Assembly (NCBI GenBank): GCA_022822005.1 | Contig: JAJECO010000035.1 | Location: 1-64,000 of the forward strand | Origin: Candidatus Poribacteria bacterium | GTDB lineage: Bacteria; Poribacteria; WGA-4E; PCPOR2b | Reading direction: 5' to 3' | Length of the DNA stretch: 64,000 bases | Part shown: positions 1 to 64,000 of the stretch, in pieces | Numbering within the stretch: position 1 is the first letter of the stretch | Layout: each line of letters opens with the position of its first letter | Translations under genes and position numbers: made by a program | The notes under the pieces: model-generated | The model's input: the letters and a program-made list of their open reading frames with translations, nothing else | Told to the model about the DNA's origin: nothing | Database searches by the model: none

Positions 1-95
1 GGTTTAGCGTCGTTTACAGTGGCGGGGCCGTGGCGGATTCTCACCGCGCTTCCCTATTCTCCGGCAATCTGCATTGATTGCCAGCACCTGAATCG
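1..95 (-). ncRNA. Cobalamin (AdoCbl) riboswitch, partial at left edge
   Basis: Read on the minus strand, the sequence contains the conserved cobalamin-riboswitch signatures in order. The 5' AGGTGC element is at about 84-91, then GGGAAG and GGTGAGAATCC (complement of 35-45), and then the GCCACTG core (complement of 17-23). The 3' expression-platform part lies beyond position 1, so the regulated gene is outside the window to the left. In known examples this RNA represses cobalamin transport or synthesis genes, or B12-independent isozymes, when adenosylcobalamin binds. A perfect-consensus promoter sits about 50 bases upstream. Confidence 0.93.
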
Positions 96-146
96 ACAAA
101 TATGCAGTTTTAAGATGCTTCTACGATTCTTTTTGAAGCAGTGTTA

Positions 147-175
147 ATTATAGCAGACTGTGGAAGAATTGTCAA
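147..175 (-). promoter_or_regulatory. Perfect-consensus sigma-70 promoter for the riboswitch transcript
   Basis: On the minus strand TTGACA (complement of 170-175) is followed by a 17-bp spacer and TATAAT (complement of 147-152). The start point would be near 140, about 45 nt before the first conserved riboswitch element. Both hexamers and the spacing match the sigma-70 consensus exactly. Confidence 0.85.
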
Positions 176-265
176 CAGGATTTATGAAAAACGAGAGAAA
201 GGAGGGAAGTTACAAAGTTATGGAGAGGTTAACGGTATGTGCGAAACAAGGTTGAGAAAGATATG

Positions 266-1387
266 CTACTCTCTGCTTCCAAGTACGACTTCCCGCAAAA
301 GGAATTGGCCATCTCGGTAAATTTTAACCGTAACGCGGGTATCGGGTGAGAAACTTGCGACCCGTTTTTTCAGTTCAAGGAATGTATGGACAGGCTTCCC
401 TTTGAATTCAACAATCACATCCCGGTATTTGATGCCGGACTTGTGAGCGGGGCTATCCTTTGAAACTCCCGTGACGCGGACGCCAACAGCGGTAGTTCGC
501 TCACGTTCCTGTTCAAGCCGAACCCCGAGCCAACCACGAGAGACCTTACCGTGTCGCGTCAGTTGTTCGGCGATGTGTTTCACTGTATTAATTGGAATGG
601 CGAAGCCAATCTCGCTTCTCGTCCAGATCTGTTCGAAGGGGGTTCCGGCGTTTAGCATGGTGGCTTGTGTCTGGAACAATCCTGGAGTCGGCGAACTGAG
701 CCACTGTGATATCTGTTTGAGGTAAGGATCTTCCATCTTCGCCGCAATGACACCGACGATTTCCCCTGACGTATTAACAACAGCACCGCCACTATTACCC
801 GGATTCACAGAGGCGTTGATCTTGATTGCATCGTAAAATGGTCGGTTGGGTAGAATCTCTAAGCCGCTAACCGTTCCAAAGGAAAGTGTTGGAGAATGCC
901 TATAAGAACTGCCGACCGTGATGACCCAAGATCCCGTATTGATCTGATCCGAATCGCCAATTCTCATCTGGGGAAGGTTATCGCTCTCAACAGAGAGAAC
1001 AGCAATATCTGTTGGCATATCAACGCCGAGCAGCGTTCCCGATGCCCGTTCTCCATCTGCAAATACAACTTCAATTTCATCTGCATTGTCAACGACCCCG
1101 GCGGTTGTTACAACGTGTCCGGCAGAATCGATGATAATACCAGATCCAATGTTTTGGTAATAGACGACAGTCTCCGAATCGTCATCTACTAATGTCCTCC
1201 GGTTTCTCGAAATCTTTTGGGTGGTAGCTGTGCATGTCGCCACGACTTCAACCACAGATGGTTGCACAGATTTAACTATCGCTTGAAACTCGCGCTCCAT
1301 GGATTGCAGCACACTCTCTTCGGCAACCGTAGAGTAGAGACACGTCGAGAACAGGGTGACAGCGAGGACAATAACTGTTTTGTACAT
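266..1387 (-). CDS. HtrA/DegP-like secreted protein with PDZ domain, probable pseudoprotease
   Basis: This 373-aa protein has a signal peptide (about residues 1-22), a trypsin-like HtrA domain (about 40-270) and one C-terminal PDZ domain (about 290-370). The triad Asp (Asp127, in PTDIAVL) and Ser (Ser199, in NPGNSGG) are present. The catalytic His expected in the TNNHVV motif is replaced: the sequence reads TTAGVVD, placing Gly97 at that position. It is therefore probably proteolytically inactive, or very altered. It abuts the anti-sigma gene directly (anti-sigma stop at 1388) and has its own GGTGGAGG ribosome site inside that gene's end. An extracytoplasmic sensing or binding role in the sigma/anti-sigma circuit is inferred from the operon; a chaperone-only role is an alternative. 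Confidence 0.88.
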   Translation of the reverse strand: MYKTVIVLAVTLFSTCLYSTVAEESVLQSMEREFQAIVKSVQPSVVEVVATCTATTQKISRNRRTLVDDDSETVVYYQNIGSGIIIDSAGHVVTTAGVVDNADEIEVVFADGERASGTLLGVDMPTDIAVLSVESDNLPQMRIGDSDQINTGSWVITVGSSYRHSPTLSFGTVSGLEILPNRPFYDAIKINASVNPGNSGGAVVNTSGEIVGVIAAKMEDPYLKQISQWLSSPTPGLFQTQATMLNAGTPFEQIWTRSEIGFAIPINTVKHIAEQLTRHGKVSRGWLGVRLEQERERTTAVGVRVTGVSKDSPAHKSGIKYRDVIVEFKGKPVHTFLELKKRVASFSPDTRVTVKIYRDGQFLLREVVLGSRE

Positions 1388-2098
1388 TTACAAGCCTCCA
1401 CCTGTAGGAGCTTCTGTGTAGTTAATGGTTTGTAAAATATAGTTCTGTTCTAGCCGCTGTGGTTGCTGGCTTCTACGCACGGGTTGCAGGTCGAACACCT
1501 GGAACTGAGGTTGTTGACTTCTACGCACAGGTTGTAGATTAAACGCCGAAAGTTGTGGCTGTTGGTTTCTACGCACCGGCTGAAGGTCAAACACTGAGGA
1601 TTCTGGAAAACTGACCAAGGATTGCGGTTCTTGACTAGGTACAGCAAGAGGAAATTGTGGTCGCTGCTCTTCAATTCTACGTTCCTCAACAAGTAGTGCC
1701 TCCCTTGAAGCCCTCGGTGTGGCAACGATTTCAACCGACTCGGGATTGATTGATGCTTTTTGAAAAAAATAAAAACCTGCAACCATCATAAGCATCACTG
1801 CAACTCCACTCAATACCAAATGGATTTGACCATGCAGGGGCTGCAACACACGTCCCCACAAAGGAATTGATTCGACTTGGGTATCCACGAGGCGAGCCTT
1901 CAAGGCAGTGTCGAAGTCAGTTGATGGCTCGATCTGGGGCAATTGATGCAACAAATCTAATGACTCGTGGAATAGCGTAAACTCTCGACGACACGACTCA
2001 CAAGCATTCAGATGGGCTTCAAATGTTCTGACCGCCCGATAGTCTAATTCATCTTCTATGTACGCAGAAAACTGTTCTTCAGCTTTTAAGCAGTTCAT
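1388..2098 (-). CDS. Zinc-finger anti-sigma factor with repeated periplasmic tail
   Basis: This 236-aa protein starts with a zf-HC2 type anti-sigma domain; the HLNACESC segment supplies the His-x3-Cys-x2-Cys zinc motif. A transmembrane helix follows at about 105-125, then a Pro/Gln-rich outer segment. The outer segment carries three tandem 16-residue repeats with the core LQPVRRxQQPQ. Its start codon overlaps the sigma-factor stop by 4 nt (ATGA), so translation is probably coupled. By family it would hold the cognate ECF sigma at the membrane. The repeated tail is the unusual part and could be a partner-binding region, for example for the PDZ protein encoded next. Confidence 0.88.
   Translation of the reverse strand: MNCLKAEEQFSAYIEDELDYRAVRTFEAHLNACESCRREFTLFHESLDLLHQLPQIEPSTDFDTALKARLVDTQVESIPLWGRVLQPLHGQIHLVLSGVAVMLMMVAGFYFFQKASINPESVEIVATPRASREALLVEERRIEEQRPQFPLAVPSQEPQSLVSFPESSVFDLQPVRRNQQPQLSAFNLQPVRRSQQPQFQVFDLQPVRRSQQPQRLEQNYILQTINYTEAPTGGGL
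1444..1587. repeat. Three tandem 48-bp repeats inside the anti-sigma gene
   Basis: The 10-mer TTCTACGCAC recurs at 1471, 1519 and 1567, exactly 48 bp apart, within three similar units. Each unit encodes 16 residues of the anti-sigma factor, so the repeat keeps the reading frame. Boundaries are approximate. Confidence 0.85.
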
Positions 2099-2700
2099 GT
2101 TGACTCCACAAAACTTCTCAATTTGTCTTTTAACATAAGCCGTGCGCGGTTGATGCGCGACTTTGTCGTCCCGAGCTGTAGGGTTAACGTGTTACTGATC
2201 TCCTCATAGCTCAATTCTTGCAGGTCCCGAAGAACCAATGGCAATCTATACCGATCGGGGAGTTCTGAAATTGCACTTTGCACAGCGTGTTCCCGTTCTT
2301 TCTGTTCAAGTTGGTTTCCGGGTTGTAGGGAGACATGTGCGGGGGCCGTTGCAATCAGATCTTCTTCGGTTGATTCGGAGCCCGAGGAGGATTCGGTAAT
2401 CACGTTATCAACGAAGAACCGACCACGCCGCCCCCGGTTTCGCAGCTCATTCCTACAAAGATTGGAAGCAATGTGATACATCCAGGTGCTGAACTTAGCG
2501 GTTCCGGATCTGTATCGTTTGATTGCTTTGAACATACGAACAAATGTCTCCTGTGCCAAGTCCTCAGCGGCGTCCGGGTCACTCAGGAACCGAGCGATGA
2601 AATTCACCAGAGGAATCTGATTTCGGCGCACGATCAGATCAAACGCCTCCATATCCCCTTGTTGACACTGTTTCATCAATTCATCGTCCAGATCTGGCAT
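2095..2700 (-). CDS. ECF-family RNA polymerase sigma factor
   Basis: A 201-aa sigma-70 family protein with only regions 2 and 4. Region 2 (about 10-90) includes the DAAEDLAQETFVRMF helix and the FSTWMYHIASN segment. Region 4 (about 135-195) includes LPDRYRLPLVLRDLQELSYEEIS and a helix-turn-helix. It lacks the C-terminal additions of other sigma classes. The start is supported by a GGAGG site 7 nt upstream. It heads an operon with the overlapping anti-sigma gene and the HtrA-like gene, the usual arrangement for an envelope-signal-responsive sigma. Confidence 0.93.
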   Translation of the reverse strand: MPDLDDELMKQCQQGDMEAFDLIVRRNQIPLVNFIARFLSDPDAAEDLAQETFVRMFKAIKRYRSGTAKFSTWMYHIASNLCRNELRNRGRRGRFFVDNVITESSSGSESTEEDLIATAPAHVSLQPGNQLEQKEREHAVQSAISELPDRYRLPLVLRDLQELSYEEISNTLTLQLGTTKSRINRARLMLKDKLRSFVEST

Positions 2701-2763
2701 AACCGGTCCTCCGCGGGTGCTTGATTAGAAACACACCAATAGATTCAGGAAGTTGCAACTGTT

Positions 2764-2778
2764 GTCTAAAAATTAGAC
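2764..2778. promoter_or_regulatory. Perfect inverted repeat upstream of the ECF operon
   Basis: GTCTAA, AAA, TTAGAC forms a perfect 6-3-6 dyad between the divergent sigma operon and the YCF48-like gene. It could be an operator or a small hairpin. I saw no clear sigma-70 hexamers for the sigma operon in the gap 2701-3007, which fits autoregulation by the ECF factor but does not prove it. Confidence 0.3.
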
Positions 2779-2868
2779 GGATCCTCTATCATATCGTTAC
2801 GCTTAGTGCATCCCGTGGCTCAACAACGTTTGAATTCATAGATAGGAATGTTCAAAAGGAAATTTTTG

Positions 2869-2897
2869 TTGACGTAACCTAAAAAAAACTGTAAAAT
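2869..2897 (+). promoter_or_regulatory. Sigma-70 promoter for the YCF48-like gene
   Basis: TTGACG (2869-2874), a 17-bp spacer rich in A, and TAAAAT (2892-2897). It would give a leader of about 100 nt before the ATG at 3008, which has an AAGGAG ribosome site. Confidence 0.7.
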
Positions 2898-3007
2898 GAT
2901 TTTTGTTGATAAGTCCTTAGGAACATAGATAAACTGGTGCAAGTCCCTATCTATAGAAACAAGCCGTTAAGTGATTCACCTCAAACGATTATAGCAAGGA
3001 GCGTACA

Positions 3008-4033
3008 ATGCAATCAACAAGAATTTTGAGCCTAATGCTGGTTTTGACAATCGCTGGGCTGTTGATACTCCCCCACGCTTACGGAGGTGGGAAATGGACA
3101 ATTTTGCGCAATGATGATTTTATGCGTAACGACGGTGTAGAAGGGCATCTTCAGGATGTGGAGTTTACCAATGCTATGAATGGTTGGGCTGTGGGATCTC
3201 AAGGATTGATACTACAAACAACCGATGGCGGAAAGACTTGGACACAGATGGTAATCGAGATGGAACGTCCTGTTGATTTGTGGAATGTTTATTTTCGCGA
3301 TGAGAATGTAGGCTTTATTACAGGGGTGAGGGGTGTCATCCTCAAGACAACTGATGGCGGTCAAACGTGGGAAAACAAAGTAGCAATCAATGAAGGCCGC
3401 TTGGACCGGGAAGGAAATCCCGCTCCCGCCCCTCTTCGTCGCCGTTTAATAGATACATGGATGGTGGATGAACAGATTGGATATATGGTTGGAGAAAACG
3501 ATACCTTCATTAAAACCACCGATGGCGGTGAAAGCTGGACTGGCACAGGTAAGCGTGTAGCTGTTGGAAATACACGCAACAATTTTGAAAGAATCCATTT
3601 TGCATCGCCAACACTCGGTTGGATAGTTGGTTCGTTCGGAACGATCTTGAAGACAACTGATGGCGGTCAAACATGGGAAAACCAAGAAGCTGGTGTTGAC
3701 AATAATCTGAAAGGGATCGATTTTGTCGATGAAAACACCGGCTGGATTTCAGGACAGGAAGGTGTAATCCTCCACACACAAGATGGAGGGACCACATGGA
3801 CAAAACAGAAAACAGATTCTTACGATAGTTTATACGATATTGTCTTTGTCGATCCGCAAACTGGCTGGGCTGTTGGTGATTTTGGAACTATCTTGCACAC
3901 TGCCGATGGTGGACAGACATGGACACGCGAAGACACTGGAAACTCCACACCGCTATACGCCGTCGATGCGATAGATAAAACACAACGATGGGGAGTTGGT
4001 GAATGGGGGATAATTCTAGGGATTGGGCAATAA
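3008..4033 (+). CDS. Secreted YCF48/BNR-repeat beta-propeller protein
   Basis: This 341-aa protein has a signal peptide (about 1-26) followed by about six repeats of 40-50 residues. Each repeat contains a version of G(T/V)ILKTTDGGQTW preceded by a GW-VG strand. This is the pattern of the YCF48-like (photosystem II assembly factor/HCF136-like) and BNR-repeat propellers. Outside phototrophs such proteins are usually extracytoplasmic scaffolds or sialidase-like binding modules of unknown partner. No catalytic residues can be assigned. It is transcribed alone from a good promoter, divergent from the sigma operon. Confidence 0.85.
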   Translation: MQSTRILSLMLVLTIAGLLILPHAYGGGKWTILRNDDFMRNDGVEGHLQDVEFTNAMNGWAVGSQGLILQTTDGGKTWTQMVIEMERPVDLWNVYFRDENVGFITGVRGVILKTTDGGQTWENKVAINEGRLDREGNPAPAPLRRRLIDTWMVDEQIGYMVGENDTFIKTTDGGESWTGTGKRVAVGNTRNNFERIHFASPTLGWIVGSFGTILKTTDGGQTWENQEAGVDNNLKGIDFVDENTGWISGQEGVILHTQDGGTTWTKQKTDSYDSLYDIVFVDPQTGWAVGDFGTILHTADGGQTWTREDTGNSTPLYAVDAIDKTQRWGVGEWGIILGIGQ

Positions 4034-4080
4034 CCCTTCTTTTGATAGGCAATAACTCCATTTTTAAGTTGAGGTGCTGA

Positions 4081-5493
4081 ATGGCAGACCTCAAGAACAT
4101 CGACGAGAATTTTGTTCAAGAGGTGTGGAACGAGCAGCGCTTCTTGAATTTCGATCTCAAATCCATAGACGGCCGTTCGATCCAAGTGCTTAAGCCGGGC
4201 CTCTGGAATAGCGACGAAGGTCCCGATTTTGTCCATGCAGAGCTCTTGATTGACGGAGATTTATATGCCGGTGATGTAGAGATACACATCAATTCATCGG
4301 GGTGGTATAACCACAAGCATCATCTCGATCCGAGATATAATCGTGTCATCTTACATGTCGTTTATTTGAACGACGACATCAATCTCCGGACGCGGCTTCA
4401 GAACGGGAAGCGAATTCCAACACTCGAAATCCTGAACCGGCTTGATGCACCTATCGGTGATCTGTTCGACGAAAGGAGAGAAAGTCAGGAGACACCTGCT
4501 AACGACTGCCGGGTGACGGGCAAAACGCTCAGAATCGAGAGCGTCCAGTCAATCCTCAATGATTTAGGACAAGAGCGACTGCTGGGAAAAGCTGATGTGA
4601 TGCGAGGCATGTTGGCTCGTGTTGATTTTGAACAGCTGCTGTACGAAGGCATTATGGAGGCGTTGGGCTATACAAAGAATCGCAAACCTTTTCGAGAATT
4701 AGCACAACGGGTCCCGCTTTCAGAACTTCTCGGCAAATCCGATGAATCAATTCAAGCAATTCTGTTTGGCGTGTCGGGGTTGCTGCCTTCGCAATCTCAG
4801 CAAAAGACCGAATGGAACGAAGTGGATAGGAAGTTTATCAAAAAGTTGGAATCGGTTTGGGAATCCACTGAACAGTACAAAAAACCGACACGTATGACAA
4901 CGGAGCAGTGGCATTTCGCCAAGATGCGTCCAGCCAATTACCCCTCCCGTCGCATCCCTGCCATCGCCCAAATTATCAGTCGTTGTCAGGATACCTTGAT
5001 GATGGATTTTCTCCCGCTGATTGAGGGTGCAACAACAGCGAATCAAAGAACGTTGGCACGTATTCGGCGCCAGTTGCAGGAGAGGTTGACCCCCGCACCC
5101 GTGGGTTACTGGGAAGACCATTCCCACTTCGGCAAGGGCATCCCGCAACGTGGTGCCGCGCTTATCGGGATGGCTCGTGCCTCCGACATCATTGTCAACA
5201 TCTTGTTGCCAATTGTGCTGGCATGGGCTGAACAAACCCAAAGTCCAAAGCTGACAGAAGCGGTGCAGCGACTATATGATAGCTATCCAAAACTGCAAGA
5301 GAATCGTATCACTCAACAGATCGAAGCACAAATTTTCAGCCAAGAGCAACCGATTAAACTCATCTCTCCTTCTGCCAAGAAACAGCAGGGCGCGATTTAT
5401 CTCGATGGCAATTTCTGTAGCAGCCGCCTCTGCGATCTCTGCCCTGTCATTGAGGGAGGTGGGGTTGTTAAAGAACAATGTACTAGTATTTAG
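4081..5493 (+). CDS. DUF2851 family protein
   Basis: A 470-aa cytosolic protein with the features I associate with DUF2851: an N-terminal segment with the motif GPDFVHAELLIDG and VEIHINSSGWYNH, a long helical middle, and a C-terminal cysteine cluster (CSSRLCDLCPV, about residues 450-462) that may bind metal. The biochemical function of the family is not known to me. A GAGGTG site precedes the ATG. It is followed closely by a small hypothetical gene and a BatA-like gene, which suggests co-transcription. Confidence 0.75.
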   Translation: MADLKNIDENFVQEVWNEQRFLNFDLKSIDGRSIQVLKPGLWNSDEGPDFVHAELLIDGDLYAGDVEIHINSSGWYNHKHHLDPRYNRVILHVVYLNDDINLRTRLQNGKRIPTLEILNRLDAPIGDLFDERRESQETPANDCRVTGKTLRIESVQSILNDLGQERLLGKADVMRGMLARVDFEQLLYEGIMEALGYTKNRKPFRELAQRVPLSELLGKSDESIQAILFGVSGLLPSQSQQKTEWNEVDRKFIKKLESVWESTEQYKKPTRMTTEQWHFAKMRPANYPSRRIPAIAQIISRCQDTLMMDFLPLIEGATTANQRTLARIRRQLQERLTPAPVGYWEDHSHFGKGIPQRGAALIGMARASDIIVNILLPIVLAWAEQTQSPKLTEAVQRLYDSYPKLQENRITQQIEAQIFSQEQPIKLISPSAKKQQGAIYLDGNFCSSRLCDLCPVIEGGGVVKEQCTSI

Positions 5494-5505
5494 ATGGAGG
5501 TTATT

Positions 5506-5955
5506 ATGAAGTTGGGATTTCTCTCTAAAATTTTTGAAGGTGCACTCAGTATTGAAAGGACGTACAACGATTGTGATAAGGCTCTGAACAAACTGGGTGC
5601 ATACAATGAACGAATTGAAGAAATGGAAAAGAATGGGGAGAATGCAAGTAGTTTTCCCGCCGAAGAGAAAGCGGAACTCGATGAAATCGTGGATACCGCT
5701 ATCCAAGGAGCGACGCGACTGATTAATCTGGAACCAACGCGCAACTGGCCGGGCGTTTTCAGAGAGATGCACAAAAACTTGGCAAATATCTACTATGAAC
5801 TGCACGACTATGACAAAGTCCATGCAGAGTGTGATAAGCTAAAGGCGGACTACGGCGAAGTCGGGCGCCAAGAGGCCGAGGAAATCCTGGAGAAATTTGG
5901 AGATAAAGAGAACGGCAATACCGATTCCTCTGAGGAGGCAGCTGCGACGATGTAA
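5506..5955 (+). CDS. Small helical hypothetical protein
   Basis: A 149-aa acidic, helix-rich protein with no family I recognise. The second half (WPGVFREMHKNLANIYYELHDY) resembles one TPR-like helical hairpin. The ATG at 5506 is preferred over one 12 nt earlier because a GGAGG sits 6 nt before it, and the earlier ATG would overlap that ribosome site. It starts 12 nt after the DUF2851 stop and ends 2 nt before the BatA-like gene, so the three are probably one transcription unit. Confidence 0.7.
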   Translation: MKLGFLSKIFEGALSIERTYNDCDKALNKLGAYNERIEEMEKNGENASSFPAEEKAELDEIVDTAIQGATRLINLEPTRNWPGVFREMHKNLANIYYELHDYDKVHAECDKLKADYGEVGRQEAEEILEKFGDKENGNTDSSEEAAATM

Positions 5956-5957
5956 CA

Positions 5958-7871
5958 ATGCACTTCCTAAACCCTTCCGCTTTTTATCTATTGGTATTCA
6001 TCCCAATTGTGGTGCTGCTGCACTTCCTCAAATTACGTCGTCGGCACCATGTTGTCCCCAGCGTGATGCTTTGGCTTGAAGCCATTGAGGACATGAAAGC
6101 AAATGTTCCCTTCCAGCGTCTGAGACACTCACTCTTGCTCCCGCTTCAGATTCTGTTTTTGTTAGTTGTGGTAGGCGGCGTTGCCCGTCCCGCGCTGCGC
6201 CAACTGGGAGGTTTAGGTGAGCAGTCAATTCTCGTTATCGATACGTCGGCGAGTATGGGGGCAACTGATTTAGGCGAAACTCGTCTTGATGTAGCAAAAG
6301 CGAAAGCACTAAAGCTGATTAATCGGCTTGGAGCAGATGGGCAGATGATGATTATGGACACATCGCGCCCGCCGCATAACATCCGTCAGATATTTACATC
6401 GGATAGGGAAAAATTGCATCAGGCAGTTGAGAATCTATCCGTGGCGCATACTGGTCCATCGCTCAGACCGGTATTTGATTCTGTAGTTGCCTACGCAGAC
6501 GTATCGGGAACACAAACTTCGCTGAATCCCGATACAATAGGGGTCGTCTTTATCAGCGATAATTTTCGGATGCTCCCCGATTCCGCAAGTTCCGCTCAGT
6601 TGCAAAAAATCGGTTCGGGAAACCAAAGCGAGAACATTGCAATTGTCCAGTTTAGCGTCACCCGCGCATTAATCCCACCGAATCGCTATCAAGTCCTCAT
6701 TGGCGTACAAAGTTTTGCGGACACCCTTAAAGAATTCCAAGTACAGTTGGGTATTGAGGGGAAATCATTTTTTGAAGATGAAGCTGTAGTCCTGCCACCG
6801 AAAGAAACAACATCAATCCTATTCTCTCTCGATGACGACGAACGGTTTTATGGGCAGGTCGTCACTACTAGCCTTGATATTAATGATGACCTCTCCGCTG
6901 ATAACAGTGCTTCGGCGATTTTGCACCCACCGTCGAAGTGGCAGATTTTACTCGTCAGCGATCGAAATCCGCTACCGTTGAATGCGATCCTCAAAACGGA
7001 TCCGCACGTCAGTCTGAATCAAATCCAAACATCAGATTATCACGGTGTAGGAGATAACGATATTCTTATTTTCGATCAGTTTGTTCCGGATCCGCTTCCC
7101 GAAGGAAATATCGTTTTCCTGAATCCAGTCGGCGGACTCCCTTTTATGCCAACCCAAAACAACAGGCAGCCAATTCGGGTCATCGATCAGCACCCTACAC
7201 ACCGGGTGATGCGCGATGTGTCGCTGATTGATTTGGAAGTCAAAGTGTCGCTACAAACCCAATTACCGCTGTGGGGCATTCCGCTTGTTGAAACGAGCCA
7301 GACACCCCTCATCTGGCTCGGAGAACAAGACAACCAGAAAATGATCGTTTTTGCATTTGATCCGTTCGATCCTGACATTTCAAACTTTGCTGCATCTATA
7401 CCTTCCGCACCTATTCTAATGTCTCAATGCTTGGAGTGGTTGGGAACAGCAACCTCCCCAATCCAGCCCGATCTCGTTAGGACAGGCGAACCTGTAAAGA
7501 TTTGGATTGAGTACCCTAACGAAGTTAAAGAGGTAATTGTCCAACTGCCTGACGGCACCCGACGAGAACTGAAGACACAGGAGGCGCAAATAGTTTTTGC
7601 AGACACAACGCAAATTGGCATCTACACCGTATTTGTCGATGGCGAACCACTTGGCAGATTTGCAGCCAACCTACTCAACCCACAGGAATCCGACCTTTCG
7701 CCGCCGCCATCGGTGGATAATGCCAATACGGGTATAAACAGTGGACAGGTGCAATCCGATTTGCCAGAAGTGAACAGAGAGATATGGGCATACGCAGCCG
7801 TTCTCGCACTATTGCTGCTCATTGTGGAGTGGTGGCTATACCACCAGAATCGCCGCTTCAGGCAGCCGTGA
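5958..7871 (+). CDS. BatA-like membrane protein with VWA domain
   Basis: A 637-aa protein. The N-terminus (about 1-80) is an aerotolerance-type BatA domain with two membrane segments (FYLLVFIPIVVLLHFL and LLLPLQILFLLVVV) around a basic loop. A von Willebrand A domain follows, with the MIDAS motif DTSASMG at about residue 95. A long extracytoplasmic region leads to a C-terminal transmembrane helix (AYAAVLALLLLIVEWWLY). Such proteins usually work with a MoxR ATPase and a DUF58 protein, which are not in this window. Translation is probably coupled to the upstream gene (2-nt gap). Confidence 0.85.
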   Translation: MHFLNPSAFYLLVFIPIVVLLHFLKLRRRHHVVPSVMLWLEAIEDMKANVPFQRLRHSLLLPLQILFLLVVVGGVARPALRQLGGLGEQSILVIDTSASMGATDLGETRLDVAKAKALKLINRLGADGQMMIMDTSRPPHNIRQIFTSDREKLHQAVENLSVAHTGPSLRPVFDSVVAYADVSGTQTSLNPDTIGVVFISDNFRMLPDSASSAQLQKIGSGNQSENIAIVQFSVTRALIPPNRYQVLIGVQSFADTLKEFQVQLGIEGKSFFEDEAVVLPPKETTSILFSLDDDERFYGQVVTTSLDINDDLSADNSASAILHPPSKWQILLVSDRNPLPLNAILKTDPHVSLNQIQTSDYHGVGDNDILIFDQFVPDPLPEGNIVFLNPVGGLPFMPTQNNRQPIRVIDQHPTHRVMRDVSLIDLEVKVSLQTQLPLWGIPLVETSQTPLIWLGEQDNQKMIVFAFDPFDPDISNFAASIPSAPILMSQCLEWLGTATSPIQPDLVRTGEPVKIWIEYPNEVKEVIVQLPDGTRRELKTQEAQIVFADTTQIGIYTVFVDGEPLGRFAANLLNPQESDLSPPPSVDNANTGINSGQVQSDLPEVNREIWAYAAVLALLLLIVEWWLYHQNRRFRQP

Positions 7872-7890
7872 CGAGTGTCGGTATCAAATG

Positions 7891-8676
7891 CTATGAACTT
7901 GCAGGTTCTACATCCGCATAGATGTAAGTGGGAGATGAATTTCTCGAGTGAATCTTGTCGCTGCTGTCGTCATCATCGGAGGAAGCGACTGCCCTCTGCA
8001 CTATGCGACCGGGCTGTACTTCTATGGGTGATGCGAACATTGGACCATCAGTGACGCATGTGTGGAACTCGCCGTTTTCGCCGAGCGGGTCCACCTCTGC
8101 GGGGAGGTCAGCGAGGAATTTGCGATCGAACCATCTACCGGCAAACTCCGCTGGCAACTTGGTGGGATTGAGAGCGGTTACGATGGCACGTACTCCGGAG
8201 CCAATCATCTCCTGAGCGAGAGTGGGAGTGGCTTGCCCCCAAACCGGGAAGATCGGCGTAAAGCCGGTTCCGCTGAGTTTATCTTCGCGATAACGGCGGA
8301 TGTCCTCGAGGAATAGGTCTCCAAAGGCAAAATGTGACACCGTCAGATGTTCGGGCAGCGTACGCACACGATCCAGAAACTGCAGCATCGCGGCTTCATA
8401 TTGTGCATTGGAACAAGGGTACGGTATCGGTATCTCGTATAGTGGCACACCAAGTCTTTCGGACTGGAGTTTCAGGATCCAAGAGGGCGTGGAGTGGATA
8501 GAGACACGGTCAAAGGTTGTGGTCACGGTTGTAAAGATACCCCGCACATCGTACTGTTCGCTCTGTTGGCGTAGGGTGTGAAATGCCCAAGCGGAATCCT
8601 TGCCCGAAGACCAAGAGACAAGAACGGGAGTGCGCGAAGTAGGGGCAGCCGTAGCGTGTGCCTGTTGTTTTGTCAT
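7891..8676 (-). CDS. Dph6-like PP-loop ATP pyrophosphatase (adenine nucleotide alpha hydrolase family)
   Basis: A 261-aa protein whose N-terminus carries the PP-loop ATP-binding motif SWSSGKDSAW (about 22-31). The remainder follows the diphthine-ammonia ligase/MJ0570-like family, with the region FGDLFLEDIRRYRE and the late motif GENGEFHTCVTDGP. In eukaryotes and archaea this fold amidates diphthine on EF-2. Bacteria lack diphthamide, so the substrate here is unknown and ATP-dependent amide formation is only an inference. The gene is solitary and convergent with the BatA-like gene (19-nt gap). Confidence 0.8.
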   Translation of the reverse strand: MTKQQAHATAAPTSRTPVLVSWSSGKDSAWAFHTLRQQSEQYDVRGIFTTVTTTFDRVSIHSTPSWILKLQSERLGVPLYEIPIPYPCSNAQYEAAMLQFLDRVRTLPEHLTVSHFAFGDLFLEDIRRYREDKLSGTGFTPIFPVWGQATPTLAQEMIGSGVRAIVTALNPTKLPAEFAGRWFDRKFLADLPAEVDPLGENGEFHTCVTDGPMFASPIEVQPGRIVQRAVASSDDDDSSDKIHSRNSSPTYIYADVEPASS

Positions 8677-8752
8677 GATCCGGAATTGTAACGCAAATAG
8701 CGATAGATTCGCAAGGCAAAATTCTCAGCGTAAGGAGTAACAACCGCTGCCC

Positions 8753-9439
8753 GTGACCTTAAAGGGTAATGGATCTACTGCCAAAAATCTGATGAAACCA
8801 ATAGCTTCTGACCGCGGCATCATCGTCGGTGTTACGGGCGGCATCGCCTGTGGCAAATCGACTGTATCCAAACTGCTATCAAAAAAGGGCGCGATTCCAA
8901 TTAACTCGGATGAAATTGGGCATCAGCTGCTCAAGCGCGGAAGCCCCGTTATGAGCGCGTTGCTTGAAGCGTTTGGATCTGATATTCTTGACGAATCTGG
9001 TGATGTTAGCCGCCCAAAGCTCGGTGCAATTGTCTTCAATGATAAGGCTGCCCGCGAGCGTTTGAACGCAATAATGCATCCGCCGATTGTCGAGAGGTCT
9101 CGTTCCGAAGCGAATAGACTTGTCACCGAGGATGCAAGTTGCGTTGTCTTGATTGATGCACCGTTGCTTATTGAGGCGAACTCGCAAGATACAGTGGATG
9201 TCATCGTAGTAGTCACGGCTTCGACGCAAACCCAACTTCAGCGTTTGTTGGAACGAGCCATTGAGCAAAATCGCCCTCCCAGTCAAGCCGAGGCTCAAGC
9301 GCGGATTGATTCGCAGATGCCACTATCCGAAAAGGTCAAGTACGCAGACTTTGTGCTTGAGAATGATGGAACCCTTGAAGAGTTGGAACGAGAGGTAGAG
9401 AGACTGTGGCATGAGATCCTCCGCCTAAAAGCGAACTAA
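8753..9439 (+). CDS. coaE: Dephospho-CoA kinase
   Basis: A 228-aa P-loop kinase catalysing the last step of coenzyme A synthesis, the phosphorylation of dephospho-CoA. The Walker A motif GVTGGIACGKST is at about 26-37. The family segments DEIGHQLL, HPPIVERSR and VLIDAPLLIEAN are present in order. The longest frame begins with GTG at 8753, 15 nt after an AAGGAG. An ATG at 8792 would give 215 aa, closer to the family norm, but has no clear ribosome site; the start is uncertain. Confidence 0.92.
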   Translation: MTLKGNGSTAKNLMKPIASDRGIIVGVTGGIACGKSTVSKLLSKKGAIPINSDEIGHQLLKRGSPVMSALLEAFGSDILDESGDVSRPKLGAIVFNDKAARERLNAIMHPPIVERSRSEANRLVTEDASCVVLIDAPLLIEANSQDTVDVIVVVTASTQTQLQRLLERAIEQNRPPSQAEAQARIDSQMPLSEKVKYADFVLENDGTLEELEREVERLWHEILRLKAN

Positions 9440-9476
9440 TTCTCACCCTACACCTGCGCAACACAAGGAGACCGTA

Positions 9477-10838
9477 ATGTTCAGTAAATTATTAGCGAAA
9501 CGTGCATCGGAGAATAACCCCATCCGCGTGGGTATTATCGGTACCGGCAAGTTCGGTGCGGGATTGGTGGCACAACTTTCCCAAATGAAGGGTGTCGAAG
9601 CCAGCGCTATCGCCGATATTAATTTGGATCACGCCAAACACGCGTACACAGCGAGTTGCGTGCCAGCGGACGCTATAAAAGTTGTACAAAACGTCGAGGA
9701 ATTGAACGAAGCCATCCACAGCGGCAAACGAGCGATAACCGAAGATGGGCTACTCCTCCCCAAATCTGATTTGATAGATGTAGTCGTGGAAGCTACCGGG
9801 GTTCCGGAGGTTGGTGCCCACATGGCATATCATACATTGACCCATAACAAACACCTGGTGATGGTTAACGTGGAAGCCGATGTGACCATAGGACCCTATC
9901 TGAGCCGCCTGGCGGATACTGCTGGTGTCGTCTACACCCTTGTAGATGGTGATCAACCCGGCGTAACCATGAACATCGTGGATTGGGCAAAAACGCTCGG
10001 ATTTGAAATTGTGGCTGCGGGTCGTGGTACAGTCTTCTATGGTGATGATAGAGAGGGTACGCCGGATACGGTACCAGACCGTTTCGGATTCAGCCAAGAA
10101 ATGATCAAACGGCGAACAATTAACCTGAAAATGTTCAATTCGTTCCGCGATGGCACCAAGGCACAGGTTGAGATGACCGCACTTGCGAATATGACCGGTC
10201 TACCGCCGGACGTACGAGGTATGCACGAACCTTCACTTAATCTGTCCCAGATTCCTCAAGCTTTCAGCCTGCGAGAAGAGGGAGGGCTCCTGAGTCAGCA
10301 TGGGGTAGTTGAATTAGCCAATAGCGTGGCGGAGGATGGGATAACCCCGTTAGACTCACCACTTCGGATGGGGGTTTTTGTGGTTATCCGAACCGACCAT
10401 CCTTTTACTCAGGAGGATTTGGCGGGCTACCATCTCCATCCGGGGGGTAATGGCAAAAACTTTCTGCTCTATCGACCGTATCATCTCGTAGCGGTGGCAG
10501 CACCCATCTCTATTGTCAAGGCTGCACTCTATGGGGAGCCCACGGGTACACCCTTGACTACACCGACTGCAGAGGTGATTACTGTCGCAAAACGAGATCT
10601 GAAGCGCGGAGAGATTTTAGATGGTGGGGGCGGATATACGGTTAACGGATTGGCAGAAAAAGCGGAGACTGCCCGCGGGGATAACCTGCTTCCACTGGGC
10701 TTGGCACCCGGGGCTAAATTGAAGACAGATTTAGCAAAAGGAACAGCAATTACCTACGATATGGTCACACTCAATGAGGATTCCTTTATCCTCAAACTCC
10801 GCCGGCTGCAGGATGCAACCCTTAATACTGAGACGTGA
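9477..10838 (+). CDS. Homoserine-dehydrogenase-like NAD(P) oxidoreductase with C-terminal SAF domain
   Basis: A 453-aa protein. Residues about 17-130 form an NAD(P)-binding Rossmann domain (VGIIGTGKFGAGL), and a homoserine-dehydrogenase-like catalytic part follows. The last about 80 residues form a SAF domain (VAKRDLKRGEILDGGGGYTVNG). This is the architecture of COG4091, predicted homoserine dehydrogenases with SAF domains. Some relatives act on sugar or tetritol phosphates, so the substrate is not assignable here. An AAGGAG is 6 nt before the ATG. Confidence 0.82.
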   Translation: MFSKLLAKRASENNPIRVGIIGTGKFGAGLVAQLSQMKGVEASAIADINLDHAKHAYTASCVPADAIKVVQNVEELNEAIHSGKRAITEDGLLLPKSDLIDVVVEATGVPEVGAHMAYHTLTHNKHLVMVNVEADVTIGPYLSRLADTAGVVYTLVDGDQPGVTMNIVDWAKTLGFEIVAAGRGTVFYGDDREGTPDTVPDRFGFSQEMIKRRTINLKMFNSFRDGTKAQVEMTALANMTGLPPDVRGMHEPSLNLSQIPQAFSLREEGGLLSQHGVVELANSVAEDGITPLDSPLRMGVFVVIRTDHPFTQEDLAGYHLHPGGNGKNFLLYRPYHLVAVAAPISIVKAALYGEPTGTPLTTPTAEVITVAKRDLKRGEILDGGGGYTVNGLAEKAETARGDNLLPLGLAPGAKLKTDLAKGTAITYDMVTLNEDSFILKLRRLQDATLNTET

Positions 10839-10868
10839 AAAATCAGTTTCACCATGTTCAAAGTAAAT

Positions 10869-10897
10869 TTGACATTGATATGTGAGTGAAATATAAT
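10869..10897 (+). promoter_or_regulatory. Perfect-consensus sigma-70 promoter for the NifU/IscA-like pair
   Basis: TTGACA (10869-10874), 17-bp spacer, TATAAT (10892-10897). The start point would be near 10904, about 58 nt before the ATG at 10962. Confidence 0.85.
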
Positions 10898-10961
10898 ATA
10901 GACAGATGGCTTTCGTCGCCATAGAGCCTGTCTTCATGAGAGCGGGGATTTGGAGACGGAT

Positions 10962-11348
10962 ATGCACACCGCACAGGTAATCGAGTATTATGAAAATCCG
11001 CGGAATGTTGGCACAATTGCAGATGCGGACGGAGTAGGCGTTGTTGGCACACCTGCCAGTGGCGAAATGATGAAACTCACAATCAAGGTTTCCCAAGATC
11101 GGATTGTCGATGCAAAGTTTAAAGCCTTTGGGTGTCCAACCGCAATCGCAGCCAGTTCCCTCATCACAGAGCTGATCAAAGAACACACAATTCAAGAAGT
11201 ATTAGACATAACAGATCGACAAGTTGATGAAGCACTTGGAGGATTACCGCCGGATAAAGTACGCTATGCTGAACTTGCCGAAAAGGTATTAAAAGCTGCA
11301 ATCCATAATTATATTTCACATCTAAATAACAAAGGGGAATCAAAATGA
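10962..11348 (+). CDS. NifU/IscU-like protein lacking two scaffold cysteines
   Basis: A 128-aa protein with the IscU/NifU N-terminal fold (ENPRNVGT, then FKAFGCPTAIAASS). IscU scaffolds use three cysteines. Here the first is Ser33 (PASGEMM, where IscU has PACGDVM), the second is kept (Cys58), and the third is Tyr102 (VRYAELAEK, where IscU has a Cys). The usual Asp beside the first cysteine is Glu35. Normal Fe-S assembly on this protein is therefore doubtful. The ATG at 10962 follows GGAG by 6 nt and is preferred to an upstream TTG at 10950. Its stop overlaps the next start (ATGA). Confidence 0.85.
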   Translation: MHTAQVIEYYENPRNVGTIADADGVGVVGTPASGEMMKLTIKVSQDRIVDAKFKAFGCPTAIAASSLITELIKEHTIQEVLDITDRQVDEALGGLPPDKVRYAELAEKVLKAAIHNYISHLNNKGESK

Positions 11349-11686
11349 TTATAGTGACCGAAGCTGCAGCGAAAAAAGCACACCTGTTAATGCAGGACGC
11401 GATGGGACAAGAGGCTGTAGATGCTAGCGCAGAGCACGGTCTGCGTATGCAGGTTATTGGGGGCGGGTGTTCCGGTTTCCAGTACAATCTGGGATTCGAT
11501 GAACAACGGAATGGTGATAAGGTCTTCGAGCAACATGGATTGAAGGTCTTTATCGATTCGCGTAGCACACTTTATCTCGCCGGTTCGACGTTGGACTACA
11601 AAGATGGTCTAATGGAGTCAGGCTTCAAGATTACCAACCCAAATGCGAGGTCTGAGTGTGGTTGTGGCGAATCTTTCAGTGTATAA
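11345..11686 (+). CDS. A-type Fe-S carrier, IscA/ErpA/HesB family
   Basis: A 113-aa protein with the three conserved A-type cysteines: one in GGGCSGFQY (about 38-46) and two in the C-terminal CGCGESF. Such proteins carry Fe-S clusters or iron to target apoproteins. The residues between the motifs match the family in length. It is translationally coupled to the degenerate NifU-like gene by a 4-nt overlap, and both run from one promoter to a strong terminator. No cysteine desulfurase gene is nearby. Confidence 0.93.
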   Translation: MIIVTEAAAKKAHLLMQDAMGQEAVDASAEHGLRMQVIGGGCSGFQYNLGFDEQRNGDKVFEQHGLKVFIDSRSTLYLAGSTLDYKDGLMESGFKITNPNARSECGCGESFSV

Positions 11687-11710
11687 CCGGATTCGTATTT
11701 CGTAGGTATA

Positions 11711-11745
11711 GGCAGGAGACTTGTGTTAAGTCCCCTGCCTTTTTT
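11711..11745 (+). terminator. Intrinsic terminator after the IscA-like gene
   Basis: A 12-bp stem with one mismatch (GGCAGGAGACTT paired with AAGTCCCCTGCC), a 5-nt loop and a run of six T form a classical Rho-independent terminator about 25 nt after the stop. Confidence 0.92.
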
Positions 11746-11783
11746 GTGCTCACAGAGATAGGTCTCCCCAAACGCTTTCCGGC

Positions 11784-14144
11784 TTACTGTTTCTCCTTCA
11801 TAAGTGCATCGAGCTGCTGCCGAGCGTAGGCGACAATCACACTCTCAGGATAATCTTGAATGAGTGCGGAATAGGTCTCCTGTGCTTTGCCTGGTTCGTT
11901 GAGCTGCCAACGGTAGATATCTGCGATTTTTGCCGTTGCCTCCGCCGCGATAGGACTCCCCTCCAAAATGGCGACGTGCTGAAATGCTGAAATAGCGTCA
12001 GTATATCGTGCCTCGCGCTGATGAATTCCACCAATCAGCATCCAAAGATCATCAACGATAAGTGCTGTCGGGTATTCCTTCATTGTCTCCTGACACAATC
12101 TCAATGCGTCTTCGGTCTCTCCGCTTAAATCGCTGCGTAGTGCTTCAAGGTAACGCTTGAGAGGTTCGCTGCTGTAGTCTGAATTGGACTGAATTAGAAC
12201 AATCCTGTCCAGAGAATCGTTGCTCAACGGATTGGACATCGCAATATCAAGCACACGCTTGTATGCCGTAACTGCGGCTTCAATATCGCCCCGAAGCAAG
12301 TGTGCATCACCGATCAGCTTTTGGGCATCCGCCTTGAAATTGCTGTTTACATCGGCAATCGGACGAAGCGTGCTTTCTGCTTCCTCGAATTTTCCCTGCA
12401 AAATGTAACACGCTGCCACGCCGAGTCGAACTTGCATTTTTTGGTCTGTTGACAGCGGTTGGTTAGCTAACTCCAAGTAAACTTGTAGTGCCGCCCCCGG
12501 ATCACGAATTCCGTGTAACCATACATTGCCCAAGAGCAGTTGTGCAACTGGTTGGCTGCTTCGCTGCGTCATATTTGTTAAAACTGTCAGAGCATCCTCC
12601 CATCGTCCCGACCGTTCATAGAATTGTGCCAATTTCATCCGTGCAGTCCAAGCCAGAGGCGTATTCGGGAAGAGTTCAGCAATTGCCTGATAAAAATCTG
12701 CTGCTTTAGGGTTTTGGTTCCGCTCCAGAATTTGTGCATACTTTTCGAGGATACGTCCACGGTCAGCGGGGTAAAGCTGGCGCATCCGCTTAAAATGTTT
12801 GAGCGCCAAATCTAAATCCCCACGATAGAAATACACCTCCGCCAAAGCCAGCGTCAGGCTCGGATTTCGTTCCGTTCTCAACGATACTTGGATCCGGTCA
12901 ATTACCTGCTCAAGCAGACGTTCCTGTTGAACTCCTTCGTAGATTTCTGCCATGCTTTGGACAAGTGTATCACGTCCGCTGTAGCCAATATCCACAACAC
13001 TCAATGCACGCAGATAGGTATTGACGGCCATATCAACTTGCCCTTGGATTTTGTACACGTCTGCAAGCCGATTGTAGAGTTGGACATCTTTGGAGTTAAG
13101 ACTGATAGCTGTCTCATAAGCTTCGACAGCCTTTTCATACATCTGGTGAGAGGTATATATCGATCCCAGTTGCTGGTATCGGTAGGCTTGATCCGGATCA
13201 TCTTGGACAATCTTGGTCCACTGCTCCGCTGCAAGATCCTGCTGACCACGCTCCGCGTAAAGCTCTCCAAGTTTCTTCAGAATATCTGTATTTTTCGGAT
13301 TCTGTTCAAGGACAGAACGGTATAGAGATAACGCCTCATCGTATTTTTCCTGTGCTTTATAAAGGTCCGCCAACCGTTCTATCAGATTGATATCATTCGG
13401 TTTTTGGCGCAGTTCATCCCGGATTAATTCTTCTGCATCAATATATCTGTGACGGAGCCGATAAAGCCGAACAAGGCTATTGAGCGCACTGTTTCGGTAC
13501 GGAGAGGACGGAAAATCATTTAGGAAACTGCGGTAATTTTCAATCGCCTCGTCATAGCCACCATCTGCGAAAATATATTGGGCAACCAGATAACGCGCGA
13601 TCGCTGCGGTTTGCGTATTTGGATATTTGCCAGCAAGTTGGCGACATCGGGCAATCGCCTCTTTATACTGATACCGCTCGCGAAAAAGCGCTCCAATTCG
13701 GTGTACCGCTTGACTCGCATACGAACCATCTGGATCATCGTCGATCACGGCATAAAAACTCTGGAGTGCCATGGCATCATCACCCAGTTTTGCGTAGGAC
13801 CGTCCTAAATTCATGCGGATCGCATCTTTTGAGTGCTGGCGCAACGGTGTTTTTAATAGAACCTGATACGCTTCAACCGCCTCCGAATACTTCTGGGCAT
13901 AGTATAAATCGTGGGCGTTTTGAATAGCGATCTGATCTTCTCTAATGGGTGGATCTTGCGCAAAAGTTGTCAGAGGAGTGAGAAGATAAGCGGGTATCAA
14001 GAAAAGCAGGCCTGCAACGGTCCCGAATCCTGCACCAATTCTAGTTGACTGTTTCTGGCTTCGTAGAAACAACTTTAGTTGCTGGCAGCCTAAAAATAAA
14101 TTAGATATCACCACGTTTCGCTGGCGATGCTGTCTTCCTATCAT
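11784..14144 (-). CDS. Large TPR-repeat protein, membrane-anchored or secreted
   Basis: A 786-aa protein with a hydrophobic segment at about 43-63 (TVAGLLFLIPAYLLTPLTTFA) after a basic N-terminus. This is either a long signal peptide or an anchor. The rest is a nearly continuous array of tetratricopeptide repeats, for example YDEALSLYRSVLEQNPKNTDILKKL divided among successive helices. TPR arrays bind proteins or peptides; no enzymatic domain is visible. A GGAG lies about 5 nt before the ATG. It converges on the Fe-S pair and is transcribed alone. It differs in sequence from the 1564-aa TPR protein at 33,620 but shares the anchor-plus-array layout. Confidence 0.88.
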   Translation of the reverse strand: MIGRQHRQRNVVISNLFLGCQQLKLFLRSQKQSTRIGAGFGTVAGLLFLIPAYLLTPLTTFAQDPPIREDQIAIQNAHDLYYAQKYSEAVEAYQVLLKTPLRQHSKDAIRMNLGRSYAKLGDDAMALQSFYAVIDDDPDGSYASQAVHRIGALFRERYQYKEAIARCRQLAGKYPNTQTAAIARYLVAQYIFADGGYDEAIENYRSFLNDFPSSPYRNSALNSLVRLYRLRHRYIDAEELIRDELRQKPNDINLIERLADLYKAQEKYDEALSLYRSVLEQNPKNTDILKKLGELYAERGQQDLAAEQWTKIVQDDPDQAYRYQQLGSIYTSHQMYEKAVEAYETAISLNSKDVQLYNRLADVYKIQGQVDMAVNTYLRALSVVDIGYSGRDTLVQSMAEIYEGVQQERLLEQVIDRIQVSLRTERNPSLTLALAEVYFYRGDLDLALKHFKRMRQLYPADRGRILEKYAQILERNQNPKAADFYQAIAELFPNTPLAWTARMKLAQFYERSGRWEDALTVLTNMTQRSSQPVAQLLLGNVWLHGIRDPGAALQVYLELANQPLSTDQKMQVRLGVAACYILQGKFEEAESTLRPIADVNSNFKADAQKLIGDAHLLRGDIEAAVTAYKRVLDIAMSNPLSNDSLDRIVLIQSNSDYSSEPLKRYLEALRSDLSGETEDALRLCQETMKEYPTALIVDDLWMLIGGIHQREARYTDAISAFQHVAILEGSPIAAEATAKIADIYRWQLNEPGKAQETYSALIQDYPESVIVAYARQQLDALMKEKQ

Positions 14145-14211
14145 ATTTCTCCATCTCCTTATATACTATGACGAACAGAATGAAGTAGGGTTGATTATCG
14201 GATTAGTCTCA

Positions 14212-15060
14212 CTAATCCAACCCAAGTAGGGAGAGGGAGTCGCGATGGATGAGGGCTTCGATGTCATCCTCTGGAACCTGTGGCATACCGGTACCTTCGG
14301 CGAAGCGGTTGGCAGTGCGGAGTGCCGCAATAGTTTCCTCAATGGTGGCGATTGGAAAGTCGCTGCCGAACAGGAGCTTGTCCATCACGCGGTTCTCATG
14401 ACAGAATGCCAATGCCTGATACCCCCACCAAGGCCGCAGGGGAACACCACCAGAAACATCGGCAAATACATTTGGATGCTTACGGATCATCACCATCGCG
14501 TCAGTGTACCAAGGCAATCCGATGTGAGCGAGGATAATTTTCAGGTTCGGGAATTCGCGAGCCACGGGATCGTAGAGCAGCGGATTTGCCCACTCCATCG
14601 GCGTATTGGCAATGACATGGTACGCTGCATGTGTCAGGATGGGGAGTCCCAATTCTTCTGCACGACGATGCAACCGTCGCGCTTTATCGCCATTTGGATC
14701 GTAGTGTTGGTATACCGGACTCATCTTGATACCCCTTAATTCCAGATCGTTGACACTTCGATCAATTTCATCTAATGCGTTTGGGTCGTTCGGGTCAACC
14801 GACATGAAGCCGATGATTTTTTCCGGGTGCGCCTTAGCGTACGCGGCAATGGCGTCATTCGGTGTGTGCATACCTAGCGCGATGGAATTAATCCCAAAAA
14901 CGATTGCACGCGAAACCGTCGCTACAGCCTCCCAATGTATTTCGGGCGTGACTTCCAAGTCAATCCCAGTATAACCGGTGTATCCCCGATCGAACGCTTC
15001 GACGAAAACTTTGCCCCACTGCTCACGGGTAGAAAGGTGTGTATGTACATCAATAATCAT
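14212..15060 (-). CDS. Amidohydrolase-family TIM-barrel enzyme (amidohydrolase_2 type)
   Basis: A 282-aa protein beginning MIIDVHTHLS, the HxH metal motif of the amidohydrolase_2 family. It continues with a central ILTHAAYH, then LKIILAHIGLPW and a late LLFGSDFPIATIEE carrying the conserved Asp. These residues form the mononuclear metal site of related decarboxylases and hydrolases. The substrate cannot be assigned. GGAGG lies 6-7 nt upstream of the ATG. It is divergent from the membrane-protein gene at 15,312, which suggests shared regulation within the catabolic cluster. Confidence 0.87.
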   Translation of the reverse strand: MIIDVHTHLSTREQWGKVFVEAFDRGYTGYTGIDLEVTPEIHWEAVATVSRAIVFGINSIALGMHTPNDAIAAYAKAHPEKIIGFMSVDPNDPNALDEIDRSVNDLELRGIKMSPVYQHYDPNGDKARRLHRRAEELGLPILTHAAYHVIANTPMEWANPLLYDPVAREFPNLKIILAHIGLPWYTDAMVMIRKHPNVFADVSGGVPLRPWWGYQALAFCHENRVMDKLLFGSDFPIATIEETIAALRTANRFAEGTGMPQVPEDDIEALIHRDSLSLLGLD

Positions 15061-15206
15061 GATAAACCTCCAGCTTGGACAATCGTTGCCCCAGATAAAT
15101 CCATAATCCAGATGTTGCGCAACGAGAGTTTAGCAAATTGGTGTCCCACCCGTCAACATGGAAATATATGGGGTGCATGAGGGGCACAGGAGCGAACAGT
15201 TTTCCA

Positions 15207-15234
15207 TTGACACGCAGGGAGGAATGGATATAAT
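15207..15234 (+). promoter_or_regulatory. Sigma-70 promoter for the membrane protein gene
   Basis: TTGACA (15207-15212), 16-bp spacer, TATAAT (15229-15234). Both hexamers are perfect. The leader to the ATG at 15312 would be about 70 nt. Confidence 0.8.
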
Positions 15235-15311
15235 AGCGTAGTTGGAGCGAGGCAGATCCTAAAGTCTTGACTCTCACTGGATTTTGTACTGTTCACGGGA
15301 CTGGGGAAAGC

Positions 15312-17231
15312 ATGGCGCACCCGACGAAAAATGATAGCAAAGCCGATGTTACCTTACGAGCGGTACTCATCGGTTTAGCGCTTGTACCAATTAACGTCTA
15401 TATCGTCGTACAGTGGGAAACGGTTTGGAATACGCAATACCCAACCACGATGACGATTTTTTATAATGCAGTTTTCACTTTCCTGTCCTTGATCTTGGTG
15501 AACATGCTGCTGAAGCGGTGGGTACCGCGGATTGCATTGAGTCAACAGGAGCTGCTGACAGTCTATACAATGCTCCTCTTAGCGGTCTGCGTCAGTGGTC
15601 ATGATTTTAGCCAATCCATATTTTGCACGTTGGGTACTGCCCGTTGGTCTGCAACGCCAGAAAATGATTGGAGCAACCTCTTTTGGAAGTATTTATCACA
15701 ACGACTTACCGTAAATGACGATCAGGTGCTTTACGGGTTCTACAAGGGTGAGTCAACATTTTACACCGCAGCCCATATCAGAGGCTGGCTTGAACCGATG
15801 GTATGGTGGACGCTTTTCCTTTCGGTGGTTGCGTTTACCATGTTCTGCTTGAACATAATTATCAGGAGACAGTGGATCGAAAAGGAGAAATTAACTTACC
15901 CGCTCGTTCATTTGCCTTATGAGATGAGCCGCGAAGGAAATGGGCATCATCCATTTTTCAGAAACAAATTGCTTTGGCTCGGTTTTGGTTTAGCTGCTGG
16001 TATTAATCTGATTAATGGGACAACCTACCTGTTTCCTGTACTTCCGCAGATTCCGCTTGGATACAACCTCAACGTCTACTTTACAGAGCGCCCATTTAAC
16101 ACGATGGGCAATTTCCCCGTTCAGTTTAATCCTTTTGCCATTGGTCTTGCCTTTGCCATCCCACTCGATCTCCTCTTTTCGTGCTGGTTCTTTTTTCTTC
16201 TTTGGAAAGCGGAACGAGTTGTAGGTAGTATGGCAGGGGTCAATATGCCCGGATATCCATTTGTTGCGCAGCAGGTACTTGGTGGATATCTGGGAATCGC
16301 CATTGTCTCCTTCTGGCTGGGTCGGAAACCGATTTGGCAGGTCATAAAAAGGGCTATCGGAGCAAGGTCTGAGGTAGACGATTCCGATGAACCGATAAAG
16401 TATAGAACCGCGGTGCTTGGCATAATTGTAGGAATTAGCTTCTTGGTGTTTTTTTCATATCAAGCTGGAACAACCGTTCAGTTTGGCTTGGCGTTCTTCG
16501 GAGTCTACTTCGTTATTGCGTTTGCACACACGCGAACACGAGCGGAACTCGGTCCCCCAATACACGGGATTTACCACTATGGTCCGCTCCAACTTTTCAT
16601 AGCGATGGTGGGCAGTCGTAAACTCGAAAGTCAGACATTAACGGCAGCAGCACCGTTTTGGACATTCACGAAACAATTCAGAAACCATCCGATGCCGTAC
16701 ATGCTTGAAAGTTTCAAACTGGCAGATCGGTCAGGTATGGATACCCGCAAACTTGGAAAAGTCATTATGTTCTCCGTCGTTGTGGGTATTATCGTAACGT
16801 TCTGGACATTTCTGCAATTCAGTTATAAATGGGGAGGTGTCAGTGAGGGGCGTGGCATTGGTGCTTACACAGTAATTGAGCGGTGGCTTGTACGTCCAAT
16901 AGAACCGGATGCACAGTCGCTCAGTGCCGTTGGTATTGGCGCCCTGGTTGTGTTCATCAACACAGTGCTGCGATTACGGTTCTTATGGTGGCCGCTGCAT
17001 CCGTTGGCTTATCCGATAACTGGATACTTGCCCTTCGAACATCTGTGGTTTCCGTTTCTTATCAGTTGGGTGGTAAAAGGGGCAATCCTCAGGCATGGAG
17101 GCATACAGACTTATCGTCGAACCTTCCCGTTCTTTCTGGGGTTGGTTTTGGGTGCATTCACGATAGGCAGCATCTGGGGAATCGTTGGGTTGGTGACGGG
17201 TATACCGACCTATGCGTTTAAGCGATGGTAG
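15312..17231 (+). CDS. Polytopic membrane protein, DUF6785/OPT-like
   Basis: A 639-aa integral membrane protein with about 12-14 hydrophobic segments and few soluble regions. It resembles the DUF6784/DUF6785 proteins that recur in catabolic clusters of Poribacteria-like and planctomycete-type genomes, and whose fold looks transporter-like (oligopeptide-transporter type). That family call is from memory of the pattern and is moderate. The ATG at 15312 is preferred over a TTG at 15267 because GGGGAAAG stands just before it. Its position next to an amidohydrolase and a Gfo/Idh oxidoreductase suggests uptake of an organic solute. Confidence 0.7.
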   Translation: MAHPTKNDSKADVTLRAVLIGLALVPINVYIVVQWETVWNTQYPTTMTIFYNAVFTFLSLILVNMLLKRWVPRIALSQQELLTVYTMLLLAVCVSGHDFSQSIFCTLGTARWSATPENDWSNLFWKYLSQRLTVNDDQVLYGFYKGESTFYTAAHIRGWLEPMVWWTLFLSVVAFTMFCLNIIIRRQWIEKEKLTYPLVHLPYEMSREGNGHHPFFRNKLLWLGFGLAAGINLINGTTYLFPVLPQIPLGYNLNVYFTERPFNTMGNFPVQFNPFAIGLAFAIPLDLLFSCWFFFLLWKAERVVGSMAGVNMPGYPFVAQQVLGGYLGIAIVSFWLGRKPIWQVIKRAIGARSEVDDSDEPIKYRTAVLGIIVGISFLVFFSYQAGTTVQFGLAFFGVYFVIAFAHTRTRAELGPPIHGIYHYGPLQLFIAMVGSRKLESQTLTAAAPFWTFTKQFRNHPMPYMLESFKLADRSGMDTRKLGKVIMFSVVVGIIVTFWTFLQFSYKWGGVSEGRGIGAYTVIERWLVRPIEPDAQSLSAVGIGALVVFINTVLRLRFLWWPLHPLAYPITGYLPFEHLWFPFLISWVVKGAILRHGGIQTYRRTFPFFLGLVLGAFTIGSIWGIVGLVTGIPTYAFKRW

Positions 17232-17324
17232 GTGTACAGGCTACAACACAGCCACGGTGCGTTTCACCTACCTCCTCTCTCAGTTAGCGAATCATCGTCA
17301 TGATTGGTATTAGGAGAAGGAAAG

Positions 17325-18593
17325 ATGTATAAACGTCATCGGCTTGCCCTCGCGGGCTGCGGTGGTATGGGTCGCCGGCACCTGCGTGGATATCGTGTCT
17401 TAGAGAATTTCGAGCCCGGACGCATTGAACTTGTTGCAGTGATTGATCCAGAGTTGGAACGTGCAGAATTCGTTGCGGGTGAGGCAGAGGAGTTTTTTGG
17501 TAATCGACCACAGGCGTACCGCTCACCTGAAGATGCCATTGCTGGCTCAAACGTAGAGGTCCTGGACATCGTTGCTGCGGCATCTGCCCATCACTCGGTT
17601 GCCAGAGTGGCAGCAGAAAATGGTGTGCATGTTCTATGTGAGAAACCGATGGCACCAACCGTGGCAGCCTGCCGGACAATGCAGGCTACTGCCCAGCAAT
17701 ACGGCACGGTGCTCTCGGTAGCAGAGAACTATCGGCGCGACCCGATAAGCCGCCTAGCGAAAGCATTACTTGACGTGGGTGCTATCGGCGATATCCGCAC
17801 GGTTTTAGATTTCTCGGCGGGCGGTGGACGTAACGCATCCGCTGGCGGCTGGCAATATCTCCGCAAACAGGGTGGATCAATACTGGAGTCTGGCGTCCAC
17901 AACGCCGACATGCAGATATATTTGGCTGGTCCCGTTAGACAGGTAACGGGCCAGGTTCGCCTTCAAGAACGTGAGCGGATCTTTAAAGGAACCCGTGTAA
18001 AGGGGTTTCATGATCACTATGCCCACACCTATCCCGATGTTCAGGCAGCAGATGCCCCTGACCTAATGATGGCAACCCTTGAATTTGAAAGTGATGCGTT
18101 GGGTCAGTGGCTATATGACCAAGCGGCGCATGGTCCCAGATTTCGGCGCTTCACGATCTTCGGCAGCGACGGTCAGATTGATCTGCCATCGGTGCGCACA
18201 GGCCAGCCATTACGCCTCTTCCGAGACGATCAGGATGGTGCGCTTGATGGCAACGATGTATTAGCACTTGTTCCTAATTTTTCGCTTGATGACCGTACTG
18301 CTCGGTTTTTCGGTGGTGAAAGACTTGTGTATTACGATCAATCCGGGGCAGGTGTAGGCGGCGGAGGCGACTTAAACATCCTCGCTATGGAACTCGCGGA
18401 ACTTCTGGATGCCATCGACAATGGGATATCAGTCGAGGTTGGAGCAGAGGAGGGGTTGCTGGCTGTTGCCCTTGTGATGGCTTGCCATGAATCCTCTGAG
18501 GCGGACCGGACTGTCAATATGGAAGAGGTTGTCGGCGGGAAACTGAACACCTACCAGAACGTCGCAAACCGTGAATTGGGGATTGAGATCTGA
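17325..18593 (+). CDS. Gfo/Idh/MocA-family oxidoreductase
   Basis: A 422-aa protein with an N-terminal NAD(P) Rossmann motif (LALAGCGGMGRRHL, with GxGxxG spacing). The family hallmark CEKPMAPT is at about residue 110; it supplies the catalytic Lys of the EKP motif. The C-terminal domain includes GGSILESGVHNADM. Members oxidise or epimerise sugars, inositols and related polyols. ATG 17325 is chosen because AGGAGAAGGA ends 3-4 nt before it; the longer TTG start at 17304 lies before that site. It follows the membrane protein by about 90 nt. Confidence 0.9.
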   Translation: MYKRHRLALAGCGGMGRRHLRGYRVLENFEPGRIELVAVIDPELERAEFVAGEAEEFFGNRPQAYRSPEDAIAGSNVEVLDIVAAASAHHSVARVAAENGVHVLCEKPMAPTVAACRTMQATAQQYGTVLSVAENYRRDPISRLAKALLDVGAIGDIRTVLDFSAGGGRNASAGGWQYLRKQGGSILESGVHNADMQIYLAGPVRQVTGQVRLQERERIFKGTRVKGFHDHYAHTYPDVQAADAPDLMMATLEFESDALGQWLYDQAAHGPRFRRFTIFGSDGQIDLPSVRTGQPLRLFRDDQDGALDGNDVLALVPNFSLDDRTARFFGGERLVYYDQSGAGVGGGGDLNILAMELAELLDAIDNGISVEVGAEEGLLAVALVMACHESSEADRTVNMEEVVGGKLNTYQNVANRELGIEI

Positions 18594-18680
18594 GGCGTTG
18601 ATTGAATCGAAAAACCGCTCGTGCGGGGTTACAGCTTTCGGTAATCTCAGAAGTGATGGAGCATGTCTCACCAATACTTT

Positions 18681-18708
18681 TTAACTTAACCAAGCGTCGC
18701 GCTAAAAT
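18681..18708 (+). promoter_or_regulatory. Possible promoter for the concanavalin-like gene
   Basis: TTAACT (18681-18686), 16-bp spacer, TAAAAT (18703-18708), about 60 nt before the ATG at 18767. Confidence 0.4.
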
Positions 18709-18766
18709 CCAATACCCCGTTTTAAGGGAGGAAGCCTGACGCCCAACCCCAAATGGAGGTACTTAC

Positions 18767-19339
18767 ATGAGTTCATCTAATGAACAAATTATCTTTGAAG
18801 ATCACTTCGATGGTCAACTTGATGAAGGTTGGTCTTGGCTGCGGGAAGACTCTGACGATTGGCGTCTCCGGGACGGTGGACTGGAGATATGTGTTCGCCC
18901 CGGTGTAGCAGATACGGTCAGGAATGCATTACTGAGAACTGCGCCAGACCGTAGCAATGGCACCTACGCTATTGAAGTAACTATCACCAACCATACCCTA
19001 CCCACACAGCAGTACGAGCAGGCGGGAATTACGTGGTATAATGATGACAAACCGGTCTTCAAGGAGGTTAAGGAACTCATTGATGGTGATATCTACATTA
19101 TCCCCGGTAGAGCAGCGATGCCATCAAATAGTGTCCGGTTGCGCCTGCTGGTTACTGCTGACTCGTGGGAAGCGCAGTATTGCCCCTCAAGTGATACAGA
19201 ATTTCACACAGCAGCGACGGGAGAACTGCCTCCACCGGGCGACGATCAGGTGAGTATCCAGTGCTACAACGGTCCGCCGGAGGGGGAACATTGGATCCGC
19301 TTTGAAAATTTCTGTATTAAACTTCTAAGCTCCAATTAG
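18767..19339 (+). CDS. Concanavalin-like domain protein (DUF1349-like)
   Basis: A 190-aa protein without signal peptide. The start FEDHFDGQLDEGWSWLRED and the pattern of aromatic and glycine-rich beta strands (GITWYNDD, WIRFENFCIKLL) match the DUF1349/beta-xylosidase-C-terminal type of concanavalin fold. Such modules bind carbohydrate and may be intracellular when found alone. GGAGG precedes the ATG. No catalytic residues can be named. A 13-bp inverted repeat (18605-18617 and 19397-19409) flanks the gene. Confidence 0.72.
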   Translation: MSSSNEQIIFEDHFDGQLDEGWSWLREDSDDWRLRDGGLEICVRPGVADTVRNALLRTAPDRSNGTYAIEVTITNHTLPTQQYEQAGITWYNDDKPVFKEVKELIDGDIYIIPGRAAMPSNSVRLRLLVTADSWEAQYCPSSDTEFHTAATGELPPPGDDQVSIQCYNGPPEGEHWIRFENFCIKLLSSN

Positions 19340-19407
19340 TCAAGGCGATACAGTGGCAATGCAGTGTCTATCGCTTTATCCTCACTGCTGCTAAAACGGT
19401 TTTTCGA

Positions 19408-19435
19408 TTGAAGCCATTGATGGTTGTGATATAAT
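19408..19435 (+). promoter_or_regulatory. Promoter for the mannonate-dehydratase-like gene
   Basis: TTGAAG (19408-19413), 16-bp spacer, TATAAT (19430-19435), about 70 nt before the ATG at 19505, which has an AAAGGAG site. Confidence 0.6.
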
Positions 19436-19504
19436 TTATCGAAAGCTCTGGAAACGCGACAGCATGTAATTCGGTTTTTCACTTTAATCAGAAAGGAGTC
19501 GAAA

Positions 19505-20479
19505 ATGGTAAAGATTGCTTTGGCACTTGGACCGGAACCGACCCCCGTCTGGACATTAGCCAAACAGGCCGGTGTTGAGTATGTGGTTGGCGGCTTGGAC
19601 TTGAATCCGATACCGAATGTAAGTGACGAACAACAGCCCTGGAGTTACGTGTCACTTGCCCGTCTAAAAGCTGCATACGAGGATGGCGGATTTGACCTAC
19701 AGGTGATTGAGAGCCGTCCCCCGATGGAGAAAATAAAACTCGGTTTGCCGGGACGCGATGAAGAAATCGATGTCATCTGTGAGTTTATCCGTAACATGGG
19801 GGCGTTGGGGATTCCGGTGTGGTGTCCTGCGTGGATGCCAATTCTTTTTGTCCTCCGAACATCTTTTACAATTCCTTCACGCGGTGGATCTCAAGTCAGC
19901 GGCTATGACCATGACTATATGAAGAATGCACCTCTGACCGAACATGGCGTTATCACTGAAGATCAGCAATGGGCGAACCTGAAATATTTTCTGGAACGTG
20001 TGGTTCCGGTTGCGGAAAAAGCCGATGTCAAACTGGCGATGCATCCAGATGATCCGCCGTTGTCACCCATCCGAGGGGTCGCCCGGATTATGAGCAGCGT
20101 GGAAAATTACCAGAAACTAATAGATCTGGTGCCAAGTCCCGTCAACGGAATTGGTCTGTGTCAGGGCAATTTTTCCTTGATGACCGACAACCTACCCGAA
20201 GTGATTCGGCATTTCGGACAGCAGGAGAAGATTTTCTTCGTTCATTTCCGGGATGTACAAGGGACACCAGATAAGTTCGTAGAAGTGTTCCACGATGATG
20301 GACAGGCTGATATGGCGGAGTGTGTACGCGCTTATCGTGACGTTGGTTATGCGGGAGTCGCGCGTCCAGATCATTTTCCAAAAATGGGCGATGCGAGCAT
20401 TCCGGACGAACATAGTATGGAACGGCTCTTTGCTATCGGTTATATGAAAGGATTGATCGAAGCGGTCTATACCGAATAG
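19505..20479 (+). CDS. Mannonate dehydratase-like TIM-barrel enzyme (UxuA-like)
   Basis: A 324-aa protein with several UxuA signatures: MHPDDPP (about 179-185), a Cys-Gln-Gly metal-site segment (GLCQGNFSLM), VHFRDVQG, and the C-terminal RPDHFPKMG. These residues bind the divalent metal in D-mannonate dehydratase, which makes 2-keto-3-deoxygluconate from D-mannonate. It is about 70 residues shorter than enterobacterial UxuA (about 394 aa), so a related sugar-acid dehydratase or isomerase of the same TIM-barrel superfamily is possible. Its place among Gfo/Idh, PhyH and concanavalin-like genes points to uronate or sugar-acid catabolism. Confidence 0.82.
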   Translation: MVKIALALGPEPTPVWTLAKQAGVEYVVGGLDLNPIPNVSDEQQPWSYVSLARLKAAYEDGGFDLQVIESRPPMEKIKLGLPGRDEEIDVICEFIRNMGALGIPVWCPAWMPILFVLRTSFTIPSRGGSQVSGYDHDYMKNAPLTEHGVITEDQQWANLKYFLERVVPVAEKADVKLAMHPDDPPLSPIRGVARIMSSVENYQKLIDLVPSPVNGIGLCQGNFSLMTDNLPEVIRHFGQQEKIFFVHFRDVQGTPDKFVEVFHDDGQADMAECVRAYRDVGYAGVARPDHFPKMGDASIPDEHSMERLFAIGYMKGLIEAVYTE

Positions 20480-20564
20480 GGTCGGCAGCGCCTAATGTAT
20501 TACGCGTTTCAGAAACACAAATAGTATAGGGACAGTACAGCAGACATAATTGAGGGAGGCATGT

Positions 20565-21410
20565 ATGGATACTGCATGTTTAGATTACTGTCTAACTGAA
20601 GATGAACGCCTTGAATTCGAGCGTAACGGTTTCCTAATCGTTCCTGATGCGCTAACACCGCAGATGACATCTGACATTGAGGCAGTGGTGGACCGGATCG
20701 ATAGTCAACACCGGGCAGAGACGAACATGGATGCTCACGAGTGGGTACATAAGCTGGACTTCGTGGGACAGGACGAAGTCTTCTTAGATCTGCTCGACTG
20801 GCACAAGATATTCCCCAAAGTGTGGGGAATACTTGGCTGGAACATTCAGCTCTACCTCACCCACATGGATATCACACCCCCACCACCGGATGCAGAGCAG
20901 GAGAAGCAGCGGTTGGGCTGGCATCAGGACAGTGGACGCTTGAACTCTGAATTGGAAACCGATCCTCGTCCACGAGTTTCGGTGAAGGTTGGTTACTTCC
21001 TTACCGATACAACCGAAGTAGGGCGAGGAAATTTCTACGTCATTCCGGGAAGCCACACTCAGAATAAACTGGAGTTTCCCGCCGATGAAGTTTCGGATCC
21101 GGAAGGGGCGACTCCGGTTTGCGTTCCGCCCGGCACCGCAGTCATTTTCGACCGGCGTATCTGGCATTCCCGCAGCCCAAACGAATCGGATGTCACGCGC
21201 AAGGTGCTATTCTATGGCTACAGCTACCGCTGGCTACGCCCAAGGGACGACATGACCGTTGGGGACTTTATAGACCGATGTGACCCGATTCGACGGCAAT
21301 TACTGGGCGCGAGTACCAGTTGGCACGGCTATACCTCACCGACTGACGAAGATGTCCCGTTGAAAATCTGGATGGCGGAACATCTTGGAGAAGCAGCAGT
21401 CGCATCTTGA
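20565..21410 (+). CDS. Phytanoyl-CoA dioxygenase (PhyH) family protein
   Basis: A 281-aa Fe(II)/2-oxoglutarate-dependent dioxygenase. The metal facial triad is visible as HQD in GWHQDSGRL and the distal His in IWHSRSPNESD; an Arg a little later (TRKVLFYGY) fits 2-oxoglutarate binding. Members hydroxylate diverse small molecules; the substrate is unknown. The ATG at 20565 is chosen because GGGAGG ends 6 nt before it. It follows the UxuA-like gene by 85 nt. Confidence 0.9.
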   Translation: MDTACLDYCLTEDERLEFERNGFLIVPDALTPQMTSDIEAVVDRIDSQHRAETNMDAHEWVHKLDFVGQDEVFLDLLDWHKIFPKVWGILGWNIQLYLTHMDITPPPPDAEQEKQRLGWHQDSGRLNSELETDPRPRVSVKVGYFLTDTTEVGRGNFYVIPGSHTQNKLEFPADEVSDPEGATPVCVPPGTAVIFDRRIWHSRSPNESDVTRKVLFYGYSYRWLRPRDDMTVGDFIDRCDPIRRQLLGASTSWHGYTSPTDEDVPLKIWMAEHLGEAAVAS

Positions 21411-21456
21411 TTTTTATCTGATGCCAATAGGTTAAATCCGTGAGGGTCATGTCAAT

Positions 21457-22011
21457 ATGGGGCAAATCAAATCTCATCCACCTGTTAAACTGATTGTTGG
21501 GATTATTACGGCGGTTCCCGATCTGCTCTCCATTGTGCATCAACGATTGTCGGAACAGCTTGGACGGGTTGATTTTGCCAGCGATTTATTGCCTTTTGAT
21601 TATACCGATTACTATGAAGCGGAGATGGGGAGAGATCTGAAGCGTCAGTTCGTGAGTTTTGATAGACTTATTCCCGCTGAGGAACTCGCGTCCGCCAAAC
21701 GCTTTTCTAATGCAGTCGAATGTGAGTTTGCAAAGGGTGATTCGGCTCCCCGCCCGGTTAATCTTGATCCGGGCTACATTACGGCGGCAAAGTTGGTACT
21801 TGCTTCGACAAAAGACCATGCCCACCGCATCTATCTCCAAGATGGCATTTACGCCGAAATTACGCTCAAGTTTTACCGTAAGACCTTCCAGCCTTGGGAA
21901 TGGACTTACCCCGATTACCGTACACCTACTTATATTGACATCTTTAATAATATCCGCCGTATCTACATGGAACAACTGAAAGGAATCGGGTTAAGCCCTC
22001 ACCCGTTTTAA
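21457..22011 (+). CDS. DUF4416 family protein
   Basis: A 184-aa protein matching my recollection of the DUF4416 family: the start VKLIVGIITA, the middle FDYTDYYEAEMG, and the end LKFYRKTFQPWEWTYPDYRTP each occur in short, well-separated blocks. No function is established that I know of. It has no clear ribosome site and ends 1 nt before the next gene's ATG, so the two are probably translated together. Confidence 0.82.
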   Translation: MGQIKSHPPVKLIVGIITAVPDLLSIVHQRLSEQLGRVDFASDLLPFDYTDYYEAEMGRDLKRQFVSFDRLIPAEELASAKRFSNAVECEFAKGDSAPRPVNLDPGYITAAKLVLASTKDHAHRIYLQDGIYAEITLKFYRKTFQPWEWTYPDYRTPTYIDIFNNIRRIYMEQLKGIGLSPHPF

Positions 22012-22012
22012 G

Positions 22013-23197
22013 ATGAAAACAAAAATTCGGTCAACCTTTATTTCGTTATCTGTTTATGCCATTCTAATCGCTTGCTATGCACCTCAAGTTTTTCCTTGGG
22101 GCAGCAACGCGCATGAGCGAATGACTGATGCCGCCTGCGACTCTCTGCCTCCAGAAATTTCCCCATTTTTTGATAAGCACCGCCAAAAACTCGCCTATCA
22201 CTCAAACGATCCTGATCGGTGGAGAAGGGAGCTGCTATTTCGGATTGGGTTGAAGTACGAAGATGATCTGAATAGCGGACAGATTACCGAGGACTTACGC
22301 CAAGTGTTTGAGACGCACGGAATCAACTTCCCACAAAACGCCTCGGTCTCGCTCCGCGGAAAAAATGGCAGATGGTATATAACGATAGGTGAACAGGAGT
22401 ATCCAATTCGGAAAGAGGCAGATAAGCTATATCTGTTAGGGGATAAAGCGGATATTTTTGAAAATCGAAGTGCGGAGCCGGTGCTGCTCGGATCCGAAGG
22501 GGATACCCATTTTGCCCTTGATACAAAGGAGAAGCTGCTATCCTTGACCAGTCTCAATGTCTACAAAACAGGGGATCGCGCCGAAGGTCCTCGGCATTTT
22601 CTGGATATTGATATCTACGGTCCCTATCCGTTTGTAGAACTGCCCCACGACTATGATGAGGCTGTTGCGAAATTTGGCGTGGAAGATGTTACAAAACGCG
22701 GTTTGGCGACGTGGCGTATCGCTGATTACACGCGACTACTATCTGAGGCGATGAAATCAGGTGATACCAAAAAAATTGTGGGGGCCGCTGGTGCACTTGC
22801 CCACTACATCGAGGATATCCACATGCCACTGCATGTCGTTAAAAACTACAACGGGCAATTGACCAACCAACATGGCGTGCATCAACGCTTTGAGGATGAT
22901 ATGGTGGAGGCTTATGGAGAGCAAATTCACCTTGCACCGAAGATGGCATCGGAACTTGAAGATCCACTGGAGGCCGCCTTTGACATTGTACTTGATAGCT
23001 ATGTATACGCTGACAACCTCCTCCACGCTGATCGCAAGGCAAAGTTAGGCGAAGCCACCTACGGCACACCGTATCTGGAAAAGCTCTTCCGACTCAGCGG
23101 TTGGATAGCGGTGCAGCGAATGAATGACGCAGCAACAGCAACTGCAAGCTACTGGTATACTGCATGGCTTCGCGCCGGGAAACCTGAATTGAAATGA
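22013..23197 (+). CDS. S1/P1-nuclease or zinc phospholipase C-like exported protein
   Basis: A 394-aa exported protein. The N-terminus is a signal sequence that also contains the lipobox-like LIAC (about 18-21). It is followed by FPWGSNAHERM; in the S1/P1 nuclease and phospholipase C families a Trp at the mature N-terminus and the next His bind zinc. The metal motifs HYIEDIHMPLHV (about 264-275) and HQRFEDDM are those of the trinuclear zinc site. It should cleave nucleic acid or phospholipid outside the cell. Whether it is lipidated at Cys21 or cleaved before Trp cannot be decided here, and the two fates are incompatible with the same zinc ligand geometry. Confidence 0.8.
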   Translation: MKTKIRSTFISLSVYAILIACYAPQVFPWGSNAHERMTDAACDSLPPEISPFFDKHRQKLAYHSNDPDRWRRELLFRIGLKYEDDLNSGQITEDLRQVFETHGINFPQNASVSLRGKNGRWYITIGEQEYPIRKEADKLYLLGDKADIFENRSAEPVLLGSEGDTHFALDTKEKLLSLTSLNVYKTGDRAEGPRHFLDIDIYGPYPFVELPHDYDEAVAKFGVEDVTKRGLATWRIADYTRLLSEAMKSGDTKKIVGAAGALAHYIEDIHMPLHVVKNYNGQLTNQHGVHQRFEDDMVEAYGEQIHLAPKMASELEDPLEAAFDIVLDSYVYADNLLHADRKAKLGEATYGTPYLEKLFRLSGWIAVQRMNDAATATASYWYTAWLRAGKPELK

Positions 23198-23413
23198 AGT
23201 ATAACATTTCGATCCGGGTTTAATATGAGAGGGTAAGACTAAGCGATCCCAAACCAAGCTGCACACTCCTCCTGCCATGATTGATGAATAAAGAGGCTAT
23301 TTGTATGGACAATACGGTTTTCAAGAAGGGATACGAACTCTGATCTTACTGGTCCAACACATCTTTGAAGTCACACATTATTTTTATACTTCTTCAACGA
23401 AGGTAATTAAAAT

Positions 23414-24355
23414 ATGAACAACCAGATTATTGCCAATGCTTTGGACAAGACAATCGCAACTGTAGCGGAGCAAGAGTTCAGTCGCCTCTGTAGAGGCTTA
23501 AATGGTATTCAAGTAGTAGAACAAGTTGCAAAAGCACAAGACGAGTTGGAAAAACTTCAGGGCAGGGGCTCGCCTGATTACAATAATGAGTGGGTCGCAC
23601 TGTTCTACATTACATGGTATCAACCGCGCCAAATCAACGTTGCACTTGCAATATTGCGGCAATTGTATGAAGACACCCTCCGTAAAGAAATGGAAGATAA
23701 TTATCCGGTCGAAATCATTGATGTGGGGTGTGGTGCTTTGTCTGTGCGGTTTGCTACAGCAATTGCGGCAACCGAGCATCTGCATGACGTCATTTCCGTG
23801 GATGGTATTGATCCAAGTCAGCCGATGAAGAGGATTGGTGAAACGCTATGGTCGGAATTCCGTGCTATTATCGATGGGCAGCCTGACCTATCAGATTTGT
23901 TGGAGACTTGGTACTTCATGGGCACCTGTGAATTATTTGACTCGTTTGACTCGTATCTTAGCGCATATCCTGAAACTTTGGGGTATAATCCGAACCGTTA
24001 TCCTACCTTTTTATTACTTACTATTCATACCGTATATGATTCAAACCGCCTAGAGATCCAAGAAACGCTACAGAATTTTCGCACATATAGGCACGATTGT
24101 CCAACGTTTGTAGCGTGCTATCCAAGTAAAAGCGACATCGCCGAATCTGTCATTGGAGGCTACGATAGCCACCAAAGATTGGAAACGAGGGACCTTCCGC
24201 TGCAAGGAGTTCTTCCTAAAACCACTGAATGGCGAGAGCATTTACTTGACCGTTTGCCAGAAGGATCTCTCGGATCCAAAGAATATTATCTGAGAGGGAA
24301 AGTGCGGTGGACTGCACCACCTCGCACGTTGATCTATGGAAAGGAGCGTAGCTAA
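23414..24355 (+). CDS. Methyltransferase-like protein coupled to radical SAM gene
   Basis: A 313-aa protein with a Rossmann SAM-binding motif I (EIIDVGCGALSVRFA, about 100-114). A helical N-terminal segment (WYQPRQINVALAILRQLYE) precedes it, rather like the Rsm22 family of ribosome-associated methyltransferases. I cannot place it in a named family. Its stop overlaps the radical SAM gene's ATG by one base (TAATG), so the two products are likely made together. The surrounding sequence looks more AT-rich than its neighbours, which may mean acquisition by transfer. Confidence 0.65.
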   Translation: MNNQIIANALDKTIATVAEQEFSRLCRGLNGIQVVEQVAKAQDELEKLQGRGSPDYNNEWVALFYITWYQPRQINVALAILRQLYEDTLRKEMEDNYPVEIIDVGCGALSVRFATAIAATEHLHDVISVDGIDPSQPMKRIGETLWSEFRAIIDGQPDLSDLLETWYFMGTCELFDSFDSYLSAYPETLGYNPNRYPTFLLLTIHTVYDSNRLEIQETLQNFRTYRHDCPTFVACYPSKSDIAESVIGGYDSHQRLETRDLPLQGVLPKTTEWREHLLDRLPEGSLGSKEYYLRGKVRWTAPPRTLIYGKERS

Positions 24356-25266
24356 TGAATACACCGGTCCAACAAACCCTGCCCTTTGAAGAACCTTCAT
24401 TACATCTTGAGCGGCTTGAACACATCGGTCAAGCCAGCGTAGAATATAAGCCTACCAGCGCGATATTGACGCCTGCCACTGGATTTATGGACGCCTACGA
24501 CTATACACTGAATCCTTACAGTGGTTGTTCGTTTGGCTGCACCTATTGCTACGCCGCGTTTTTCAGTCGTAATCGCGAAAAGCGCGACAATTGGGGTTAT
24601 TGGGTCAACGTCAAAGAGAACGCTGTCAGCAAGCTAGGTAGTCTCAAGCGTTCTCTCGATGGCAAGCTGATCTACATGAGCAGCGTTACCGACCCCTATC
24701 AACCTATTGAACGCAAACTAGAGATAACCCGCGATCTACTGAACATCATAGCAGAGCGGCACAAACCCAAGTTGGTAGTACAAACACGTAGTCCCATGGT
24801 CGTCCGCGATTGTGACCTGTTCCGCCTCATCGAAGACAACGGTGGGCGTGTTCAGGTGAATATGACAGTTACCACTGACGACGAAGATATAAGGCGGACT
24901 TTCGAGCCATACTGTCCATCTAACTCTGTGCGGATGCGCGCAATTGCAGAGATACAAGCTGCTGGGATTGAAACCTGCGTTACAATGACGCCTTTACTGC
25001 TAGTGAAAGACGCCTATGCTTTCAGTGAGAGTTTGCTAAAAACAGATATTAAAAAATTTATCGCGCAGCCTTTTCATTTCCAACAGGGAAAGTTTATTGC
25101 AAATACACGCGAGAAGGCATTTGCAATTATGACGGAAAAGCTTGGCTGTAAGCCTTCATTATTTCGTGATGAATATATGAAGCACTACAATGAAGTTTTT
25201 AAGGTTCTTCGCGAGAGTTTGCCGAATCTGGGTGAAGGCAAGGATGGATTCGCACCACCTTTCTGA
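24355..25266 (+). CDS. Radical SAM protein of the SPL (spore photoproduct lyase-like) family
   Basis: A 303-aa radical SAM enzyme. The [4Fe-4S] motif is CSFGCTYCYA (Cys-x3-Cys-x2-Cys, about 58-65), preceded by NPYSGC. The later regions SSVTDPYQPIE and QTRSPMVVRD are typical of the SPL/COG1533 group. Relatives act on DNA photoproducts or unknown nucleic-acid substrates; this short form lacks other domains. It is translationally coupled to the preceding methyltransferase-like gene, with an AAGGAG 8 nt before its ATG, suggesting a two-protein modification or repair unit. Confidence 0.88.
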   Translation: MNTPVQQTLPFEEPSLHLERLEHIGQASVEYKPTSAILTPATGFMDAYDYTLNPYSGCSFGCTYCYAAFFSRNREKRDNWGYWVNVKENAVSKLGSLKRSLDGKLIYMSSVTDPYQPIERKLEITRDLLNIIAERHKPKLVVQTRSPMVVRDCDLFRLIEDNGGRVQVNMTVTTDDEDIRRTFEPYCPSNSVRMRAIAEIQAAGIETCVTMTPLLLVKDAYAFSESLLKTDIKKFIAQPFHFQQGKFIANTREKAFAIMTEKLGCKPSLFRDEYMKHYNEVFKVLRESLPNLGEGKDGFAPPF

Positions 25267-25335
25267 ATATAACTTCCCAATCTGGCTTCACGTTCGCGTT
25301 CCTAGATGTTGGCATAATATTGAGGGAACAAAGTA

Positions 25336-26499
25336 ATGAGAAAACAATACCTAAGATTATGGTTCTGCTTGTGCTTATGTTTAATATCCGGCTGGCTGCC
25401 TGCCAATTCCGATCAAAGTGCTGGTGTTCCCGAAGGCAGGGCACGGGGCCGGGATCTTGGCATCAAAATCGGGATCTATGAACCCGGCAAACACAATGCG
25501 ATTACGGATGTCGCAGGGGTAAAGGTGGGGCATGTCACGTTGAAAGATGGTGAAAATGTTCGGACAGGCGTTACTGCTGTGATTCCACGTGACGATATTT
25601 GGACCAATAAGCTATTTGGTGCAGGTTATGCCATCAACGGTAATGGCGAGGCGACAGGGTTGGCGTGGGCGAATGAGGCAGGCTGGATTGAATCTCCAAT
25701 TATGCTGACAAATACACTTAGCGTCGGTCCTGTTCACGACGGCGTTGTGCGATACATGATTAAACGCTATCCGGATAACCACATCATTCTGCCAATCGTT
25801 GCAGAGTGCTATGATGGTGGACTGAATGATATCAGCGGACTTCATGTCACCGCAGAGCACGCTGTTCAGGCGATAGAAAATGCCGTAGATGGTCCCGTTG
25901 CAGAGGGGTGTGTTGGCGCGGGCACAGGAATGCGGTGTTACAGTTTTAAGGCAGGTATCGGTACATCGTCACGGGTCTTGCCTGCAGATCGAGGCGGATA
26001 CACGGTCGGGGTGCTGGTTAATTCCAACGGAGGTCGGCGCCATCAGTTGCAGATCAACGGTGTTCCTGTCGGCAAAGAAATCACCGAACTCACACCGGAG
26101 TGGGGTCGAGATGGTTCGTTCATCATCGTTGTAGCAACAGATGCGCCCTTGGTACATCGCCAACTGATGCAACTTGCCAAGCGGGTAACACATGGGCTCG
26201 CCCGTACCGGTACGCCAAGTACGGTTAGTAGCGGCGAATTTGTAATTGCTTTTTCGACCGCTAATACCATTCCACGTCGGACGGAAGGCGGGATATTCCC
26301 AATCACGATGCTCGCCAATCGTCGGCTGGATGCCCTGTATCAAGCGGTCATTGAAGCGACCGAGGAGTCAATCCTCAACTCCATGACTACAGCAGTGACG
26401 ACCATCGGTAAAAAGGGGAACACGATCCATGCTATCCCTTTGGATCGGTTGCAAGATGTGATGAAGCAATACGGACAGCTTGCCTCTGAGAGACACTGA
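25336..26499 (+). CDS. P1 family peptidase (DmpA-type, S58), exported
   Basis: A 387-aa protein with a signal peptide (about 1-27). The DmpA/BapA Ntn-like features are clear: GVKVGHVTL, the loop INGNGEATGLAWANEAG, and GVLVNSNGGRR, where the Ser of NSN should be the autoprocessing nucleophile separating the alpha and beta chains. Related enzymes release D-amino acids or beta-amino acids from short peptides. GAGGGA precedes the ATG. The gene stands alone, convergent with the potassium channel gene (4-nt gap). Confidence 0.88.
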   Translation: MRKQYLRLWFCLCLCLISGWLPANSDQSAGVPEGRARGRDLGIKIGIYEPGKHNAITDVAGVKVGHVTLKDGENVRTGVTAVIPRDDIWTNKLFGAGYAINGNGEATGLAWANEAGWIESPIMLTNTLSVGPVHDGVVRYMIKRYPDNHIILPIVAECYDGGLNDISGLHVTAEHAVQAIENAVDGPVAEGCVGAGTGMRCYSFKAGIGTSSRVLPADRGGYTVGVLVNSNGGRRHQLQINGVPVGKEITELTPEWGRDGSFIIVVATDAPLVHRQLMQLAKRVTHGLARTGTPSTVSSGEFVIAFSTANTIPRRTEGGIFPITMLANRRLDALYQAVIEATEESILNSMTTAVTTIGKKGNTIHAIPLDRLQDVMKQYGQLASERH

Positions 26500-26503
26500 A
26501 GCA

Positions 26504-27523
26504 TCAAAGCGTATAGCCTGTCAACTTGTGTAGATTTTGTCGCTGCTCGTTATCTGCGATAACGATCAAGGCGTCGCCAGCCTCCAGCTTTAACCCTCCA
26601 GAAGGGTTATAAATAAACTCTCCATTTCGTTTATGAACAGCGACAACCATCAAGTTCGTTCGATCTGGGATGCGCGCCTCACCCAGAGTAAGCCCCACCA
26701 ACGGTGCTCCCGACTGGATAACTGATTCAGCAAAGCGTGTGGTCTCTTGACTCCTGAGCATAATGTCCAGAAAGTTAACCACGATTGGGCGTGTAACCGT
26801 CGAAGCCAATCGCATACCGCCAATATGGTCTGATAAAACCACTTCATCTGCCCCTGCCTGCTTCAGCTTGGATAGCGAATTGGCTTCAACCGCTTTAGAG
26901 GCAATCTTCAATCTTGGATTCAGCTGTTTCGCAGATAGAACAACAAATAGATTATCCTGATCACGCGACAGTGAAGTAATCAATCCACGTGCACGTTCAA
27001 CACCCGCACGAATTAAAACTTCGTCTTCCGTTGCGTCACCATGAACATACAGGAAATTTTTCGTTTCCAGTTCATGATCAATCCGTTCCTGCTCGTATTC
27101 AATAGCGACGAAATCCATGTCCATTTGGATCATTTCTTCGAGCGCATGAACTCCCGTATCCCCTATACCACAAACAATATAATGGTTTGAAAGTTTATCG
27201 ATTGATTTTTCCATCTTCCTTCGTCGAAACACCTCTCGGAATTGTCCTTCAATAATAAAGGCAGTTGCCACGGTAATACTATACACAAAGATGCCAAACC
27301 CACCGATTAATAGGAAAACGGTGAAAGCCCTTCCCACCTGGGACATATTATCATCGGTGTATCCGACTGTTGTCAATGTAATGACAGTCATGAAAATAGC
27401 ATCGAATATAGTCCACTTCTGATGTGGATTATCCCCTTCAATAATCCAATACCCGATAACCCCGGTAGCAAAAAGAATGAGCAGCGAGATTATGGCGATG
27501 ATGAAATTTCGCTGATAACTCAA
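26504..27523 (-). CDS. Potassium channel with RCK (TrkA-N/TrkA-C) domains
   Basis: A 339-aa channel subunit. Two membrane helices (about 8-29 and 64-92) bracket the pore loop with selectivity filter TVGYTD (about 53-58). The cytoplasmic part begins with an NAD-type Rossmann fold (VCGIGDTGVHALEEM), followed by a TrkA-C domain (GLTLGEARIPDRTNLMVVAV). This is the MthK/KefB-like layout. The start is TTG: an in-frame stop lies a few codons upstream and no nearer ATG exists; GAGGGA is about 8 nt before it. Confidence 0.92.
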   Translation of the reverse strand: MSYQRNFIIAIISLLILFATGVIGYWIIEGDNPHQKWTIFDAIFMTVITLTTVGYTDDNMSQVGRAFTVFLLIGGFGIFVYSITVATAFIIEGQFREVFRRRKMEKSIDKLSNHYIVCGIGDTGVHALEEMIQMDMDFVAIEYEQERIDHELETKNFLYVHGDATEDEVLIRAGVERARGLITSLSRDQDNLFVVLSAKQLNPRLKIASKAVEANSLSKLKQAGADEVVLSDHIGGMRLASTVTRPIVVNFLDIMLRSQETTRFAESVIQSGAPLVGLTLGEARIPDRTNLMVVAVHKRNGEFIYNPSGGLKLEAGDALIVIADNEQRQNLHKLTGYTL

Positions 27524-28288
27524 AAGATATTTCCCTCAATTGTGGACAGTCTCAAGCAAGGAGGCTAGCAAACTTCGCCTATGCGTCCCTGCTCTTTTAG
27601 AACGATATAGTTGATGGAAGACGGCTTATGTCCCGCCCCGATACCCAGCTTCAGTGGGATCGACCTAATCAGCTGCGACTTCAATGGATCTTTGGCAATT
27701 AGCCCTACGAGGAAATAACTGGCACAATATTTAACTCAACGTCAAGGAGGATAGCAGCGTTTCCGAATAGCCCCACCTCTGGCTCGTTTATATGACTGTC
27801 GATTTTTTATCATCTTAACGAATGAAGCAATTTCACGAATTAAACGAAACAAAAAAATCAATGATAAGAGCGTGTTGATTTTTGGAGGTAAACTGCATCG
27901 GGCATCGGGGCGTTAATCAGTTGGTTGTTAGGGCTATTCAGTTTTAGGCTTTTTACCCGTTTTGTTTGAAAAGACAGAAAAACTAAATGACCCTCGGTTG
28001 GTTGTAGTAATGGATTGTATCCCACAAGCAACTGTGTTACAATAATGATACGGGGTAGAGTGTGGAGTGCCAATTGGTGGTGCTTGACCAGTTCCGTTTT
28101 TGCAAGTTGTTTTCGAGGGAACACTTCTTCGTCTAAGGTGGTACAAAATTTGCGTATATATTCGGTGTAATTTCCACGTGTCAGCCAAGGAGTAGTGCGT
28201 ATCTGTATTGGATTCCTTGATTTTTTCAGATCTCTCGACGAAACAATCGTCGGGGCGAGGCGGTATTAATTAAAGGAGTGAACGAAAA
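27524..28288. other. 765-bp intergenic region with one MITE copy
   Basis: No convincing gene is present. Two overlapping minus-strand frames (27,858-28,124 and 27,934-28,188) run through the MITE-like element and have no ribosome site. A weak plus-strand promoter-like pair TTGTAT/TACAAT (28015 and 28038, 17-bp spacer) lies about 245 bp before the gene at 28,289. Confidence 0.6.
27929..27996. mobile_element. MITE-like element, copy 1 (short form)
   Basis: A 66-bp core (27929-27994) identical to the arms of the copy at 31,921 has imperfect terminal inverted repeats of about 17 bp (TAGGGCTATTCAGTTTT and TAGGGTCATTTAGTTTT as seen in the second copy, 14 of 17 matching). It is flanked by a 9-bp direct repeat GTTGGTTGT at 27920-27928 and 27997-28005, with two extra bases at the right end. 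No coding capacity. The TAGGG ends and 9-bp duplication are compatible with mobilisation by an ISAs1-like transposase, which is only a guess. Confidence 0.82.
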
Positions 28289-29041
28289 ATGTTACCCAGA
28301 AAGTTCCACCTCAACCTTCTAATCCTTTCCGCACTTCTGTTTGCAGGATTTACCAATCCAAACCATGCAGAAGTGGAAAGCATCCAAATCCACCTTTTCG
28401 GTTTCGTTAATAATGATGATGCCCGACAGATTCGACGTTTATTGAAACCTTGGGCGGATCCGGAGAATGTGAGTTTCTCCGCAGCCGTTGACAAAAACGG
28501 GCGTGAACGGCATTTTACAACCATCGTTGAAGTCACTCCACGACGGGGTAAGAATCCGTACAATGAGGGACGTACTTTTGATATTTATGACATCACCCGT
28601 CAATTGAATGATCAACGTTTCCGGGGCAGTCAGGTCGGAAGCCAAGCTTGGGTAGCCAAATCCGAAGCCACAATCACAGGCAATCTCTATGCACATCCGG
28701 GGTTCTCGCGCAGCTACATACGCAATGTTCCTTTTTGGCGACGTTGGCGCGCTGACACATCAGAGATCAATCATGCGATGGTTGTGGGTTGGGACCAGAA
28801 GGCCGTCTTTAGCGGTAATGATAAATTTGATGAGTTGATACAAGAAGCAAACCAAGGTGTTAGTGGGGTCGAAGTCAAAGGGCAGGTTGTAGGCTTTGAT
28901 GGAGTCTACCCCGTTATATCTGTCCGAGACTTTCGGGTTGAGTACTTAGTTGAACCGAGCATAGAAGAGAAAGGCAGCGAAGAGGAGTCTACAAAACGAG
29001 AACCCGAGTATCTCAAAAAAGCTGAAGATGCTGACCAGTAA
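28289..29041 (+). CDS. Secreted hypothetical protein
   Basis: A 250-aa protein with a clear signal peptide (about 1-28, ending near NHAEV). The mature part has an early segment FGFVNNDDARQIRRLLKPW that could be a small ferredoxin-like or heavy-metal-associated-type fold. It ends in a charged, Glu/Lys-rich tail. I do not recognise the family. AAGGAG is 10 nt before the ATG, and a strong terminator follows, so it is a single-gene unit. Confidence 0.7.
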   Translation: MLPRKFHLNLLILSALLFAGFTNPNHAEVESIQIHLFGFVNNDDARQIRRLLKPWADPENVSFSAAVDKNGRERHFTTIVEVTPRRGKNPYNEGRTFDIYDITRQLNDQRFRGSQVGSQAWVAKSEATITGNLYAHPGFSRSYIRNVPFWRRWRADTSEINHAMVVGWDQKAVFSGNDKFDELIQEANQGVSGVEVKGQVVGFDGVYPVISVRDFRVEYLVEPSIEEKGSEEESTKREPEYLKKAEDADQ

Positions 29042-29078
29042 ATATGACACCGATTACATGGTGGTAAGTTACAATATA

Positions 29079-29138
29079 TGAGGGGTTGGGAATAATACGG
29101 CGAGTCTGGATTCGTGTTTCCCAGCCCCTCAGTTTATT
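29079..29138 (+). terminator. Intrinsic terminator after the secreted protein gene
   Basis: TGAGGGGTTGGGAA (29079-29092) pairs with TTCCCAGCCCCTCA (29118-29131), a 14-bp stem with one G-T wobble, followed by a T-rich tail. Confidence 0.85.
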
Positions 29139-29241
29139 AATTGACCGTATGTGTGCAATTTAGTAATCAAGTAACCCGATGGTGCAATTCAACCTCGAAA
29201 GGGTTGGATTGTTCGTTAATTTATTGATTGAGGAGAATGAT

Positions 29242-30285
29242 ATGCACATTTCCGAATTGGATACACCTGCACTTACTGTAGACCTTGATGTTCTCGAACG
29301 TAATATCTATAATATGGCAGCCCTTTGTCGGGAAATCGACATTGATTTGCGCGTTCACACAAAAACTCACAAAGTTCCAGAGATTGCCAGAATGCAGGTC
29401 GATTCCGGATCGAAGGGGATTACCTCCCAAAAGCTTGGAGAAGCGGAGGCTATGGTTGATGGCGGGCTTGACGACATCCTAATTCCTTACAACATCGTCG
29501 GAAAGCCAAAATTGCAACGGTTGACACAATTGGTCAAGCGAGCAAAGATTACTGTCGCTCTCGACTCGGAGATAACCGCCGAAGGAATCTCTAGCCAAGC
29601 AGCAGCGGATGGCTGCTCGGTACGTGTAGTCATTGAACAGGACACAGGAGGACGCCGGGTCGGTGTGCAATCCCCTCAAGCCACGCTTGAACTCGCCCAA
29701 AAAGTGACGGAGATGCCCGGCCTTGATTTTCAAGGTATTATGACCTATGGGAGCAATATCCGCGCAAAGCCGTTCCTTGATGAAACAGTTGACCTTCTAA
29801 ATGGTGCAGGTATCCCTGTCAATATCATCAGCGGAGGCGGGACAGGTGCGGAACGTGCGTCCAAAGAAATTGGCTGCACGGAAACACGCAGCGGCTCGTA
29901 TGTCTACGAAGGTATGACGCGCATATCTGGATCAGAGACGCTCAATCCGGACCGATGTGCCTTGCGGATGATTGCTACGGTTGTGAGCACCCCGACCGCG
30001 GACCGAATTATCATTGATGGTGGCGCCAAGACGTTCACTAGCTATCCGCCCACTCCTTATGGCCATATTGTTGGATACCCGGATGTCAAAATATATGGGA
30101 TGTCCGTTGAACACGGACATCTCGACGTGAGTGAGTCAGAACATAAATTCCGTGTTGGCGACCAATTGGCTATCATTCCGTTACATCAAGGCATGACAAG
30201 TAACCTACACGATGAGTTGGTCGCTGTAAGACATGAACAGGTGGAAACCGTTTGGGAGATCGCTGGGCGTGGCAAAGTCAAGTAG
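29242..30285 (+). CDS. D-threonine aldolase/D-serine dehydratase-like PLP enzyme
   Basis: A 347-aa fold-type III PLP protein. The alanine-racemase-like N-terminal barrel begins ELDTPALTVDLDVLERNI, and HTKTHK (about 40-45) supplies the Lys that binds PLP. The C-terminal domain has the metal-binding motif EHGHLDVS seen in D-threonine aldolases and D-serine dehydratases. The reaction is probably retro-aldol cleavage or dehydration of a D-3-hydroxy amino acid. ATG 29242 is chosen over 29179 because GAGGAG ends about 7 nt before it and the family starts there. Confidence 0.9.
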   Translation: MHISELDTPALTVDLDVLERNIYNMAALCREIDIDLRVHTKTHKVPEIARMQVDSGSKGITSQKLGEAEAMVDGGLDDILIPYNIVGKPKLQRLTQLVKRAKITVALDSEITAEGISSQAAADGCSVRVVIEQDTGGRRVGVQSPQATLELAQKVTEMPGLDFQGIMTYGSNIRAKPFLDETVDLLNGAGIPVNIISGGGTGAERASKEIGCTETRSGSYVYEGMTRISGSETLNPDRCALRMIATVVSTPTADRIIIDGGAKTFTSYPPTPYGHIVGYPDVKIYGMSVEHGHLDVSESEHKFRVGDQLAIIPLHQGMTSNLHDELVAVRHEQVETVWEIAGRGKVK

Positions 30286-30307
30286 CTGCGGCAAGTCAAA
30301 TCGAATT

Positions 30308-31057
30308 TCAGAGACCATAAATTGCTTTCAGATTTCCACCAAGGATGCTTGAGGCTTCCTCATCGGTAAACCCGATATTTCGGATACCATTGACACCATT
30401 CACGGCGTCGCCACTGGGCGAGTTTGATCCAAAAACGATTCGATCCGCGCCAACTCGTCCCCCGCGTGCAATGCCCTTGATGGTTATCGGTTCCGCAGCG
30501 GCGATGAGGGTTGTACCGAGATAAATATTGGAATTTTCAACTGCGGCTTGAACAGCTAATGGCGTCCACTCGCGATAGCCCATGTGATCCATGATAATTG
30601 TCACATCTGGGTGGCGTTCTGCAAGCGTTCCAATGAACTCCGGTGAGCAGCCACTCATTGGTGAACCGGAATGGATAGTAGCAGGAATGCCAAGCGAATT
30701 TGCGAGTTCCATGACTGGATCAACGCAAGGTGCGTCCAGACGATAGCGATGTGCTGCTGCCATCAGCTTGACTGTCTGGGCACCGGCATCAACGCACCGT
30801 TTTAGGTCATCGCAGGCAGCGGAGCCCATTGTAGGATTGATCAGGCATCCCGGAACAATGCGGGTTTCTCCCTTGGTTTCCTCAAGGAGGTGCGCGTTAA
30901 TTTCCGCCGGATCGGGTGGCAATCCGCCGGGAAACACAACGCAGACATCAATACCAGCCTTATCAGCAACCGCAATTAGCCCCGCCTTGCCGTAAGGTTC
31001 GTCGTTAAATTCAGCGGGCATATAGGCTTCAAAATCCGCAACAAATTGTGTAGCCAT
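30308..31057 (-). CDS. Amidohydrolase-family TIM-barrel protein
   Basis: A 249-aa protein of the amidohydrolase_2 group. It has VPGCLINPTMG, VKLMAAAHRYRLD, IPATIHSGSPMS, TIIMDHMGYREW and a late RIVFGSNSPSGD. The N-terminal DxHxH motif is replaced by DFEAYMP, and the last motif reads GSNSP instead of GSDxP, so some metal ligands seem to be missing. It could be an altered or inactive member. ATG 31057 follows AAGGAG by 6 nt and is preferred over the longer frame. It converges on the PLP enzyme (22-nt gap). Confidence 0.75.
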   Translation of the reverse strand: MATQFVADFEAYMPAEFNDEPYGKAGLIAVADKAGIDVCVVFPGGLPPDPAEINAHLLEETKGETRIVPGCLINPTMGSAACDDLKRCVDAGAQTVKLMAAAHRYRLDAPCVDPVMELANSLGIPATIHSGSPMSGCSPEFIGTLAERHPDVTIIMDHMGYREWTPLAVQAAVENSNIYLGTTLIAAAEPITIKGIARGGRVGADRIVFGSNSPSGDAVNGVNGIRNIGFTDEEASSILGGNLKAIYGL

Positions 31058-31178
31058 AAAGTGCTCCTTAGTGTCTATCCAGCAACCCTCCCTCACTTAG
31101 GGAGTTATCTCTCCAGTCTACGAGCATTTGGAAGGTTGGGCATTTGGATAGGTTTTAATTTGAAAAGCAGCTGGAACA

Positions 31179-31598
31179 TCACCTCTGTACGAGCTCTATG
31201 AGAATGCCGTCGGGATCCCTTGCGCAAACCACACCCCCAGCATCCGGTGCTCCAACCGGATCAGACAGAAATTCCACACCCTTCTGTTTCAATTCTTCGA
31301 CAGTGCCCCATACATCCTCAACAAAAAAGGTGAGCCAGCGCACACCAGCCGAGAAATTGTAGGAGGGCGTTGATGGTGGCGATTCGATGCCCATCAACTT
31401 AATGAGTGTTTGCCCTGCTTGCAGACGAACTTGGCGAAATCCTCGCGGCGCCAAGCCTGCTCCTTTCGCTACGTCCTCAGGAATTTGGATATCCAGAACA
31501 ATTTCCAGACCTAAGCATTCGTGGTAGAAATGCAGCGACTTCTCAAAATTACTGCACGTAATAGCGATATCAACGATGGGATGGGTCAATTGCAACAT
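31179..31598 (-). CDS. VOC (glyoxalase/bleomycin resistance) family protein
   Basis: A 139-aa protein with two beta-alpha-beta-beta-beta units: LTHPIVDIAITCSNFEKSLHFYHE at the N-terminus in segments, and GVRWLTFFVEDVWGTVEELKQKG in the second. It ends RDPDGILIELVQ, where Glu is a typical metal ligand. Members include glyoxalases, dioxygenases and epimerases; the substrate is unknown. The ATG at 31598 fits the family N-terminus, but a TTG at 31607 lies nearer to the AAGGAG site. Confidence 0.85.
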   Translation of the reverse strand: MLQLTHPIVDIAITCSNFEKSLHFYHECLGLEIVLDIQIPEDVAKGAGLAPRGFRQVRLQAGQTLIKLMGIESPPSTPSYNFSAGVRWLTFFVEDVWGTVEELKQKGVEFLSDPVGAPDAGGVVCARDPDGILIELVQR

Positions 31599-31920
31599 AG
31601 GAATCAAGCTCTCCTTTCAATACCAAACTGTGCTAAAAAATGAATTAGGTAAGATTTCGTCGGTGCCGTAAAACTTCCGCCATGCTTCAAAAGTTTCCGG
31701 TGAATTAAACTTCAAGATTTTAGATTACAATAATTGTCATCTAGCAATTTAGGGATTTTTTATCTGAGCAGCAAGGAGATTATATCACGGTAAACTGATA
31801 CCGTCGAGGGAAAACCGTGCGATTGATGAGAACCGAAATGCCCGAAGTTCCTTGGTCGGGATATCTTGTGCAAAGCTGCCTAATGAACTTGATTACTTTC
31901 AAGAAACATACTTCATCGGC

Positions 31921-32086
31921 TAGGGCTATTCAGTTTTAGGCTTTTTACCCGTTTTGTTTGAAAAGTCTGAGTCGGGAAGTCGCGCATAGAGCGACGTGTC
32001 GGGATTGGGAAATCCCTCCCCGATAAATCCCCGATGAATCGGGACAGGCGGGATGCAAGCACCTACAGAAAAACTAAATGACCCTA
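31921..32086. mobile_element. MITE-like element, copy 2, with 99-bp internal segment
   Basis: The left arm (31921-31965, 45 bp) and right arm (32065-32085, 21 bp) are identical to copy 1. The whole is flanked by a 9-bp direct repeat TTCATCGGC at 31912-31920 and 32087-32095. Ends read TAGGG...CCCTA. The extra segment between the arms is described separately. It sits just upstream of the queF promoter. Confidence 0.85.
31966..32064. repeat. 99-bp multi-hairpin segment inside MITE copy 2
   Basis: This GC-richer segment is absent from copy 1. It can form three successive hairpins: GTCGC/GCGAC (7-nt loop), GGGATT/AATCCC (4-nt loop) and CCCGAT/ATCGGG (2-nt loop). No own target duplication or terminal repeats are evident. 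It is either a nested insertion or a part that copy 1 has lost. Confidence 0.75.
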
Positions 32087-32103
32087 TTCATCGGCATTAC
32101 TCC

Positions 32104-32133
32104 TTGACGATATTTCTCACATGATGTTATCAT
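32104..32133 (+). promoter_or_regulatory. Promoter for queF
   Basis: TTGACG (32104-32109), 18-bp spacer, TATCAT (32128-32133). The start point would be about 30 nt before the ATG at 32170. No preQ1 riboswitch is seen in this short leader. Confidence 0.6.
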
Positions 32134-32169
32134 TCCTGCAACAAAAGACTCAAAGGAGATTTTTCATTT

Positions 32170-32571
32170 ATGCGTCATCAATTCTATGATGGTCTACAGA
32201 GTGATATCCGCGAGATGAAAACGCCGGCCATTGAAACTTGGAAAAATGAGTATAGCGACAAAGACTACACCATAGAAGTAACGACCCCAGAATTTACAGC
32301 AATTTGCCCTAAAACAGGGTTGCCGGACTTTGGAACAATTCAGATTACCTATACCCCCGACGAGCAGTGTGTCGAGCTTAAATCGCTGAAAGAGTATCTG
32401 CTATTTTATCGAGATGTTGGAATATTTCACGAGCATGTCGTCAATAAAATTCTGGCAGATTTTGTTACGGCGTGTGATCCGCGGAAACTTGAGATTGTTG
32501 GGGATTTTCACATCCGTGGAGGCATTAAAACCGTTGTCCGCGCTAATTATGAACGCGAGAATGGATTATAA
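32170..32571 (+). CDS. queF: NADPH-dependent 7-cyano-7-deazaguanine reductase
   Basis: A 133-aa, single-domain (YkvM-type) QueF. It reduces preQ0 to preQ1 in queuosine synthesis. Cys46 in EFTAICPKTGLPDFG is the thioimide-forming nucleophile and Asp53 the proton donor. The signature VELKSLKEYLLFYRD is the QueF substrate/NADPH motif. AAGGAG is about 11 nt before the ATG. No other queuosine genes are nearby. Confidence 0.95.
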   Translation: MRHQFYDGLQSDIREMKTPAIETWKNEYSDKDYTIEVTTPEFTAICPKTGLPDFGTIQITYTPDEQCVELKSLKEYLLFYRDVGIFHEHVVNKILADFVTACDPRKLEIVGDFHIRGGIKTVVRANYERENGL

Positions 32572-32652
32572 GAAGATTTAGTTGTAGTAGATGTTTTACA
32601 AAACCGTCCGCTGAACCTAAACTTGCCACAACCCGACAAATCGTTCCTGCCT

Positions 32653-33309
32653 TTATGCCCATCGTGGACCTATCTCAAAACTTTGTAATCCGTGCCGGAA
32701 TACAATGACGTTGCCCCCATGAACTAAAAGGATCTTTATCTCATACTGACTAAACCACCTGATAAGCCCCACGATAATCTCGCCACCTCTGAGAGTTAAC
32801 CGCGCCGGAATCTTTTCTCTGCGACAACGCGCAAGCACTCGGTTATCAACTTGGAAACGCTCAGACTTATGAACGATTGACTCTAAGTTTTGCATTTTCA
32901 AATCTGCATCTATCTCAATATCTTGAACAACTTGAGACATCTCATCCTGCTTGTACATATACTTGATGCTAAGTTTTTCAAGGTGGTGTACTTCTCCACC
33001 GAGTGATTCGACAGCAAGGGCATAAGTTAATCGTCGACTGATGATACCTTCAATATGTTCCCCGTAAAGCTCAAAAACCATCGGTGTCTTCTTTCGGATC
33101 TGCTTTTGAACGTAAGCACGTCCGTGGCTTTCGGCGCGAATCTGGTTCAGTAATTCCGGAGATAGATGACGGTGGACCTGCCTGCTTCGTTGTGAGGACT
33201 TGCGTGACCCACCACGATGTCCATGCGGCGGGGTCCTCTGCAAGGACTTCTCCTGTGGTTGGGCAATTAAATCACTCTGCCCAAGTGAAAGTTTTGACCG
33301 CGTCGCCAA
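32653..33309 (-). CDS. Tandem Hfq/Sm-like domain protein
   Basis: A 218-aa protein. A basic, disordered N-terminus (1-60) precedes two Hfq-like domains. Domain 1 (about 66-120) reads QKQIRKKTPMVFELYGEHI then EGIISRR, like the start of Hfq. Domain 2 (about 153-212) aligns better: LARCRREKIPARLTLRGGE corresponds to LNALRRERVPVSIYLVNGI of E. coli Hfq, and VIVFRHGLQSF sits where Hfq has VYKHAIST. RNA binding is inferred. TTG 33309 is preferred over GTG 33432 because AAGGGAG lies 8 nt before it and a good promoter lies inside the longer frame. Confidence 0.72.
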   Translation of the reverse strand: MATRSKLSLGQSDLIAQPQEKSLQRTPPHGHRGGSRKSSQRSRQVHRHLSPELLNQIRAESHGRAYVQKQIRKKTPMVFELYGEHIEGIISRRLTYALAVESLGGEVHHLEKLSIKYMYKQDEMSQVVQDIEIDADLKMQNLESIVHKSERFQVDNRVLARCRREKIPARLTLRGGEIIVGLIRWFSQYEIKILLVHGGNVIVFRHGLQSFEIGPRWA

Positions 33310-33379
33310 TGGTTGTTCTCCCTTTTGAACATCCCGTTTTAGTCCGGGTTGTAGCCTACCTAAAATAATCACCCAAGAT

Positions 33380-33408
33380 ATTATAACATTTTCCAGAACG
33401 CACCCCAA
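33380..33408 (-). promoter_or_regulatory. Promoter for the tandem Hfq-like gene
   Basis: On the minus strand TTGGGG (complement of 33403-33408), a 17-bp spacer and TATAAT (complement of 33380-33385). The start point near 33373 leaves a leader of about 64 nt before the TTG at 33309. Confidence 0.6.
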
Positions 33409-33534
33409 CCGCAAAAATTGACAGTCCAACACTGCAGAATGTAAATAGCCGGAAGATCTGTTCTTAAGGACCGTATCCGGTGACTAAGAGGAATTTCTTG
33501 CTGAGTTGTATCCGCATCGAAAGAGTTTCGAAAA

Positions 33535-33574
33535 ATAAAAAAAAGGCGTCTGGGAAAATACCCCAAACGCCTTT
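33535..33574 (-). terminator. Intrinsic terminator of the giant TPR gene
   Basis: On the minus strand AAAGGCGT pairs with ACGCCTTT (33567-33574 and 33542-33549), with an inner TGGG/CCCA pairing. A run of eight T and more T-rich sequence follows. It lies about 45 nt after the stop at 33620. Confidence 0.9.
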
Positions 33575-33619
33575 ATTGAATTGAAATGAAGTTAACGAAT
33601 CACAAACAACTGTGGTGTT

Positions 33620-36600
33620 CTATTCACCACCACCGCCGCCAGTTCGACGTGGTATGTTTTGTGATCTCATATACTCCGTGATTTCGGTAATCTTACCTTG
33701 GGAGTACGTTAACGCTCTGTTGACCTGTGTATCGCTAGGTGGAACTTCCGCATACTTACTCCACAATGCATCAAAGGAGTCAAGTGCGTCGTTATAATAC
33801 TCATCATTTTCAGCCGCTAGCATCATATACGCCTCGCCAATCTGCACTAATGAAAGGTCAGCATATTTGGTGCCCGGATATGTTTTGATGATGTCTTGGA
33901 ACCCAGCGATTGCTTTCTCGACAGCTTCTCTCTGTTGATCTTCAGGTGCCACTCTCGCCCGATCAAAATTGGCGGTCGCCTGAATATATACATCTGCTGA
34001 GAGGGCTCTTTTCGTATCCCGCAAGAACAGGTCGGCATTCTCTTTCGACTCTGCATTGATACCGGGTACGGCTAGTGCCTTCTCATACTGTTCGATAGCC
34101 ATCGTGTAGAAGCGGATGCGGTCCTCTTCTGTCACATCAGGGAGAACCCCTTGGTTATAGTAAGTGTTGCCGATGTTGAGAAATGCCTCGGCTGCGAAGG
34201 GACTGGTTGGATAGTTCTTTGCAAGAATCTCGTTTATCTCAAAGACCTTATCCAGCCATTTCTCTTTCTCTGCTTCGTCCTCGGTATTTTTCTCTAGCAA
34301 CGCATAGCAAGTTGAAATTGCGGCAAGAGATTCCGCGGCCTGTTCATGTTGCGCATTAATGCGACGGACCTTCCCGTACTCTTCAACGGCTTTCAGGTAC
34401 TGTTGACCCGCAAAGTACGCTTCACCTGCCTGATACTGCCAGAACGGAGCCTCGTCGGCATTAGGGAATCGTTTGGCGAGGTCCATGAACACAGCCGCTG
34501 ACTGCGCAAAGAAGCTAACAGTCTTTTCAGAAAACCCTTCGTCGAAACCGAGCTGCATCCGTCCTAACTCGTAATAGGTAGGAGCAAGATAGCCCAAAAC
34601 AGTCTGGACGTTTTGCAATACATCCGCCTTTGATGAGGCGGCGAAGATACCCTTGTCCGCATATTCAGTGAATTGCTTTAGCACCGGAATCGCGCTGTTA
34701 AGGTCATCGGGAAGTTTTATCCCCGTACCGAGCGAATAGTAGATCTGCCCGGCTGAGAAGAGCGCATTCTGAACAAATGGACTTATGGTATCATTGATCT
34801 GATCAGCTGGTGCCACATTAGCCGCTTCAACGTAGGCGGCTGCGGCTCGTCGACTCGCGTCGATATACGGTTGCAAGTCGGTACCGGGTTTATCTGAGAA
34901 GAGTTTCCGGGCTTCGCCGAAGTACAGAAGACCGAGATTATATTGTGCAGAAACTTTCTGTGGAACCGTTTGCGCTGCTTCACGAGCGGCGACCGCTTGA
35001 GCGATTGCATCGTCCACGCGCCCCAACTTTAGGTAGAGGTCGGACCGACGAATACCACTGTCCGCCGCCATGGATTGGATGCTAGTATTAGCATCTGCAC
35101 CGAAGTCATTAATCAAGGTCTCGTATGCTTGCAGTGCACTCGCAGGATCATTCAGTCTTTCTTGATAGATTAAACCCATTCGATAATAGGATTGCGCCTT
35201 GATGAGCGAATCTTTAGAAAGCTGAATCGCATTTTGATAGTTGAGCAGCGAATCATCATACTGCTTGAGATGCTCGTCCTGAGCATACGCTATAGAGAAG
35301 TAGGAACGCCCTTTCTGATCATCATCATCTGTATTCTGAATCACATACTGATATTCTCGCACGGCTGCGGCATGATCACCAACAGCGGTATTTAGATCTG
35401 CGAGACGGGTATGTGCTTGACGAATCAAATCCTGTCGGGGTTTATCCTCTGTTTGTCCTTCATAGGAAGTGGTCTGCCGAAACGCCGCAATTGCTCCCTT
35501 GCTATCATTCAGCGCATGCTTTGCCAAGCCTACCGTGTAATTGGCACTGATCGCCGCATCGACATCGGGATTTTTTTCAATAACTTGCATTGCGGTATTT
35601 ACAGCATTCTGGTATGCAAGCTGTTGGGCACCTTCATCTGTGCTGCTTTGGCCAATCTGGTAGTAGCAAACAGATGCCTGATACAACGCATTCGTCACAA
35701 GTTCATTATTCGGGAACATCTGAACGAATGCTTGGTATTCAGCGAGGGCTTTTTCGTGGTCGCCGTCACCATAGTACAGGTGTCCAATTTTCAATTGTGC
35801 TCGCGAACGAGAATCTTCTGGCGCGCCGGTATTTTGAGCAATACGCCTCAGACTTGCAATAAGTTCGGCTTTCTCCTCTTCAGAGTCAAGCCCCTGTTTT
35901 TCAATGGCAGTTGCTTTGACTAGGTCGATGTGACCCAAAGTCTTTTGGACTATGGTGTTATCACTGCCGCCATGTGTTTCGTAAGCAGTATCGGCAACTT
36001 CCAACACTTTTGGCCACACACTTGTATTGCCAGCTAGTGCCATGTCACGGTAAGCGAGTGCTAATCCATAATAAGACTCAACCGCATTTGGACTATCCGG
36101 ATAGTCGGCAATAGATTTCTCGAATGAGGCAACAGATTTGTCTAAGAGCGCTGCATCGTCGGAAGCTGCTTTCGCCGCTTTGTAGTAACAAAGTCCGACA
36201 AGATACTGTGCGTCGTCGGCGTATTCGCCAGTTGGGTTACCTGCAACGACGTTTTCGTATTCGACCGCTGCTTCGGCAAATCGTTCCTCGGAGCGCAGCA
36301 AGTCTGCCAGCTTAATTTCCGCGAGGGATCGGTTGTCCGTATCCAAAGCGTCCATTATCGACTGATAATGCGCCACAGCCTCGCTGTTCTTGCCTTCTTT
36401 GACAAGACTTTGTGCGATTAACAACTGTGCCCGTTGATAATTCTCACTTTCTGGGAGAATTGCTTTGTAAAGATCGCGTGCTTGCCCCCACGCATTCAGT
36501 TTTTCGTGAGAGAGCGCCTGATTCATCACACATGCCTCGACCTGCATTGGACGTTGCGGGAAGTCATCATAGCGCCCCTGTTCGACGCCGTCGAGGAAGG

Positions 36601-38314
36601 TGCCACTTTCTCCGCCCTGAATCTCTGGTCCCTTGAACTTATCTATTGCTTGTTGATAGGCACTTACAGCGTTCTGGAGCAGGGCGTCGTTAAATACTGC
36701 GCCTGCATCGCCTTCGCGGTAACCCTCCGGCTTGGCAGCTTCGTAGTATGCACGTGCTTCCTGAAATTTTCCAATCAGTTTAATTAAGTGAAATTTCGGA
36801 AAATCACGATACTCCCAAAGTTTGGCGTATTCCGCAGCTGCGTCTTCATACTGCTTAAAGTCATTAAATTTCAGATCAGCAAATCTCAACTGAACTTCAG
36901 CAGCGAGAAGGTCAAGCTCATTATCCATGCGGTTTTTATCGATAAATTCCCTCGCGAGGGTTTCAAGTTCATCCTTCCGCCCAAGTGCGTTCAATGCCCA
37001 GATGGCTCCATAGAGTGAATGGGATGCAACCGGGTCTGCTGGGAAGTCATCGACAGCTTTTTGATACCACATAAGTGCTTCTTCATAAGATGCGTTTGCC
37101 GCATCTGTTTGACCATCATCCTTCAGATCAGAAGCGAGCTTATAGTTTGATTCTCCCATCTGGTAGGTGACATAGGGGATAAAATCGGTCTCTTCGGGAT
37201 GCTCGTCTAGCACACGCTGATACGCGACAGCCGCGTCGCTCCAACCTGATGACTTAAAGTAACTGTCGGCAATACCCAGTTTCGCCTCACTAATAAAATC
37301 ACATTCCGGGTACTCTTCAAGCAGTGTATTGTATGATTCAACTGCGTTTGGGTAGTCTTGCTGTTCGTAGTAGGTACGACCAATAGTCACCTGAATTTCT
37401 GCTTGCAGGTCTCGATCGTCCGTATTCTGCAAAGCGAGTTCATAGTTGACTCGCGCGTTATCATAGTCCTTCTGTTTTGAGTAAATTGCGCCTATGTCAA
37501 AATAGGCAGCGGTTACATAACCACTTGTTGGGTGTTCCGTGATAAATTGGGTGTATCTGCCGATTGCCTCTTCATCACGGGCAAGTTGGTTCAAACAGAA
37601 AGCGGCTTTGTACATCGCCTCGGCTTGCAGGTCTACGAAGGTTTTAAATTCTTCGGTAGCGAGTTTATCAAATTCTGGGTACGCTTGTTCGTAATTCTTC
37701 TCGTTCAGGAAGGATTGTGCAATTAGGTGTTGTGCGTCATCTTTGAACTCTGAGTTTGGAAACCCGTCCAGTACCTCTTTATACGCTCGGCGTGCTGCGT
37801 CATATTTTTGCAGTTTATAATTAAGCTGCCCAATTGCATACCAAGCATTTTCGACGAACAGACTATTGGGAAAGTTCTCAATTAGTGTGTGAAACTTTGG
37901 TTCGGCGAGTTCAAATTTTTCTTGTTTGTAGAGGACGTGTCCCCATAAATAGGTTAAGCCCTCCTGATGTTTCGGGACAGTAGCATTCGGCGCAACTTTT
38001 TCAATCTGCTCGATTGCATTGTCATAGTAGGTAATATCACCGCTCTGCTCAGCCCATTTAGAGTAATTAACAGCAATTTTGTAATTCGCAAGTGTCGGGA
38101 AGTCTTTATCAATAACTTCAGTCTTGACCCCCCATTTGACAGATTCTTCAAGGGCTGCATTGTATTTTCCAATTGACCCTTCGTAATCATTTTGACTGTA
38201 GAGTTGCTCAGCTTCGTTATAGAGTCGCTCGACCTTTTTAGAACTGCCTGCCGGCCAAAACAGAACGACAGCTAAAGCTACTGCGGCGAGGCCACCTAAA
38301 AGTTTCGGATTCAT
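33620..38314 (-). CDS. Giant TPR-repeat protein, membrane-anchored
   Basis: A 1564-aa protein. One N-terminal transmembrane helix (about 5-21, LLGGLAAVALAVVLFWP) anchors it; the remainder is an array of roughly 35-40 tetratricopeptide-type repeats of the BamD/YbgF/TolA-binding style (for example FELAEPKFHTLIENFPNS). The C-terminus is Gly-rich (RRTGGGGGE). No enzymatic domain is visible. It is most likely an envelope scaffold facing the periplasm. AGGAG lies 6 nt before the ATG. It lies downstream of an anti-sigma gene with a 180-bp gap containing a hairpin repeat, and ends in a strong terminator. Its length is exceptional even for TPR proteins. Confidence 0.9.
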   Translation of the reverse strand: MNPKLLGGLAAVALAVVLFWPAGSSKKVERLYNEAEQLYSQNDYEGSIGKYNAALEESVKWGVKTEVIDKDFPTLANYKIAVNYSKWAEQSGDITYYDNAIEQIEKVAPNATVPKHQEGLTYLWGHVLYKQEKFELAEPKFHTLIENFPNSLFVENAWYAIGQLNYKLQKYDAARRAYKEVLDGFPNSEFKDDAQHLIAQSFLNEKNYEQAYPEFDKLATEEFKTFVDLQAEAMYKAAFCLNQLARDEEAIGRYTQFITEHPTSGYVTAAYFDIGAIYSKQKDYDNARVNYELALQNTDDRDLQAEIQVTIGRTYYEQQDYPNAVESYNTLLEEYPECDFISEAKLGIADSYFKSSGWSDAAVAYQRVLDEHPEETDFIPYVTYQMGESNYKLASDLKDDGQTDAANASYEEALMWYQKAVDDFPADPVASHSLYGAIWALNALGRKDELETLAREFIDKNRMDNELDLLAAEVQLRFADLKFNDFKQYEDAAAEYAKLWEYRDFPKFHLIKLIGKFQEARAYYEAAKPEGYREGDAGAVFNDALLQNAVSAYQQAIDKFKGPEIQGGESGTFLDGVEQGRYDDFPQRPMQVEACVMNQALSHEKLNAWGQARDLYKAILPESENYQRAQLLIAQSLVKEGKNSEAVAHYQSIMDALDTDNRSLAEIKLADLLRSEERFAEAAVEYENVVAGNPTGEYADDAQYLVGLCYYKAAKAASDDAALLDKSVASFEKSIADYPDSPNAVESYYGLALAYRDMALAGNTSVWPKVLEVADTAYETHGGSDNTIVQKTLGHIDLVKATAIEKQGLDSEEEKAELIASLRRIAQNTGAPEDSRSRAQLKIGHLYYGDGDHEKALAEYQAFVQMFPNNELVTNALYQASVCYYQIGQSSTDEGAQQLAYQNAVNTAMQVIEKNPDVDAAISANYTVGLAKHALNDSKGAIAAFRQTTSYEGQTEDKPRQDLIRQAHTRLADLNTAVGDHAAAVREYQYVIQNTDDDDQKGRSYFSIAYAQDEHLKQYDDSLLNYQNAIQLSKDSLIKAQSYYRMGLIYQERLNDPASALQAYETLINDFGADANTSIQSMAADSGIRRSDLYLKLGRVDDAIAQAVAAREAAQTVPQKVSAQYNLGLLYFGEARKLFSDKPGTDLQPYIDASRRAAAAYVEAANVAPADQINDTISPFVQNALFSAGQIYYSLGTGIKLPDDLNSAIPVLKQFTEYADKGIFAASSKADVLQNVQTVLGYLAPTYYELGRMQLGFDEGFSEKTVSFFAQSAAVFMDLAKRFPNADEAPFWQYQAGEAYFAGQQYLKAVEEYGKVRRINAQHEQAAESLAAISTCYALLEKNTEDEAEKEKWLDKVFEINEILAKNYPTSPFAAEAFLNIGNTYYNQGVLPDVTEEDRIRFYTMAIEQYEKALAVPGINAESKENADLFLRDTKRALSADVYIQATANFDRARVAPEDQQREAVEKAIAGFQDIIKTYPGTKYADLSLVQIGEAYMMLAAENDEYYNDALDSFDALWSKYAEVPPSDTQVNRALTYSQGKITEITEYMRSQNIPRRTGGGGGE

Positions 38315-38368
38315 TAGAGCTCCTTTCGGATAATAGTTAGGAGGGGTTGTTAAACTGAAATACTCCCC

Positions 38369-38460
38369 TCACCCCAACGGGGATTTTAAGTTAGGGAACG
38401 CAGATCCGCGTTCTGCACGGAAAATCGTAGCATATTTTTGTAAGTAACACAAGTTTTTTG
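38369..38460. repeat. Diverged hairpin-bearing intergenic repeat, copy A
   Basis: Shares an extended, imperfect match with copy B at 41,645-41,735: CACCCC..GGGG, GTTAG(G/C)GAACGC, GCGTTC, AATCG(T/C)AGCATATTTT and AAG(T/C)TTTTTG follow in the same order and spacing. Two hairpins are kept: CCCC/GGGG (38372-38382) and GAACGC/GCGTTC (38396-38401 with 38408-38413). The loops differ between copies. Confidence 0.8.
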
Positions 38461-38494
38461 TTGGACTTCAGATGGAAACCAACTTTCTATATAG

Positions 38495-39415
38495 TTAAAG
38501 TTTGACAGAATCGTAAACTTCGGTGATTGAGAAACTAGGTAAAGGCACATTCATCAACATCTCAACAACACCATTCAGTGAGCGATTGTTACTCCAACCA
38601 ATTTCCGCCGAAGCAGGAATAGCTACCACACCTAAGGGTTGTGAAAAATCTTCTTTCGCAGCAATTGATTCGGGACTTGATAACTGGGCAACGGTCATCA
38701 GGTCGGGGGAAACATCATCGATTGTCATGGCTTTGAACGTATCGCTCTCGTTAGCGACACTGCTATCACTAACAGGATCTAATTGGTAGCCCTCCCACCT
38801 TGACAATTCTGCAAGTGATTCAATAACGTCATTCTCTTCATCTATATTTTGTTCACTCTGAACAACACGTTCAGGGAGTGTCTGTGCCGTTGCAGCGAGT
38901 CGTTCCCGGTTACTGATCAGCTGTCGATTTTCCCCTTCCTTTGGAGGAGAGGTCGGCTGGACTTTCACGACCTGTGACAAGTTTACAGTGTCAGAACGGT
39001 CTTGCTGCTCTTGGGATTGGAAGGATTGATATGCAGACAAACCGATAAGAATGAGAAGCAGCATCCACGCATAAGCAGGAGCCTGTTTAACCCAACCCAT
39101 AAACTGATGTAAAAACTCTTGGAACCTGTAAGCAGTTGCTCGAGAAAACGCGGCGGCCTCCCCCCATACAGGGCGAGTACGTTTCTCAATCAGCCGCTGC
39201 AACTGCTCCCCAAACTGATCGTAGTAACCCTCTGGCGGCTGTGGAGGGGCATGAACACGAAGCAGTGCCTCTGTCCGTCGCAAAGATTTCAATTCAAGTC
39301 GGCAATCCCGACAAAATCGCAGATGTTGCCCCACGATTATGGTTTGCCGAGCAGAAAGTGTGTAGTCTATATAATCAGACAAGCACCGCTGAATTGAACG
39401 ACATTGAGGTTTCAT
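38495..39415 (-). CDS. Zinc-finger anti-sigma factor, membrane-anchored
   Basis: A 306-aa protein. The N-terminal domain has the zf-HC2 type motif HLRFCRDC (His-x3-Cys-x2-Cys, about 28-35). A transmembrane helix follows at about 115-132 (AYAWMLLLILIGLSAYQSF), then a periplasmic domain of about 170 residues without recognisable fold. It lies 68 nt downstream of an ECF sigma gene and is presumed to be its cognate inhibitor. The periplasmic part is unlike that of the anti-sigma at 1,388. Confidence 0.85.
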   Translation of the reverse strand: MKPQCRSIQRCLSDYIDYTLSARQTIIVGQHLRFCRDCRLELKSLRRTEALLRVHAPPQPPEGYYDQFGEQLQRLIEKRTRPVWGEAAAFSRATAYRFQEFLHQFMGWVKQAPAYAWMLLLILIGLSAYQSFQSQEQQDRSDTVNLSQVVKVQPTSPPKEGENRQLISNRERLAATAQTLPERVVQSEQNIDEENDVIESLAELSRWEGYQLDPVSDSSVANESDTFKAMTIDDVSPDLMTVAQLSSPESIAAKEDFSQPLGVVAIPASAEIGWSNNRSLNGVVEMLMNVPLPSFSITEVYDSVKL

Positions 39416-39483
39416 GTTTTCCTCGCTATATCTATACTACATACCAAGGCAAATTGCGCAACAACTTGGGTACACTTGTGGTT

Positions 39484-40089
39484 TTAGTTATCTTTTGTTG
39501 TTAAAGGAAAGTCTGTTGCCTCCACATAAGGCTTCAACAAATCTTTCAATTTATGCCTAGCGTAATACAAACGGGAACGCACTGTCCCCTCGGAGCAGTT
39601 GAGAATTGAAGCAATTTCTGGATGCGTCAGACCTTCAAATTCGTAAAGAATAACAACGGTTCTTTGCTTGAGTGGCAAGCTATTTATCGCTTGGGTGACC
39701 CATCGTTGCCGCTCTTTTCTTTCAAGATTTAGGTGAGGATTATTTGCTAAATCTGTAGCGCGTCTCAGATCCGGATGAATCTCCGCTTCGTTAGTGCCTG
39801 AAAGCGGCGATTCACGACGGCGCTCTCGACGTTTGACAAGATTCGTGGCGTGATTGACGACAATACGATAAAGCCACGTTTCGAAAGCAGCGTCCTTGCG
39901 AAAGCTGTGAATAGATTCGTATACTTTCAGAAACGTATCTTGCATGACATCATTCGCGTCTTCATGGTTTTTTGTGATCTGAACCGCGACCCGATAAACG
40001 AGCCGTTTGTACTTTTCAACCAGAATCGCCAGTGCTGCCATGTCTCCTTCACGGAGTTCATCAATAAGCAACGTTTCGATTCGTTCCAC
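39484..40089 (-). CDS. ECF-family RNA polymerase sigma factor
   Basis: A 201-aa sigma factor with region 2 (DANDVMQDTFLKVYESI, AAFETWLYRIVVNHATNLVKRR) and region 4 (INSLPLKQRTVVILYEFEGL, then EIASILNCSEGTVRSRLYYAR). It is the RpoE/SigW type and is distinct in sequence from the ECF sigma at 2,095. It is followed by its presumed anti-sigma and the giant TPR gene. A sigma-70-type promoter lies about 115 bp upstream. Confidence 0.94.
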   Translation of the reverse strand: MERIETLLIDELREGDMAALAILVEKYKRLVYRVAVQITKNHEDANDVMQDTFLKVYESIHSFRKDAAFETWLYRIVVNHATNLVKRRERRRESPLSGTNEAEIHPDLRRATDLANNPHLNLERKERQRWVTQAINSLPLKQRTVVILYEFEGLTHPEIASILNCSEGTVRSRLYYARHKLKDLLKPYVEATDFPLTTKDN

Positions 40090-40203
40090 AGAACTTTCTC
40101 CCTGATTTTGTTGCTTTCAACTGTTTAGACAACTGAACCTCAAGAACCGTTCAAAAAATTTGATAAATTTTCATATCTGTTAGAAATTCCTCCGAATGAA
40201 TTC

Positions 40204-40232
40204 ATTTTATCAGATTTCGTATTCCTTGTAAA
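40204..40232 (-). promoter_or_regulatory. Promoter for the second ECF sigma operon
   Basis: On the minus strand TTTACA (complement of 40227-40232), 17-bp spacer, TGATAAAAT with TAAAAT at the complement of 40204-40209. The TG before it adds an extended -10 feature. Confidence 0.6.
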
Positions 40233-40298
40233 GTCCTTTGGTGGTAATTTTCCTGACAAACTTGTATGGAACTTGTATGGTTTGAAAATTCTAAACGT

Positions 40299-40339
40299 AA
40301 AAAAAGGGCAACATGCCTATGACACGTTGCCCTTTTTTT
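40299..40339 (-). terminator. Intrinsic (bidirectional) terminator after the Ig-like lipoprotein gene
   Basis: GGGCAAC (40306-40312) pairs with GTTGCCC (40326-40332). The stem is extended by A-T pairs from flanking A and T runs, so T tracts exist on both strands. It ends the unit of the gene at 40,371 and insulates the sigma operon. Confidence 0.9.
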
Positions 40340-40370
40340 AAACATTAAAACCGAAAATAGAAAGGTTTAT

Positions 40371-41108
40371 TTACTCTTTCGGTTTGGTGACGAAGGTAAT
40401 CGACGCTGGTGCGCCATTACCGGAGCCGTCCTTGACATCGATTTCAACCTTGTAGGTTGTCTCGTTGGCAAGCTCTTGTCCTGCAACCGCAGTCAATGTT
40501 GCTGTTTGACCGCCCACGTTCGCAATCCAATTCAGGTCAGCGCCAGCTTCGTCAGTCAGCTTAATGGTTCCGTTGACGGCTTCGTCGAAGTCAAACCGGA
40601 AGCCACCTGCATTGATCGGTGCGGGGTCAACATCTGCATCCCCATCTGCCACCGTACCACTTGTAATGACAGGAGCTTCTACGTCTGGGTCATCAACGGT
40701 GTAAGGACCAACCGCCTGAGAACCGGTGGAGCCGTCTCGGTTTGTCCACTCGACGTTCAGAGTTGCGGACCCTTGCGCCAAGGCAGGAGATGCCGTCCAA
40801 TTGAGACCAGATCCGGTGGCAGCAGCACCATTGACTGTCGCCGCGGTGACGCCCTGATCAAACGTCAGTGAGAATTGCTGGTTTGACGGAACGGTGGCAC
40901 CAGCAGCTGGATCTACCATGACCGATGTCGCAGGAGGTGGACCTGCATCATCGTCATCATCATCATTTGTTGTTGTACCAGTACCAGTGTCATTATCATC
41001 ATCATTATTGCCATCGCCACCACAACCGGTGACCATGAAGGCAACAAACATGATGGATATTATAAGGGCTAGTACGCCCCAGAATTTGTGCTGCGTGAGT
41101 TGATACAT
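40371..41108 (-). CDS. Ig-like-domain lipoprotein
   Basis: A 245-aa lipoprotein. The lipobox VTGC is at about residues 25-28. A flexible Asp/Asn/Gly/Thr-rich linker of about 30 residues leads to two bacterial Ig-like (Big_5-type) repeats: PAAGATVPSNQQFSLTFDQGV and a second with GGFRFDFDEAVNG. The last domain ends in VKDGSGNGAPASITF. Surface adhesion or scaffold is likely. ATG 41108 is preferred to a TTG at 41138; AGGAG precedes it by 11 nt. It has its own terminator. Confidence 0.82.
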   Translation of the reverse strand: MYQLTQHKFWGVLALIISIMFVAFMVTGCGGDGNNDDDNDTGTGTTTNDDDDDDAGPPPATSVMVDPAAGATVPSNQQFSLTFDQGVTAATVNGAAATGSGLNWTASPALAQGSATLNVEWTNRDGSTGSQAVGPYTVDDPDVEAPVITSGTVADGDADVDPAPINAGGFRFDFDEAVNGTIKLTDEAGADLNWIANVGGQTATLTAVAGQELANETTYKVEIDVKDGSGNGAPASITFVTKPKE

Positions 41109-41414
41109 TTGTTTCGTGTCTCCTGTTGTTTGCCGCAACTCATTTTTCGTATGCTAAGGTTTATGAATCTTATGTCAGATGAACTTTATGTGCTTCTCGT
41201 TTTTGCGAGAGCCCCCTAAGTCCAATTGACTCCGTTCTGGCAAGAGTGAGTTGCGACTGAAAAGTGGTAACTTGCTTCCAACGAAGCCAGACATCAAAAG
41301 CATTCACAAAGTGGTCATTTGACCTTTGCGTCTCTACTCGCGGTAACCTTCTCATACTTTCGAAAAGCTTCCCGCGTGTGGCCACAACGCAGGTTAAACG
41401 TTGTTTCTCCATTT

Positions 41415-41443
41415 AGCCTATCAAACTTTGTGATTTTTGTAAA
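41415..41443 (-). promoter_or_regulatory. Candidate promoter P1 for the Ig-like lipoprotein
   Basis: On the minus strand TTTACA (complement of 41438-41443), 17-bp spacer ending CAAAGTTTGA, then TAGGCT (complement of 41415-41420). It resembles P2 84 bp upstream: both share CTTTAC and CAAAGTTTG(A/G)TAG at the same spacing. The -10 is a weak sigma-70 match. Confidence 0.4.
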
Positions 41444-41498
41444 GAGAAATCTTCACATTTTTTTTCAAATTTTGATTACTAAATGTTTGATGGGCGAT

Positions 41499-41527
41499 AT
41501 TCTACCAAACTTTGCAAAAAAAGTAAA
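41499..41527 (-). promoter_or_regulatory. Candidate promoter P2 for the Ig-like lipoprotein
   Basis: On the minus strand TTTACT (complement of 41522-41527), 17-bp spacer ending CAAAGTTTGG, then TAGAAT (complement of 41499-41504). See P1 for the shared sequence. Confidence 0.4.
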
Positions 41528-41644
41528 GTGAAAAAAAACGAAAAAAGGCAATATTATCGACAACATCATCTAAATCAACATACTTAACTGTCTAGATTCG
41601 TGGTAATTGGCTTCGTGTATCCCATATACGAAGTCAACATTTAT

Positions 41645-41735
41645 CACCCCATTGGGGTAGTAGGTTAGCGAACGCCAAATTTGCGTTCCGTATAAAAATC
41701 GCAGCATATTTTCGTAAGAAGCACAAGCTTTTTGC
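41645..41735. repeat. Diverged hairpin-bearing intergenic repeat, copy B
   Basis: Counterpart of copy A at 38,369. The hairpins are CCCC/GGGG (41647-41657) and GAACGC/GCGTTC (41670-41675 with 41683-41688). The stems are kept while loop bases differ, followed by the shared AGCATATTTT and AAGCTTTTTG blocks. Confidence 0.8.
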
Positions 41736-41846
41736 TGAAAAGCAGGAGGTGGCAGTCCACAACCCTGGTGTAGAGAAACGGAACTCAGCCCCACAATTAA
41801 AGTAGTTTGTTTACCTCATCAGGCACGAAGCCCAACTATATTACTC

Positions 41847-42785
41847 TTAGAAGAGATCCATTTGCTCTCCCGTAAGTTGTGCGGATTGAATTTTTTCTAC
41901 ACAGTCAGGATCCGACAAAACATCAACGACTTTATCCAGCTGACCTGGCGAGATAGGATAGGCTCCCTGCTGAATGAGTCTGCGTGGTCCTTCACTTAGT
42001 CGAGAATGCCCCTTCCAATTACAGGCAAACACAAGACGCCCCTGCTCCAAAGCAAACTCTGCCGTGCGAATTGCGCCGCCGTTTTCTTTCGATTCAATAA
42101 CGATAGTCGCTATTGCCAATCCACTGATGAGCCGATTCCGAAGGATAAGATTGGCGGGTGTTGGCTGGGTCGTAAAAGCGTGTTCGGAAAAAAGTGCGCC
42201 GTTCTCACGTATCCGATCTGCGAGTTCTCGGTTTTCGCTCGGGTAGATCGAAAGTAGATCGGTTCCTACGATGCCAATAGTTGTACCATTGGCAGATAAT
42301 GCTCCTAAGTGTGCAGAGGTATCTATCCCTTTGGCCAGTCCACTAACGATCATCAGGCCCGCTTGAGCAAGACGCCTTGAAAGTTCAAGGGTCGTTAGAA
42401 TTCCTGATTGTGTGGGATCCGTTGCGCCAACAATAGCGACGGTTTTCTCACTGACTTCAGATAAATTTCCTTTTTTGCAAAGGATGGCTGGGGCGTTTGG
42501 GATTTCCTTAAGTTGTGACGGATAATTTTCCTCTTCAACGCAGAGAATATCAATACCGCGACTTTTGAACCACTTAATGTGGCGGCGGAATTCAGCAACC
42601 CGTACCCTCGCCTTTAGGATCCGCGTTGCCAGCAGCGGGTTAAATAGTGGCATCCTCGCGATCTCGGAGAGTTCTGCATCAAAGATAGCCTCAATTGTCC
42701 CGAAACGATTGAGCAAACGCTTAATTCGCATTGGTCCCACGCCGTCAACTGACGCGAGGGCGAACCAAAATTCTTGTCCGGACAT
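41847..42785 (-). CDS. dprA: DNA processing protein DprA (Smf family)
   Basis: A 312-aa protein. An N-terminal helix-hairpin-helix/SAM-like part (GVGPMRIKRLLNRFGT) is followed by the Rossmann-like DprA domain: VAIVGATDPTQSG, VSGLAKGIDTSAHLGAL, LLSIYPSENRELADRI, FTTQPTPANLILRNRLISGL and VFACNWKG. DprA loads RecA onto incoming single-stranded DNA in natural transformation. The C-terminal winged helix of some homologues is absent. No other competence genes are nearby. Confidence 0.95.
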   Translation of the reverse strand: MSGQEFWFALASVDGVGPMRIKRLLNRFGTIEAIFDAELSEIARMPLFNPLLATRILKARVRVAEFRRHIKWFKSRGIDILCVEEENYPSQLKEIPNAPAILCKKGNLSEVSEKTVAIVGATDPTQSGILTTLELSRRLAQAGLMIVSGLAKGIDTSAHLGALSANGTTIGIVGTDLLSIYPSENRELADRIRENGALFSEHAFTTQPTPANLILRNRLISGLAIATIVIESKENGGAIRTAEFALEQGRLVFACNWKGHSRLSEGPRRLIQQGAYPISPGQLDKVVDVLSDPDCVEKIQSAQLTGEQMDLF

Positions 42786-42898
42786 AATCCATTGTCAGCC
42801 GTAGTGTTTTGCCTTCAATCGCGTAACATTAGGTTGAAGGGAAACACTATTGATATTAATAATGTCAGAAATTTTGTAATAATTCGGAGTGGAGAAAT

Positions 42899-44140
42899 TT
42901 ACTTGTACACATAGCGGCGTGCCAGAATAACCGCATGCATCTGATGCTGAGCGACATCAATCCGCAAGGGAGATTCACGACTATGGTTCTGTACCCCGCC
43001 TATCGCGAGCGGATCATCTGTTGGCTGGCTGCGTATGAAACCGTTCATCAGCGGACTACCAACCTGCCACGAAGTCAATTTTGTCAAGCCAGTCTCAATA
43101 ACATAAGCAAATTTCTTGATATGCTCAGTATCGTCACGCTGCACTGCTAACTGGTACGCGTGGACAATGCCTTCATACGCATAGGCGGTGTTACGCGTCC
43201 TTCTTAGGGTTTTGTGAACATCTATCATCCAGTTGGCAAGTTCAATAACGTAATCGCCATACTTTTCCACACTGGACCAGCCAGAGGTAGCGATTTCAAA
43301 GAAAACCATAGAACTCCACTGATAATATCCCTTGGTTGTGGAGGAATCTGGATCTTTCTGAAGCGCTTCTTGAATATTGTGATGATACCCCGCATCAGCA
43401 GAAGCGATGATAATGGGCTGCAAATCTTCACGTCCCATATACTTTGCAGCTTTAACCAGCGCGAGAAGGCATTCACCATCGAAGTAGGGGGAAGGCTGCC
43501 CATAAGGGTGTCCGCTAGAGTAACTGTAGCTTTGATGCCAAAGTCCCGCTTTCGGGGGCGTTTGTATTCGCGCTCTGATGAGAAATTCAAGATATTCTTC
43601 GAGAAGTTGTCGATAGTTTTGAAATTTTTCCTCAGAAATCTGAGATTTAGCAGCACGCAGGTAATCAATATGAGCAAGCGCACAGAGTGCCACAGTTCCA
43701 ATACGTCCGGCGCCTGCTCCCGGATAGGCTACATAACGTTGACCGTCGGGAGTAAGTTTTGAGTTCCGGACGAAGAAGTCCATCGACCTCTCAACCGCTG
43801 CGCCTATTTCTGGGGTTGGCGTGGCACTATATATTACTGCTAATCCCCACATTGCCCCAGCTTGGCGGACCTGATTGTCGCCGGGGTCGTAAGTTTTTTC
43901 AACCCAATCGTAAATATAGGTGAAATTGCCCTCTGGTTTTTGGTGGTTGAGCATAAATTGTGTGCCCAGCTCGAGCGACCGGTCAAGAACCGCACGGTTC
44001 AGCGATTTAGATCGATTAAAATCGCAAGAGAGCAGCAGTAGTGCACAAGATATTACAATACCTGTTGCCCTTGCTACCAAAACGATGTGGTGTAACAGTT
44101 TTCTCGTTTTCATGTTCGGATCTGTGTTGTTTTTGTTCAT
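42899..44140 (-). CDS. Lipoprotein with predicted alpha/alpha-toroid fold
   Basis: A 413-aa lipoprotein with a lipobox LLSC near residue 38. The mature part contains repeated helical blocks (DNQVRQAGAMWGLAVIYSAT, LCALAHIDYLRA, GECLLALVKAAKYMG) of the six-hairpin or terpenoid-cyclase-like toroid type. Polysaccharide lyases, epimerases and glycosidases use this fold, but no catalytic residue can be assigned. It starts 6 nt after the stop of the homologous gene at 44,147 and is probably in its operon. TAGGG lies a few nt before the ATG. Confidence 0.7.
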   Translation of the reverse strand: MNKNNTDPNMKTRKLLHHIVLVARATGIVISCALLLLSCDFNRSKSLNRAVLDRSLELGTQFMLNHQKPEGNFTYIYDWVEKTYDPGDNQVRQAGAMWGLAVIYSATPTPEIGAAVERSMDFFVRNSKLTPDGQRYVAYPGAGAGRIGTVALCALAHIDYLRAAKSQISEEKFQNYRQLLEEYLEFLIRARIQTPPKAGLWHQSYSYSSGHPYGQPSPYFDGECLLALVKAAKYMGREDLQPIIIASADAGYHHNIQEALQKDPDSSTTKGYYQWSSMVFFEIATSGWSSVEKYGDYVIELANWMIDVHKTLRRTRNTAYAYEGIVHAYQLAVQRDDTEHIKKFAYVIETGLTKLTSWQVGSPLMNGFIRSQPTDDPLAIGGVQNHSRESPLRIDVAQHQMHAVILARRYVYK

Positions 44141-44146
44141 AATACC

Positions 44147-45481
44147 CTACTGAACGTAATCGACAGTTTGCACGACAGGCGGTATTTGATAAATAAAGCG
44201 TAGCCCCTTTGCAAAACTGCTAATAGCATGTTGTGTGTTATCAATTCGCAATTGGGAAACAGTGGGGGTTTTGCGAAAACCGCCCTGTGCCATATCGGGA
44301 CGTTTGAGAGTAGCAGCATCAGTTTCTCCGTATTGCAGCATGAATAGCCAGCGATACCCCATTTTGGCGCGTTCTTGATAGAGCCGCAACCGTCTTTCAT
44401 CCCTCGTCAGGCGTGCACCATGAATGGCATCTCCCAATCCCTCCATGTAACTTCCTGTATTTGCGGATGGCTTGCTGTGAAAACTACCATAAGTATCTTC
44501 ATCGGCATCCAAATTTTGTTGCGTTAGGAGTTGGTCACTCAAGAAAAAAACATAGTCCACGTATTTCTGTTCACCGGTCTGCTCATAGAGTGATGTGAAA
44601 GCGGAAATAGTCCACGGGAGGAACGCATGCGATTTCCATTTTTCTCCATAATAGAATTCTAACGCCCAATCCATGCTCTGTTTATACCGGGCATCTCCGA
44701 AAGCTTGGTACATACCTGCTAATGCATAGAGTGCCTCACCGGGGTATATCTTCGACTCCCAGCCGGAGCTTTTTTCATACTCATAATTACCCAAATATAC
44801 ATAGGTGCTTTTATATTGACCGGTGTTATATTTTTCCTGTAGGAACAGGATCATGTTTGCCAGTTTGATCAAGATCTCATCGAATTCAGTTGTCCCTGTT
44901 AGCTGACGAATCTTGAGCATCGTCAACATTGGGAGACTAATCCCACCGAGTTTCGCTTTCCGACGGAAAATGAAGTACGCTTTATCGGTATCGAGCGACT
45001 CTGTGAAAGCCAACAGGTACTGGACACTCTTCCGCGACGCCTCCAAATAGCGGAGATCCCCTGTCATTTCATAAACCAACGCCAACGAAAATGAGGTGCC
45101 TGCTTGACGTAGAAAATTATCATCATCTTTAGTGCTGAACTTATCATTAACGGGATCATACCAGTATTTAAAACGCCCGTGATGTTCCTGCATATTGATG
45201 ATCCAATCGGCACCAAGACGCATTGAATGGTCCAGTGTCTCCGCAGTAACGTGCGCATAGCGTTCGGGTTGCGGTGCCGGAGGAAACAGATTCCTCCAAA
45301 ATCGTTTCGTCTCTAAGCTAATTGTGCGGCGTTTTTCAGATCCGGAAAGATTTTTCCAGTAATTCCACTCCTTAGGATGCTGACGTGTTAGATAATAGCC
45401 CATTCCGATTCCGGTCACTAGTAAGACCAAAAGCACTATGCCCAGCACTCGGAACTTACGCAAAAATTGACTGATTTTCAT
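44147..45481 (-). CDS. Membrane-anchored protein with predicted alpha/alpha-toroid fold
   Basis: A 444-aa protein with one N-terminal transmembrane helix (about 13-32) and an extracytoplasmic domain related in pattern to the next gene. Shared features are LDHSMRLGADWIINMQEHHG, LRQAGTSFSLALVYEM, YPGEALYALAGMYQAFGD and repeated helix pairs. The family is not one I can name with certainty. It could act on a surface polysaccharide. GGGAGG precedes the ATG. Genes 44,147 and 42,899 look like an ancient tandem duplication. Confidence 0.7.
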   Translation of the reverse strand: MKISQFLRKFRVLGIVLLVLLVTGIGMGYYLTRQHPKEWNYWKNLSGSEKRRTISLETKRFWRNLFPPAPQPERYAHVTAETLDHSMRLGADWIINMQEHHGRFKYWYDPVNDKFSTKDDDNFLRQAGTSFSLALVYEMTGDLRYLEASRKSVQYLLAFTESLDTDKAYFIFRRKAKLGGISLPMLTMLKIRQLTGTTEFDEILIKLANMILFLQEKYNTGQYKSTYVYLGNYEYEKSSGWESKIYPGEALYALAGMYQAFGDARYKQSMDWALEFYYGEKWKSHAFLPWTISAFTSLYEQTGEQKYVDYVFFLSDQLLTQQNLDADEDTYGSFHSKPSANTGSYMEGLGDAIHGARLTRDERRLRLYQERAKMGYRWLFMLQYGETDAATLKRPDMAQGGFRKTPTVSQLRIDNTQHAISSFAKGLRFIYQIPPVVQTVDYVQ

Positions 45482-45508
45482 TAGTCCTCCCGTTACGTAT
45501 TTTTGTTT

Positions 45509-45537
45509 ATTTTATCATGTATCGGGAAAAATTGAAA
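45509..45537 (-). promoter_or_regulatory. Promoter for the toroid-protein pair
   Basis: On the minus strand TTTCAA (complement of 45532-45537), 17-bp spacer, TGATAAAAT with TAAAAT at the complement of 45509-45514, about 30 nt before the start of the gene at 45,481. Confidence 0.5.
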
Positions 45538-45641
45538 GTGAAAAAGGCTATCCATGCCCGACACCAGTGTGGTTCAAGCAGCCGCGCGCCATTATATCGG
45601 ATTTCAATCGAACTTAAACCCTAACGAGGAGGCGGGTTGCA

Positions 45642-46298
45642 TTATGGTGTGGAGCGTTCAACAGACCAATGCCGGTCCGAGCTTTGAACAACAATAGCAT
45701 CAGTAAGACCAGTTTGAGCGAGCATTACCTCGATTTCGGGAATGGTGAGTGCAGCAAGGAAGGAATCGTAGAAGAGTTTCTTTTGGTAGGGGGTGTCGTC
45801 AGCGGCGTAACAATCAACAAGGGCTTGGGCGGCTTGGGGCGTATCAGGTCGCATCAGGTCGCGGATAAGAATTAAGCCGTCGGGACGAACGACACGACTG
45901 ATCTCGCGAAAGGCAGTCAGTGGATCGGGAAGGTGGTGGATAATACTGTTGGAAATCACGCCATCAAACGATTGATCGGGATAGGGTAGATCTTTTGCAT
46001 CAACGTATTCCAATGCGATTCGGTCCGCTAACCCGGCTTCGGCAACGTGTTGCTCACCGAGCGTGAGCATGTTGACTGAAAGGTCAATACCGGTGATTCG
46101 GATTTTGGGGCAACGCTGGGCTAACAAGATAGGAATTTGGGCGGGACCGGTTCCGAGATCGAGAAAATGCCCTTGGCGCGCACCGAGTTCAACCACACGT
46201 TCTACAAATGCTATATTGACAGCAGTGTGATCCATAGCATCATAAGCCTCCGCTTCTTCGCAGGTGTCCATGACTTCAGGTTCTAAAATACGCTTCAT
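45642..46298 (-). CDS. Class I SAM-dependent methyltransferase
   Basis: A 218-aa methyltransferase of the Methyltransf_11/25 type. Motif I is FLDLGTGPAQIPILLA (about 41-56); the acidic residue ending strand 2 is in ITGIDLSVNML. Motif post-II DLPYPDQSFDGVISNSIIHHLPDP is typical of UbiE-like small-molecule enzymes, and the later GLILIRDLMRPD fits as well. The substrate is not assignable. AAAGGA lies 6 nt before the ATG. Confidence 0.9.
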   Translation of the reverse strand: MKRILEPEVMDTCEEAEAYDAMDHTAVNIAFVERVVELGARQGHFLDLGTGPAQIPILLAQRCPKIRITGIDLSVNMLTLGEQHVAEAGLADRIALEYVDAKDLPYPDQSFDGVISNSIIHHLPDPLTAFREISRVVRPDGLILIRDLMRPDTPQAAQALVDCYAADDTPYQKKLFYDSFLAALTIPEIEVMLAQTGLTDAIVVQSSDRHWSVERSTP

Positions 46299-46647
46299 TA
46301 GTTATCCTTTTGGGGGGCTACAGTCTGGCTTAATAGAAAAGCAGATAATGAAGTTTGTTCATATCTTGATGTCGACGGTTGGGCAAACACCTTAATTATT
46401 GAGCGATGCACCGAGGTCCCAGGCGATTATTCCAAATGATTTCGAGGCGCATCAGTTCGGTTAACCGTGTCAAAATGGCACGAAAACTTAACAGAATCTA
46501 ACAAAATCTAACACTTTTTAAAGAATTCTATGAAATCTCAAGCGTGCATTAACTGGTCAGATTCTTCAATATCACGACCTACTAAAATCCAGAAGCATCT
46601 CAAGTACATAAGACTGGTTTAATTTATCAAACGCTAAGAGAACCTAA
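46299..46647. other. 349-bp intergenic region, nothing supported
   Basis: I see no gene, RNA or strong promoter. There is only a short direct repeat of AATCTAACA around 46,490-46,515. Confidence 0.5.
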
Positions 46648-47319
46648 TTACTCTGACTGTTCTTTCATCTGTTTTCCGTAGACTTCAATCTCTGCAATTC
46701 GCGCTTCATCAAGTTCGATCTCAAATTGTGGCGCGACTTCCATTAACTTGCGGACATGGGATGGTCTCTGGAATTTCGCTTGAATTAGAATCGCGTTAGT
46801 AACAGTGTGCTCTCGGAGAATAATCGGGCTTTTTAGGGCTTTCCTACTTTGACGCATGGATGTTAACAGCTGCCACGACTCTGTATTATCTTGCCAATAG
46901 ACCTCTAAACCGTACAAATTGGTCGCATGAATCACAATTTTGTCAATGGACTGCTTCTGGCGGAATTGGACTTTGGCTTGCGGCTGAACCTTGATTTGCG
47001 TAAATTCCATCGTTCCGGGGGTTTTTCTCCAATGAGCCGATCCCGCTTTCTTATTAAGGGAAAACTGCGCTCCATTACTATTCTGAAGAATTGCAGTATC
47101 CATTTGTCCAACAGCGTGTAGTCCAAGTTTTCCAAATGTCTTCAGGTTCCCATCATTCATTTCAGGGCTCGAACAGGACCCTCCGTTTGTATCAAGTGCG
47201 TAATTCTCACTCCAGATGTAGTTTGATTGAGGAATTATCGCACTACAGCCTCCCCAGATTAAGCACCCCCAGAGAAGGACTAACAATCTTAGTTTTGGCG
47301 CACTGAAACGAGTTATCAT
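46648..47319 (-). CDS. Probable lipoprotein with discoidin-like beta domain
   Basis: A 223-aa protein with a lipoprotein-like signal sequence (LLWGCLIWGGCSAII). The mature part has beta-strand patterns of a galactose-binding or F5/8-C type domain, such as IDKIVIHATNLYGLEVYWQ, TNAILIQAKFQ and a final IAEIEVYG. That fold call is tentative. Its ATG overlaps the previous gene's stop (ATGA), so it is translated with the AKR-like gene at 47,316. Confidence 0.6.
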   Translation of the reverse strand: MITRFSAPKLRLLVLLWGCLIWGGCSAIIPQSNYIWSENYALDTNGGSCSSPEMNDGNLKTFGKLGLHAVGQMDTAILQNSNGAQFSLNKKAGSAHWRKTPGTMEFTQIKVQPQAKVQFRQKQSIDKIVIHATNLYGLEVYWQDNTESWQLLTSMRQSRKALKSPIILREHTVTNAILIQAKFQRPSHVRKLMEVAPQFEIELDEARIAEIEVYGKQMKEQSE

Positions 47320-48107
47320 GATGGTCTTCTTCCTTCCTTGATGAGACAGCTAACCAGTGTCGCGTTATCATAAATCTGATTTGGATAGTCTTTTGTATAC
47401 ATTCCAACCGCCATCGCGTCAATCGGCTTGATATGCTCAAGTGCGAACCGAAACGCCGGTAGCGGCTCGCTTCTGCCCGCAGCGAGGACTTTGATCGAAA
47501 TCACCGGAAGATGCACGGCTTGGATTGCTGCGACCGCTGCATCTCGATCCGCATCAAGATACATCTCACGGCGGCGGGTGTGATTGTAAAGCGCACAAAC
47601 GTAGAAATCAACATCGTATCCTTCGTGATAGCACTGTTTCAGAATGTCCGGATCATGTGTTCCCACGCCGGGGGAGAGTCCCAAATCTCGGATCAGTTTT
47701 AACCCATCGCACAATGTATTCAACTTTCCTGCATCGTAAAGTTGATCCGTTGTTCCTCCGTGATGGTAGATGGCTATTGGCTGGTAACGGGCAATCATCC
47801 GAATATGTGCTGCTAGGTCGGCGTACTCATTCCCCTTCGCTGTCTGTGCAATCCACTGGATCTTTCCACCAGTGTTGCGGTAGTCATTCAGGACCCGCAT
47901 AATGTGGCGATCCGCCCGTGCCAGCACGGTGTTGATCTCGCATCGTTCTGCCTCGCGCAGATCCGCCATAATCCGATCAGCGGTGTAGTAGTCCTCCATC
48001 TCCTTCGACTTTGCAGGGGAATGATGGGAGATGCCACTATATGGGTTGCCACCGATAATTAAGCGGCTTACTCGGTGGGATCCAATGGAAATCGTTGGTA
48101 GTTTCAT
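47316..48107 (-). CDS. Aldo/keto-reductase-like TIM-barrel protein
   Basis: A 263-aa protein beginning VSRLIIGGNPYSGI, like AKR family N-termini (SRLxxGGxxxG). The segments ERCEINTVLARADRHIM, WIAQTAKG and IAIYHHGG sit where AKRs have the catalytic Asp-Tyr, Lys and His. Here the Asp and Tyr positions are replaced, while Lys and His may be kept. It may be a non-redox relative. Similar proteins appear next to dehydrogenases and amidohydrolases in related genomes, I believe. It is coupled to the lipoprotein gene by a 4-nt overlap. Confidence 0.6.
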   Translation of the reverse strand: MKLPTISIGSHRVSRLIIGGNPYSGISHHSPAKSKEMEDYYTADRIMADLREAERCEINTVLARADRHIMRVLNDYRNTGGKIQWIAQTAKGNEYADLAAHIRMIARYQPIAIYHHGGTTDQLYDAGKLNTLCDGLKLIRDLGLSPGVGTHDPDILKQCYHEGYDVDFYVCALYNHTRRREMYLDADRDAAVAAIQAVHLPVISIKVLAAGRSEPLPAFRFALEHIKPIDAMAVGMYTKDYPNQIYDNATLVSCLIKEGRRPS

Positions 48108-48262
48108 GACAAGCTCATACCTTTACGTTGAATAATCGAGTCTTATCATGTAATGCAGATTGTGTGCCAATCCAAAAAGCCGCGTTTTCACGGTTTCGAA
48201 CATTGCTGCTGCACGGAATTGGGCAAATTCGCCCTGTTGACTGGTGACGATTTGGTGCGAGT

Positions 48263-49282
48263 TTATTTGCGCCCTTGCTTCAACCTTCCCCACACTGTCG
48301 TTCGCTTACCTACCGGAGAAACAGAAAGAGTAACAGTTGGTCCCCAGTCATCTGCTGGGTGGTTTGTGAGTTGCCGGAGGTTAGTGCCGTCGGTATTTAT
48401 CATATAGATATCAGAATTGCCCTCTCGGTTCGAGCAAAAGACGATTTTTTGACTGTTGGGAGACCAAGCTGGCAGAATCTCATCGCTTGGATCTTTTGTC
48501 AGACGACGGATGTTTTGTCCGTCAGCGTTCATAATGTAAATGTCGTAGTTTCCAGCATCAAAGTTTCCGTCGCCAAAATTTCCGACCCGTATAGAAGCAA
48601 ACACGATCTGGCGACCATTTGGAGACCACATGGGATGTCGGTCGCGTCCAGGGTGTTCTGTCAAGTTTCGGAGGTTCTTTCCATTGGTATCCATGACGTA
48701 GATGTCATCATCCAGCCATACAAGCCGGTTTCGATCTGATTGAAAAGCAATTCTACGTCCGTCAGGGGACCAAGCGGGGTAGTAGTCCAATGCGGAATGA
48801 TCGGTGAGTCTGCGAAGGTTTGTACCATCAGCTTGCATAATATAGATTTGGGGACCTGAATCCCCGGCGTGATAACGATAGGATGAGAAGGTAATTTGAC
48901 CGTTATCAGGGGACCAAGCGGGTTGACCAGCACCATCAGGATTGTTTGTTAATCTGCGGAGGTTCCTTCCATCAGCACGCATCACATAGATAGCCGATTT
49001 CCCGCCGTGCCTGAAGGAGCTGAAAACAATCTCTCGACCATCAGGAGACCACGCTGGATCTCTGTCAGTATTAAGATTATTTGTTAGATTGCGGAGAGTT
49101 TTTCCGTGTCCATCTATTACATAAATTTCACTATTCCCATCCCGATTGGAGACAAAAGCAATCTGCATCTTTGGGCGCACCTGTGCGTAAAGGTTTGTTA
49201 AGGAAATTACGTCACTTAACAAAGCAACCAGCACCACTCCAAATTTAACCAAAGCAAACCTTGGGGCGTTCATTCGGTTCAT
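48263..49282 (-). CDS. TolB-like beta-propeller (PD40 repeat) exported protein
   Basis: A 339-aa protein with a signal peptide (about 1-34). Six to seven WD40-like PD40 repeats follow, each with a variant of (P/D)AWSPDGRxIVFxSxR and xIYVMxADGxNLRRLT. TolB uses this propeller in the Tol-Pal system, but the N-terminal TolB domain is absent. It is probably a periplasmic binding scaffold. An AAAGGAG stands about 7 nt before the ATG. Confidence 0.9.
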   Translation of the reverse strand: MNRMNAPRFALVKFGVVLVALLSDVISLTNLYAQVRPKMQIAFVSNRDGNSEIYVIDGHGKTLRNLTNNLNTDRDPAWSPDGREIVFSSFRHGGKSAIYVMRADGRNLRRLTNNPDGAGQPAWSPDNGQITFSSYRYHAGDSGPQIYIMQADGTNLRRLTDHSALDYYPAWSPDGRRIAFQSDRNRLVWLDDDIYVMDTNGKNLRNLTEHPGRDRHPMWSPNGRQIVFASIRVGNFGDGNFDAGNYDIYIMNADGQNIRRLTKDPSDEILPAWSPNSQKIVFCSNREGNSDIYMINTDGTNLRQLTNHPADDWGPTVTLSVSPVGKRTTVWGRLKQGRK

Positions 49283-49387
49283 GGCACACTCCTTTCTAGG
49301 GGTAACAAGTCAATGGAGTCTAGGCAAGGAATGTGCCAACCGATTTTTTGATACTGCATGAAATTTCACACATTGTACACACAAATA

Positions 49388-50122
49388 TCAGTATTTTATA
49401 CGTAGGAGCGACAGACCATGCGGCGGTACGGAAGTCCCAGCCGTTGACCTCTCCCGTGCATCAAGGATTTTGTTCAATCGATCGACACCATCGTGTTTGT
49501 CGTGCAGTTTCAAGACAGTGCCAACAATCGCACGAACCATCCCCCGCAAGAAAGCATCTGCTTCAATCTCAAAATAGACGAAGTCTCCCTCCCGCCAACA
49601 TCGGCATTTGTAGGTCTCACAGATTGGGTTGATCCGCTCGCTGCCGGAGCGTTGAAAGGAAGAGAAATCCTGTTTGCCGACGAGCCATTGACAGGCTGTG
49701 TCTGCACCTTGCACGTTAATTGGTTCAGGGAAAAAATAGGTGCTGTTCCGTAGCAGTGCGGAAGGATAGGCACGGTTGAGGATTGTGTACCGATAGGTCC
49801 GACTCACTGCGCTGAATCGGGCATGGAAGTCCGGCGGAACCTCTTCAGCATCAACAATGACGATGTCCCGAGGCAGGGTTGCATTGAGGGCTTTCTGAAA
49901 CGAGATCAGCGGGATTTGGGAGCGGGTATGGAAATTGGCGACCTGACCGGCGGCGTGTACCCCTGTATCTGTCCTTCCTGCCCCAACGATTTGCGCCTGT
50001 GTCTTGGTAATTTTTTCGAGCGCATCTTGGATGGCTGCTTGAACCGTTATCGCATTGGGTTGAATCTGCCAACCGTGATAGTTTGTCCCATCGTATTCAA
50101 TTGTGAGTTTGATATTTCGCAT
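49388..50122 (-). CDS. truA: tRNA pseudouridine(38-40) synthase
   Basis: A 244-aa TruA. It converts uridines 38-40 in the tRNA anticodon arm to pseudouridine. The catalytic Asp lies in GRTDTGVHAAGQVANF (about 46-61). Other family blocks are YDGTNYHGWQIQPN near the start, RYTILNRAYPSALLRN, FSSFQRSGS and FLRGMVRAIVGT. The length is typical. The ATG has no strong ribosome site. Confidence 0.95.
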   Translation of the reverse strand: MRNIKLTIEYDGTNYHGWQIQPNAITVQAAIQDALEKITKTQAQIVGAGRTDTGVHAAGQVANFHTRSQIPLISFQKALNATLPRDIVIVDAEEVPPDFHARFSAVSRTYRYTILNRAYPSALLRNSTYFFPEPINVQGADTACQWLVGKQDFSSFQRSGSERINPICETYKCRCWREGDFVYFEIEADAFLRGMVRAIVGTVLKLHDKHDGVDRLNKILDARERSTAGTSVPPHGLSLLRIKY

Positions 50123-50168
50123 CGTTATTTATATCCGCGCAAGACGCTCTGCCCACCACGTTTTCCGC

Positions 50169-50197
50169 TTGATTCTTTTTTTTCGCGCTGCTAAACT
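50169..50197 (+). promoter_or_regulatory. Promoter for the PhyH-GNAT-AKR-DUF3500 unit
   Basis: TTGATT (50169-50174), 17-bp spacer including eight T, TAAACT (50192-50197), about 37 nt before the ATG at 50,235. Confidence 0.5.
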
Positions 50198-50234
50198 ATC
50201 GTGAAATCAGTCACTATATTCACAGAGGAAAAAT

Positions 50235-50975
50235 ATGCGGATTCGTGAAGCACAGAAGGAACAGTTTGAGGAAAAGGGATTTTTCATCCTCGAAAATATC
50301 TTCAGCGAGGCGGAGATCGACAATCTCACTACCGAGATCGAAAGGTATGTTGACGAAGCGAATCAACAGCTTAGGGCGGCTGGTGGAAAGGGGATTAGTC
50401 GTCCGGACGAAATCGTGTTTACCTCGTTCATTGCGGAAAAAAACGAGAAGATCCTATCCTTTGTCAAACAAGATAAATTTGTCCAACTGACGACAGATCT
50501 CATCGGTCCAAATGTCCGTCTCTACTGGAACCAAGCGGTCTTCAAATATCCTGAAACACCCCAAGAGTTTCCGTGGCACCAAGATAACGGATATACACCA
50601 CTCGATCCGGAACAATATTACACCTGCTGGCTGGCACTCAGTGATTCAACGTTGGAAAATGGCTGTATCTGGGTGCTGCCCGAAACTCATAAGCTCGGCA
50701 CACAACCGCATGAGCGAACAGTGTTGGGACAGGTCGGATACACCGGCGAAAATCCGGGGGTTTCCGTGCCGCTGAAAAAGGGGAGTATGGCGGTTTTCTC
50801 ATCGTTGCTTTTCCACCGGAGTGGTCCCAATCTGACGGATGGGGTCCGCAAAGCGTATATTATTCAGTATATACCAGCCCACACGCGAAACGCAAGAAAT
50901 AACGAACCTTTTACGGATAGGCTCTGGGTGGCGAAAAATGGGGAGCGGTATGATGGCGAGGACTCGGACGAGTAG
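50235..50975 (+). CDS. Phytanoyl-CoA dioxygenase (PhyH) family protein
   Basis: A 246-aa Fe(II)/2-oxoglutarate dioxygenase. The triad is seen in PWHQDNGY (about 113-120) and in the later LLFHRSGPNLTDGVRKAY (distal His and the 2-oxoglutarate Arg). It belongs to the same superfamily as the genes at 20,565 and 56,230 but is not closely similar. Substrate unknown. It heads a plus-strand run with GNAT, aldo/keto reductase and DUF3500 genes at gaps of 10-50 nt. AGAGGA stands just before the ATG. Confidence 0.92.
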   Translation: MRIREAQKEQFEEKGFFILENIFSEAEIDNLTTEIERYVDEANQQLRAAGGKGISRPDEIVFTSFIAEKNEKILSFVKQDKFVQLTTDLIGPNVRLYWNQAVFKYPETPQEFPWHQDNGYTPLDPEQYYTCWLALSDSTLENGCIWVLPETHKLGTQPHERTVLGQVGYTGENPGVSVPLKKGSMAVFSSLLFHRSGPNLTDGVRKAYIIQYIPAHTRNARNNEPFTDRLWVAKNGERYDGEDSDE

Positions 50976-50999
50976 AATTGGAAAGTGAAGAAAATTAAC

Positions 51000-51425
51000 A
51001 TGGATGACCTCATACTTAGGTATTCAACGGACTCTGTTAATTGGACTGAGTTGGCTGAAGTGTACCGCTTGGCACCATTAGGCACATACGACCCAGAGCG
51101 GTTACAGCGTGCTTACGAACAGAGTCAAGTCTGCTGCTTTGCATATCGCAGCACCCAGTTGATCGCCGCAGGACGGGCATTGTCTGATGGGGAGTATTTC
51201 GCTTTCATCTGTGATATCGTTGTGCTACCGGAATTTCAACGACAAGGTCTCGGAACACGTATAATGAACGCAATGTCTGAAAGATTAGCCGCTGAAAAAG
51301 TGCTTCTCGCCTGTGTGATTGGGCAGGAGGGCTTCTATAGAAAACTGGGGTTTCTGAAACATACATCCGTAATGGCTCTGTATCCAAATGCCAAATGGTA
51401 TAAGGAAAACGGGCTTTTGGAGTGA
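51000..51425 (+). CDS. GNAT family N-acetyltransferase
   Basis: A 141-aa acetyltransferase. The acetyl-CoA-binding motif A is VVLPEFQRQGLGTRIMNAM (about 79-97), with the R/Q-x-x-G-x-G/A signature QRQGLG. The C-terminal EGFYRKLGF is typical. The acceptor is unknown. The start is ATG 51000, or GTG 50985 if five more residues are used; neither has a strong ribosome site. Its stop lies just before the aldo/keto reductase gene. Confidence 0.88.
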   Translation: MDDLILRYSTDSVNWTELAEVYRLAPLGTYDPERLQRAYEQSQVCCFAYRSTQLIAAGRALSDGEYFAFICDIVVLPEFQRQGLGTRIMNAMSERLAAEKVLLACVIGQEGFYRKLGFLKHTSVMALYPNAKWYKENGLLE

Positions 51426-51436
51426 AGGAGGGCAAC

Positions 51437-52207
51437 ATGGAACGTCTTGAATATGGAAATACTGGACTCGAAATCTCACGCCTCTGCTTTGGGGCAGGGC
51501 ATCTCAATAAAGTCTGTGCGAGTCACGCAGAGGGCGGCGATTTGCTGCGTGGAGCATTTGATCAGGGGATTACCTTCTGGGATACGGCTGAAGGGTATGG
51601 AAGCCAACCACATCTGGGTGCGGCGTTGAGAGGACTTGAGCGCGACCAAGTGGTCATCCAAACAAAAACCGGGGCAAAGGATTATGACGGTGCTTACAAG
51701 AGTATTGAACGCTCCCTCCAGGAAATGGGAACTGATTACATTGACGTGCTCTTGCTACATGGTGTTTCCTCGCCTGAAGATTTGGAATCGCGGGAGGGGG
51801 CGCTGTCAGCATTTCTGGATGCCAAAAGCAAGGGGATTATCCGTGTCACGGGTTGCTCAACTCACCTCTTCACGGGACCTGTAATGGACGCCGTCATTGA
51901 TCACCCTGAGATTCAGGTCATCTTAGCAACAGCGAACAAAGAGGGGAGAATGTTAGACGGTGGTCCGTTGGATCGGCATCTTGAGTACCTTCAACGGGCT
52001 TATGATCTCGGCAAAGGACTCAGCATTATGAAGGTCATCGCAGCGGGAAACATTCCTGAATCAGAACTTGAGGATTGGATACGCTGGGGGTTTGAGTTAG
52101 AAATCGCCCATGGCATCAATCTCGGCATGTCCAACCGTTCTGAGATTGATTTCGATGCACGGATTGCGCGTGAACATGGGAGCCAACGCCTGCGAAGAGT
52201 CGCGTGA
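51437..52207 (+). CDS. Aldo/keto reductase
   Basis: A 256-aa AKR. The catalytic tetrad is recognisable: Asp and Tyr in FWDTAEGYGS, Lys in VIQTKTG, and His in VLLLHGV. NAD(P)H-dependent reduction of an aldehyde or sugar is expected. ATG 51437 follows AAGGAGGG by 4 nt and is preferred over GTG 51422, which precedes that site. The reductase is slightly short for the family (typically 280-320). Confidence 0.92.
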   Translation: MERLEYGNTGLEISRLCFGAGHLNKVCASHAEGGDLLRGAFDQGITFWDTAEGYGSQPHLGAALRGLERDQVVIQTKTGAKDYDGAYKSIERSLQEMGTDYIDVLLLHGVSSPEDLESREGALSAFLDAKSKGIIRVTGCSTHLFTGPVMDAVIDHPEIQVILATANKEGRMLDGGPLDRHLEYLQRAYDLGKGLSIMKVIAAGNIPESELEDWIRWGFELEIAHGINLGMSNRSEIDFDARIAREHGSQRLRRVA

Positions 52208-52248
52208 TAAACTGTAAAGACCTCTTACCCTTCAAAGGAGATTTCGAT

Positions 52249-53277
52249 ATGACAGAACATACACATAACGCTTCGCCGACATCTATAGTGATTCCTGCCT
52301 CCGAGACAGCCGAGCAGATGGCGATCGCTTGTGCGAATTTTTTAGATACCTTGACGCCCGATTTGCGTCGGAAGACGGAATTTGCGTTTGAAGATGCTGA
52401 ACGTCAACGCTGGCATTATATCCCACGCGAAATGTTCGATCGCAAAGGGGTATATCTCCAAGAGATGAATCAGAAGCAACGGGAGGCGGCATTCAATCTG
52501 CTTGCTACCGGACTAAGCAGAAATGGATATCAAAAGGCAACAGCGATCATCGATTTGGAAGCCACGCTTGGCGAGCAGGAACGGATGGAAGGGGTGGCAC
52601 AGCTCGCTCGGGATCCTGAGCTTTACGCCTTCAGCGTTTTTGGAGATCCGACGAACCACGGTCCCTGGGGATGGCGGGCAGAGGGACACCACGTCTCGCT
52701 GCATTTTACGGTTGTGAACCGGGAGTTGATTACGCCAAATCCGTTCTTCTTTGGGTCCAATCCCGCAGAGGTTCGGCATGGCCCCGATAAGGGACTGAGG
52801 ATATTGTCCGCGGAAGAAGATCTTGCCAGGCAGCTTTTGGGATCTCTCAATTCAGATCAGAAAAACAAAACGGTTATCAATGACACGGCACCCGCGGATA
52901 TCCTGACACGAGATGTTCCAAAAGTCGAACTTGACGCTGCTGAGGGGCTAGCAGTCGAGTCGATGACGACCGGACAACGTGAGGTTCTCGTGCAGCTCAT
53001 CGATACGTACATCGATCGGCTTCCTGAGCAATTGGCAAAAATTGAGGGACAGAAACTGCGCGATGCAGATATAAATGATATTCACTTCGCTTGGGCAGGA
53101 CCGGCAAATCGTGGAGAGCCGCATTACTACCGCCTTCACGGTCCCTTCTTCTTCGTGGAATATGATAACACACAAAACGATGCTAACCATATCCACACAG
53201 TCTGGCGGCATATCGAAGATGATTTCGGCATAGACCTGCTCCGTTCTCACTATCAAAACGGACATCATCACGCTTAA
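52249..53277 (+). CDS. DUF3500 family protein
   Basis: A 342-aa protein of DUF3500. Characteristic blocks are FAFEDAERQRWHYIP, WGWRAEGHHVSLHFT, NPFFFGSNPAEVRHG and FFFVEYDNTQNDANHIHTV. The conserved His residues could bind metal, but no function is established to my knowledge. ATG 52249 follows AAGGAG by about 8 nt and is preferred over the longer frame from GTG 52204. No signal peptide is seen. It is the last gene of the plus-strand run. Confidence 0.9.
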   Translation: MTEHTHNASPTSIVIPASETAEQMAIACANFLDTLTPDLRRKTEFAFEDAERQRWHYIPREMFDRKGVYLQEMNQKQREAAFNLLATGLSRNGYQKATAIIDLEATLGEQERMEGVAQLARDPELYAFSVFGDPTNHGPWGWRAEGHHVSLHFTVVNRELITPNPFFFGSNPAEVRHGPDKGLRILSAEEDLARQLLGSLNSDQKNKTVINDTAPADILTRDVPKVELDAAEGLAVESMTTGQREVLVQLIDTYIDRLPEQLAKIEGQKLRDADINDIHFAWAGPANRGEPHYYRLHGPFFFVEYDNTQNDANHIHTVWRHIEDDFGIDLLRSHYQNGHHHA

Positions 53278-53299
53278 AGCAGGGACTTAGCGCTAATGA

Positions 53300-53330
53300 A
53301 CCGTGCGGAGGGGCAAATCTTTCGCACGGT
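53300..53330. terminator. Hairpin between convergent genes
   Basis: ACCGTGCG (53300-53307) pairs with CGCACGGT (53323-53330) with a 15-nt loop. There is no T run on either side, so it is at best a weak or Rho-assisted terminator for the facing DUF3500 and methyltransferase genes. Confidence 0.45.
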
Positions 53331-53331
53331 C

Positions 53332-54267
53332 CTACGATTCCAATCGGTTCACCCGATACCACTCATATATCAACACACTTCCCGCTACTGCCACGTTGAG
53401 CGATTCTACCTTTCCTGTCATCGGCAGTTGCGCCCATCCTTCGACTTGTGCACGCACTGCATCGGATATGCCTCGCACATCATGTCCCAAAACTATAGCG
53501 ACCCGACCTTTCCAGCTTTCCTGATTCCAAAACTTTCCGCGGTGTGGATCTGCACCCATCGTTCTGAATCCTTTTTCACGCAACCATCTAAAAAGCTCCG
53601 GAATGTTCGCTGTCTGAACAAGAGGGACGCTGAACAGGGAGCCGTGACTTCCCCTGACAGACTTTGGGTGGAAGATGTCCACGCAGGGCGGAATCAGAAA
53701 AACGGCTGCAGCCCCAACGGCATCCGCAGTGCGGAGAATCATCCCCAGATTGCTGGGTGTCTGTGTTCCATCAAGCACAAGGACTAACTCATCGCCAGTC
53801 AAGGTAATGTCCTGAAATGACACCTCAAATCGGGCGAATGTCGCTACAATATGTGTCTGTATGACATTGGGCGGCGCTTTATGGGGAGCAGCGTATACGT
53901 TGCCGGCGGCAGCTGATAGTGTATGCAATACTTGAGTCGAGACGGGAACAAGGGTTGCACCAGCTTTTTGCAGGCGATTGAGAAGCTGCTGCACTGCCTT
54001 TTCGCCACATTGTTCTTCGCAGTAGAAGACTTCGATTGGTTGTATCCCTGCGTCTAACGCCAGATGCAAGATCTCAAAGCCTTCGACAAGGAAACGGCTT
54101 TGACGCTGACGATGCTTGCGCGTCTGAAGTTTGCGGGCAGCGACAACTCGCTGATTGTTAATGCTGGTAATAACGGAATGGTGCTGGGTGGACATGGATC
54201 GGATTCTTGTATTTCTGTCAGGCAACTTGCTGTGCCTCATGAAAATGGGAGAAGAGAAAAACCGCAT
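53332..54267 (-). CDS. TrmH/SpoU-family RNA 2'-O-methyltransferase
   Basis: A 311-aa SPOUT methyltransferase. An N-terminal SpoU substrate-binding domain (SRFLVEGFEILHLAL) is followed by the catalytic knot. The three SPOUT motifs are LVLDGTQTPSNLGMILRTAD, VAIVLGHDVRGIS and LPMTGKVESLNVAVAGSVLIYEW, each read in part. The target is probably rRNA or tRNA ribose. The longest start at 54267 and inner ATGs (54240, 54195) all lack ribosome sites; the first 24 residues may not be translated. Confidence 0.9.
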   Translation of the reverse strand: MRFFSSPIFMRHSKLPDRNTRIRSMSTQHHSVITSINNQRVVAARKLQTRKHRQRQSRFLVEGFEILHLALDAGIQPIEVFYCEEQCGEKAVQQLLNRLQKAGATLVPVSTQVLHTLSAAAGNVYAAPHKAPPNVIQTHIVATFARFEVSFQDITLTGDELVLVLDGTQTPSNLGMILRTADAVGAAAVFLIPPCVDIFHPKSVRGSHGSLFSVPLVQTANIPELFRWLREKGFRTMGADPHRGKFWNQESWKGRVAIVLGHDVRGISDAVRAQVEGWAQLPMTGKVESLNVAVAGSVLIYEWYRVNRLES

Positions 54268-54279
54268 TATTATTTACAG

Positions 54280-55137
54280 CTAAACGCTGGCGAGAAGTAC
54301 ACGCTCAATATCAGCATAATCTTTGATAACTTCACAATGCTTATAGGCTGGCTGTGATTTAATCAGGTCTTGAACAGCGTGGCTCTGGTTGCAACCAATC
54401 TCTAAGATGAGTTTTCCGTCCGTATTCAAAAATTGTGGTGCGTCTGTTACAATACGCCGAATAATATCGAGTCCATCAGGTCCAGCAAAAAGCGCGATTT
54501 CCGGCTCGTGCTCTCGGACGTCTAGCGGAAGGATCGATGCCTCGCCTGTGCCCACGTAAGGCGGGTTAGAAGCAATCCAGTCAAAACGGGGGTTGGGTAG
54601 TTCGCGCAGGGGCTCAAAAAGATCGCCTTGTAGGAACGTGAGTTGATCTGCACAGTTGTGGGTGAGCGCATTCTGTTGAGCAACTTCTAAAGCTTCCGTT
54701 GACAAGTCGGTGGCAATCAGTTCCCAATCGGGCCGGTGATGACTAAAACTGATCGCGATGGCACCGCAACCTGTCCCGATCTCGACGAACCTGCATGAAT
54801 CCTTCTGATGTTGTAAGACCGTTTCAACTAAGGTTTCCGTTTCGGGGCGCGGAATTAGTACGCGCGAATCTACATAGAAATTTAAGGACATAAACTCCTT
54901 GTGGTTGGTGAGGTAACTCACGGGGGTATGGTCTACCCGCTTTTTGATTAACTCCCGAAATTTTGAAAGTGCTCCCTGGAAAACAGGCATCTCAAAGGAG
55001 AGATAGAGTTGCAAACGGCTCTTTTGCAGGAGGTGTCCAAGCAATAATTCCGCGTCTAAGCGCGGGGTGGGGATTTCGTGACGTTCAAAGTATTCCGTCG
55101 TCCACTCGATAAGGTCGATCACGTGCCAGGTTTTCAC
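54280..55137 (-). CDS. prmC: Release factor glutamine methyltransferase
   Basis: A 285-aa PrmC/HemK. It methylates the Gln of the GGQ motif in release factors. The N-terminal helical domain is followed by motif I (FVEIGTGCGAIAISF) and the signature NPPY (WIASNPPYVGTGE, about 187-199), which binds the Gln side chain. Its ATG overlaps the prfA stop by 4 nt, so it is coupled to its substrate's gene, as in many bacteria. Confidence 0.96.
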   Translation of the reverse strand: MKTWHVIDLIEWTTEYFERHEIPTPRLDAELLLGHLLQKSRLQLYLSFEMPVFQGALSKFRELIKKRVDHTPVSYLTNHKEFMSLNFYVDSRVLIPRPETETLVETVLQHQKDSCRFVEIGTGCGAIAISFSHHRPDWELIATDLSTEALEVAQQNALTHNCADQLTFLQGDLFEPLRELPNPRFDWIASNPPYVGTGEASILPLDVREHEPEIALFAGPDGLDIIRRIVTDAPQFLNTDGKLILEIGCNQSHAVQDLIKSQPAYKHCEVIKDYADIERVLLASV

Positions 55138-56204
55138 GACGATAGGTTCTTTAATTGCTCCGCTTGGTCAGCGTCTATCAAGGCATCAATGAAAGTATCA
55201 ATGTCTCCATTTAGAACTGCATCCAACTGATGAACGCTCAAACCGATACGATGGTCTGTCACCCGACTTTGGGGGAAGTTATAGGTGCGAATTTTTTCAC
55301 TTCGATCGCCGCTGCCAATCATGGATCTCCGCGTTTGCGCGCGTTCGGCATCCTGTTCAGCTTGCATCTGCTCAAGCAGACGGGAACGCAAAATTTTCAT
55401 CGCCTTGGCTCTATTTTTGTGCTGAGATTTTTCATCTTGGCAGGATACTGTAAGGCCTGTAGGAATATATGTGATTCGGATCGCCGAATCGGTTGTATTG
55501 ACGCTCTGCCCACCCGGTCCCGATGAACGGAACGCTTCAATCCGCAAGTCTTCCGCGTCAATTTTGAGATCAACCTCTTCCGCTTCTGCTAATACGGCGA
55601 CCGTTACCGCTGATGTATGGATTCGACCGCTGGCTTCCGTTGTGGGAACGCGCTGCACACGGTGTGTACCACCCTCAAACTTTAGTCGACTGTATGCTCG
55701 GTTCCCGTTGATTGAAAAGATAATCTCTTTGAAGCCTTTCAAGCCGGTTGCGTTAGAGTTGAGAAGTTCTGTTTTCCAGCCTTTCTGATCAGCGTATCTT
55801 GAATACATCCGGAAAAGTTCGCCAGCAAATAAACTTGCTTCTTCACCCCCTGTTCCTGCTCGAACCTCGACAATCACATTCTTCTCATCATTCGCATCCT
55901 TGGGAATTAGCAAAATCTTCAGTTCTGCTTCTAAGTCGCCTTTCTGCTCGGTTAACGCGTCAAGTTCCTGCTTGGCAAAAGCGATAAACTCAGCATCGGT
56001 CTCTTGTTCGAGCAGGGCGGAGGTATCTTCAATCTCTTCTGCTGTTTTTTGGTACGTCGTATACTTTGACACAATCGGCGCAAGTTCCGCGTGCGACTTT
56101 GCAAGGTTTTGCAAATTTTGCTGATCAGCAATTTGCGTAGGATCGGCTAAACTTTTTTCTATTTCTAAATATTTTTCTTCTATTTCTTTTAACTTCTCAA
56201 GCAT
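55134..56204 (-). CDS. prfA: Peptide chain release factor 1
   Basis: A 356-aa RF1. It recognises UAA and UAG stop codons and triggers peptide release. The GGQ motif is in GPGGQSVNTTDS, and the codon-recognition tripeptide is of RF1 type, PxT (VPTTEASGRIHTS, where E. coli has VPATESQGRIHTS). The frame stays open to 56,573, but the family begins at MLEKLKEIEEK, so ATG 56204 is used. It lies 25 nt after the PhyH gene. Confidence 0.96.
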   Translation of the reverse strand: MLEKLKEIEEKYLEIEKSLADPTQIADQQNLQNLAKSHAELAPIVSKYTTYQKTAEEIEDTSALLEQETDAEFIAFAKQELDALTEQKGDLEAELKILLIPKDANDEKNVIVEVRAGTGGEEASLFAGELFRMYSRYADQKGWKTELLNSNATGLKGFKEIIFSINGNRAYSRLKFEGGTHRVQRVPTTEASGRIHTSAVTVAVLAEAEEVDLKIDAEDLRIEAFRSSGPGGQSVNTTDSAIRITYIPTGLTVSCQDEKSQHKNRAKAMKILRSRLLEQMQAEQDAERAQTRRSMIGSGDRSEKIRTYNFPQSRVTDHRIGLSVHQLDAVLNGDIDTFIDALIDADQAEQLKNLSS

Positions 56205-56229
56205 AGTTGGGGACCACTTTAGTTTAGTA

Positions 56230-57072
56230 TCAAGCGGGTGCTGATACTGCTCTGTCGGTAACGGTGAGATTTGGATTCTCCATACCGAGGCCGGCTTTGC
56301 GCTGTTTGCTCGATTCAACTCGTGCTCTTTCAGACCACGCCTCAAACTCAGGCGTCCAAGCGCTGTCGTGCAACGTAGCCCGCTTACGGTAGGGGACGTA
56401 GTTACCGAGGTGCCAGAGTGTGTTTCGGTACAGTGCAAAATCTCCCGCTTCCAGATGTAACTGGACCGCTCCGGGCATACTGCGACAGTATTCAAGGCAG
56501 ATCGGTTCTCGCTCTTCGGCAAGCTTGCCGTCAAGATCGACACCCGGTATAGGTCGATCTGGAAAACGTTCAATCTCCGCCGGTAAATCTCTTCTCAGAT
56601 GGCTACCCAAAACGAACCATGTCGAACTGTCTTCATACAAGGCACAGTTAATCTGATTAAAATGGTTGATGTCACCGAATACTTCATCCCACATTGAGAG
56701 CGGTAAGCCTGCGATGTTATCGCGCCAGTCTCGATGCCATGGCGTACAGTATGGCATATCCGCCGGTTCAAAAAGAATGCCAAAATGATTTCGATTGCCA
56801 TGCCGATGGCGCGGTGTCAGCACCGTGGCGATGGCATCAACCAATGATGGTAAGTTGGCGTAGTCAATAAAGGGCTGCTGATCAAGGTCGTAGTTTGCAA
56901 CGGGCTGGAGTCGCTGCACTTGAGGGCCACTTTGTTCACGGGCAATGATTTTCGCCTCGTCGCAGACCTTTCGCAGCTCCCGAATCAGTGATGGAGGAAG
57001 AATCTTTCGGAAAACTGTGTAACCTAGCATATGGTATTCTTCAATATGTTTATCAGATACTTGAAATCCCAT
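56230..57072 (-). CDS. Phytanoyl-CoA dioxygenase (PhyH) family protein
   Basis: A 280-aa Fe(II)/2-oxoglutarate dioxygenase. The HxD pair is TPWHRDWRDN (about 118-127) and the distal His is in NTLWHLGNYVP, followed by RKRATLHDSAW. It sits between rpmE and prfA, in a gene order (rho-rpmE-prfA-prmC) that is otherwise common, so it looks inserted. The substrate is unknown and need not relate to translation. There is no clear ribosome site before the ATG. Confidence 0.9.
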   Translation of the reverse strand: MGFQVSDKHIEEYHMLGYTVFRKILPPSLIRELRKVCDEAKIIAREQSGPQVQRLQPVANYDLDQQPFIDYANLPSLVDAIATVLTPRHRHGNRNHFGILFEPADMPYCTPWHRDWRDNIAGLPLSMWDEVFGDINHFNQINCALYEDSSTWFVLGSHLRRDLPAEIERFPDRPIPGVDLDGKLAEEREPICLEYCRSMPGAVQLHLEAGDFALYRNTLWHLGNYVPYRKRATLHDSAWTPEFEAWSERARVESSKQRKAGLGMENPNLTVTDRAVSAPA

Positions 57073-57127
57073 GTGTTATTTTTTTCTCTAACTTCCATTC
57101 ACCGCGGATTTTTCTTAAGAACCTTAA

Positions 57128-57190
57128 AAGGGCAGATAATCGCTTTTATAACCAGTTGATTTGGCCTGTTATGACTTGCCATCTGCCCTT
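57128..57190 (-). terminator. Large hairpin after rpmE
   Basis: AAGGGCAGAT (57128-57137) pairs perfectly with ATCTGCCCTT (57181-57190), and an inner ATAAC-CAG/CTG-TTAT pairing closes part of the 43-nt loop. On the minus strand the 3' stem is followed by a short T-containing tail (TTTTAAGG). It may terminate the rho-rpmE transcript, or be another structured element before the PhyH gene. Confidence 0.5.
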
Positions 57191-57284
57191 ATATGTTCCA
57201 TCACCGACAAGAATTCAGTGCTACCACCACACAACGCTTACATCTTAAAGAGTTCAGCCGTCGGCATATATAACTAAATTTTAT

Positions 57285-57494
57285 TTAATTTTCATCATCA
57301 ATACCATACCTGCGGTGGAAGCTTTCCACACGCCCCGCCGTATCGACAATTGTCTGCTGTCCAGAGTAAAACGGGTGGCACTTTGAACAAATTTCCACAC
57401 GGATTTGGGGTTTGGTAGAATAGGTTGTATATGTTGCACCACACACGCAGTTGATGACACATTCCATTGTATCTGGATGGATATCTGATTTCAT
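57285..57494 (-). CDS. rpmE: Large ribosomal subunit protein bL31
   Basis: A 69-aa bL31 of the zinc-binding type. The zinc ligands are in CVCGATY (CxC) and [10 protein letters not shown] (CxxC). The IHPD start and [11 protein letters not shown] end are typical. ATG 57494 follows AAGGAGG by 8-9 nt; the longer frame starts with a GTG that lies within the ribosome site. It follows rho, as in many bacteria. Confidence 0.97.
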
Positions 57495-57677
57495 GAGGAT
57501 ATTCACCTCCTTACGATCTTAGGGTTTTCTCAGAAGATTAGAAAGCCCAAAGTAACTCGGACTGACTGAATGACGACTTCTTCCGTTTTGAAAGAGTTCT
57601 GAGGATTATCTTTTACCTACGTAAACACTGTATCCTACAATCATCTCACGATAACTTATCTAATGATGAGTTCACCG

Positions 57678-58991
57678 CTACCATTGATACCGTCCACTAC
57701 GGGCGGGACCATTGGCTTTGGTATTATTTATCATCATATCAATAAATTGCTCATTTGTCTCTGTTTTTCCTAAATGTTCAACAAGGAGCTCCATTGATTC
57801 AGCAGTGTTCATCTGCCCCATGAATTTGCGCAGGACCCATGCTTTGCTGAGTATCTCTGGCTTCAGCAGCAGTTCCTCGCGTCTGGTCTTTGATTTGGCG
57901 ATATCGATGGAGGGGAAGATACGCCGTTCGAGCAGAGAACGTTCCAGATGGATCTCCATGTTTGCCGTACCTTTTAGTTCCTCATAAATATGTTCATCGC
58001 CACGGCTTTCGGTATCAACCAACACGGTAGCTATGATTGTTAAGCTGCCGCCTTCTTCAAATTTTCGCGCCGCCCCGAAAAATTGACGCGGTTTCATAAA
58101 TGCAAGTGCGTCGATACCGCCTGACAATGTTTTACCACTATGGGGTGCCACAACGTTACAGGCTCGCACAAGGCGTGTCATGCTATCCAGCATAATTACC
58201 ACGTCTTTACCATACTCGACCCATCGCTTGGCTTTTTCGATGACCATATCCGCAACTTGTACATGCCGTTCTGGATGCTCGTCAAAGGTCGAACTGATAA
58301 CCTCGCCCTTCACAGATCGAGAAACATCTGTTACCTCTTCTGGACGTTCATCAATTAGTAGGAAAATCATCATGACTTCCGGATGATTCTCCTCAATACC
58401 GTGTGCAATATTTTTTAAGATTGTAGTCTTGCCACTGTAGGGAGGCGCCACAATCAGTCCACGTTGTCCCTTACCGATCGGAGACATCAAATCCGTAATG
58501 CGGGTTGAGAATTCCTTTGGATTATGTTCAAGTCTAAGTTGCTCATACGGGTAGACAGGGGTTAAGTTATCGAAAAGGATTTTATCCTTTGCGGCTGCCG
58601 GTGCCTCGCTATTGACCTGTTCAATCTTCAACAGTGCAAAGTAAAATTCATCTTTGTCGCCTCCCTTTTTAGGAGGACGGATTTGCCCCTGAACCTCGTG
58701 ACCTGTACGGAGATCAAATTTACGTATCTGCGAGGGTGAGACATAAATATCATCGGTGCTTTGCAAGTAATTATAGCTTGATGATCGGAGGAAACCGTAT
58801 TTTTCTGGTAAAATTTCAAGGATGCCTTCTCCGAATAACATGCCGCTGCTTTCCGCTTTGGCTCCAAGAATTTGGGCAATAAGCTCTTGCTTGCGAAGAC
58901 TACTGTATCCTGACAGCCCCAGCTTACGAGCCATACCATTCAATTCGGAAATCGTCATCTCTTGGAGTTTGACAATGTCCACATTCTCCAT
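57678..58991 (-). CDS. rho: Transcription termination factor Rho
   Basis: A 437-aa Rho helicase. The N-terminal Rho_N helix bundle is at about 5-45 ([17 protein letters not shown]). The RNA-binding CSD follows ([20 protein letters not shown]). The ATPase part includes Walker A in [19 protein letters not shown], which differs from the common PPKAGKT by Tyr-Ser in place of Lys-Ala, and Walker [17 protein letters not shown]-loop regions are present. ATG 58991 follows AGGAG by 9 nt; an ATG at 59009 overlaps that site. A long leader precedes the gene. Confidence 0.97.
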
Positions 58992-59024
58992 AATTTTATT
59001 GCTCCTCATTGCGAGATTCTAACC

Positions 59025-59092
59025 GCCTGCAGATTACCTAAAGCACATGTCTGGCGCCAACCCCAAAATTAGCGCAAGTATCTGCAGCAGGC
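59025..59092 (-). promoter_or_regulatory. Structured element in the rho leader
   Basis: On the minus strand GCCTG-CTG-CAGAT (complement of 59080-59092) pairs with ATCTGCAGGC (complement of 59025-59034), leaving a three-base bulge. It encloses a GCGC/GCGC hairpin (59072-59075 with 59054-59057). It ends about 33 nt before the rho ATG. A role in autoregulation is an inference. Confidence 0.4.
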
Positions 59093-59599
59093 AATCTACA
59101 GTTGACGCTACGCTTTGGGAAAAAGATCATACACTCCAAACGATTTCGTAGCAGATAAGTGATAGCATCATGGGGAGGAGATGTGTAACTACTCGCCAGT
59201 TCGCCTTCACAGACTATAAACCTATAACCGTTGGTAGCATAGTGGTGGGAAATAATCGAAAAGAAAGTTGGATTAAATTAAGATAAAAGATAAAAATGCG
59301 CAGAATTGTGGTTGGTTAAGTCCTGAGTTATAAGAAATTCCCAAACGGGGTAATATAGAAGAGGCATCAAATCGGCGTTTGAAGGTGCTCAAGATAATAC
59401 AAGCATATTCGCAGCGGATAAAGGTTGGCGGGAATAATTTCGTATTGACGATAAAATTATACATTAATAAACTGCTCAACGTCAAGGTATTTTATTGAAG
59501 AAGATTAGAAATATCCGAATGAATCAATGGATAAGGAGCCCAAATTTAGCGGATTTACTCAATTCGCCTCCATGTAAATGAATGGGGACGCTTACAGAT
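59093..59599. other. Long intergenic/leader region upstream of rho
   Basis: No supported gene. The minus-strand frame 59,273-59,485 has no ribosome site and covers the promoter. The region is AT-rich and probably forms most of the rho 5' leader. Confidence 0.5.
59456..59485 (-). promoter_or_regulatory. Promoter for rho with a leader of about 450 nt
   Basis: On the minus strand TTGACG (complement of 59480-59485), 18-bp spacer, TATAAT (complement of 59456-59461). The start near 59449 would leave about 455 nt of leader. Confidence 0.6.
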
Positions 59600-60610
59600 T
59601 CACGCCTCTAGATCCTCTTCATCGCCTGCCTGTCTCTCATCCTCTATACTGGCTGTCAATTGTAAGAAAAGTTCCTCAAGTGTCATCTCGACGGACCGCA
59701 TTTCAAGCAAGCTCCAACCATGCTGAATAATGGTAGACGAAACCGCTGCACGAATGTCTGTATTTGGGTTATAACTGATGTGGAATGCTGGATTTACGTT
59801 ATCGTTTAAGCCTTGGCTTTCAATACGGTCAACAGCCGGGAGACTTTCGAGGACGGTTTTGACCTCCGCCTCTGGACCCGATACTTCCAAATAAAGGGTT
59901 TTCGTATCACCTAACTCTGTTCGCCCACCATCTCCAGCGTCAATAGAAACAGCACGCCCCTCTGAGAGTCTTACACCACCGGCAATTTTTCCATTATTGA
60001 TCACAATCAACCGTTCACAGGTCATACTCGCTTCAGGGAGGATGTGTGTACTGAGGATGATCGTGTGTTCTTTGCCGAGCGCCTTAATCAGTTCACGGAT
60101 CTCAATAATCTGCCGTGGATCGAGACCTGCAGTGGGTTCGTCGAGGACAATAACATCTGGATCGTGAATCAGTGCCTGTGCTAAACCGACACGCTGACGA
60201 TAGCCTTTGGACAGTTGTCCGATAATCTGGCCTCGTCGCTCTGTCAAGCCACAGGATTCAATAGCTACCTCCAATCGTTCGGCACGTTTGCTTCGCGGCA
60301 CGCCTTTAATTTTTGACACAAATTTGAGATAGCCTGCGACGGTCATTTCCGGATATAGCGGCACGCTTTCAGGTAGGTAACCAATGTGCTTACGAACTTC
60401 CAAAGATTGCCTGAAAACATCGTATCCTGCGACCGTTGCATTTCCACTGCTAGCGGGCATGAAGCAGGTCAAAATTCGCATAGTGGTGGTTTTGCCAGCA
60501 CCGTTCGGTCCCAAAAAACCGATAACCTCGCCCCTATCAATACGGAAGGAAATCCCTTTCAGTGCTTGAAATTGTCCATAACTTTTTGTTAGATTTTCGA
60601 CTTCGATCAT
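59600..60610 (-). CDS. ABC transporter ATP-binding protein, GldA/ABC-2 type
   Basis: A 336-aa ATPase. Walker A is GPNGAGKTTTMR (about 38-49), the signature is LSKGYRQR, and Walker B is VIVLDEPTAGLDPRQ, with the H-loop in ILSTHILPE. A C-terminal domain of about 100 residues follows, as in GldA or multidrug-type ATPases. No permease gene is next to it in the window: rho lies downstream and a coiled-coil gene upstream. ATG 60610 follows GGGAG; the frame to 60,661 precedes that site and overlaps a small upstream reading frame. Confidence 0.93.
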   Translation of the reverse strand: MIEVENLTKSYGQFQALKGISFRIDRGEVIGFLGPNGAGKTTTMRILTCFMPASSGNATVAGYDVFRQSLEVRKHIGYLPESVPLYPEMTVAGYLKFVSKIKGVPRSKRAERLEVAIESCGLTERRGQIIGQLSKGYRQRVGLAQALIHDPDVIVLDEPTAGLDPRQIIEIRELIKALGKEHTIILSTHILPEASMTCERLIVINNGKIAGGVRLSEGRAVSIDAGDGGRTELGDTKTLYLEVSGPEAEVKTVLESLPAVDRIESQGLNDNVNPAFHISYNPNTDIRAAVSSTIIQHGWSLLEMRSVEMTLEELFLQLTASIEDERQAGDEEDLEA

Positions 60611-60632
60611 CCACCAATCTCCCGTGGTGAAC

Positions 60633-60713
60633 CTATTTATTATCGTGGAGTCGTCGTCCATCGAGTCGCGGTACTACCACGAAGCGTCGCTTGAAAATCC
60701 CGATGCCTTCCAT
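60633..60713 (-). CDS. Candidate 26-aa leader peptide upstream of the ABC ATPase
   Basis: A 26-codon frame begins with ATG 60713, 9 nt after a strong AAGGAG, and ends in TAG 22 nt before the ATPase ATG. The product is basic and hydrophobic (MEGIGIFKRRFVVVPR then LDGRRLHDNK). It is too short for comparison with families. The strong ribosome site and position suggest a translated leader that affects the ATPase gene, though it may be a chance frame. Confidence 0.4.
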   Translation of the reverse strand: MEGIGIFKRRFVVVPRLDGRRLHDNK

Positions 60714-60916
60714 ATTGTCATTCTCCTTAACGTTGGTGTAGCTACTTTGGTTACGAATGATCAAGAAAACTCAAGCAAGTGACAGAGCGAGATATTAGAC
60801 AGCTAAACGATTTTCTCGCAGTATAGAGTGTGTAATTGGTCAATTGGCTCATTTTATAGATAACACATTGGTTGTCTAACCTTGCCAAGGTTTAAAACCT
60901 ACGCGAGGATTTGGGA
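60714..60916. other. Intergenic region with a perfect palindrome
   Basis: AACCTTGCCAAGGTT (60878-60892) is a 7-1-7 inverted repeat upstream of the ATPase unit and just past the stop of the coiled-coil gene. It may be an operator or a weak terminator stem; no T run follows. No other feature is seen. Confidence 0.4.
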
Positions 60917-61495
60917 TTACTTCAGAAAGAGGAATACCAACGTCGCAGCTTGAAGAACTAATAAACCTATTACCCCAATACTAAGACGGGAATTGCGTTT
61001 TGCAAGCCTGTCAATTCCGTTGAGAATTGTCTTGTCATTTTCAATGGAGTCTATTCCAAGTTTTTCAACTTCATCAAACCGCTCTTTGAATCTGACTTCA
61101 TCAACTCGGTCTAAGATTGTCTTGCCTGTGGTGAGTAATTCAATTGTACCACGGACAATGTTATTAGCTGATTCTTGAATTGTTTTCACACTATTTTTTG
61201 TGTCCTCAATTCCATTGAGAATGATCTTGTCGTTTTCAGCGGATTCTATTCCAAGTTTTTTAACTTCATCAAACCTCTCTTTGAATCGAACTTCACCAAC
61301 TTGGTCTAAGATTGTCTTGCCTGTGGCAAGTAATTCAGTTGTACCACGGACAATGTTATTAGCTGATTCTTGAATTGTTTTCGCGCTATTTTTTGCATCC
61401 TCAATTTGATCAACGGCGGGCTTGAGTTTGTTCAACTCTTCTAAAAGATTGTGAACCAACGTTTCTGTTTCTAAAAAATCAGAATTATCGGACAT
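60917..61495 (-). CDS. Tail-anchored coiled-coil protein with two 65-residue repeats
   Basis: A 192-aa protein. Residues about 31-95 and 96-160 are near-identical 65-residue repeats (core TIQESANNIVRGT, TGKTILDxV, RFKERFDEV), and a third copy begins before it is cut short. Heptad spacing suggests a coiled coil. One C-terminal transmembrane helix (IGVIGLLVLQAATLVFLFL) anchors it, with no signal peptide, so the coiled coil faces the cytoplasm. The ATG overlaps the RecQ stop by 11 nt, so the two are coupled. I know no family for it. Confidence 0.8.
   Translation of the reverse strand: MSDNSDFLETETLVHNLLEELNKLKPAVDQIEDAKNSAKTIQESANNIVRGTTELLATGKTILDQVGEVRFKERFDEVKKLGIESAENDKIILNGIEDTKNSVKTIQESANNIVRGTIELLTTGKTILDRVDEVRFKERFDEVEKLGIDSIENDKTILNGIDRLAKRNSRLSIGVIGLLVLQAATLVFLFLK
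61016..61405. repeat. Direct tandem duplication of 195 bp in the coiled-coil gene
   Basis: Units 61,016-61,210 and 61,211-61,405 are highly similar in DNA as well as protein (for example TCTATTCCAAGTTTTT at matching places), which points to a recent duplication. Confidence 0.85.
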
Positions 61496-64000
61496 TTTGA
61501 GCTCCCCCTAAAAATTGTTGATTGAAATTTTTAACGTCTTGAAGCATCCAATTCAACAGAATTTTTTCGGTATAGACAGGATTCATACGATATGTGGCGT
61601 GTGCAATTGTCCTCGTTCGCAATGCATTTAGGACAATTTCAGCAATATTCGCTTGAATCATCTCGAAATTTTGAATACTCTCAGACCACTGTTCAAATTT
61701 ACTCAAAAACTCCAAAGTAATCTCCTCTCGTCTAGAAATGGAGGGATCTGTGAGGTTTTGGAGACCTGAACGAATATCGCTGAGTGCTTGTTCAACTTCT
61801 TGATTTGGCAAGAGCAATCGGGCAAACCCGCTCAATAAATATAAGCCAGGATGGCTGGGAAAACTTTCTAAAGTTCGTCTGCAGCCCCCCAGAAGTTGAC
61901 GAGCACCATCTACCTCTCTCAGCAATGGTTGATCCAACTCATTATTGATATCCAATACATTCCACCATTCCTGCGGTTCAGTTCGTTTTGCCAGCTGCAA
62001 AAGCGGGTCTGTGAACGGCGATTTTTCAAGGTAGCTTAATAATGCTTCTCTGATCGTTTCGTCTGTGTGGCAAGTTCTGACAACTTCAGCCATCGTTTGG
62101 ATCGCTCTACGGCGTTTTTTTTCAATCTCCTCATATACAAAATCAATTAAGTAGCCTAAGCATTTTTCAATTAAGTTCCTACCTTTGTGTTGTTGAACTT
62201 GTTGATCGATTGCTGTTCGATCTTGAGTTTTATAACGGGCAATGTAGGATTGTAGTTGTGCAAGGCATTCATCTTCTGGTTTTTTAACAATTGTTACTTC
62301 AAATTGTTTGTATCTGAAATCTATTGTATAGTCCTGAACAACACCGATGATTGAAAGACGGTAGATAGCTTTTTCGCGCTTCATCTTTATTGAGTCATTG
62401 CGTCCAAATGGAATCTGTATTTCCTCGGACTGGTTAAGTTGCAATGCCTGATGATGAAGACAAGGGTAAATTGAATCCTCTAATAATTCAAAAATCGCCC
62501 GTTTTTCGGCTCTTGCGCCTTGAAAGCCTCCTTTATGAAACCACATCATTCGGTGAATATCGCCTTGCTGATCCCGAGATGGCTCCCGCAGTTGACCGAA
62601 CTCATCGATCCTGCGGTTCCTATCTAAAAATTGATCGGCGTTTGCTGCGCTATCGTCCGAAAAAATAATAGTACAAATCGAGTTTTTTCTGTCCCTACCA
62701 GCCCTTCCTGCTTCCTGATAAAATGCTTCCAGTGATTGTGGAATTCCATAATGAATTGTGTAACGAATGTTCGGTTTATCGATCCCCATTCCAAAGGCTT
62801 TAGTAGATACTAGAAGGGTAAATTCGTTTTTTTTGAATCTTTGCTGTACATTTCGTTTATGTTTGTTCCAACACAGTTCTCTGTCAGCGGGATTGAGGTC
62901 CGGCTCAAAGGTCTTCGGAACCGTACCGCTGTAAAATTCGACAGGAATATCGAGTTCATGAGATAGAAAAGTCCTCACATTCTCACCAAATGCTCCATTG
63001 ACATGAGGAACAAAGACAATGCCGGAATGTGTATGGTGTCCATTCGGTTCATAAAAGCTGTCCACATTCATCGAAAATTGATTGGGTACAACATTTAATA
63101 CGTCTAAGAGTTGCGATTGCTTTTGATTTGAGGGAGCCGTGTAAAGGCTAAATTGCAATTCTTTTCGATCAAATGTGCCCAGAGAAATCTTAGCTTCCTC
63201 GTCGCCAATTCCGATTTCTCTTTGAATATCTGTTAACACCGCGTAGGATGCCGTTCCAGTCAGAGCAACAATTGTCGGTGGGATATTGCGAAAACGACAA
63301 AAGGCTTGCACAGTGCTAGCTAAATTAAGGTACGAAGTTCGGAAATCGTGTCCCCATTCAGAAACACAGTGGGCTTCATCAATTACCACATAAGGTACTG
63401 AAAAAGCGGTGGTCATTCGACGTAGTTCCTCTCGGAAATTTTTAATCTGCAACCTTTCTGGAGCAATGAATATAATCTGAAACTCTCCGTTTCCCATTTG
63501 CCGAATAATCTTTTCTCGCTCCTTAGTTTCCTGTTCACTATTGATGAACGCGATTCGATCAATCCTATTTGCTTTCAGGTTTTCCGCTTGGTCAAACATT
63601 AACGAACGTAACGGGTCAATCACGAATGTTACCCCGGGTTGAAATAGCGCAGACAATTGATAACACAACGATTTACCAGCTCCTGTCGGAAGCAAACCAA
63701 TGACAGGCTTCTGTGCTAAGGAACGGGCCAAAATCTCAAATTGTCCTTTTCGGAAATCTTCTTTCCGAAAGATGTTCTGGAGGAAAAACCGGAGCGATTT
63801 TCGCTTGTGGTTAGCCATAGGATAAGCAATGGGTTCGCTAGGTTGAATCTGATTCTTACCTCTCGGTGTATGTGCAGAACGTATAGAAAAAGCTGTACCA
63901 CCAGAACCCAAAAGTCGATTATAGAAATCGGGTTCTGGTGTGGTAAACCCGTGACGCTGCAGCATGGAAATATCAATCAGTAGGTCGCCATCAAATGTCT
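61485..64000 (-). CDS. RecQ-like ATP-dependent DNA helicase, partial at right edge
   Basis: At least 838 residues; the frame stays open to the right edge, so the true start is outside. An ATG at 63965 exists but the preceding in-frame codons (TFDGDLLIDIS) look coding. Helicase motifs: RKGQFEIL (Q-motif-like), LLPTGAGKSLCYQ, VVIDEAHCVSEWGHDFR, VALTGTAS, FGMGIDKPNIR and YQEAGRAGRDR. The C-terminal 400 residues lack the RecQ zinc site and HRDC domain that I would expect and are of unknown fold. The next gene is coupled. It may belong to a defence or DNA-modification system; that is an inference. Confidence 0.88.
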   Translation of the reverse strand, partial: TFDGDLLIDISMLQRHGFTTPEPDFYNRLLGSGGTAFSIRSAHTPRGKNQIQPSEPIAYPMANHKRKSLRFFLQNIFRKEDFRKGQFEILARSLAQKPVIGLLPTGAGKSLCYQLSALFQPGVTFVIDPLRSLMFDQAENLKANRIDRIAFINSEQETKEREKIIRQMGNGEFQIIFIAPERLQIKNFREELRRMTTAFSVPYVVIDEAHCVSEWGHDFRTSYLNLASTVQAFCRFRNIPPTIVALTGTASYAVLTDIQREIGIGDEEAKISLGTFDRKELQFSLYTAPSNQKQSQLLDVLNVVPNQFSMNVDSFYEPNGHHTHSGIVFVPHVNGAFGENVRTFLSHELDIPVEFYSGTVPKTFEPDLNPADRELCWNKHKRNVQQRFKKNEFTLLVSTKAFGMGIDKPNIRYTIHYGIPQSLEAFYQEAGRAGRDRKNSICTIIFSDDSAANADQFLDRNRRIDEFGQLREPSRDQQGDIHRMMWFHKGGFQGARAEKRAIFELLEDSIYPCLHHQALQLNQSEEIQIPFGRNDSIKMKREKAIYRLSIIGVVQDYTIDFRYKQFEVTIVKKPEDECLAQLQSYIARYKTQDRTAIDQQVQQHKGRNLIEKCLGYLIDFVYEEIEKKRRRAIQTMAEVVRTCHTDETIREALLSYLEKSPFTDPLLQLAKRTEPQEWWNVLDINNELDQPLLREVDGARQLLGGCRRTLESFPSHPGLYLLSGFARLLLPNQEVEQALSDIRSGLQNLTDPSISRREEITLEFLSKFEQWSESIQNFEMIQANIAEIVLNALRTRTIAHATYRMNPVYTEKILLNWMLQDVKNFNQQFLGGAQNVR

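Follow-up and report, generated by a model that had tools for sequence, protein, structure and literature searches.

In one order of Candidatus Poribacteria an IscU/NifU-type protein, here named IscU*, is encoded directly 5' of an intact A-type carrier; judged from its sequence and predicted structure it is an IscU by fold and relatedness, and it fails the residues that define the scaffold. It is therefore very probably not a standard scaffold, and a new job for IscU* is probable because its altered form has been kept by selection and the intact carrier nearly always adjoins it. The reading that we favor, at a probability of roughly one in three (about 0.35), is that IscU* would act as a one-thiol adaptor that docks on IscS and hands sulfur to IscA. 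The cluster ligands of IscU, a very widely conserved protein, are regarded as indispensable, so that an order keeping a ligand-poor IscU provides a natural experiment separating what IscU contributes as a cluster scaffold from what it contributes by docking with IscS and IscA. It also bears on how A-type carriers get loaded, and it is a warning that a profile match alone is insufficient for annotation as an “Fe-S scaffold”.

The IscU* and carrier genes

The window, i.e. the whole 64,000-nucleotide stretch of DNA analyzed here, is part of contig 16 of a source genome of 6.0 Mb in 97 contigs. The genes encoding IscU* and the carrier (Table 1) overlap by four bases (ATGA, the stop of IscU* and the start of the carrier at 11345), with a GGAG motif a few bases 5' of the IscU* start. 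Pfam searches of the window ORFs gave E values of 4.1e-38 for NifU_N in IscU* and 1.6e-17 for Fe-S_biosyn in the carrier. The first-pass annotation had described an IscU-like protein with Ser33, Tyr102 and a lone Cys58 beside a partner keeping all three cysteines, and both descriptions are borne out by the ORF translations: Cys58 is the sole cysteine among the 128 residues of IscU*, which also has Glu35, Asp98, Lys99 and Arg101, and the carrier has Cys42, Cys105 and Cys107 and no others. Further substitutions beyond those already listed are Glu for Asp35, Arg for His101 and LPxDK in place of the LPPVK motif. Judged by eye, the ORFs around the pair look unrelated and include none of the genes that adjoin each other in an isc operon (iscS, hscB, hscA and the ferredoxin gene fdx).

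Table 1. Coordinates of the features discussed, in the window or on other contigs.
Feature	Position	Strand	Remarks
IscU/NifU-type protein, IscU*	10962..11348	+	window; 128 aa, ATG at 10962, NifU_N match
A-type carrier (IscA/ErpA-like)	11345..11686	+	window; 113 aa, Fe-S_biosyn match
Large membrane protein	15267-17231	+	window
Large membrane protein	L081 4075-6018	+	near the canonical NifU gene of G059
Glutaredoxin-family gene between SufS and SufBD gene	L063 2747-3121	-	window genome
IscS-type gene overlapping NUBPL/Mrp-type NTPase gene	L111 6075-8248	+	window genome

Substitutions and their distribution

Residue counts refer to 65 distinct sequences from the order, a set that overlaps the 57 Poribacteria loci; a 46-residue fragment at a contig end in G008 (L062) and five canonical rows were excluded, and one of the 65 (L061) has an unreadable X at position 33, leaving 64 for that site. 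Cys58 and the IscS-contact lysine Lys99 were both invariant, in 65/65 sequences and 57/57 loci. Position 33 was occupied by Ser (44 sequences), Asp (12), Asn (5), Thr (1), Lys (1) or Arg (1) and by Cys in 0/64, while position 102 was Tyr in 61 and Phe in four of the sequences and Cys in 0/65. The canonical Asp at position 35 was replaced by Glu in 63 sequences and retained in two, position 98 was Asp in 63 and Glu in two, and position 101 was Arg in 64 and His in one, the single His101 row also being without both cysteines. According to the first-pass annotation, an isolated mutation or error would be indicated if almost every close relative had Cys33 and Cys102; the survey of homologues found Cys33 or Cys102 in 0/57 Poribacteria loci, and an isolated mutation or sequence error was ruled out by the order-wide fixation of the substitutions. 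A second, gapped IscU*–IscA pair was seen in G005 on a 4.1 kb contig (L061, G005:C247) that resembles the sequences of another genus and is possibly an assembly contamination.

The search of the phylum covered 84 genomes, 72 from the order of the window and 12 from outside it. Full-length IscU* was found in 64/72 genomes of the order, with the G008 fragment in one further genome and no match in seven; four in-order genomes (G050, G068, G074 and G078, 78–86% complete) were without both IscU* and carrier. Five of the 12 out-of-order genomes (G058, G059, G060, G066 and G082) have a canonical protein keeping the C-D-C-H-C pattern, and the other seven gave SufU-like matches only, or none. Of 292 relatives the best 80 were kept, and the 23 of these that come from outside the phylum all have C-D-C-H-C at positions 33, 35, 58, 101 and 102. 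Position 98 was V, I, Q or N, and never D or E, in the canonical relatives among these best 80 and in the canonical Poribacteria. A search of viral contigs gave 11 pattern stretches and no relative.

A tree built without eleven diagnostic columns split 19 variant from 17 canonical rows with support of 98/99 (100/99 with these columns included), which fits a single origin of the variant. In ten of ten pairs from five genomes of the window's genus dN/dS was 0.09–0.15, and by this estimate IscU* is under purifying selection. The replacing residues are themselves conserved (Glu35 in 63, Asp98 in 63, Arg101 in 64 and Tyr102 in 61 of the 65 sequences), which points to a functional protein and would not be expected of decay.

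Fold and comparison with known proteins

The match of IscU* to NifU_N (PF01592) reached 130.8 bits against a cut-off of 22. An AlphaFold2 model (pLDDT 94.9) showed the IscU fold over the whole length, with Archaeoglobus fulgidus IscU (4eb5_C) as the closest solved chain (Z 22.4, 48% identity). E. coli residue numbers were mapped through an alignment with relatives and through numbers quoted in papers. With this numbering, IscU* was found to lack two of the three scaffold cysteines (37, 63 and 106 in E. coli) and to have Glu and Arg in the window at the Asp39/His105 site. In place of LPPVK, described as the HscA motif of IscU in the available text of PMC9596805, it has D or E at position 98, where canonical relatives vary too. 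The IscS-contact lysine (Lys103 in E. coli) is present as Lys99. Scores fell below the cut-offs of the NCBIfam scaffold models TIGR01999 (115.1 vs 192.4) and TIGR03419 (141.9 vs 187.9) and of the SufU model TIGR01994 (54.0 vs 92.5).

IscU* thus resembles the IscU of ISC systems (E. coli IscU, human ISCU2) in Cys63 (its Cys58), Lys103 (its Lys99) and the neighboring IscA, as in the G066 operon described below, and differs in that Cys37, Asp39, His105, Cys106 and LPPVK of E. coli IscU are replaced. The NifU-type IscU family (TIGR03419, NifU_clost) is its best NCBIfam match, though below cut-off, and the clostridial relatives among the best 80 of 292 have the full C-D-C-H-C, unlike IscU*. SufU shares the fold (Z up to 14.9), whereas it has three cysteines and is encoded by a separate gene in the window genome. 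The fold of SufE is related (Z 7.0 for the E. coli protein and 8.2 for CsdE, values near 7–8 being weak), and SufE too has one conserved cysteine. By the equivalence given in the available text of PMC6006206, this cysteine matches the lost first cysteine of IscU, at position 33, and not Cys58, so that the likeness to SufE is one of logic only, that of a one-thiol carrier. A classification of IscU* as SufE-like by position was dropped, the SufE cysteine corresponding to position 33 and the mouse ISCU acceptor to position 102 (accessible parts of PMC6006206 and PMC6687725). The SufE family (PF02657) gave no match in the window genome (G000) and matches in 2/18 genomes, both from family f4. The available text of PMC7585200 describes a ligand exchange also in Methanosarcina acetivorans IscU3, with the first Cys changed to His, a protein that could be non-functional according to its authors; there a single ligand in a single described gene is affected, whereas IscU* has lost two cysteines, Asp, His and LPPVK across an order. 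Searches of an open-access library brought up no description of the variant, and PMC9531940, the one paper that they gave for Poribacteria, contains neither “Poribacteria” nor “IscU” in its main text.

Other Fe-S genes and descent from an isc operon

The first-pass annotation had proposed looking for another complete IscU or SufU in the genome, and one was found: the second NifU_N protein of the window genome is a three-cysteine SufU (TIGR01994, 98.5 vs cut-off 92.5) in a suf operon. In the same row are an ABC ATPase (SufC by position), two SufBD proteins, a glutaredoxin, a class-V aminotransferase (SufS by position), a Rieske protein and a SufT-type protein. With SUF genes and SufU present, general Fe-S assembly therefore looks covered and IscU* appears to be extra. 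The IscS-type desulfurase, whose active loop reads SSGSACNS, is encoded on another contig than the pair and scored just under one model cut-off (546.7 vs 548) and well under a second (532.2 vs 643.2), and a NifS above its cut-off is encoded on a third contig. The other Fe-S_biosyn match belongs to an NfuA-like protein, which has no carrier cysteines in its A-type half. In three f3 genomes with IscU* (L115, L116 and L117) IscS stops within its C-terminal helix, the one to which IscU binds in E. coli; the IscS of two f1 genomes and of one f2 genome is not shortened. Separately, two f4 genomes of the same order (G011 and G014; L109, L110 and L122) have SufE and neither SufU nor IscU*, as if SufE had taken the place of SufU, and in G011 a desulfurase gene adjoins SufE.

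G066, from family f7 of the same class, encodes in a row IscS, IscU, an A-type carrier, two small proteins, an HscB-like protein and an Hsp70. One of the small proteins, which looks like a ferredoxin, and the Hsp70 were assigned by eye from their motifs. The G066 IscS is over the cut-off of one model, its IscU has C-D-C-H-C and LPPVK intact, its carrier is 62.8% identical to that of the window, and its HscB-like protein has HscB models as best matches, all under cut-off. Because this operon has a canonical IscU beside the same carrier, the IscU*–carrier pair looks like a retooled isc-operon remnant, and on these sequence comparisons the two window genes most probably represent the central part of a former isc operon. 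The overlap of the IscS-type gene with the NTPase gene in the window genome (Table 1) is possibly a further remnant. With the G066 protein as the query, a search that reaches near relatives only, HscB was found in 0/11 in-order genomes including G000 and in 0/6 others, with G066 recovered as a control, in line with the lost LPPVK motif. A search with PF07743 gave 0/18 genomes but missed the HscB-like gene of G066 too, so that this negative carries no weight.

Pairing with the carrier

The carrier gene lies directly 3' of IscU* on the same strand in 56/57 loci, the 57th ending at a contig edge 32 bases on. The gap is at most 24 bases in 53 of the 56 (86, 101 and 501 in the remaining three), and the two genes overlap in 25/56. 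All 56 adjoining carriers have the three cysteines, and a strong carrier match was found in all 64 genomes with full IscU*; the carrier of the window scored 112.4 with TIGR00049 (cut-off 58.8) and has the three conserved cysteines of the A-type family. The carrier was also present in three f4 genomes with no match of any kind to IscU* (G011, G014 and G016) and in four f7 genomes without IscU* (G062–G065, two of the four less than 80% complete), and inspection by eye of three f4 and two f7 loci showed no IscU-like ORF next to the carrier gene. The genes therefore form a tight pair and not an obligate unit. The suggestion in the first-pass annotation is thus partly borne out: a non-standard scaffold coupled to the carrier is supported by the residues, by their fixation across the order and by the pairing, while the handling of Fe-S clusters or another metal by the pair is a putative role.

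Proposed role of IscU* and alternative explanations

The IscS-contact positions of E. coli IscU (11 in number) were taken from the available text of PMC2854127, and their mapping onto IscU* is our own. The counterparts of Lys103 (Lys99), Gly38, Lys42, Gly62 and Cys63 were kept in at least 62 of the 65 sequences, and Tyr11, Lys59 and Tyr61 were mostly kept or swapped for like residues. The counterpart of Tyr3 was Tyr in 47/65 and His in the window, and altered positions were Val40 (Met36 or Leu), Thr60 (mostly Ala55) and Gly64 (mostly Pro59). According to the accessible part of PMC2854127, changing Lys103 of E. coli IscU to Glu abolishes IscS binding and Cys63 was seen disulfide-bonded to the active cysteine of IscS, although its authors regarded Cys37 (33 here) as the preferred first acceptor and Cys63 as the second. 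The available text of PMC6687725 gives C35, D37, C61 and H103 as iron ligands of mouse ISCU and C104 (102 here) as its persulfide acceptor. Iron or cluster binding in the known way is unlikely in IscU* because it keeps only the counterpart of C61 and a carboxylate at that of D37.

The docking lysine, the one thiol and the steady A-type neighbor together suggest a sulfur-passing adaptor. IscU* would descend from the IscU of a former isc operon whose cluster site may have been dismantled while SUF handled general assembly, IscU* being retained next to its old neighbor IscA. It would dock on IscS via the conserved Lys99 face, and Cys58 would take a persulfide from IscS or form a mixed disulfide with it. 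The sulfur would then pass to the three-cysteine IscA, which would hold the cluster or a precursor. We infer the descent, the docking, the sulfur transfer and the partnership with IscA alike. Counted against the adaptor is that Cys58 is the acceptor position neither of mouse ISCU nor of SufE, and that mouse ISCU without metal takes up no persulfide (both within the available text of PMC6687725 and, for SufE, of PMC6006206). Several IscS-contact positions are changed, IscS is shortened in f3 and that of the window genome scores below its model cut-offs. The carrier occurs without IscU* in three f4 and four f7 genomes, and LPPVK is not strict in canonical relatives; these points too weigh against the adaptor.

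Other readings involve a cluster, in two cases shared between the two proteins. An IscU*–IscA heterodimer holding one cluster on the three IscA cysteines and Cys58 is unlikely, even though the 3+1 ligand count, the invariant Cys58 and the adjoining and partly overlapping genes would suit it, and an asymmetric 3+1 cysteine arrangement has reportedly been seen in an IscA homodimer. It would find a parallel in A. fulgidus, where IscS supplies a cysteine ligand to an IscU-held cluster (available text of PMC7585200), but it has to accommodate the f4 genomes, and some of those of f7, in which the carrier occurs and IscU* does not. Less likely again is that the cluster is built at the IscU*–IscA interface, with Cys58 of IscU* joining the three IscA cysteines, and no longer on IscU alone; if true, this would be a new sharing of the nascent cluster by a scaffold remnant and a carrier, with assembly and delivery merged in a single complex. 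That IscU* is still a scaffold, a homodimer whose Cys58 and carboxylates would assemble a cluster with the aid of glutathione or another thiol, seems very unlikely: it has the IscU fold, with its closeness to A. fulgidus IscU, but both cysteines are gone in every readable in-order sequence, the His in all except one, and SufU and the SUF genes are present.

Two further explanations turn on what the replaced residues might do. In the predicted secondary structure, residues 98, 101 and 102 share a face of helix 97–125, and we infer from this that a salt-bridge network of the new Asp, Arg and Tyr may take the place of the metal site. IscU*, folded permanently and independent of metal, could then sit on IscS and steer sulfur between partners with no chemistry of its own, D98, R101 and E35 possibly standing in for the metal. 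This regulator is perhaps the least improbable of the alternatives, though we still consider it rather unlikely; the kept Lys99 and the competition of IscU and TusA for IscS (accessible part of PMC11302665) favor it, but it leaves the invariant Cys58 and the steady pairing with IscA unexplained. It is doubtful that IscU* donates mononuclear iron or another metal to IscA from a rebuilt site of Cys58, Glu35, Asp98 and Tyr102. Each of the four positions shows conservation or a conservative exchange, one of the four mouse ISCU ligands is kept (C58) and one conservatively exchanged (E35; available text of PMC6687725), and 27/57 loci have a Fur-family-like gene upstream, but the other two ligands are lost, His101 to Arg brings in a positive charge, and that gene was not found within 5 kb at the four loci of the window's genus. 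A decaying relic or a sequence error is extremely improbable, the variant being fixed in 65 distinct sequences with the low dN/dS given above and nothing having been found in its favor. Relative to these alternatives, the one-thiol adaptor remains our preferred reading.

Neighboring genes

In 27/57 loci (including L133, L139 and L150) IscU* is preceded on its own strand by the Fur-family-like gene, which mostly follows MqnE and an MqnA-like gene and lies about 70–150 bases away in some loci and kilobases away in others. The radical SAM enzyme MqnE is above its model cut-off, whereas the Fur-like protein reaches none of the cut-offs; the MqnA-like neighbor has no NCBIfam match and is tentatively so named. 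This neighborhood, a possible clue to a pathway, occurs in part of the loci and not in those of the window's genus, and it was not relied on as main evidence. The large membrane protein encoded downstream of the pair resembles by eye the one encoded near the canonical NifU gene of G059 (Table 1), and the two may merely belong to an abundant family.

Follow-up and report, generated by a model that had tools for sequence, protein, structure and literature searches.

Several described systems are close counterparts of the locus analyzed here. In the Zorya defense system, the ZorAB membrane complex, which has long coiled coils, is combined with the helicase-nuclease ZorD. Hachiman is a two-gene defense system consisting of a nuclease and a DNA-sensing SF2 helicase (PMC12278908), while RqlH, of the RqlHI (PsyrTA) pair, is a protein of about 690 aa in which the helicase is followed by a C-terminal PRTase domain (PMC4670107). 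Our analysis of a window of 64,000 bases (bases 1-64000 of the 81,118-base contig JAJECO010000035.1) from a Candidatus Poribacteria bacterium points to a two-gene cassette that, judging from its sequence and that of its relatives, is probably an undescribed defense system. It is best read as a membrane-tethered nuclease-helicase that is related to RqlHI/PsyrTA, ShosTA and Hachiman and yet distinct from them (Table 1). A module combining a nuclease-RecQ protein with a tail-anchored partner was not found described in the open-license papers searched.

The larger gene runs off the window, as the initial annotation had pointed out, and continues for 1,189 bp to contig position 65189. In full it encodes a protein of 1,234 aa beginning with GTG, a predicted start codon that is conserved in the orthologous locus L040. 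The RecQ core of this protein (aa ~469-860) scored above the cut-off of the RecQ-family model TIGR00614 (272.7 bits compared to 219.8), and the RecQ-family SF2 motifs are intact. The usual RecQ C-terminal domains had been reported as lacking, and indeed no Pfam match to RQC, RecQ_Zn_bind or HRDC was obtained at E<=1; by comparison, two further RecQ-like proteins encoded in this genome do have RecQ_Zn_bind. Identity as a canonical RecQ was rejected on account of these absent domains and of the RecQ equivalog TIGR01389, whose cut-off the protein misses (294.6 of 640 bits). From aa 939 onwards no Pfam family was matched, and this C-terminal region, starting with EKAIYRLS, is conserved in all full-length relatives. 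Extra sequence had also been noticed before the helicase core, and it holds a DUF559/Vsr-like PD-(D/E)XK nuclease domain (Pfam, aa 183-248; 30.0 bits compared to a cut-off of 20.6, E 5e-7), which is encoded beyond the right end of the window (about contig 64446-64643). The candidate catalytic residues D189, E202, D204, H208, D217 and R220 are invariant across seven relatives, and the nuclease profile matches a solved endonuclease-like protein, 3hrl (E 4e-6); for the nuclease and linker, AlphaFold gave only a poor model from a single sequence (pLDDT 35). The segment connecting the nuclease to the helicase is conserved as well and contains the motifs ERDVPCA and LIDIS in the Poribacteria protein. 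From these domains and motifs, both nuclease and helicase activity are predicted for the large protein.

Table 1. Features of the nuclease-helicase cassette and its two genes (positions refer to the window unless marked as contig).
Feature	Position	Strand	Basis
Whole cassette, absent from sister genome G021	60784..64000, on to about contig 65398	.	empty-site comparison, GC, dS
Nuclease-RecQ helicase gene, 3' part	61485..64000	-	ORF, Pfam DEAD, Helicase_C, DUF559, RecQ family
Walker A motif LLPTGAGKS (aa 499-507)	63669..63695	-	motif positions
DEAH box VIDEAHC and RecQ-type aromatic loop SEWGHDFR (aa 602-617)	63339..63386	-	motif positions
Helicase motif VI QEAGRAGRD (aa 825-833)	62691..62717	-	motif positions
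C-terminal region from EKAIYRL (aa 939)	61485..62375	-	relatives' alignment
Partner gene, 192-aa tail-anchored coiled-coil protein	60917..61495	-	ORF, hydropathy, ortholog
195-bp in-frame tandem duplication, copy 1 (aa 31-95)	61211..61405	-	
195-bp in-frame tandem duplication, copy 2 (aa 96-160)	61016..61210	-	89.7% identical to first
C-terminal transmembrane anchor (aa 173-191)	60923..60979	-	hydropathy; position kept in all relatives

The smaller gene overlaps the helicase gene by exactly the 11 nt counted in the initial annotation (61485 vs 61495), and its ortholog at L040 is 87% identical. The encoded partner is charged and probably helical and ends in a single transmembrane segment followed by one lysine; the hydropathy profile contains one strong hydrophobic segment, at the extreme C-terminus (aa 173-191), in agreement with the membrane-anchored coiled coil that had been proposed. 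Two 65-residue blocks of the partner are tandem copies. The 195-bp duplication recognized earlier is real, with 89.7% nucleotide identity between the copies in this genome (G000), although it is not recent as had been assumed, since the ortholog in another species (G020) shares it, with copies that are 87.7% identical. Because the two copies differ from each other as much as the orthologous copies of G000 and G020 do (90.3% and 89.7% identity), the duplication is older than the split of the two cassettes, and a species-specific recent event was rejected; more distant relatives do not carry the duplication. Zorya resembles the present pair in the idea of a coiled-coil membrane component acting with a helicase-nuclease. 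However, the partner described here is tail-anchored, spans the membrane only once and has no MotA/MotB-type domains, and the helicase belongs to another family. Weak ZorA matches were obtained only with the coiled coil of one relative.

The two genes occur alone in a cassette of about 4.6 kb, which has a GC content of 41% compared to 47% for the window. Homology to the sister genome G021, whose flanks are about 95% identical, extends up to 60783 and begins again at 65399. The flanking ABC ATPase and enolase-superfamily genes are present as neighbors in six genomes of the genus, four of which lack the cassette at this site and have the flanks about 400-560 bp apart, while in G000 and G020 the cassette lies between them. 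Between the latter two genomes dS, as calculated by the simple NG86 method, was 0.28 for the helicase and 0.32 for the partner, compared to 0.91-1.47 for seven of the eight flanking genes and 0.48 for the eighth, a HAD gene. Since the dS of the cassette is several-fold below that of most flanking genes, it was most likely transferred from one lineage to another once the species had separated, and its dN/dS values of about 0.3 and 0.2 indicate that its genes are under purifying selection. Within the phylum the family was found in 3 of 85 genomes, including one distant relative (about 33% identical) that is cut by a contig end. The HAD gene with the unusually low dS (0.48 vs about 1 in other flanking genes) is situated two genes from the cassette (L009:5615-6319 vs L040:5827-6537), hinting at a second recombination tract. 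The flanking ABC-transporter ATPase contains an in-frame stop within a stop-to-stop match in two genomes (G019:C46:6104-7153; G020:C37:28891-29901); in G020 the ORF is annotated to begin past this stop, which may lie before the true start.

The flanks of the cassette are housekeeping genes. An extension of the contig to the right had been suggested as a search for defense-type genes, and none was detected with Pfam and PADLOC over 16 kb, where the enolase-superfamily gene is accompanied by HAD, GFO/IDH and LRR-glycosidase genes. The last are part of five tandem paralogous secreted proteins of this sponge-symbiont bacterium (contig about 70348-80821; L009:9149-19622); the first of them combines leucine-rich repeats with a GHL15 glycosyl-hydrolase-like domain, and a dockerin-like C-terminus is common to all five. 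Elsewhere in the window, at 55134-56573, an ORF for peptide release factor 1 carries a long TTG-started extension that overlaps the upstream PhyH-like gene, and its real start is probably an internal ATG, as in L040:16840.

Full-length relatives of the large protein, with about 30-35% identity, were found on plasmids of Salinibacter ruber, Haliscomenobacter hydrossis, Rhodothermus marinus and several strains of E. coli, Klebsiella and Raoultella, and also on E. coli chromosomes. In every relative examined, the gene after that of the large protein encodes a small protein whose C-terminus carries a membrane anchor, and this gene order is common to five lineages (Poribacteria, Salinibacter, Rhodothermus, Haliscomenobacter and enterobacteria). 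Judged against shuffles that preserve the heptad pattern, the small proteins are similar between Poribacteria and Rhodothermus (z = 8.9), Salinibacter and Haliscomenobacter (z = 4.6), Haliscomenobacter and Klebsiella (z = 4.5) and others; the similarity of the Poribacteria-Klebsiella pair taken alone is not significant, and these two are linked via the other lineages. The enterobacterial partner adjoins the helicase on plasmids in eight of eight cases and was never found there without it. In E. coli the module is rare, being present in 7 of 5,426 genomes (three chromosomal and four plasmid copies, which are few and related). No relatives were found in virus and phage collections, with viral-contig scans that reach close relatives only.

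Enterobacterial copies adjoin type I R-M, Mza, Hhe and PD-(D/E)XK genes, and the chromosomal islands carrying them have an integrase at their end. In Salinibacter the neighbors are a type I-like methyltransferase and an R subunit, in Haliscomenobacter a DISARM-type DrmA helicase and a DUF1998 gene, and in Rhodothermus a CARF-HEPN gene. The proximity of relatives to type I R-M, Mza, Hhe, DrmA and CARF-HEPN genes supports a role in defense, although the enterobacterial association with type I R-M is suggestive only, since such genes are common in enterobacterial islands. In contrast, no defense genes stand beside the cassette in this genome, which counts against such a role, as does the small number of independent lineages in the sample. 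The defense-like reading of the initial annotation is supported, although by the neighbors of relatives elsewhere and not by those of the Poribacteria locus itself. Of the two findings that the initial annotation would have taken together as a refutation, only the first was borne out, namely non-defense genes to the right, while the pair does occur near defense genes in other organisms. As a separate observation, L043:5590-8601, directly upstream of the Salinibacter nuclease-helicase, encodes a protein of 1,003 aa that weakly matches AAA/STAND-like NTPases and adjoins a GIY-YIG protein matching the PADLOC candidate PDC-S14.

With these points on both sides, we consider the chances evenly balanced that the two genes constitute a self-contained, horizontally spread module defending against foreign DNA, such as that of phages or plasmids. 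Besides the neighbors of relatives, the invariant nuclease residues, the intact RecQ motifs, the pairing kept in five lineages and the horizontal transfer of the two-gene cassette speak for it. Going by domains and topology, when foreign DNA enters or replicates, the large protein would load on any exposed or abnormal structures in it and would unwind and cut this DNA. The partner would oligomerize through its coiled coil, with the C-terminal anchor holding it in the inner membrane. By way of a guess from its topology, it might tether or gate the enzyme at the membrane, the entry point of phage or conjugating DNA, and this tethering would confine a potentially genotoxic enzyme. A broader proposal, to which we assign a probability a little short of even, is that of an undescribed phylum-spanning defense family in which a dedicated tail-anchored coiled coil tethers a fusion of Vsr-like nuclease and RecQ to the membrane, with a DprA/PRTase toxin-antitoxin layer added in some lineages.

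This additional layer is evident in the enterobacteria, where a DprA gene matching ShosA (227 bits) precedes the helicase, and where the N-terminus of the helicase is extended by HAD and PRTase/ShosT-like segments, the ShosT match being weak (29.6 bits). A DprA-like gene next door is thus a likeness to RqlHI/PsyrTA confined to enterobacterial relatives, while the lack of the usual RecQ C-terminal domains is shared by the RqlHI helicase and ours, whose core is matched by the PADLOC PsyrT model (237.7 bits). In contrast to RqlHI, the nuclease domain precedes the helicase here, the Poribacteria locus has neither a PRTase domain nor a DprA neighbor, and the partner is a tail-anchored coiled coil, which goes unmentioned in the RqlHI paper, where the word 'transmembrane' does not appear (PMC4670107). 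Likewise, the PRTase toxin and DprA antitoxin of ShosTA are absent from the Poribacteria cassette, and ShosTA as modeled in PADLOC includes neither a helicase, a nuclease-helicase fusion nor a membrane partner. Hachiman is similar as a two-gene module with a nuclease and an SF2 helicase, and might be a functional analog, but its nuclease and helicase are separate proteins, while here they form one RecQ-type protein and the second gene encodes the membrane-anchored coiled coil. A PADLOC run on both proteins, which the initial annotation had recommended, gave matches to the helicase that include DpdF and PsyrT models; neither HamA nor HamB was among the 25 matches listed for the helicase or among those for the partner, and identity with Hachiman by sequence was rejected on this basis.

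The main rival to defense by attack on foreign DNA is genotoxic abortive infection, in which a toxin-antitoxin-like module would release the nuclease-helicase as a genotoxin against the DNA of its own host when triggered, with the partner, and DprA in enterobacteria, serving as antitoxin or sensor. The host chromosome marks the difference between these readings, as the enzyme would spare it if directed at foreign DNA and attack it in abortive infection. The ShosA/PsyrA-like DprA gene and the fused ShosT-like PRTase segment of the enterobacterial relatives favor abortive infection, as do the findings that RqlH alone is genotoxic and is restrained by RqlI (PMC4670107) and that DprA-PRTase modules protect against phage (PMC9122126); in addition, two of the E. 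coli copies are interrupted by IS elements, which fits a costly gene. However, the toxicity of RqlH maps to its PRTase domain and not to the helicase (PMC4670107), and no PRTase domain was found in the large proteins of Poribacteria, Salinibacter, Haliscomenobacter and Rhodothermus. Since Poribacteria, Rhodothermus and Salinibacter lack both this domain and an adjacent DprA gene, the toxin and antitoxin parts of the RqlHI type are absent from these lineages, and we regard abortive infection as rather unlikely, though worth serious consideration.

RecQ-like proteins generally act in repair, and the RecQ core together with the occurrence of relatives on plasmids would also suit a DNA repair or recombination helper for stalled forks or breaks, positioned by its membrane-bound partner and carried by mobile elements to aid their own maintenance or transfer. 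This appears improbable in view of the patchy presence of the family in the genus and the phylum, its horizontal transfer and the defense-gene neighbors of its relatives, and the same genome has other RecQ-like proteins. The weakest reading, that the helicase is the DpdF of a 7-deazapurine (Dpd) DNA-modification/restriction cluster, had been raised by the initial annotation and draws on the RecQ-like core and on matches to several PADLOC models named DpdF (best 293 bits; PDLC02868 spans nuclease and core), but it is very improbable and Dpd membership was rejected, since the cut-off of the NCBIfam DpdF equivalog was missed by a wide margin (189.7 of 550 bits, with RecQ models scoring higher), the defining gene DpdA (NF041059) had no match in the G000 genome assembly, and other dpd genes were neither found within 16 kb to the right nor annotated near any relative examined. 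The model PDLC02868, labeled DpdF, also matches an enterobacterial protein (L048:7525-12198) with 374 bits over 19-1002 of 1078, and its label may mis-call the nuclease-RecQ family, at loci without dpd genes, as Dpd.

If the defense reading of the two genes is true, they would represent a two-gene defense family in which both the nuclease and the motor are defined and which includes a membrane tether; the module is small enough, in its enterobacterial version, for immediate tests in laboratory E. coli. It would help to account for the recurrent joint occurrence of DprA-like proteins with RecQ-like helicases in defense, and would set the family apart from Dpd, where one widely used defense library appears to place it. 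Moreover, as an undescribed family it would link membrane nuclease-helicase defense, as in Zorya, with the DprA systems of the RqlHI/ShosTA type.
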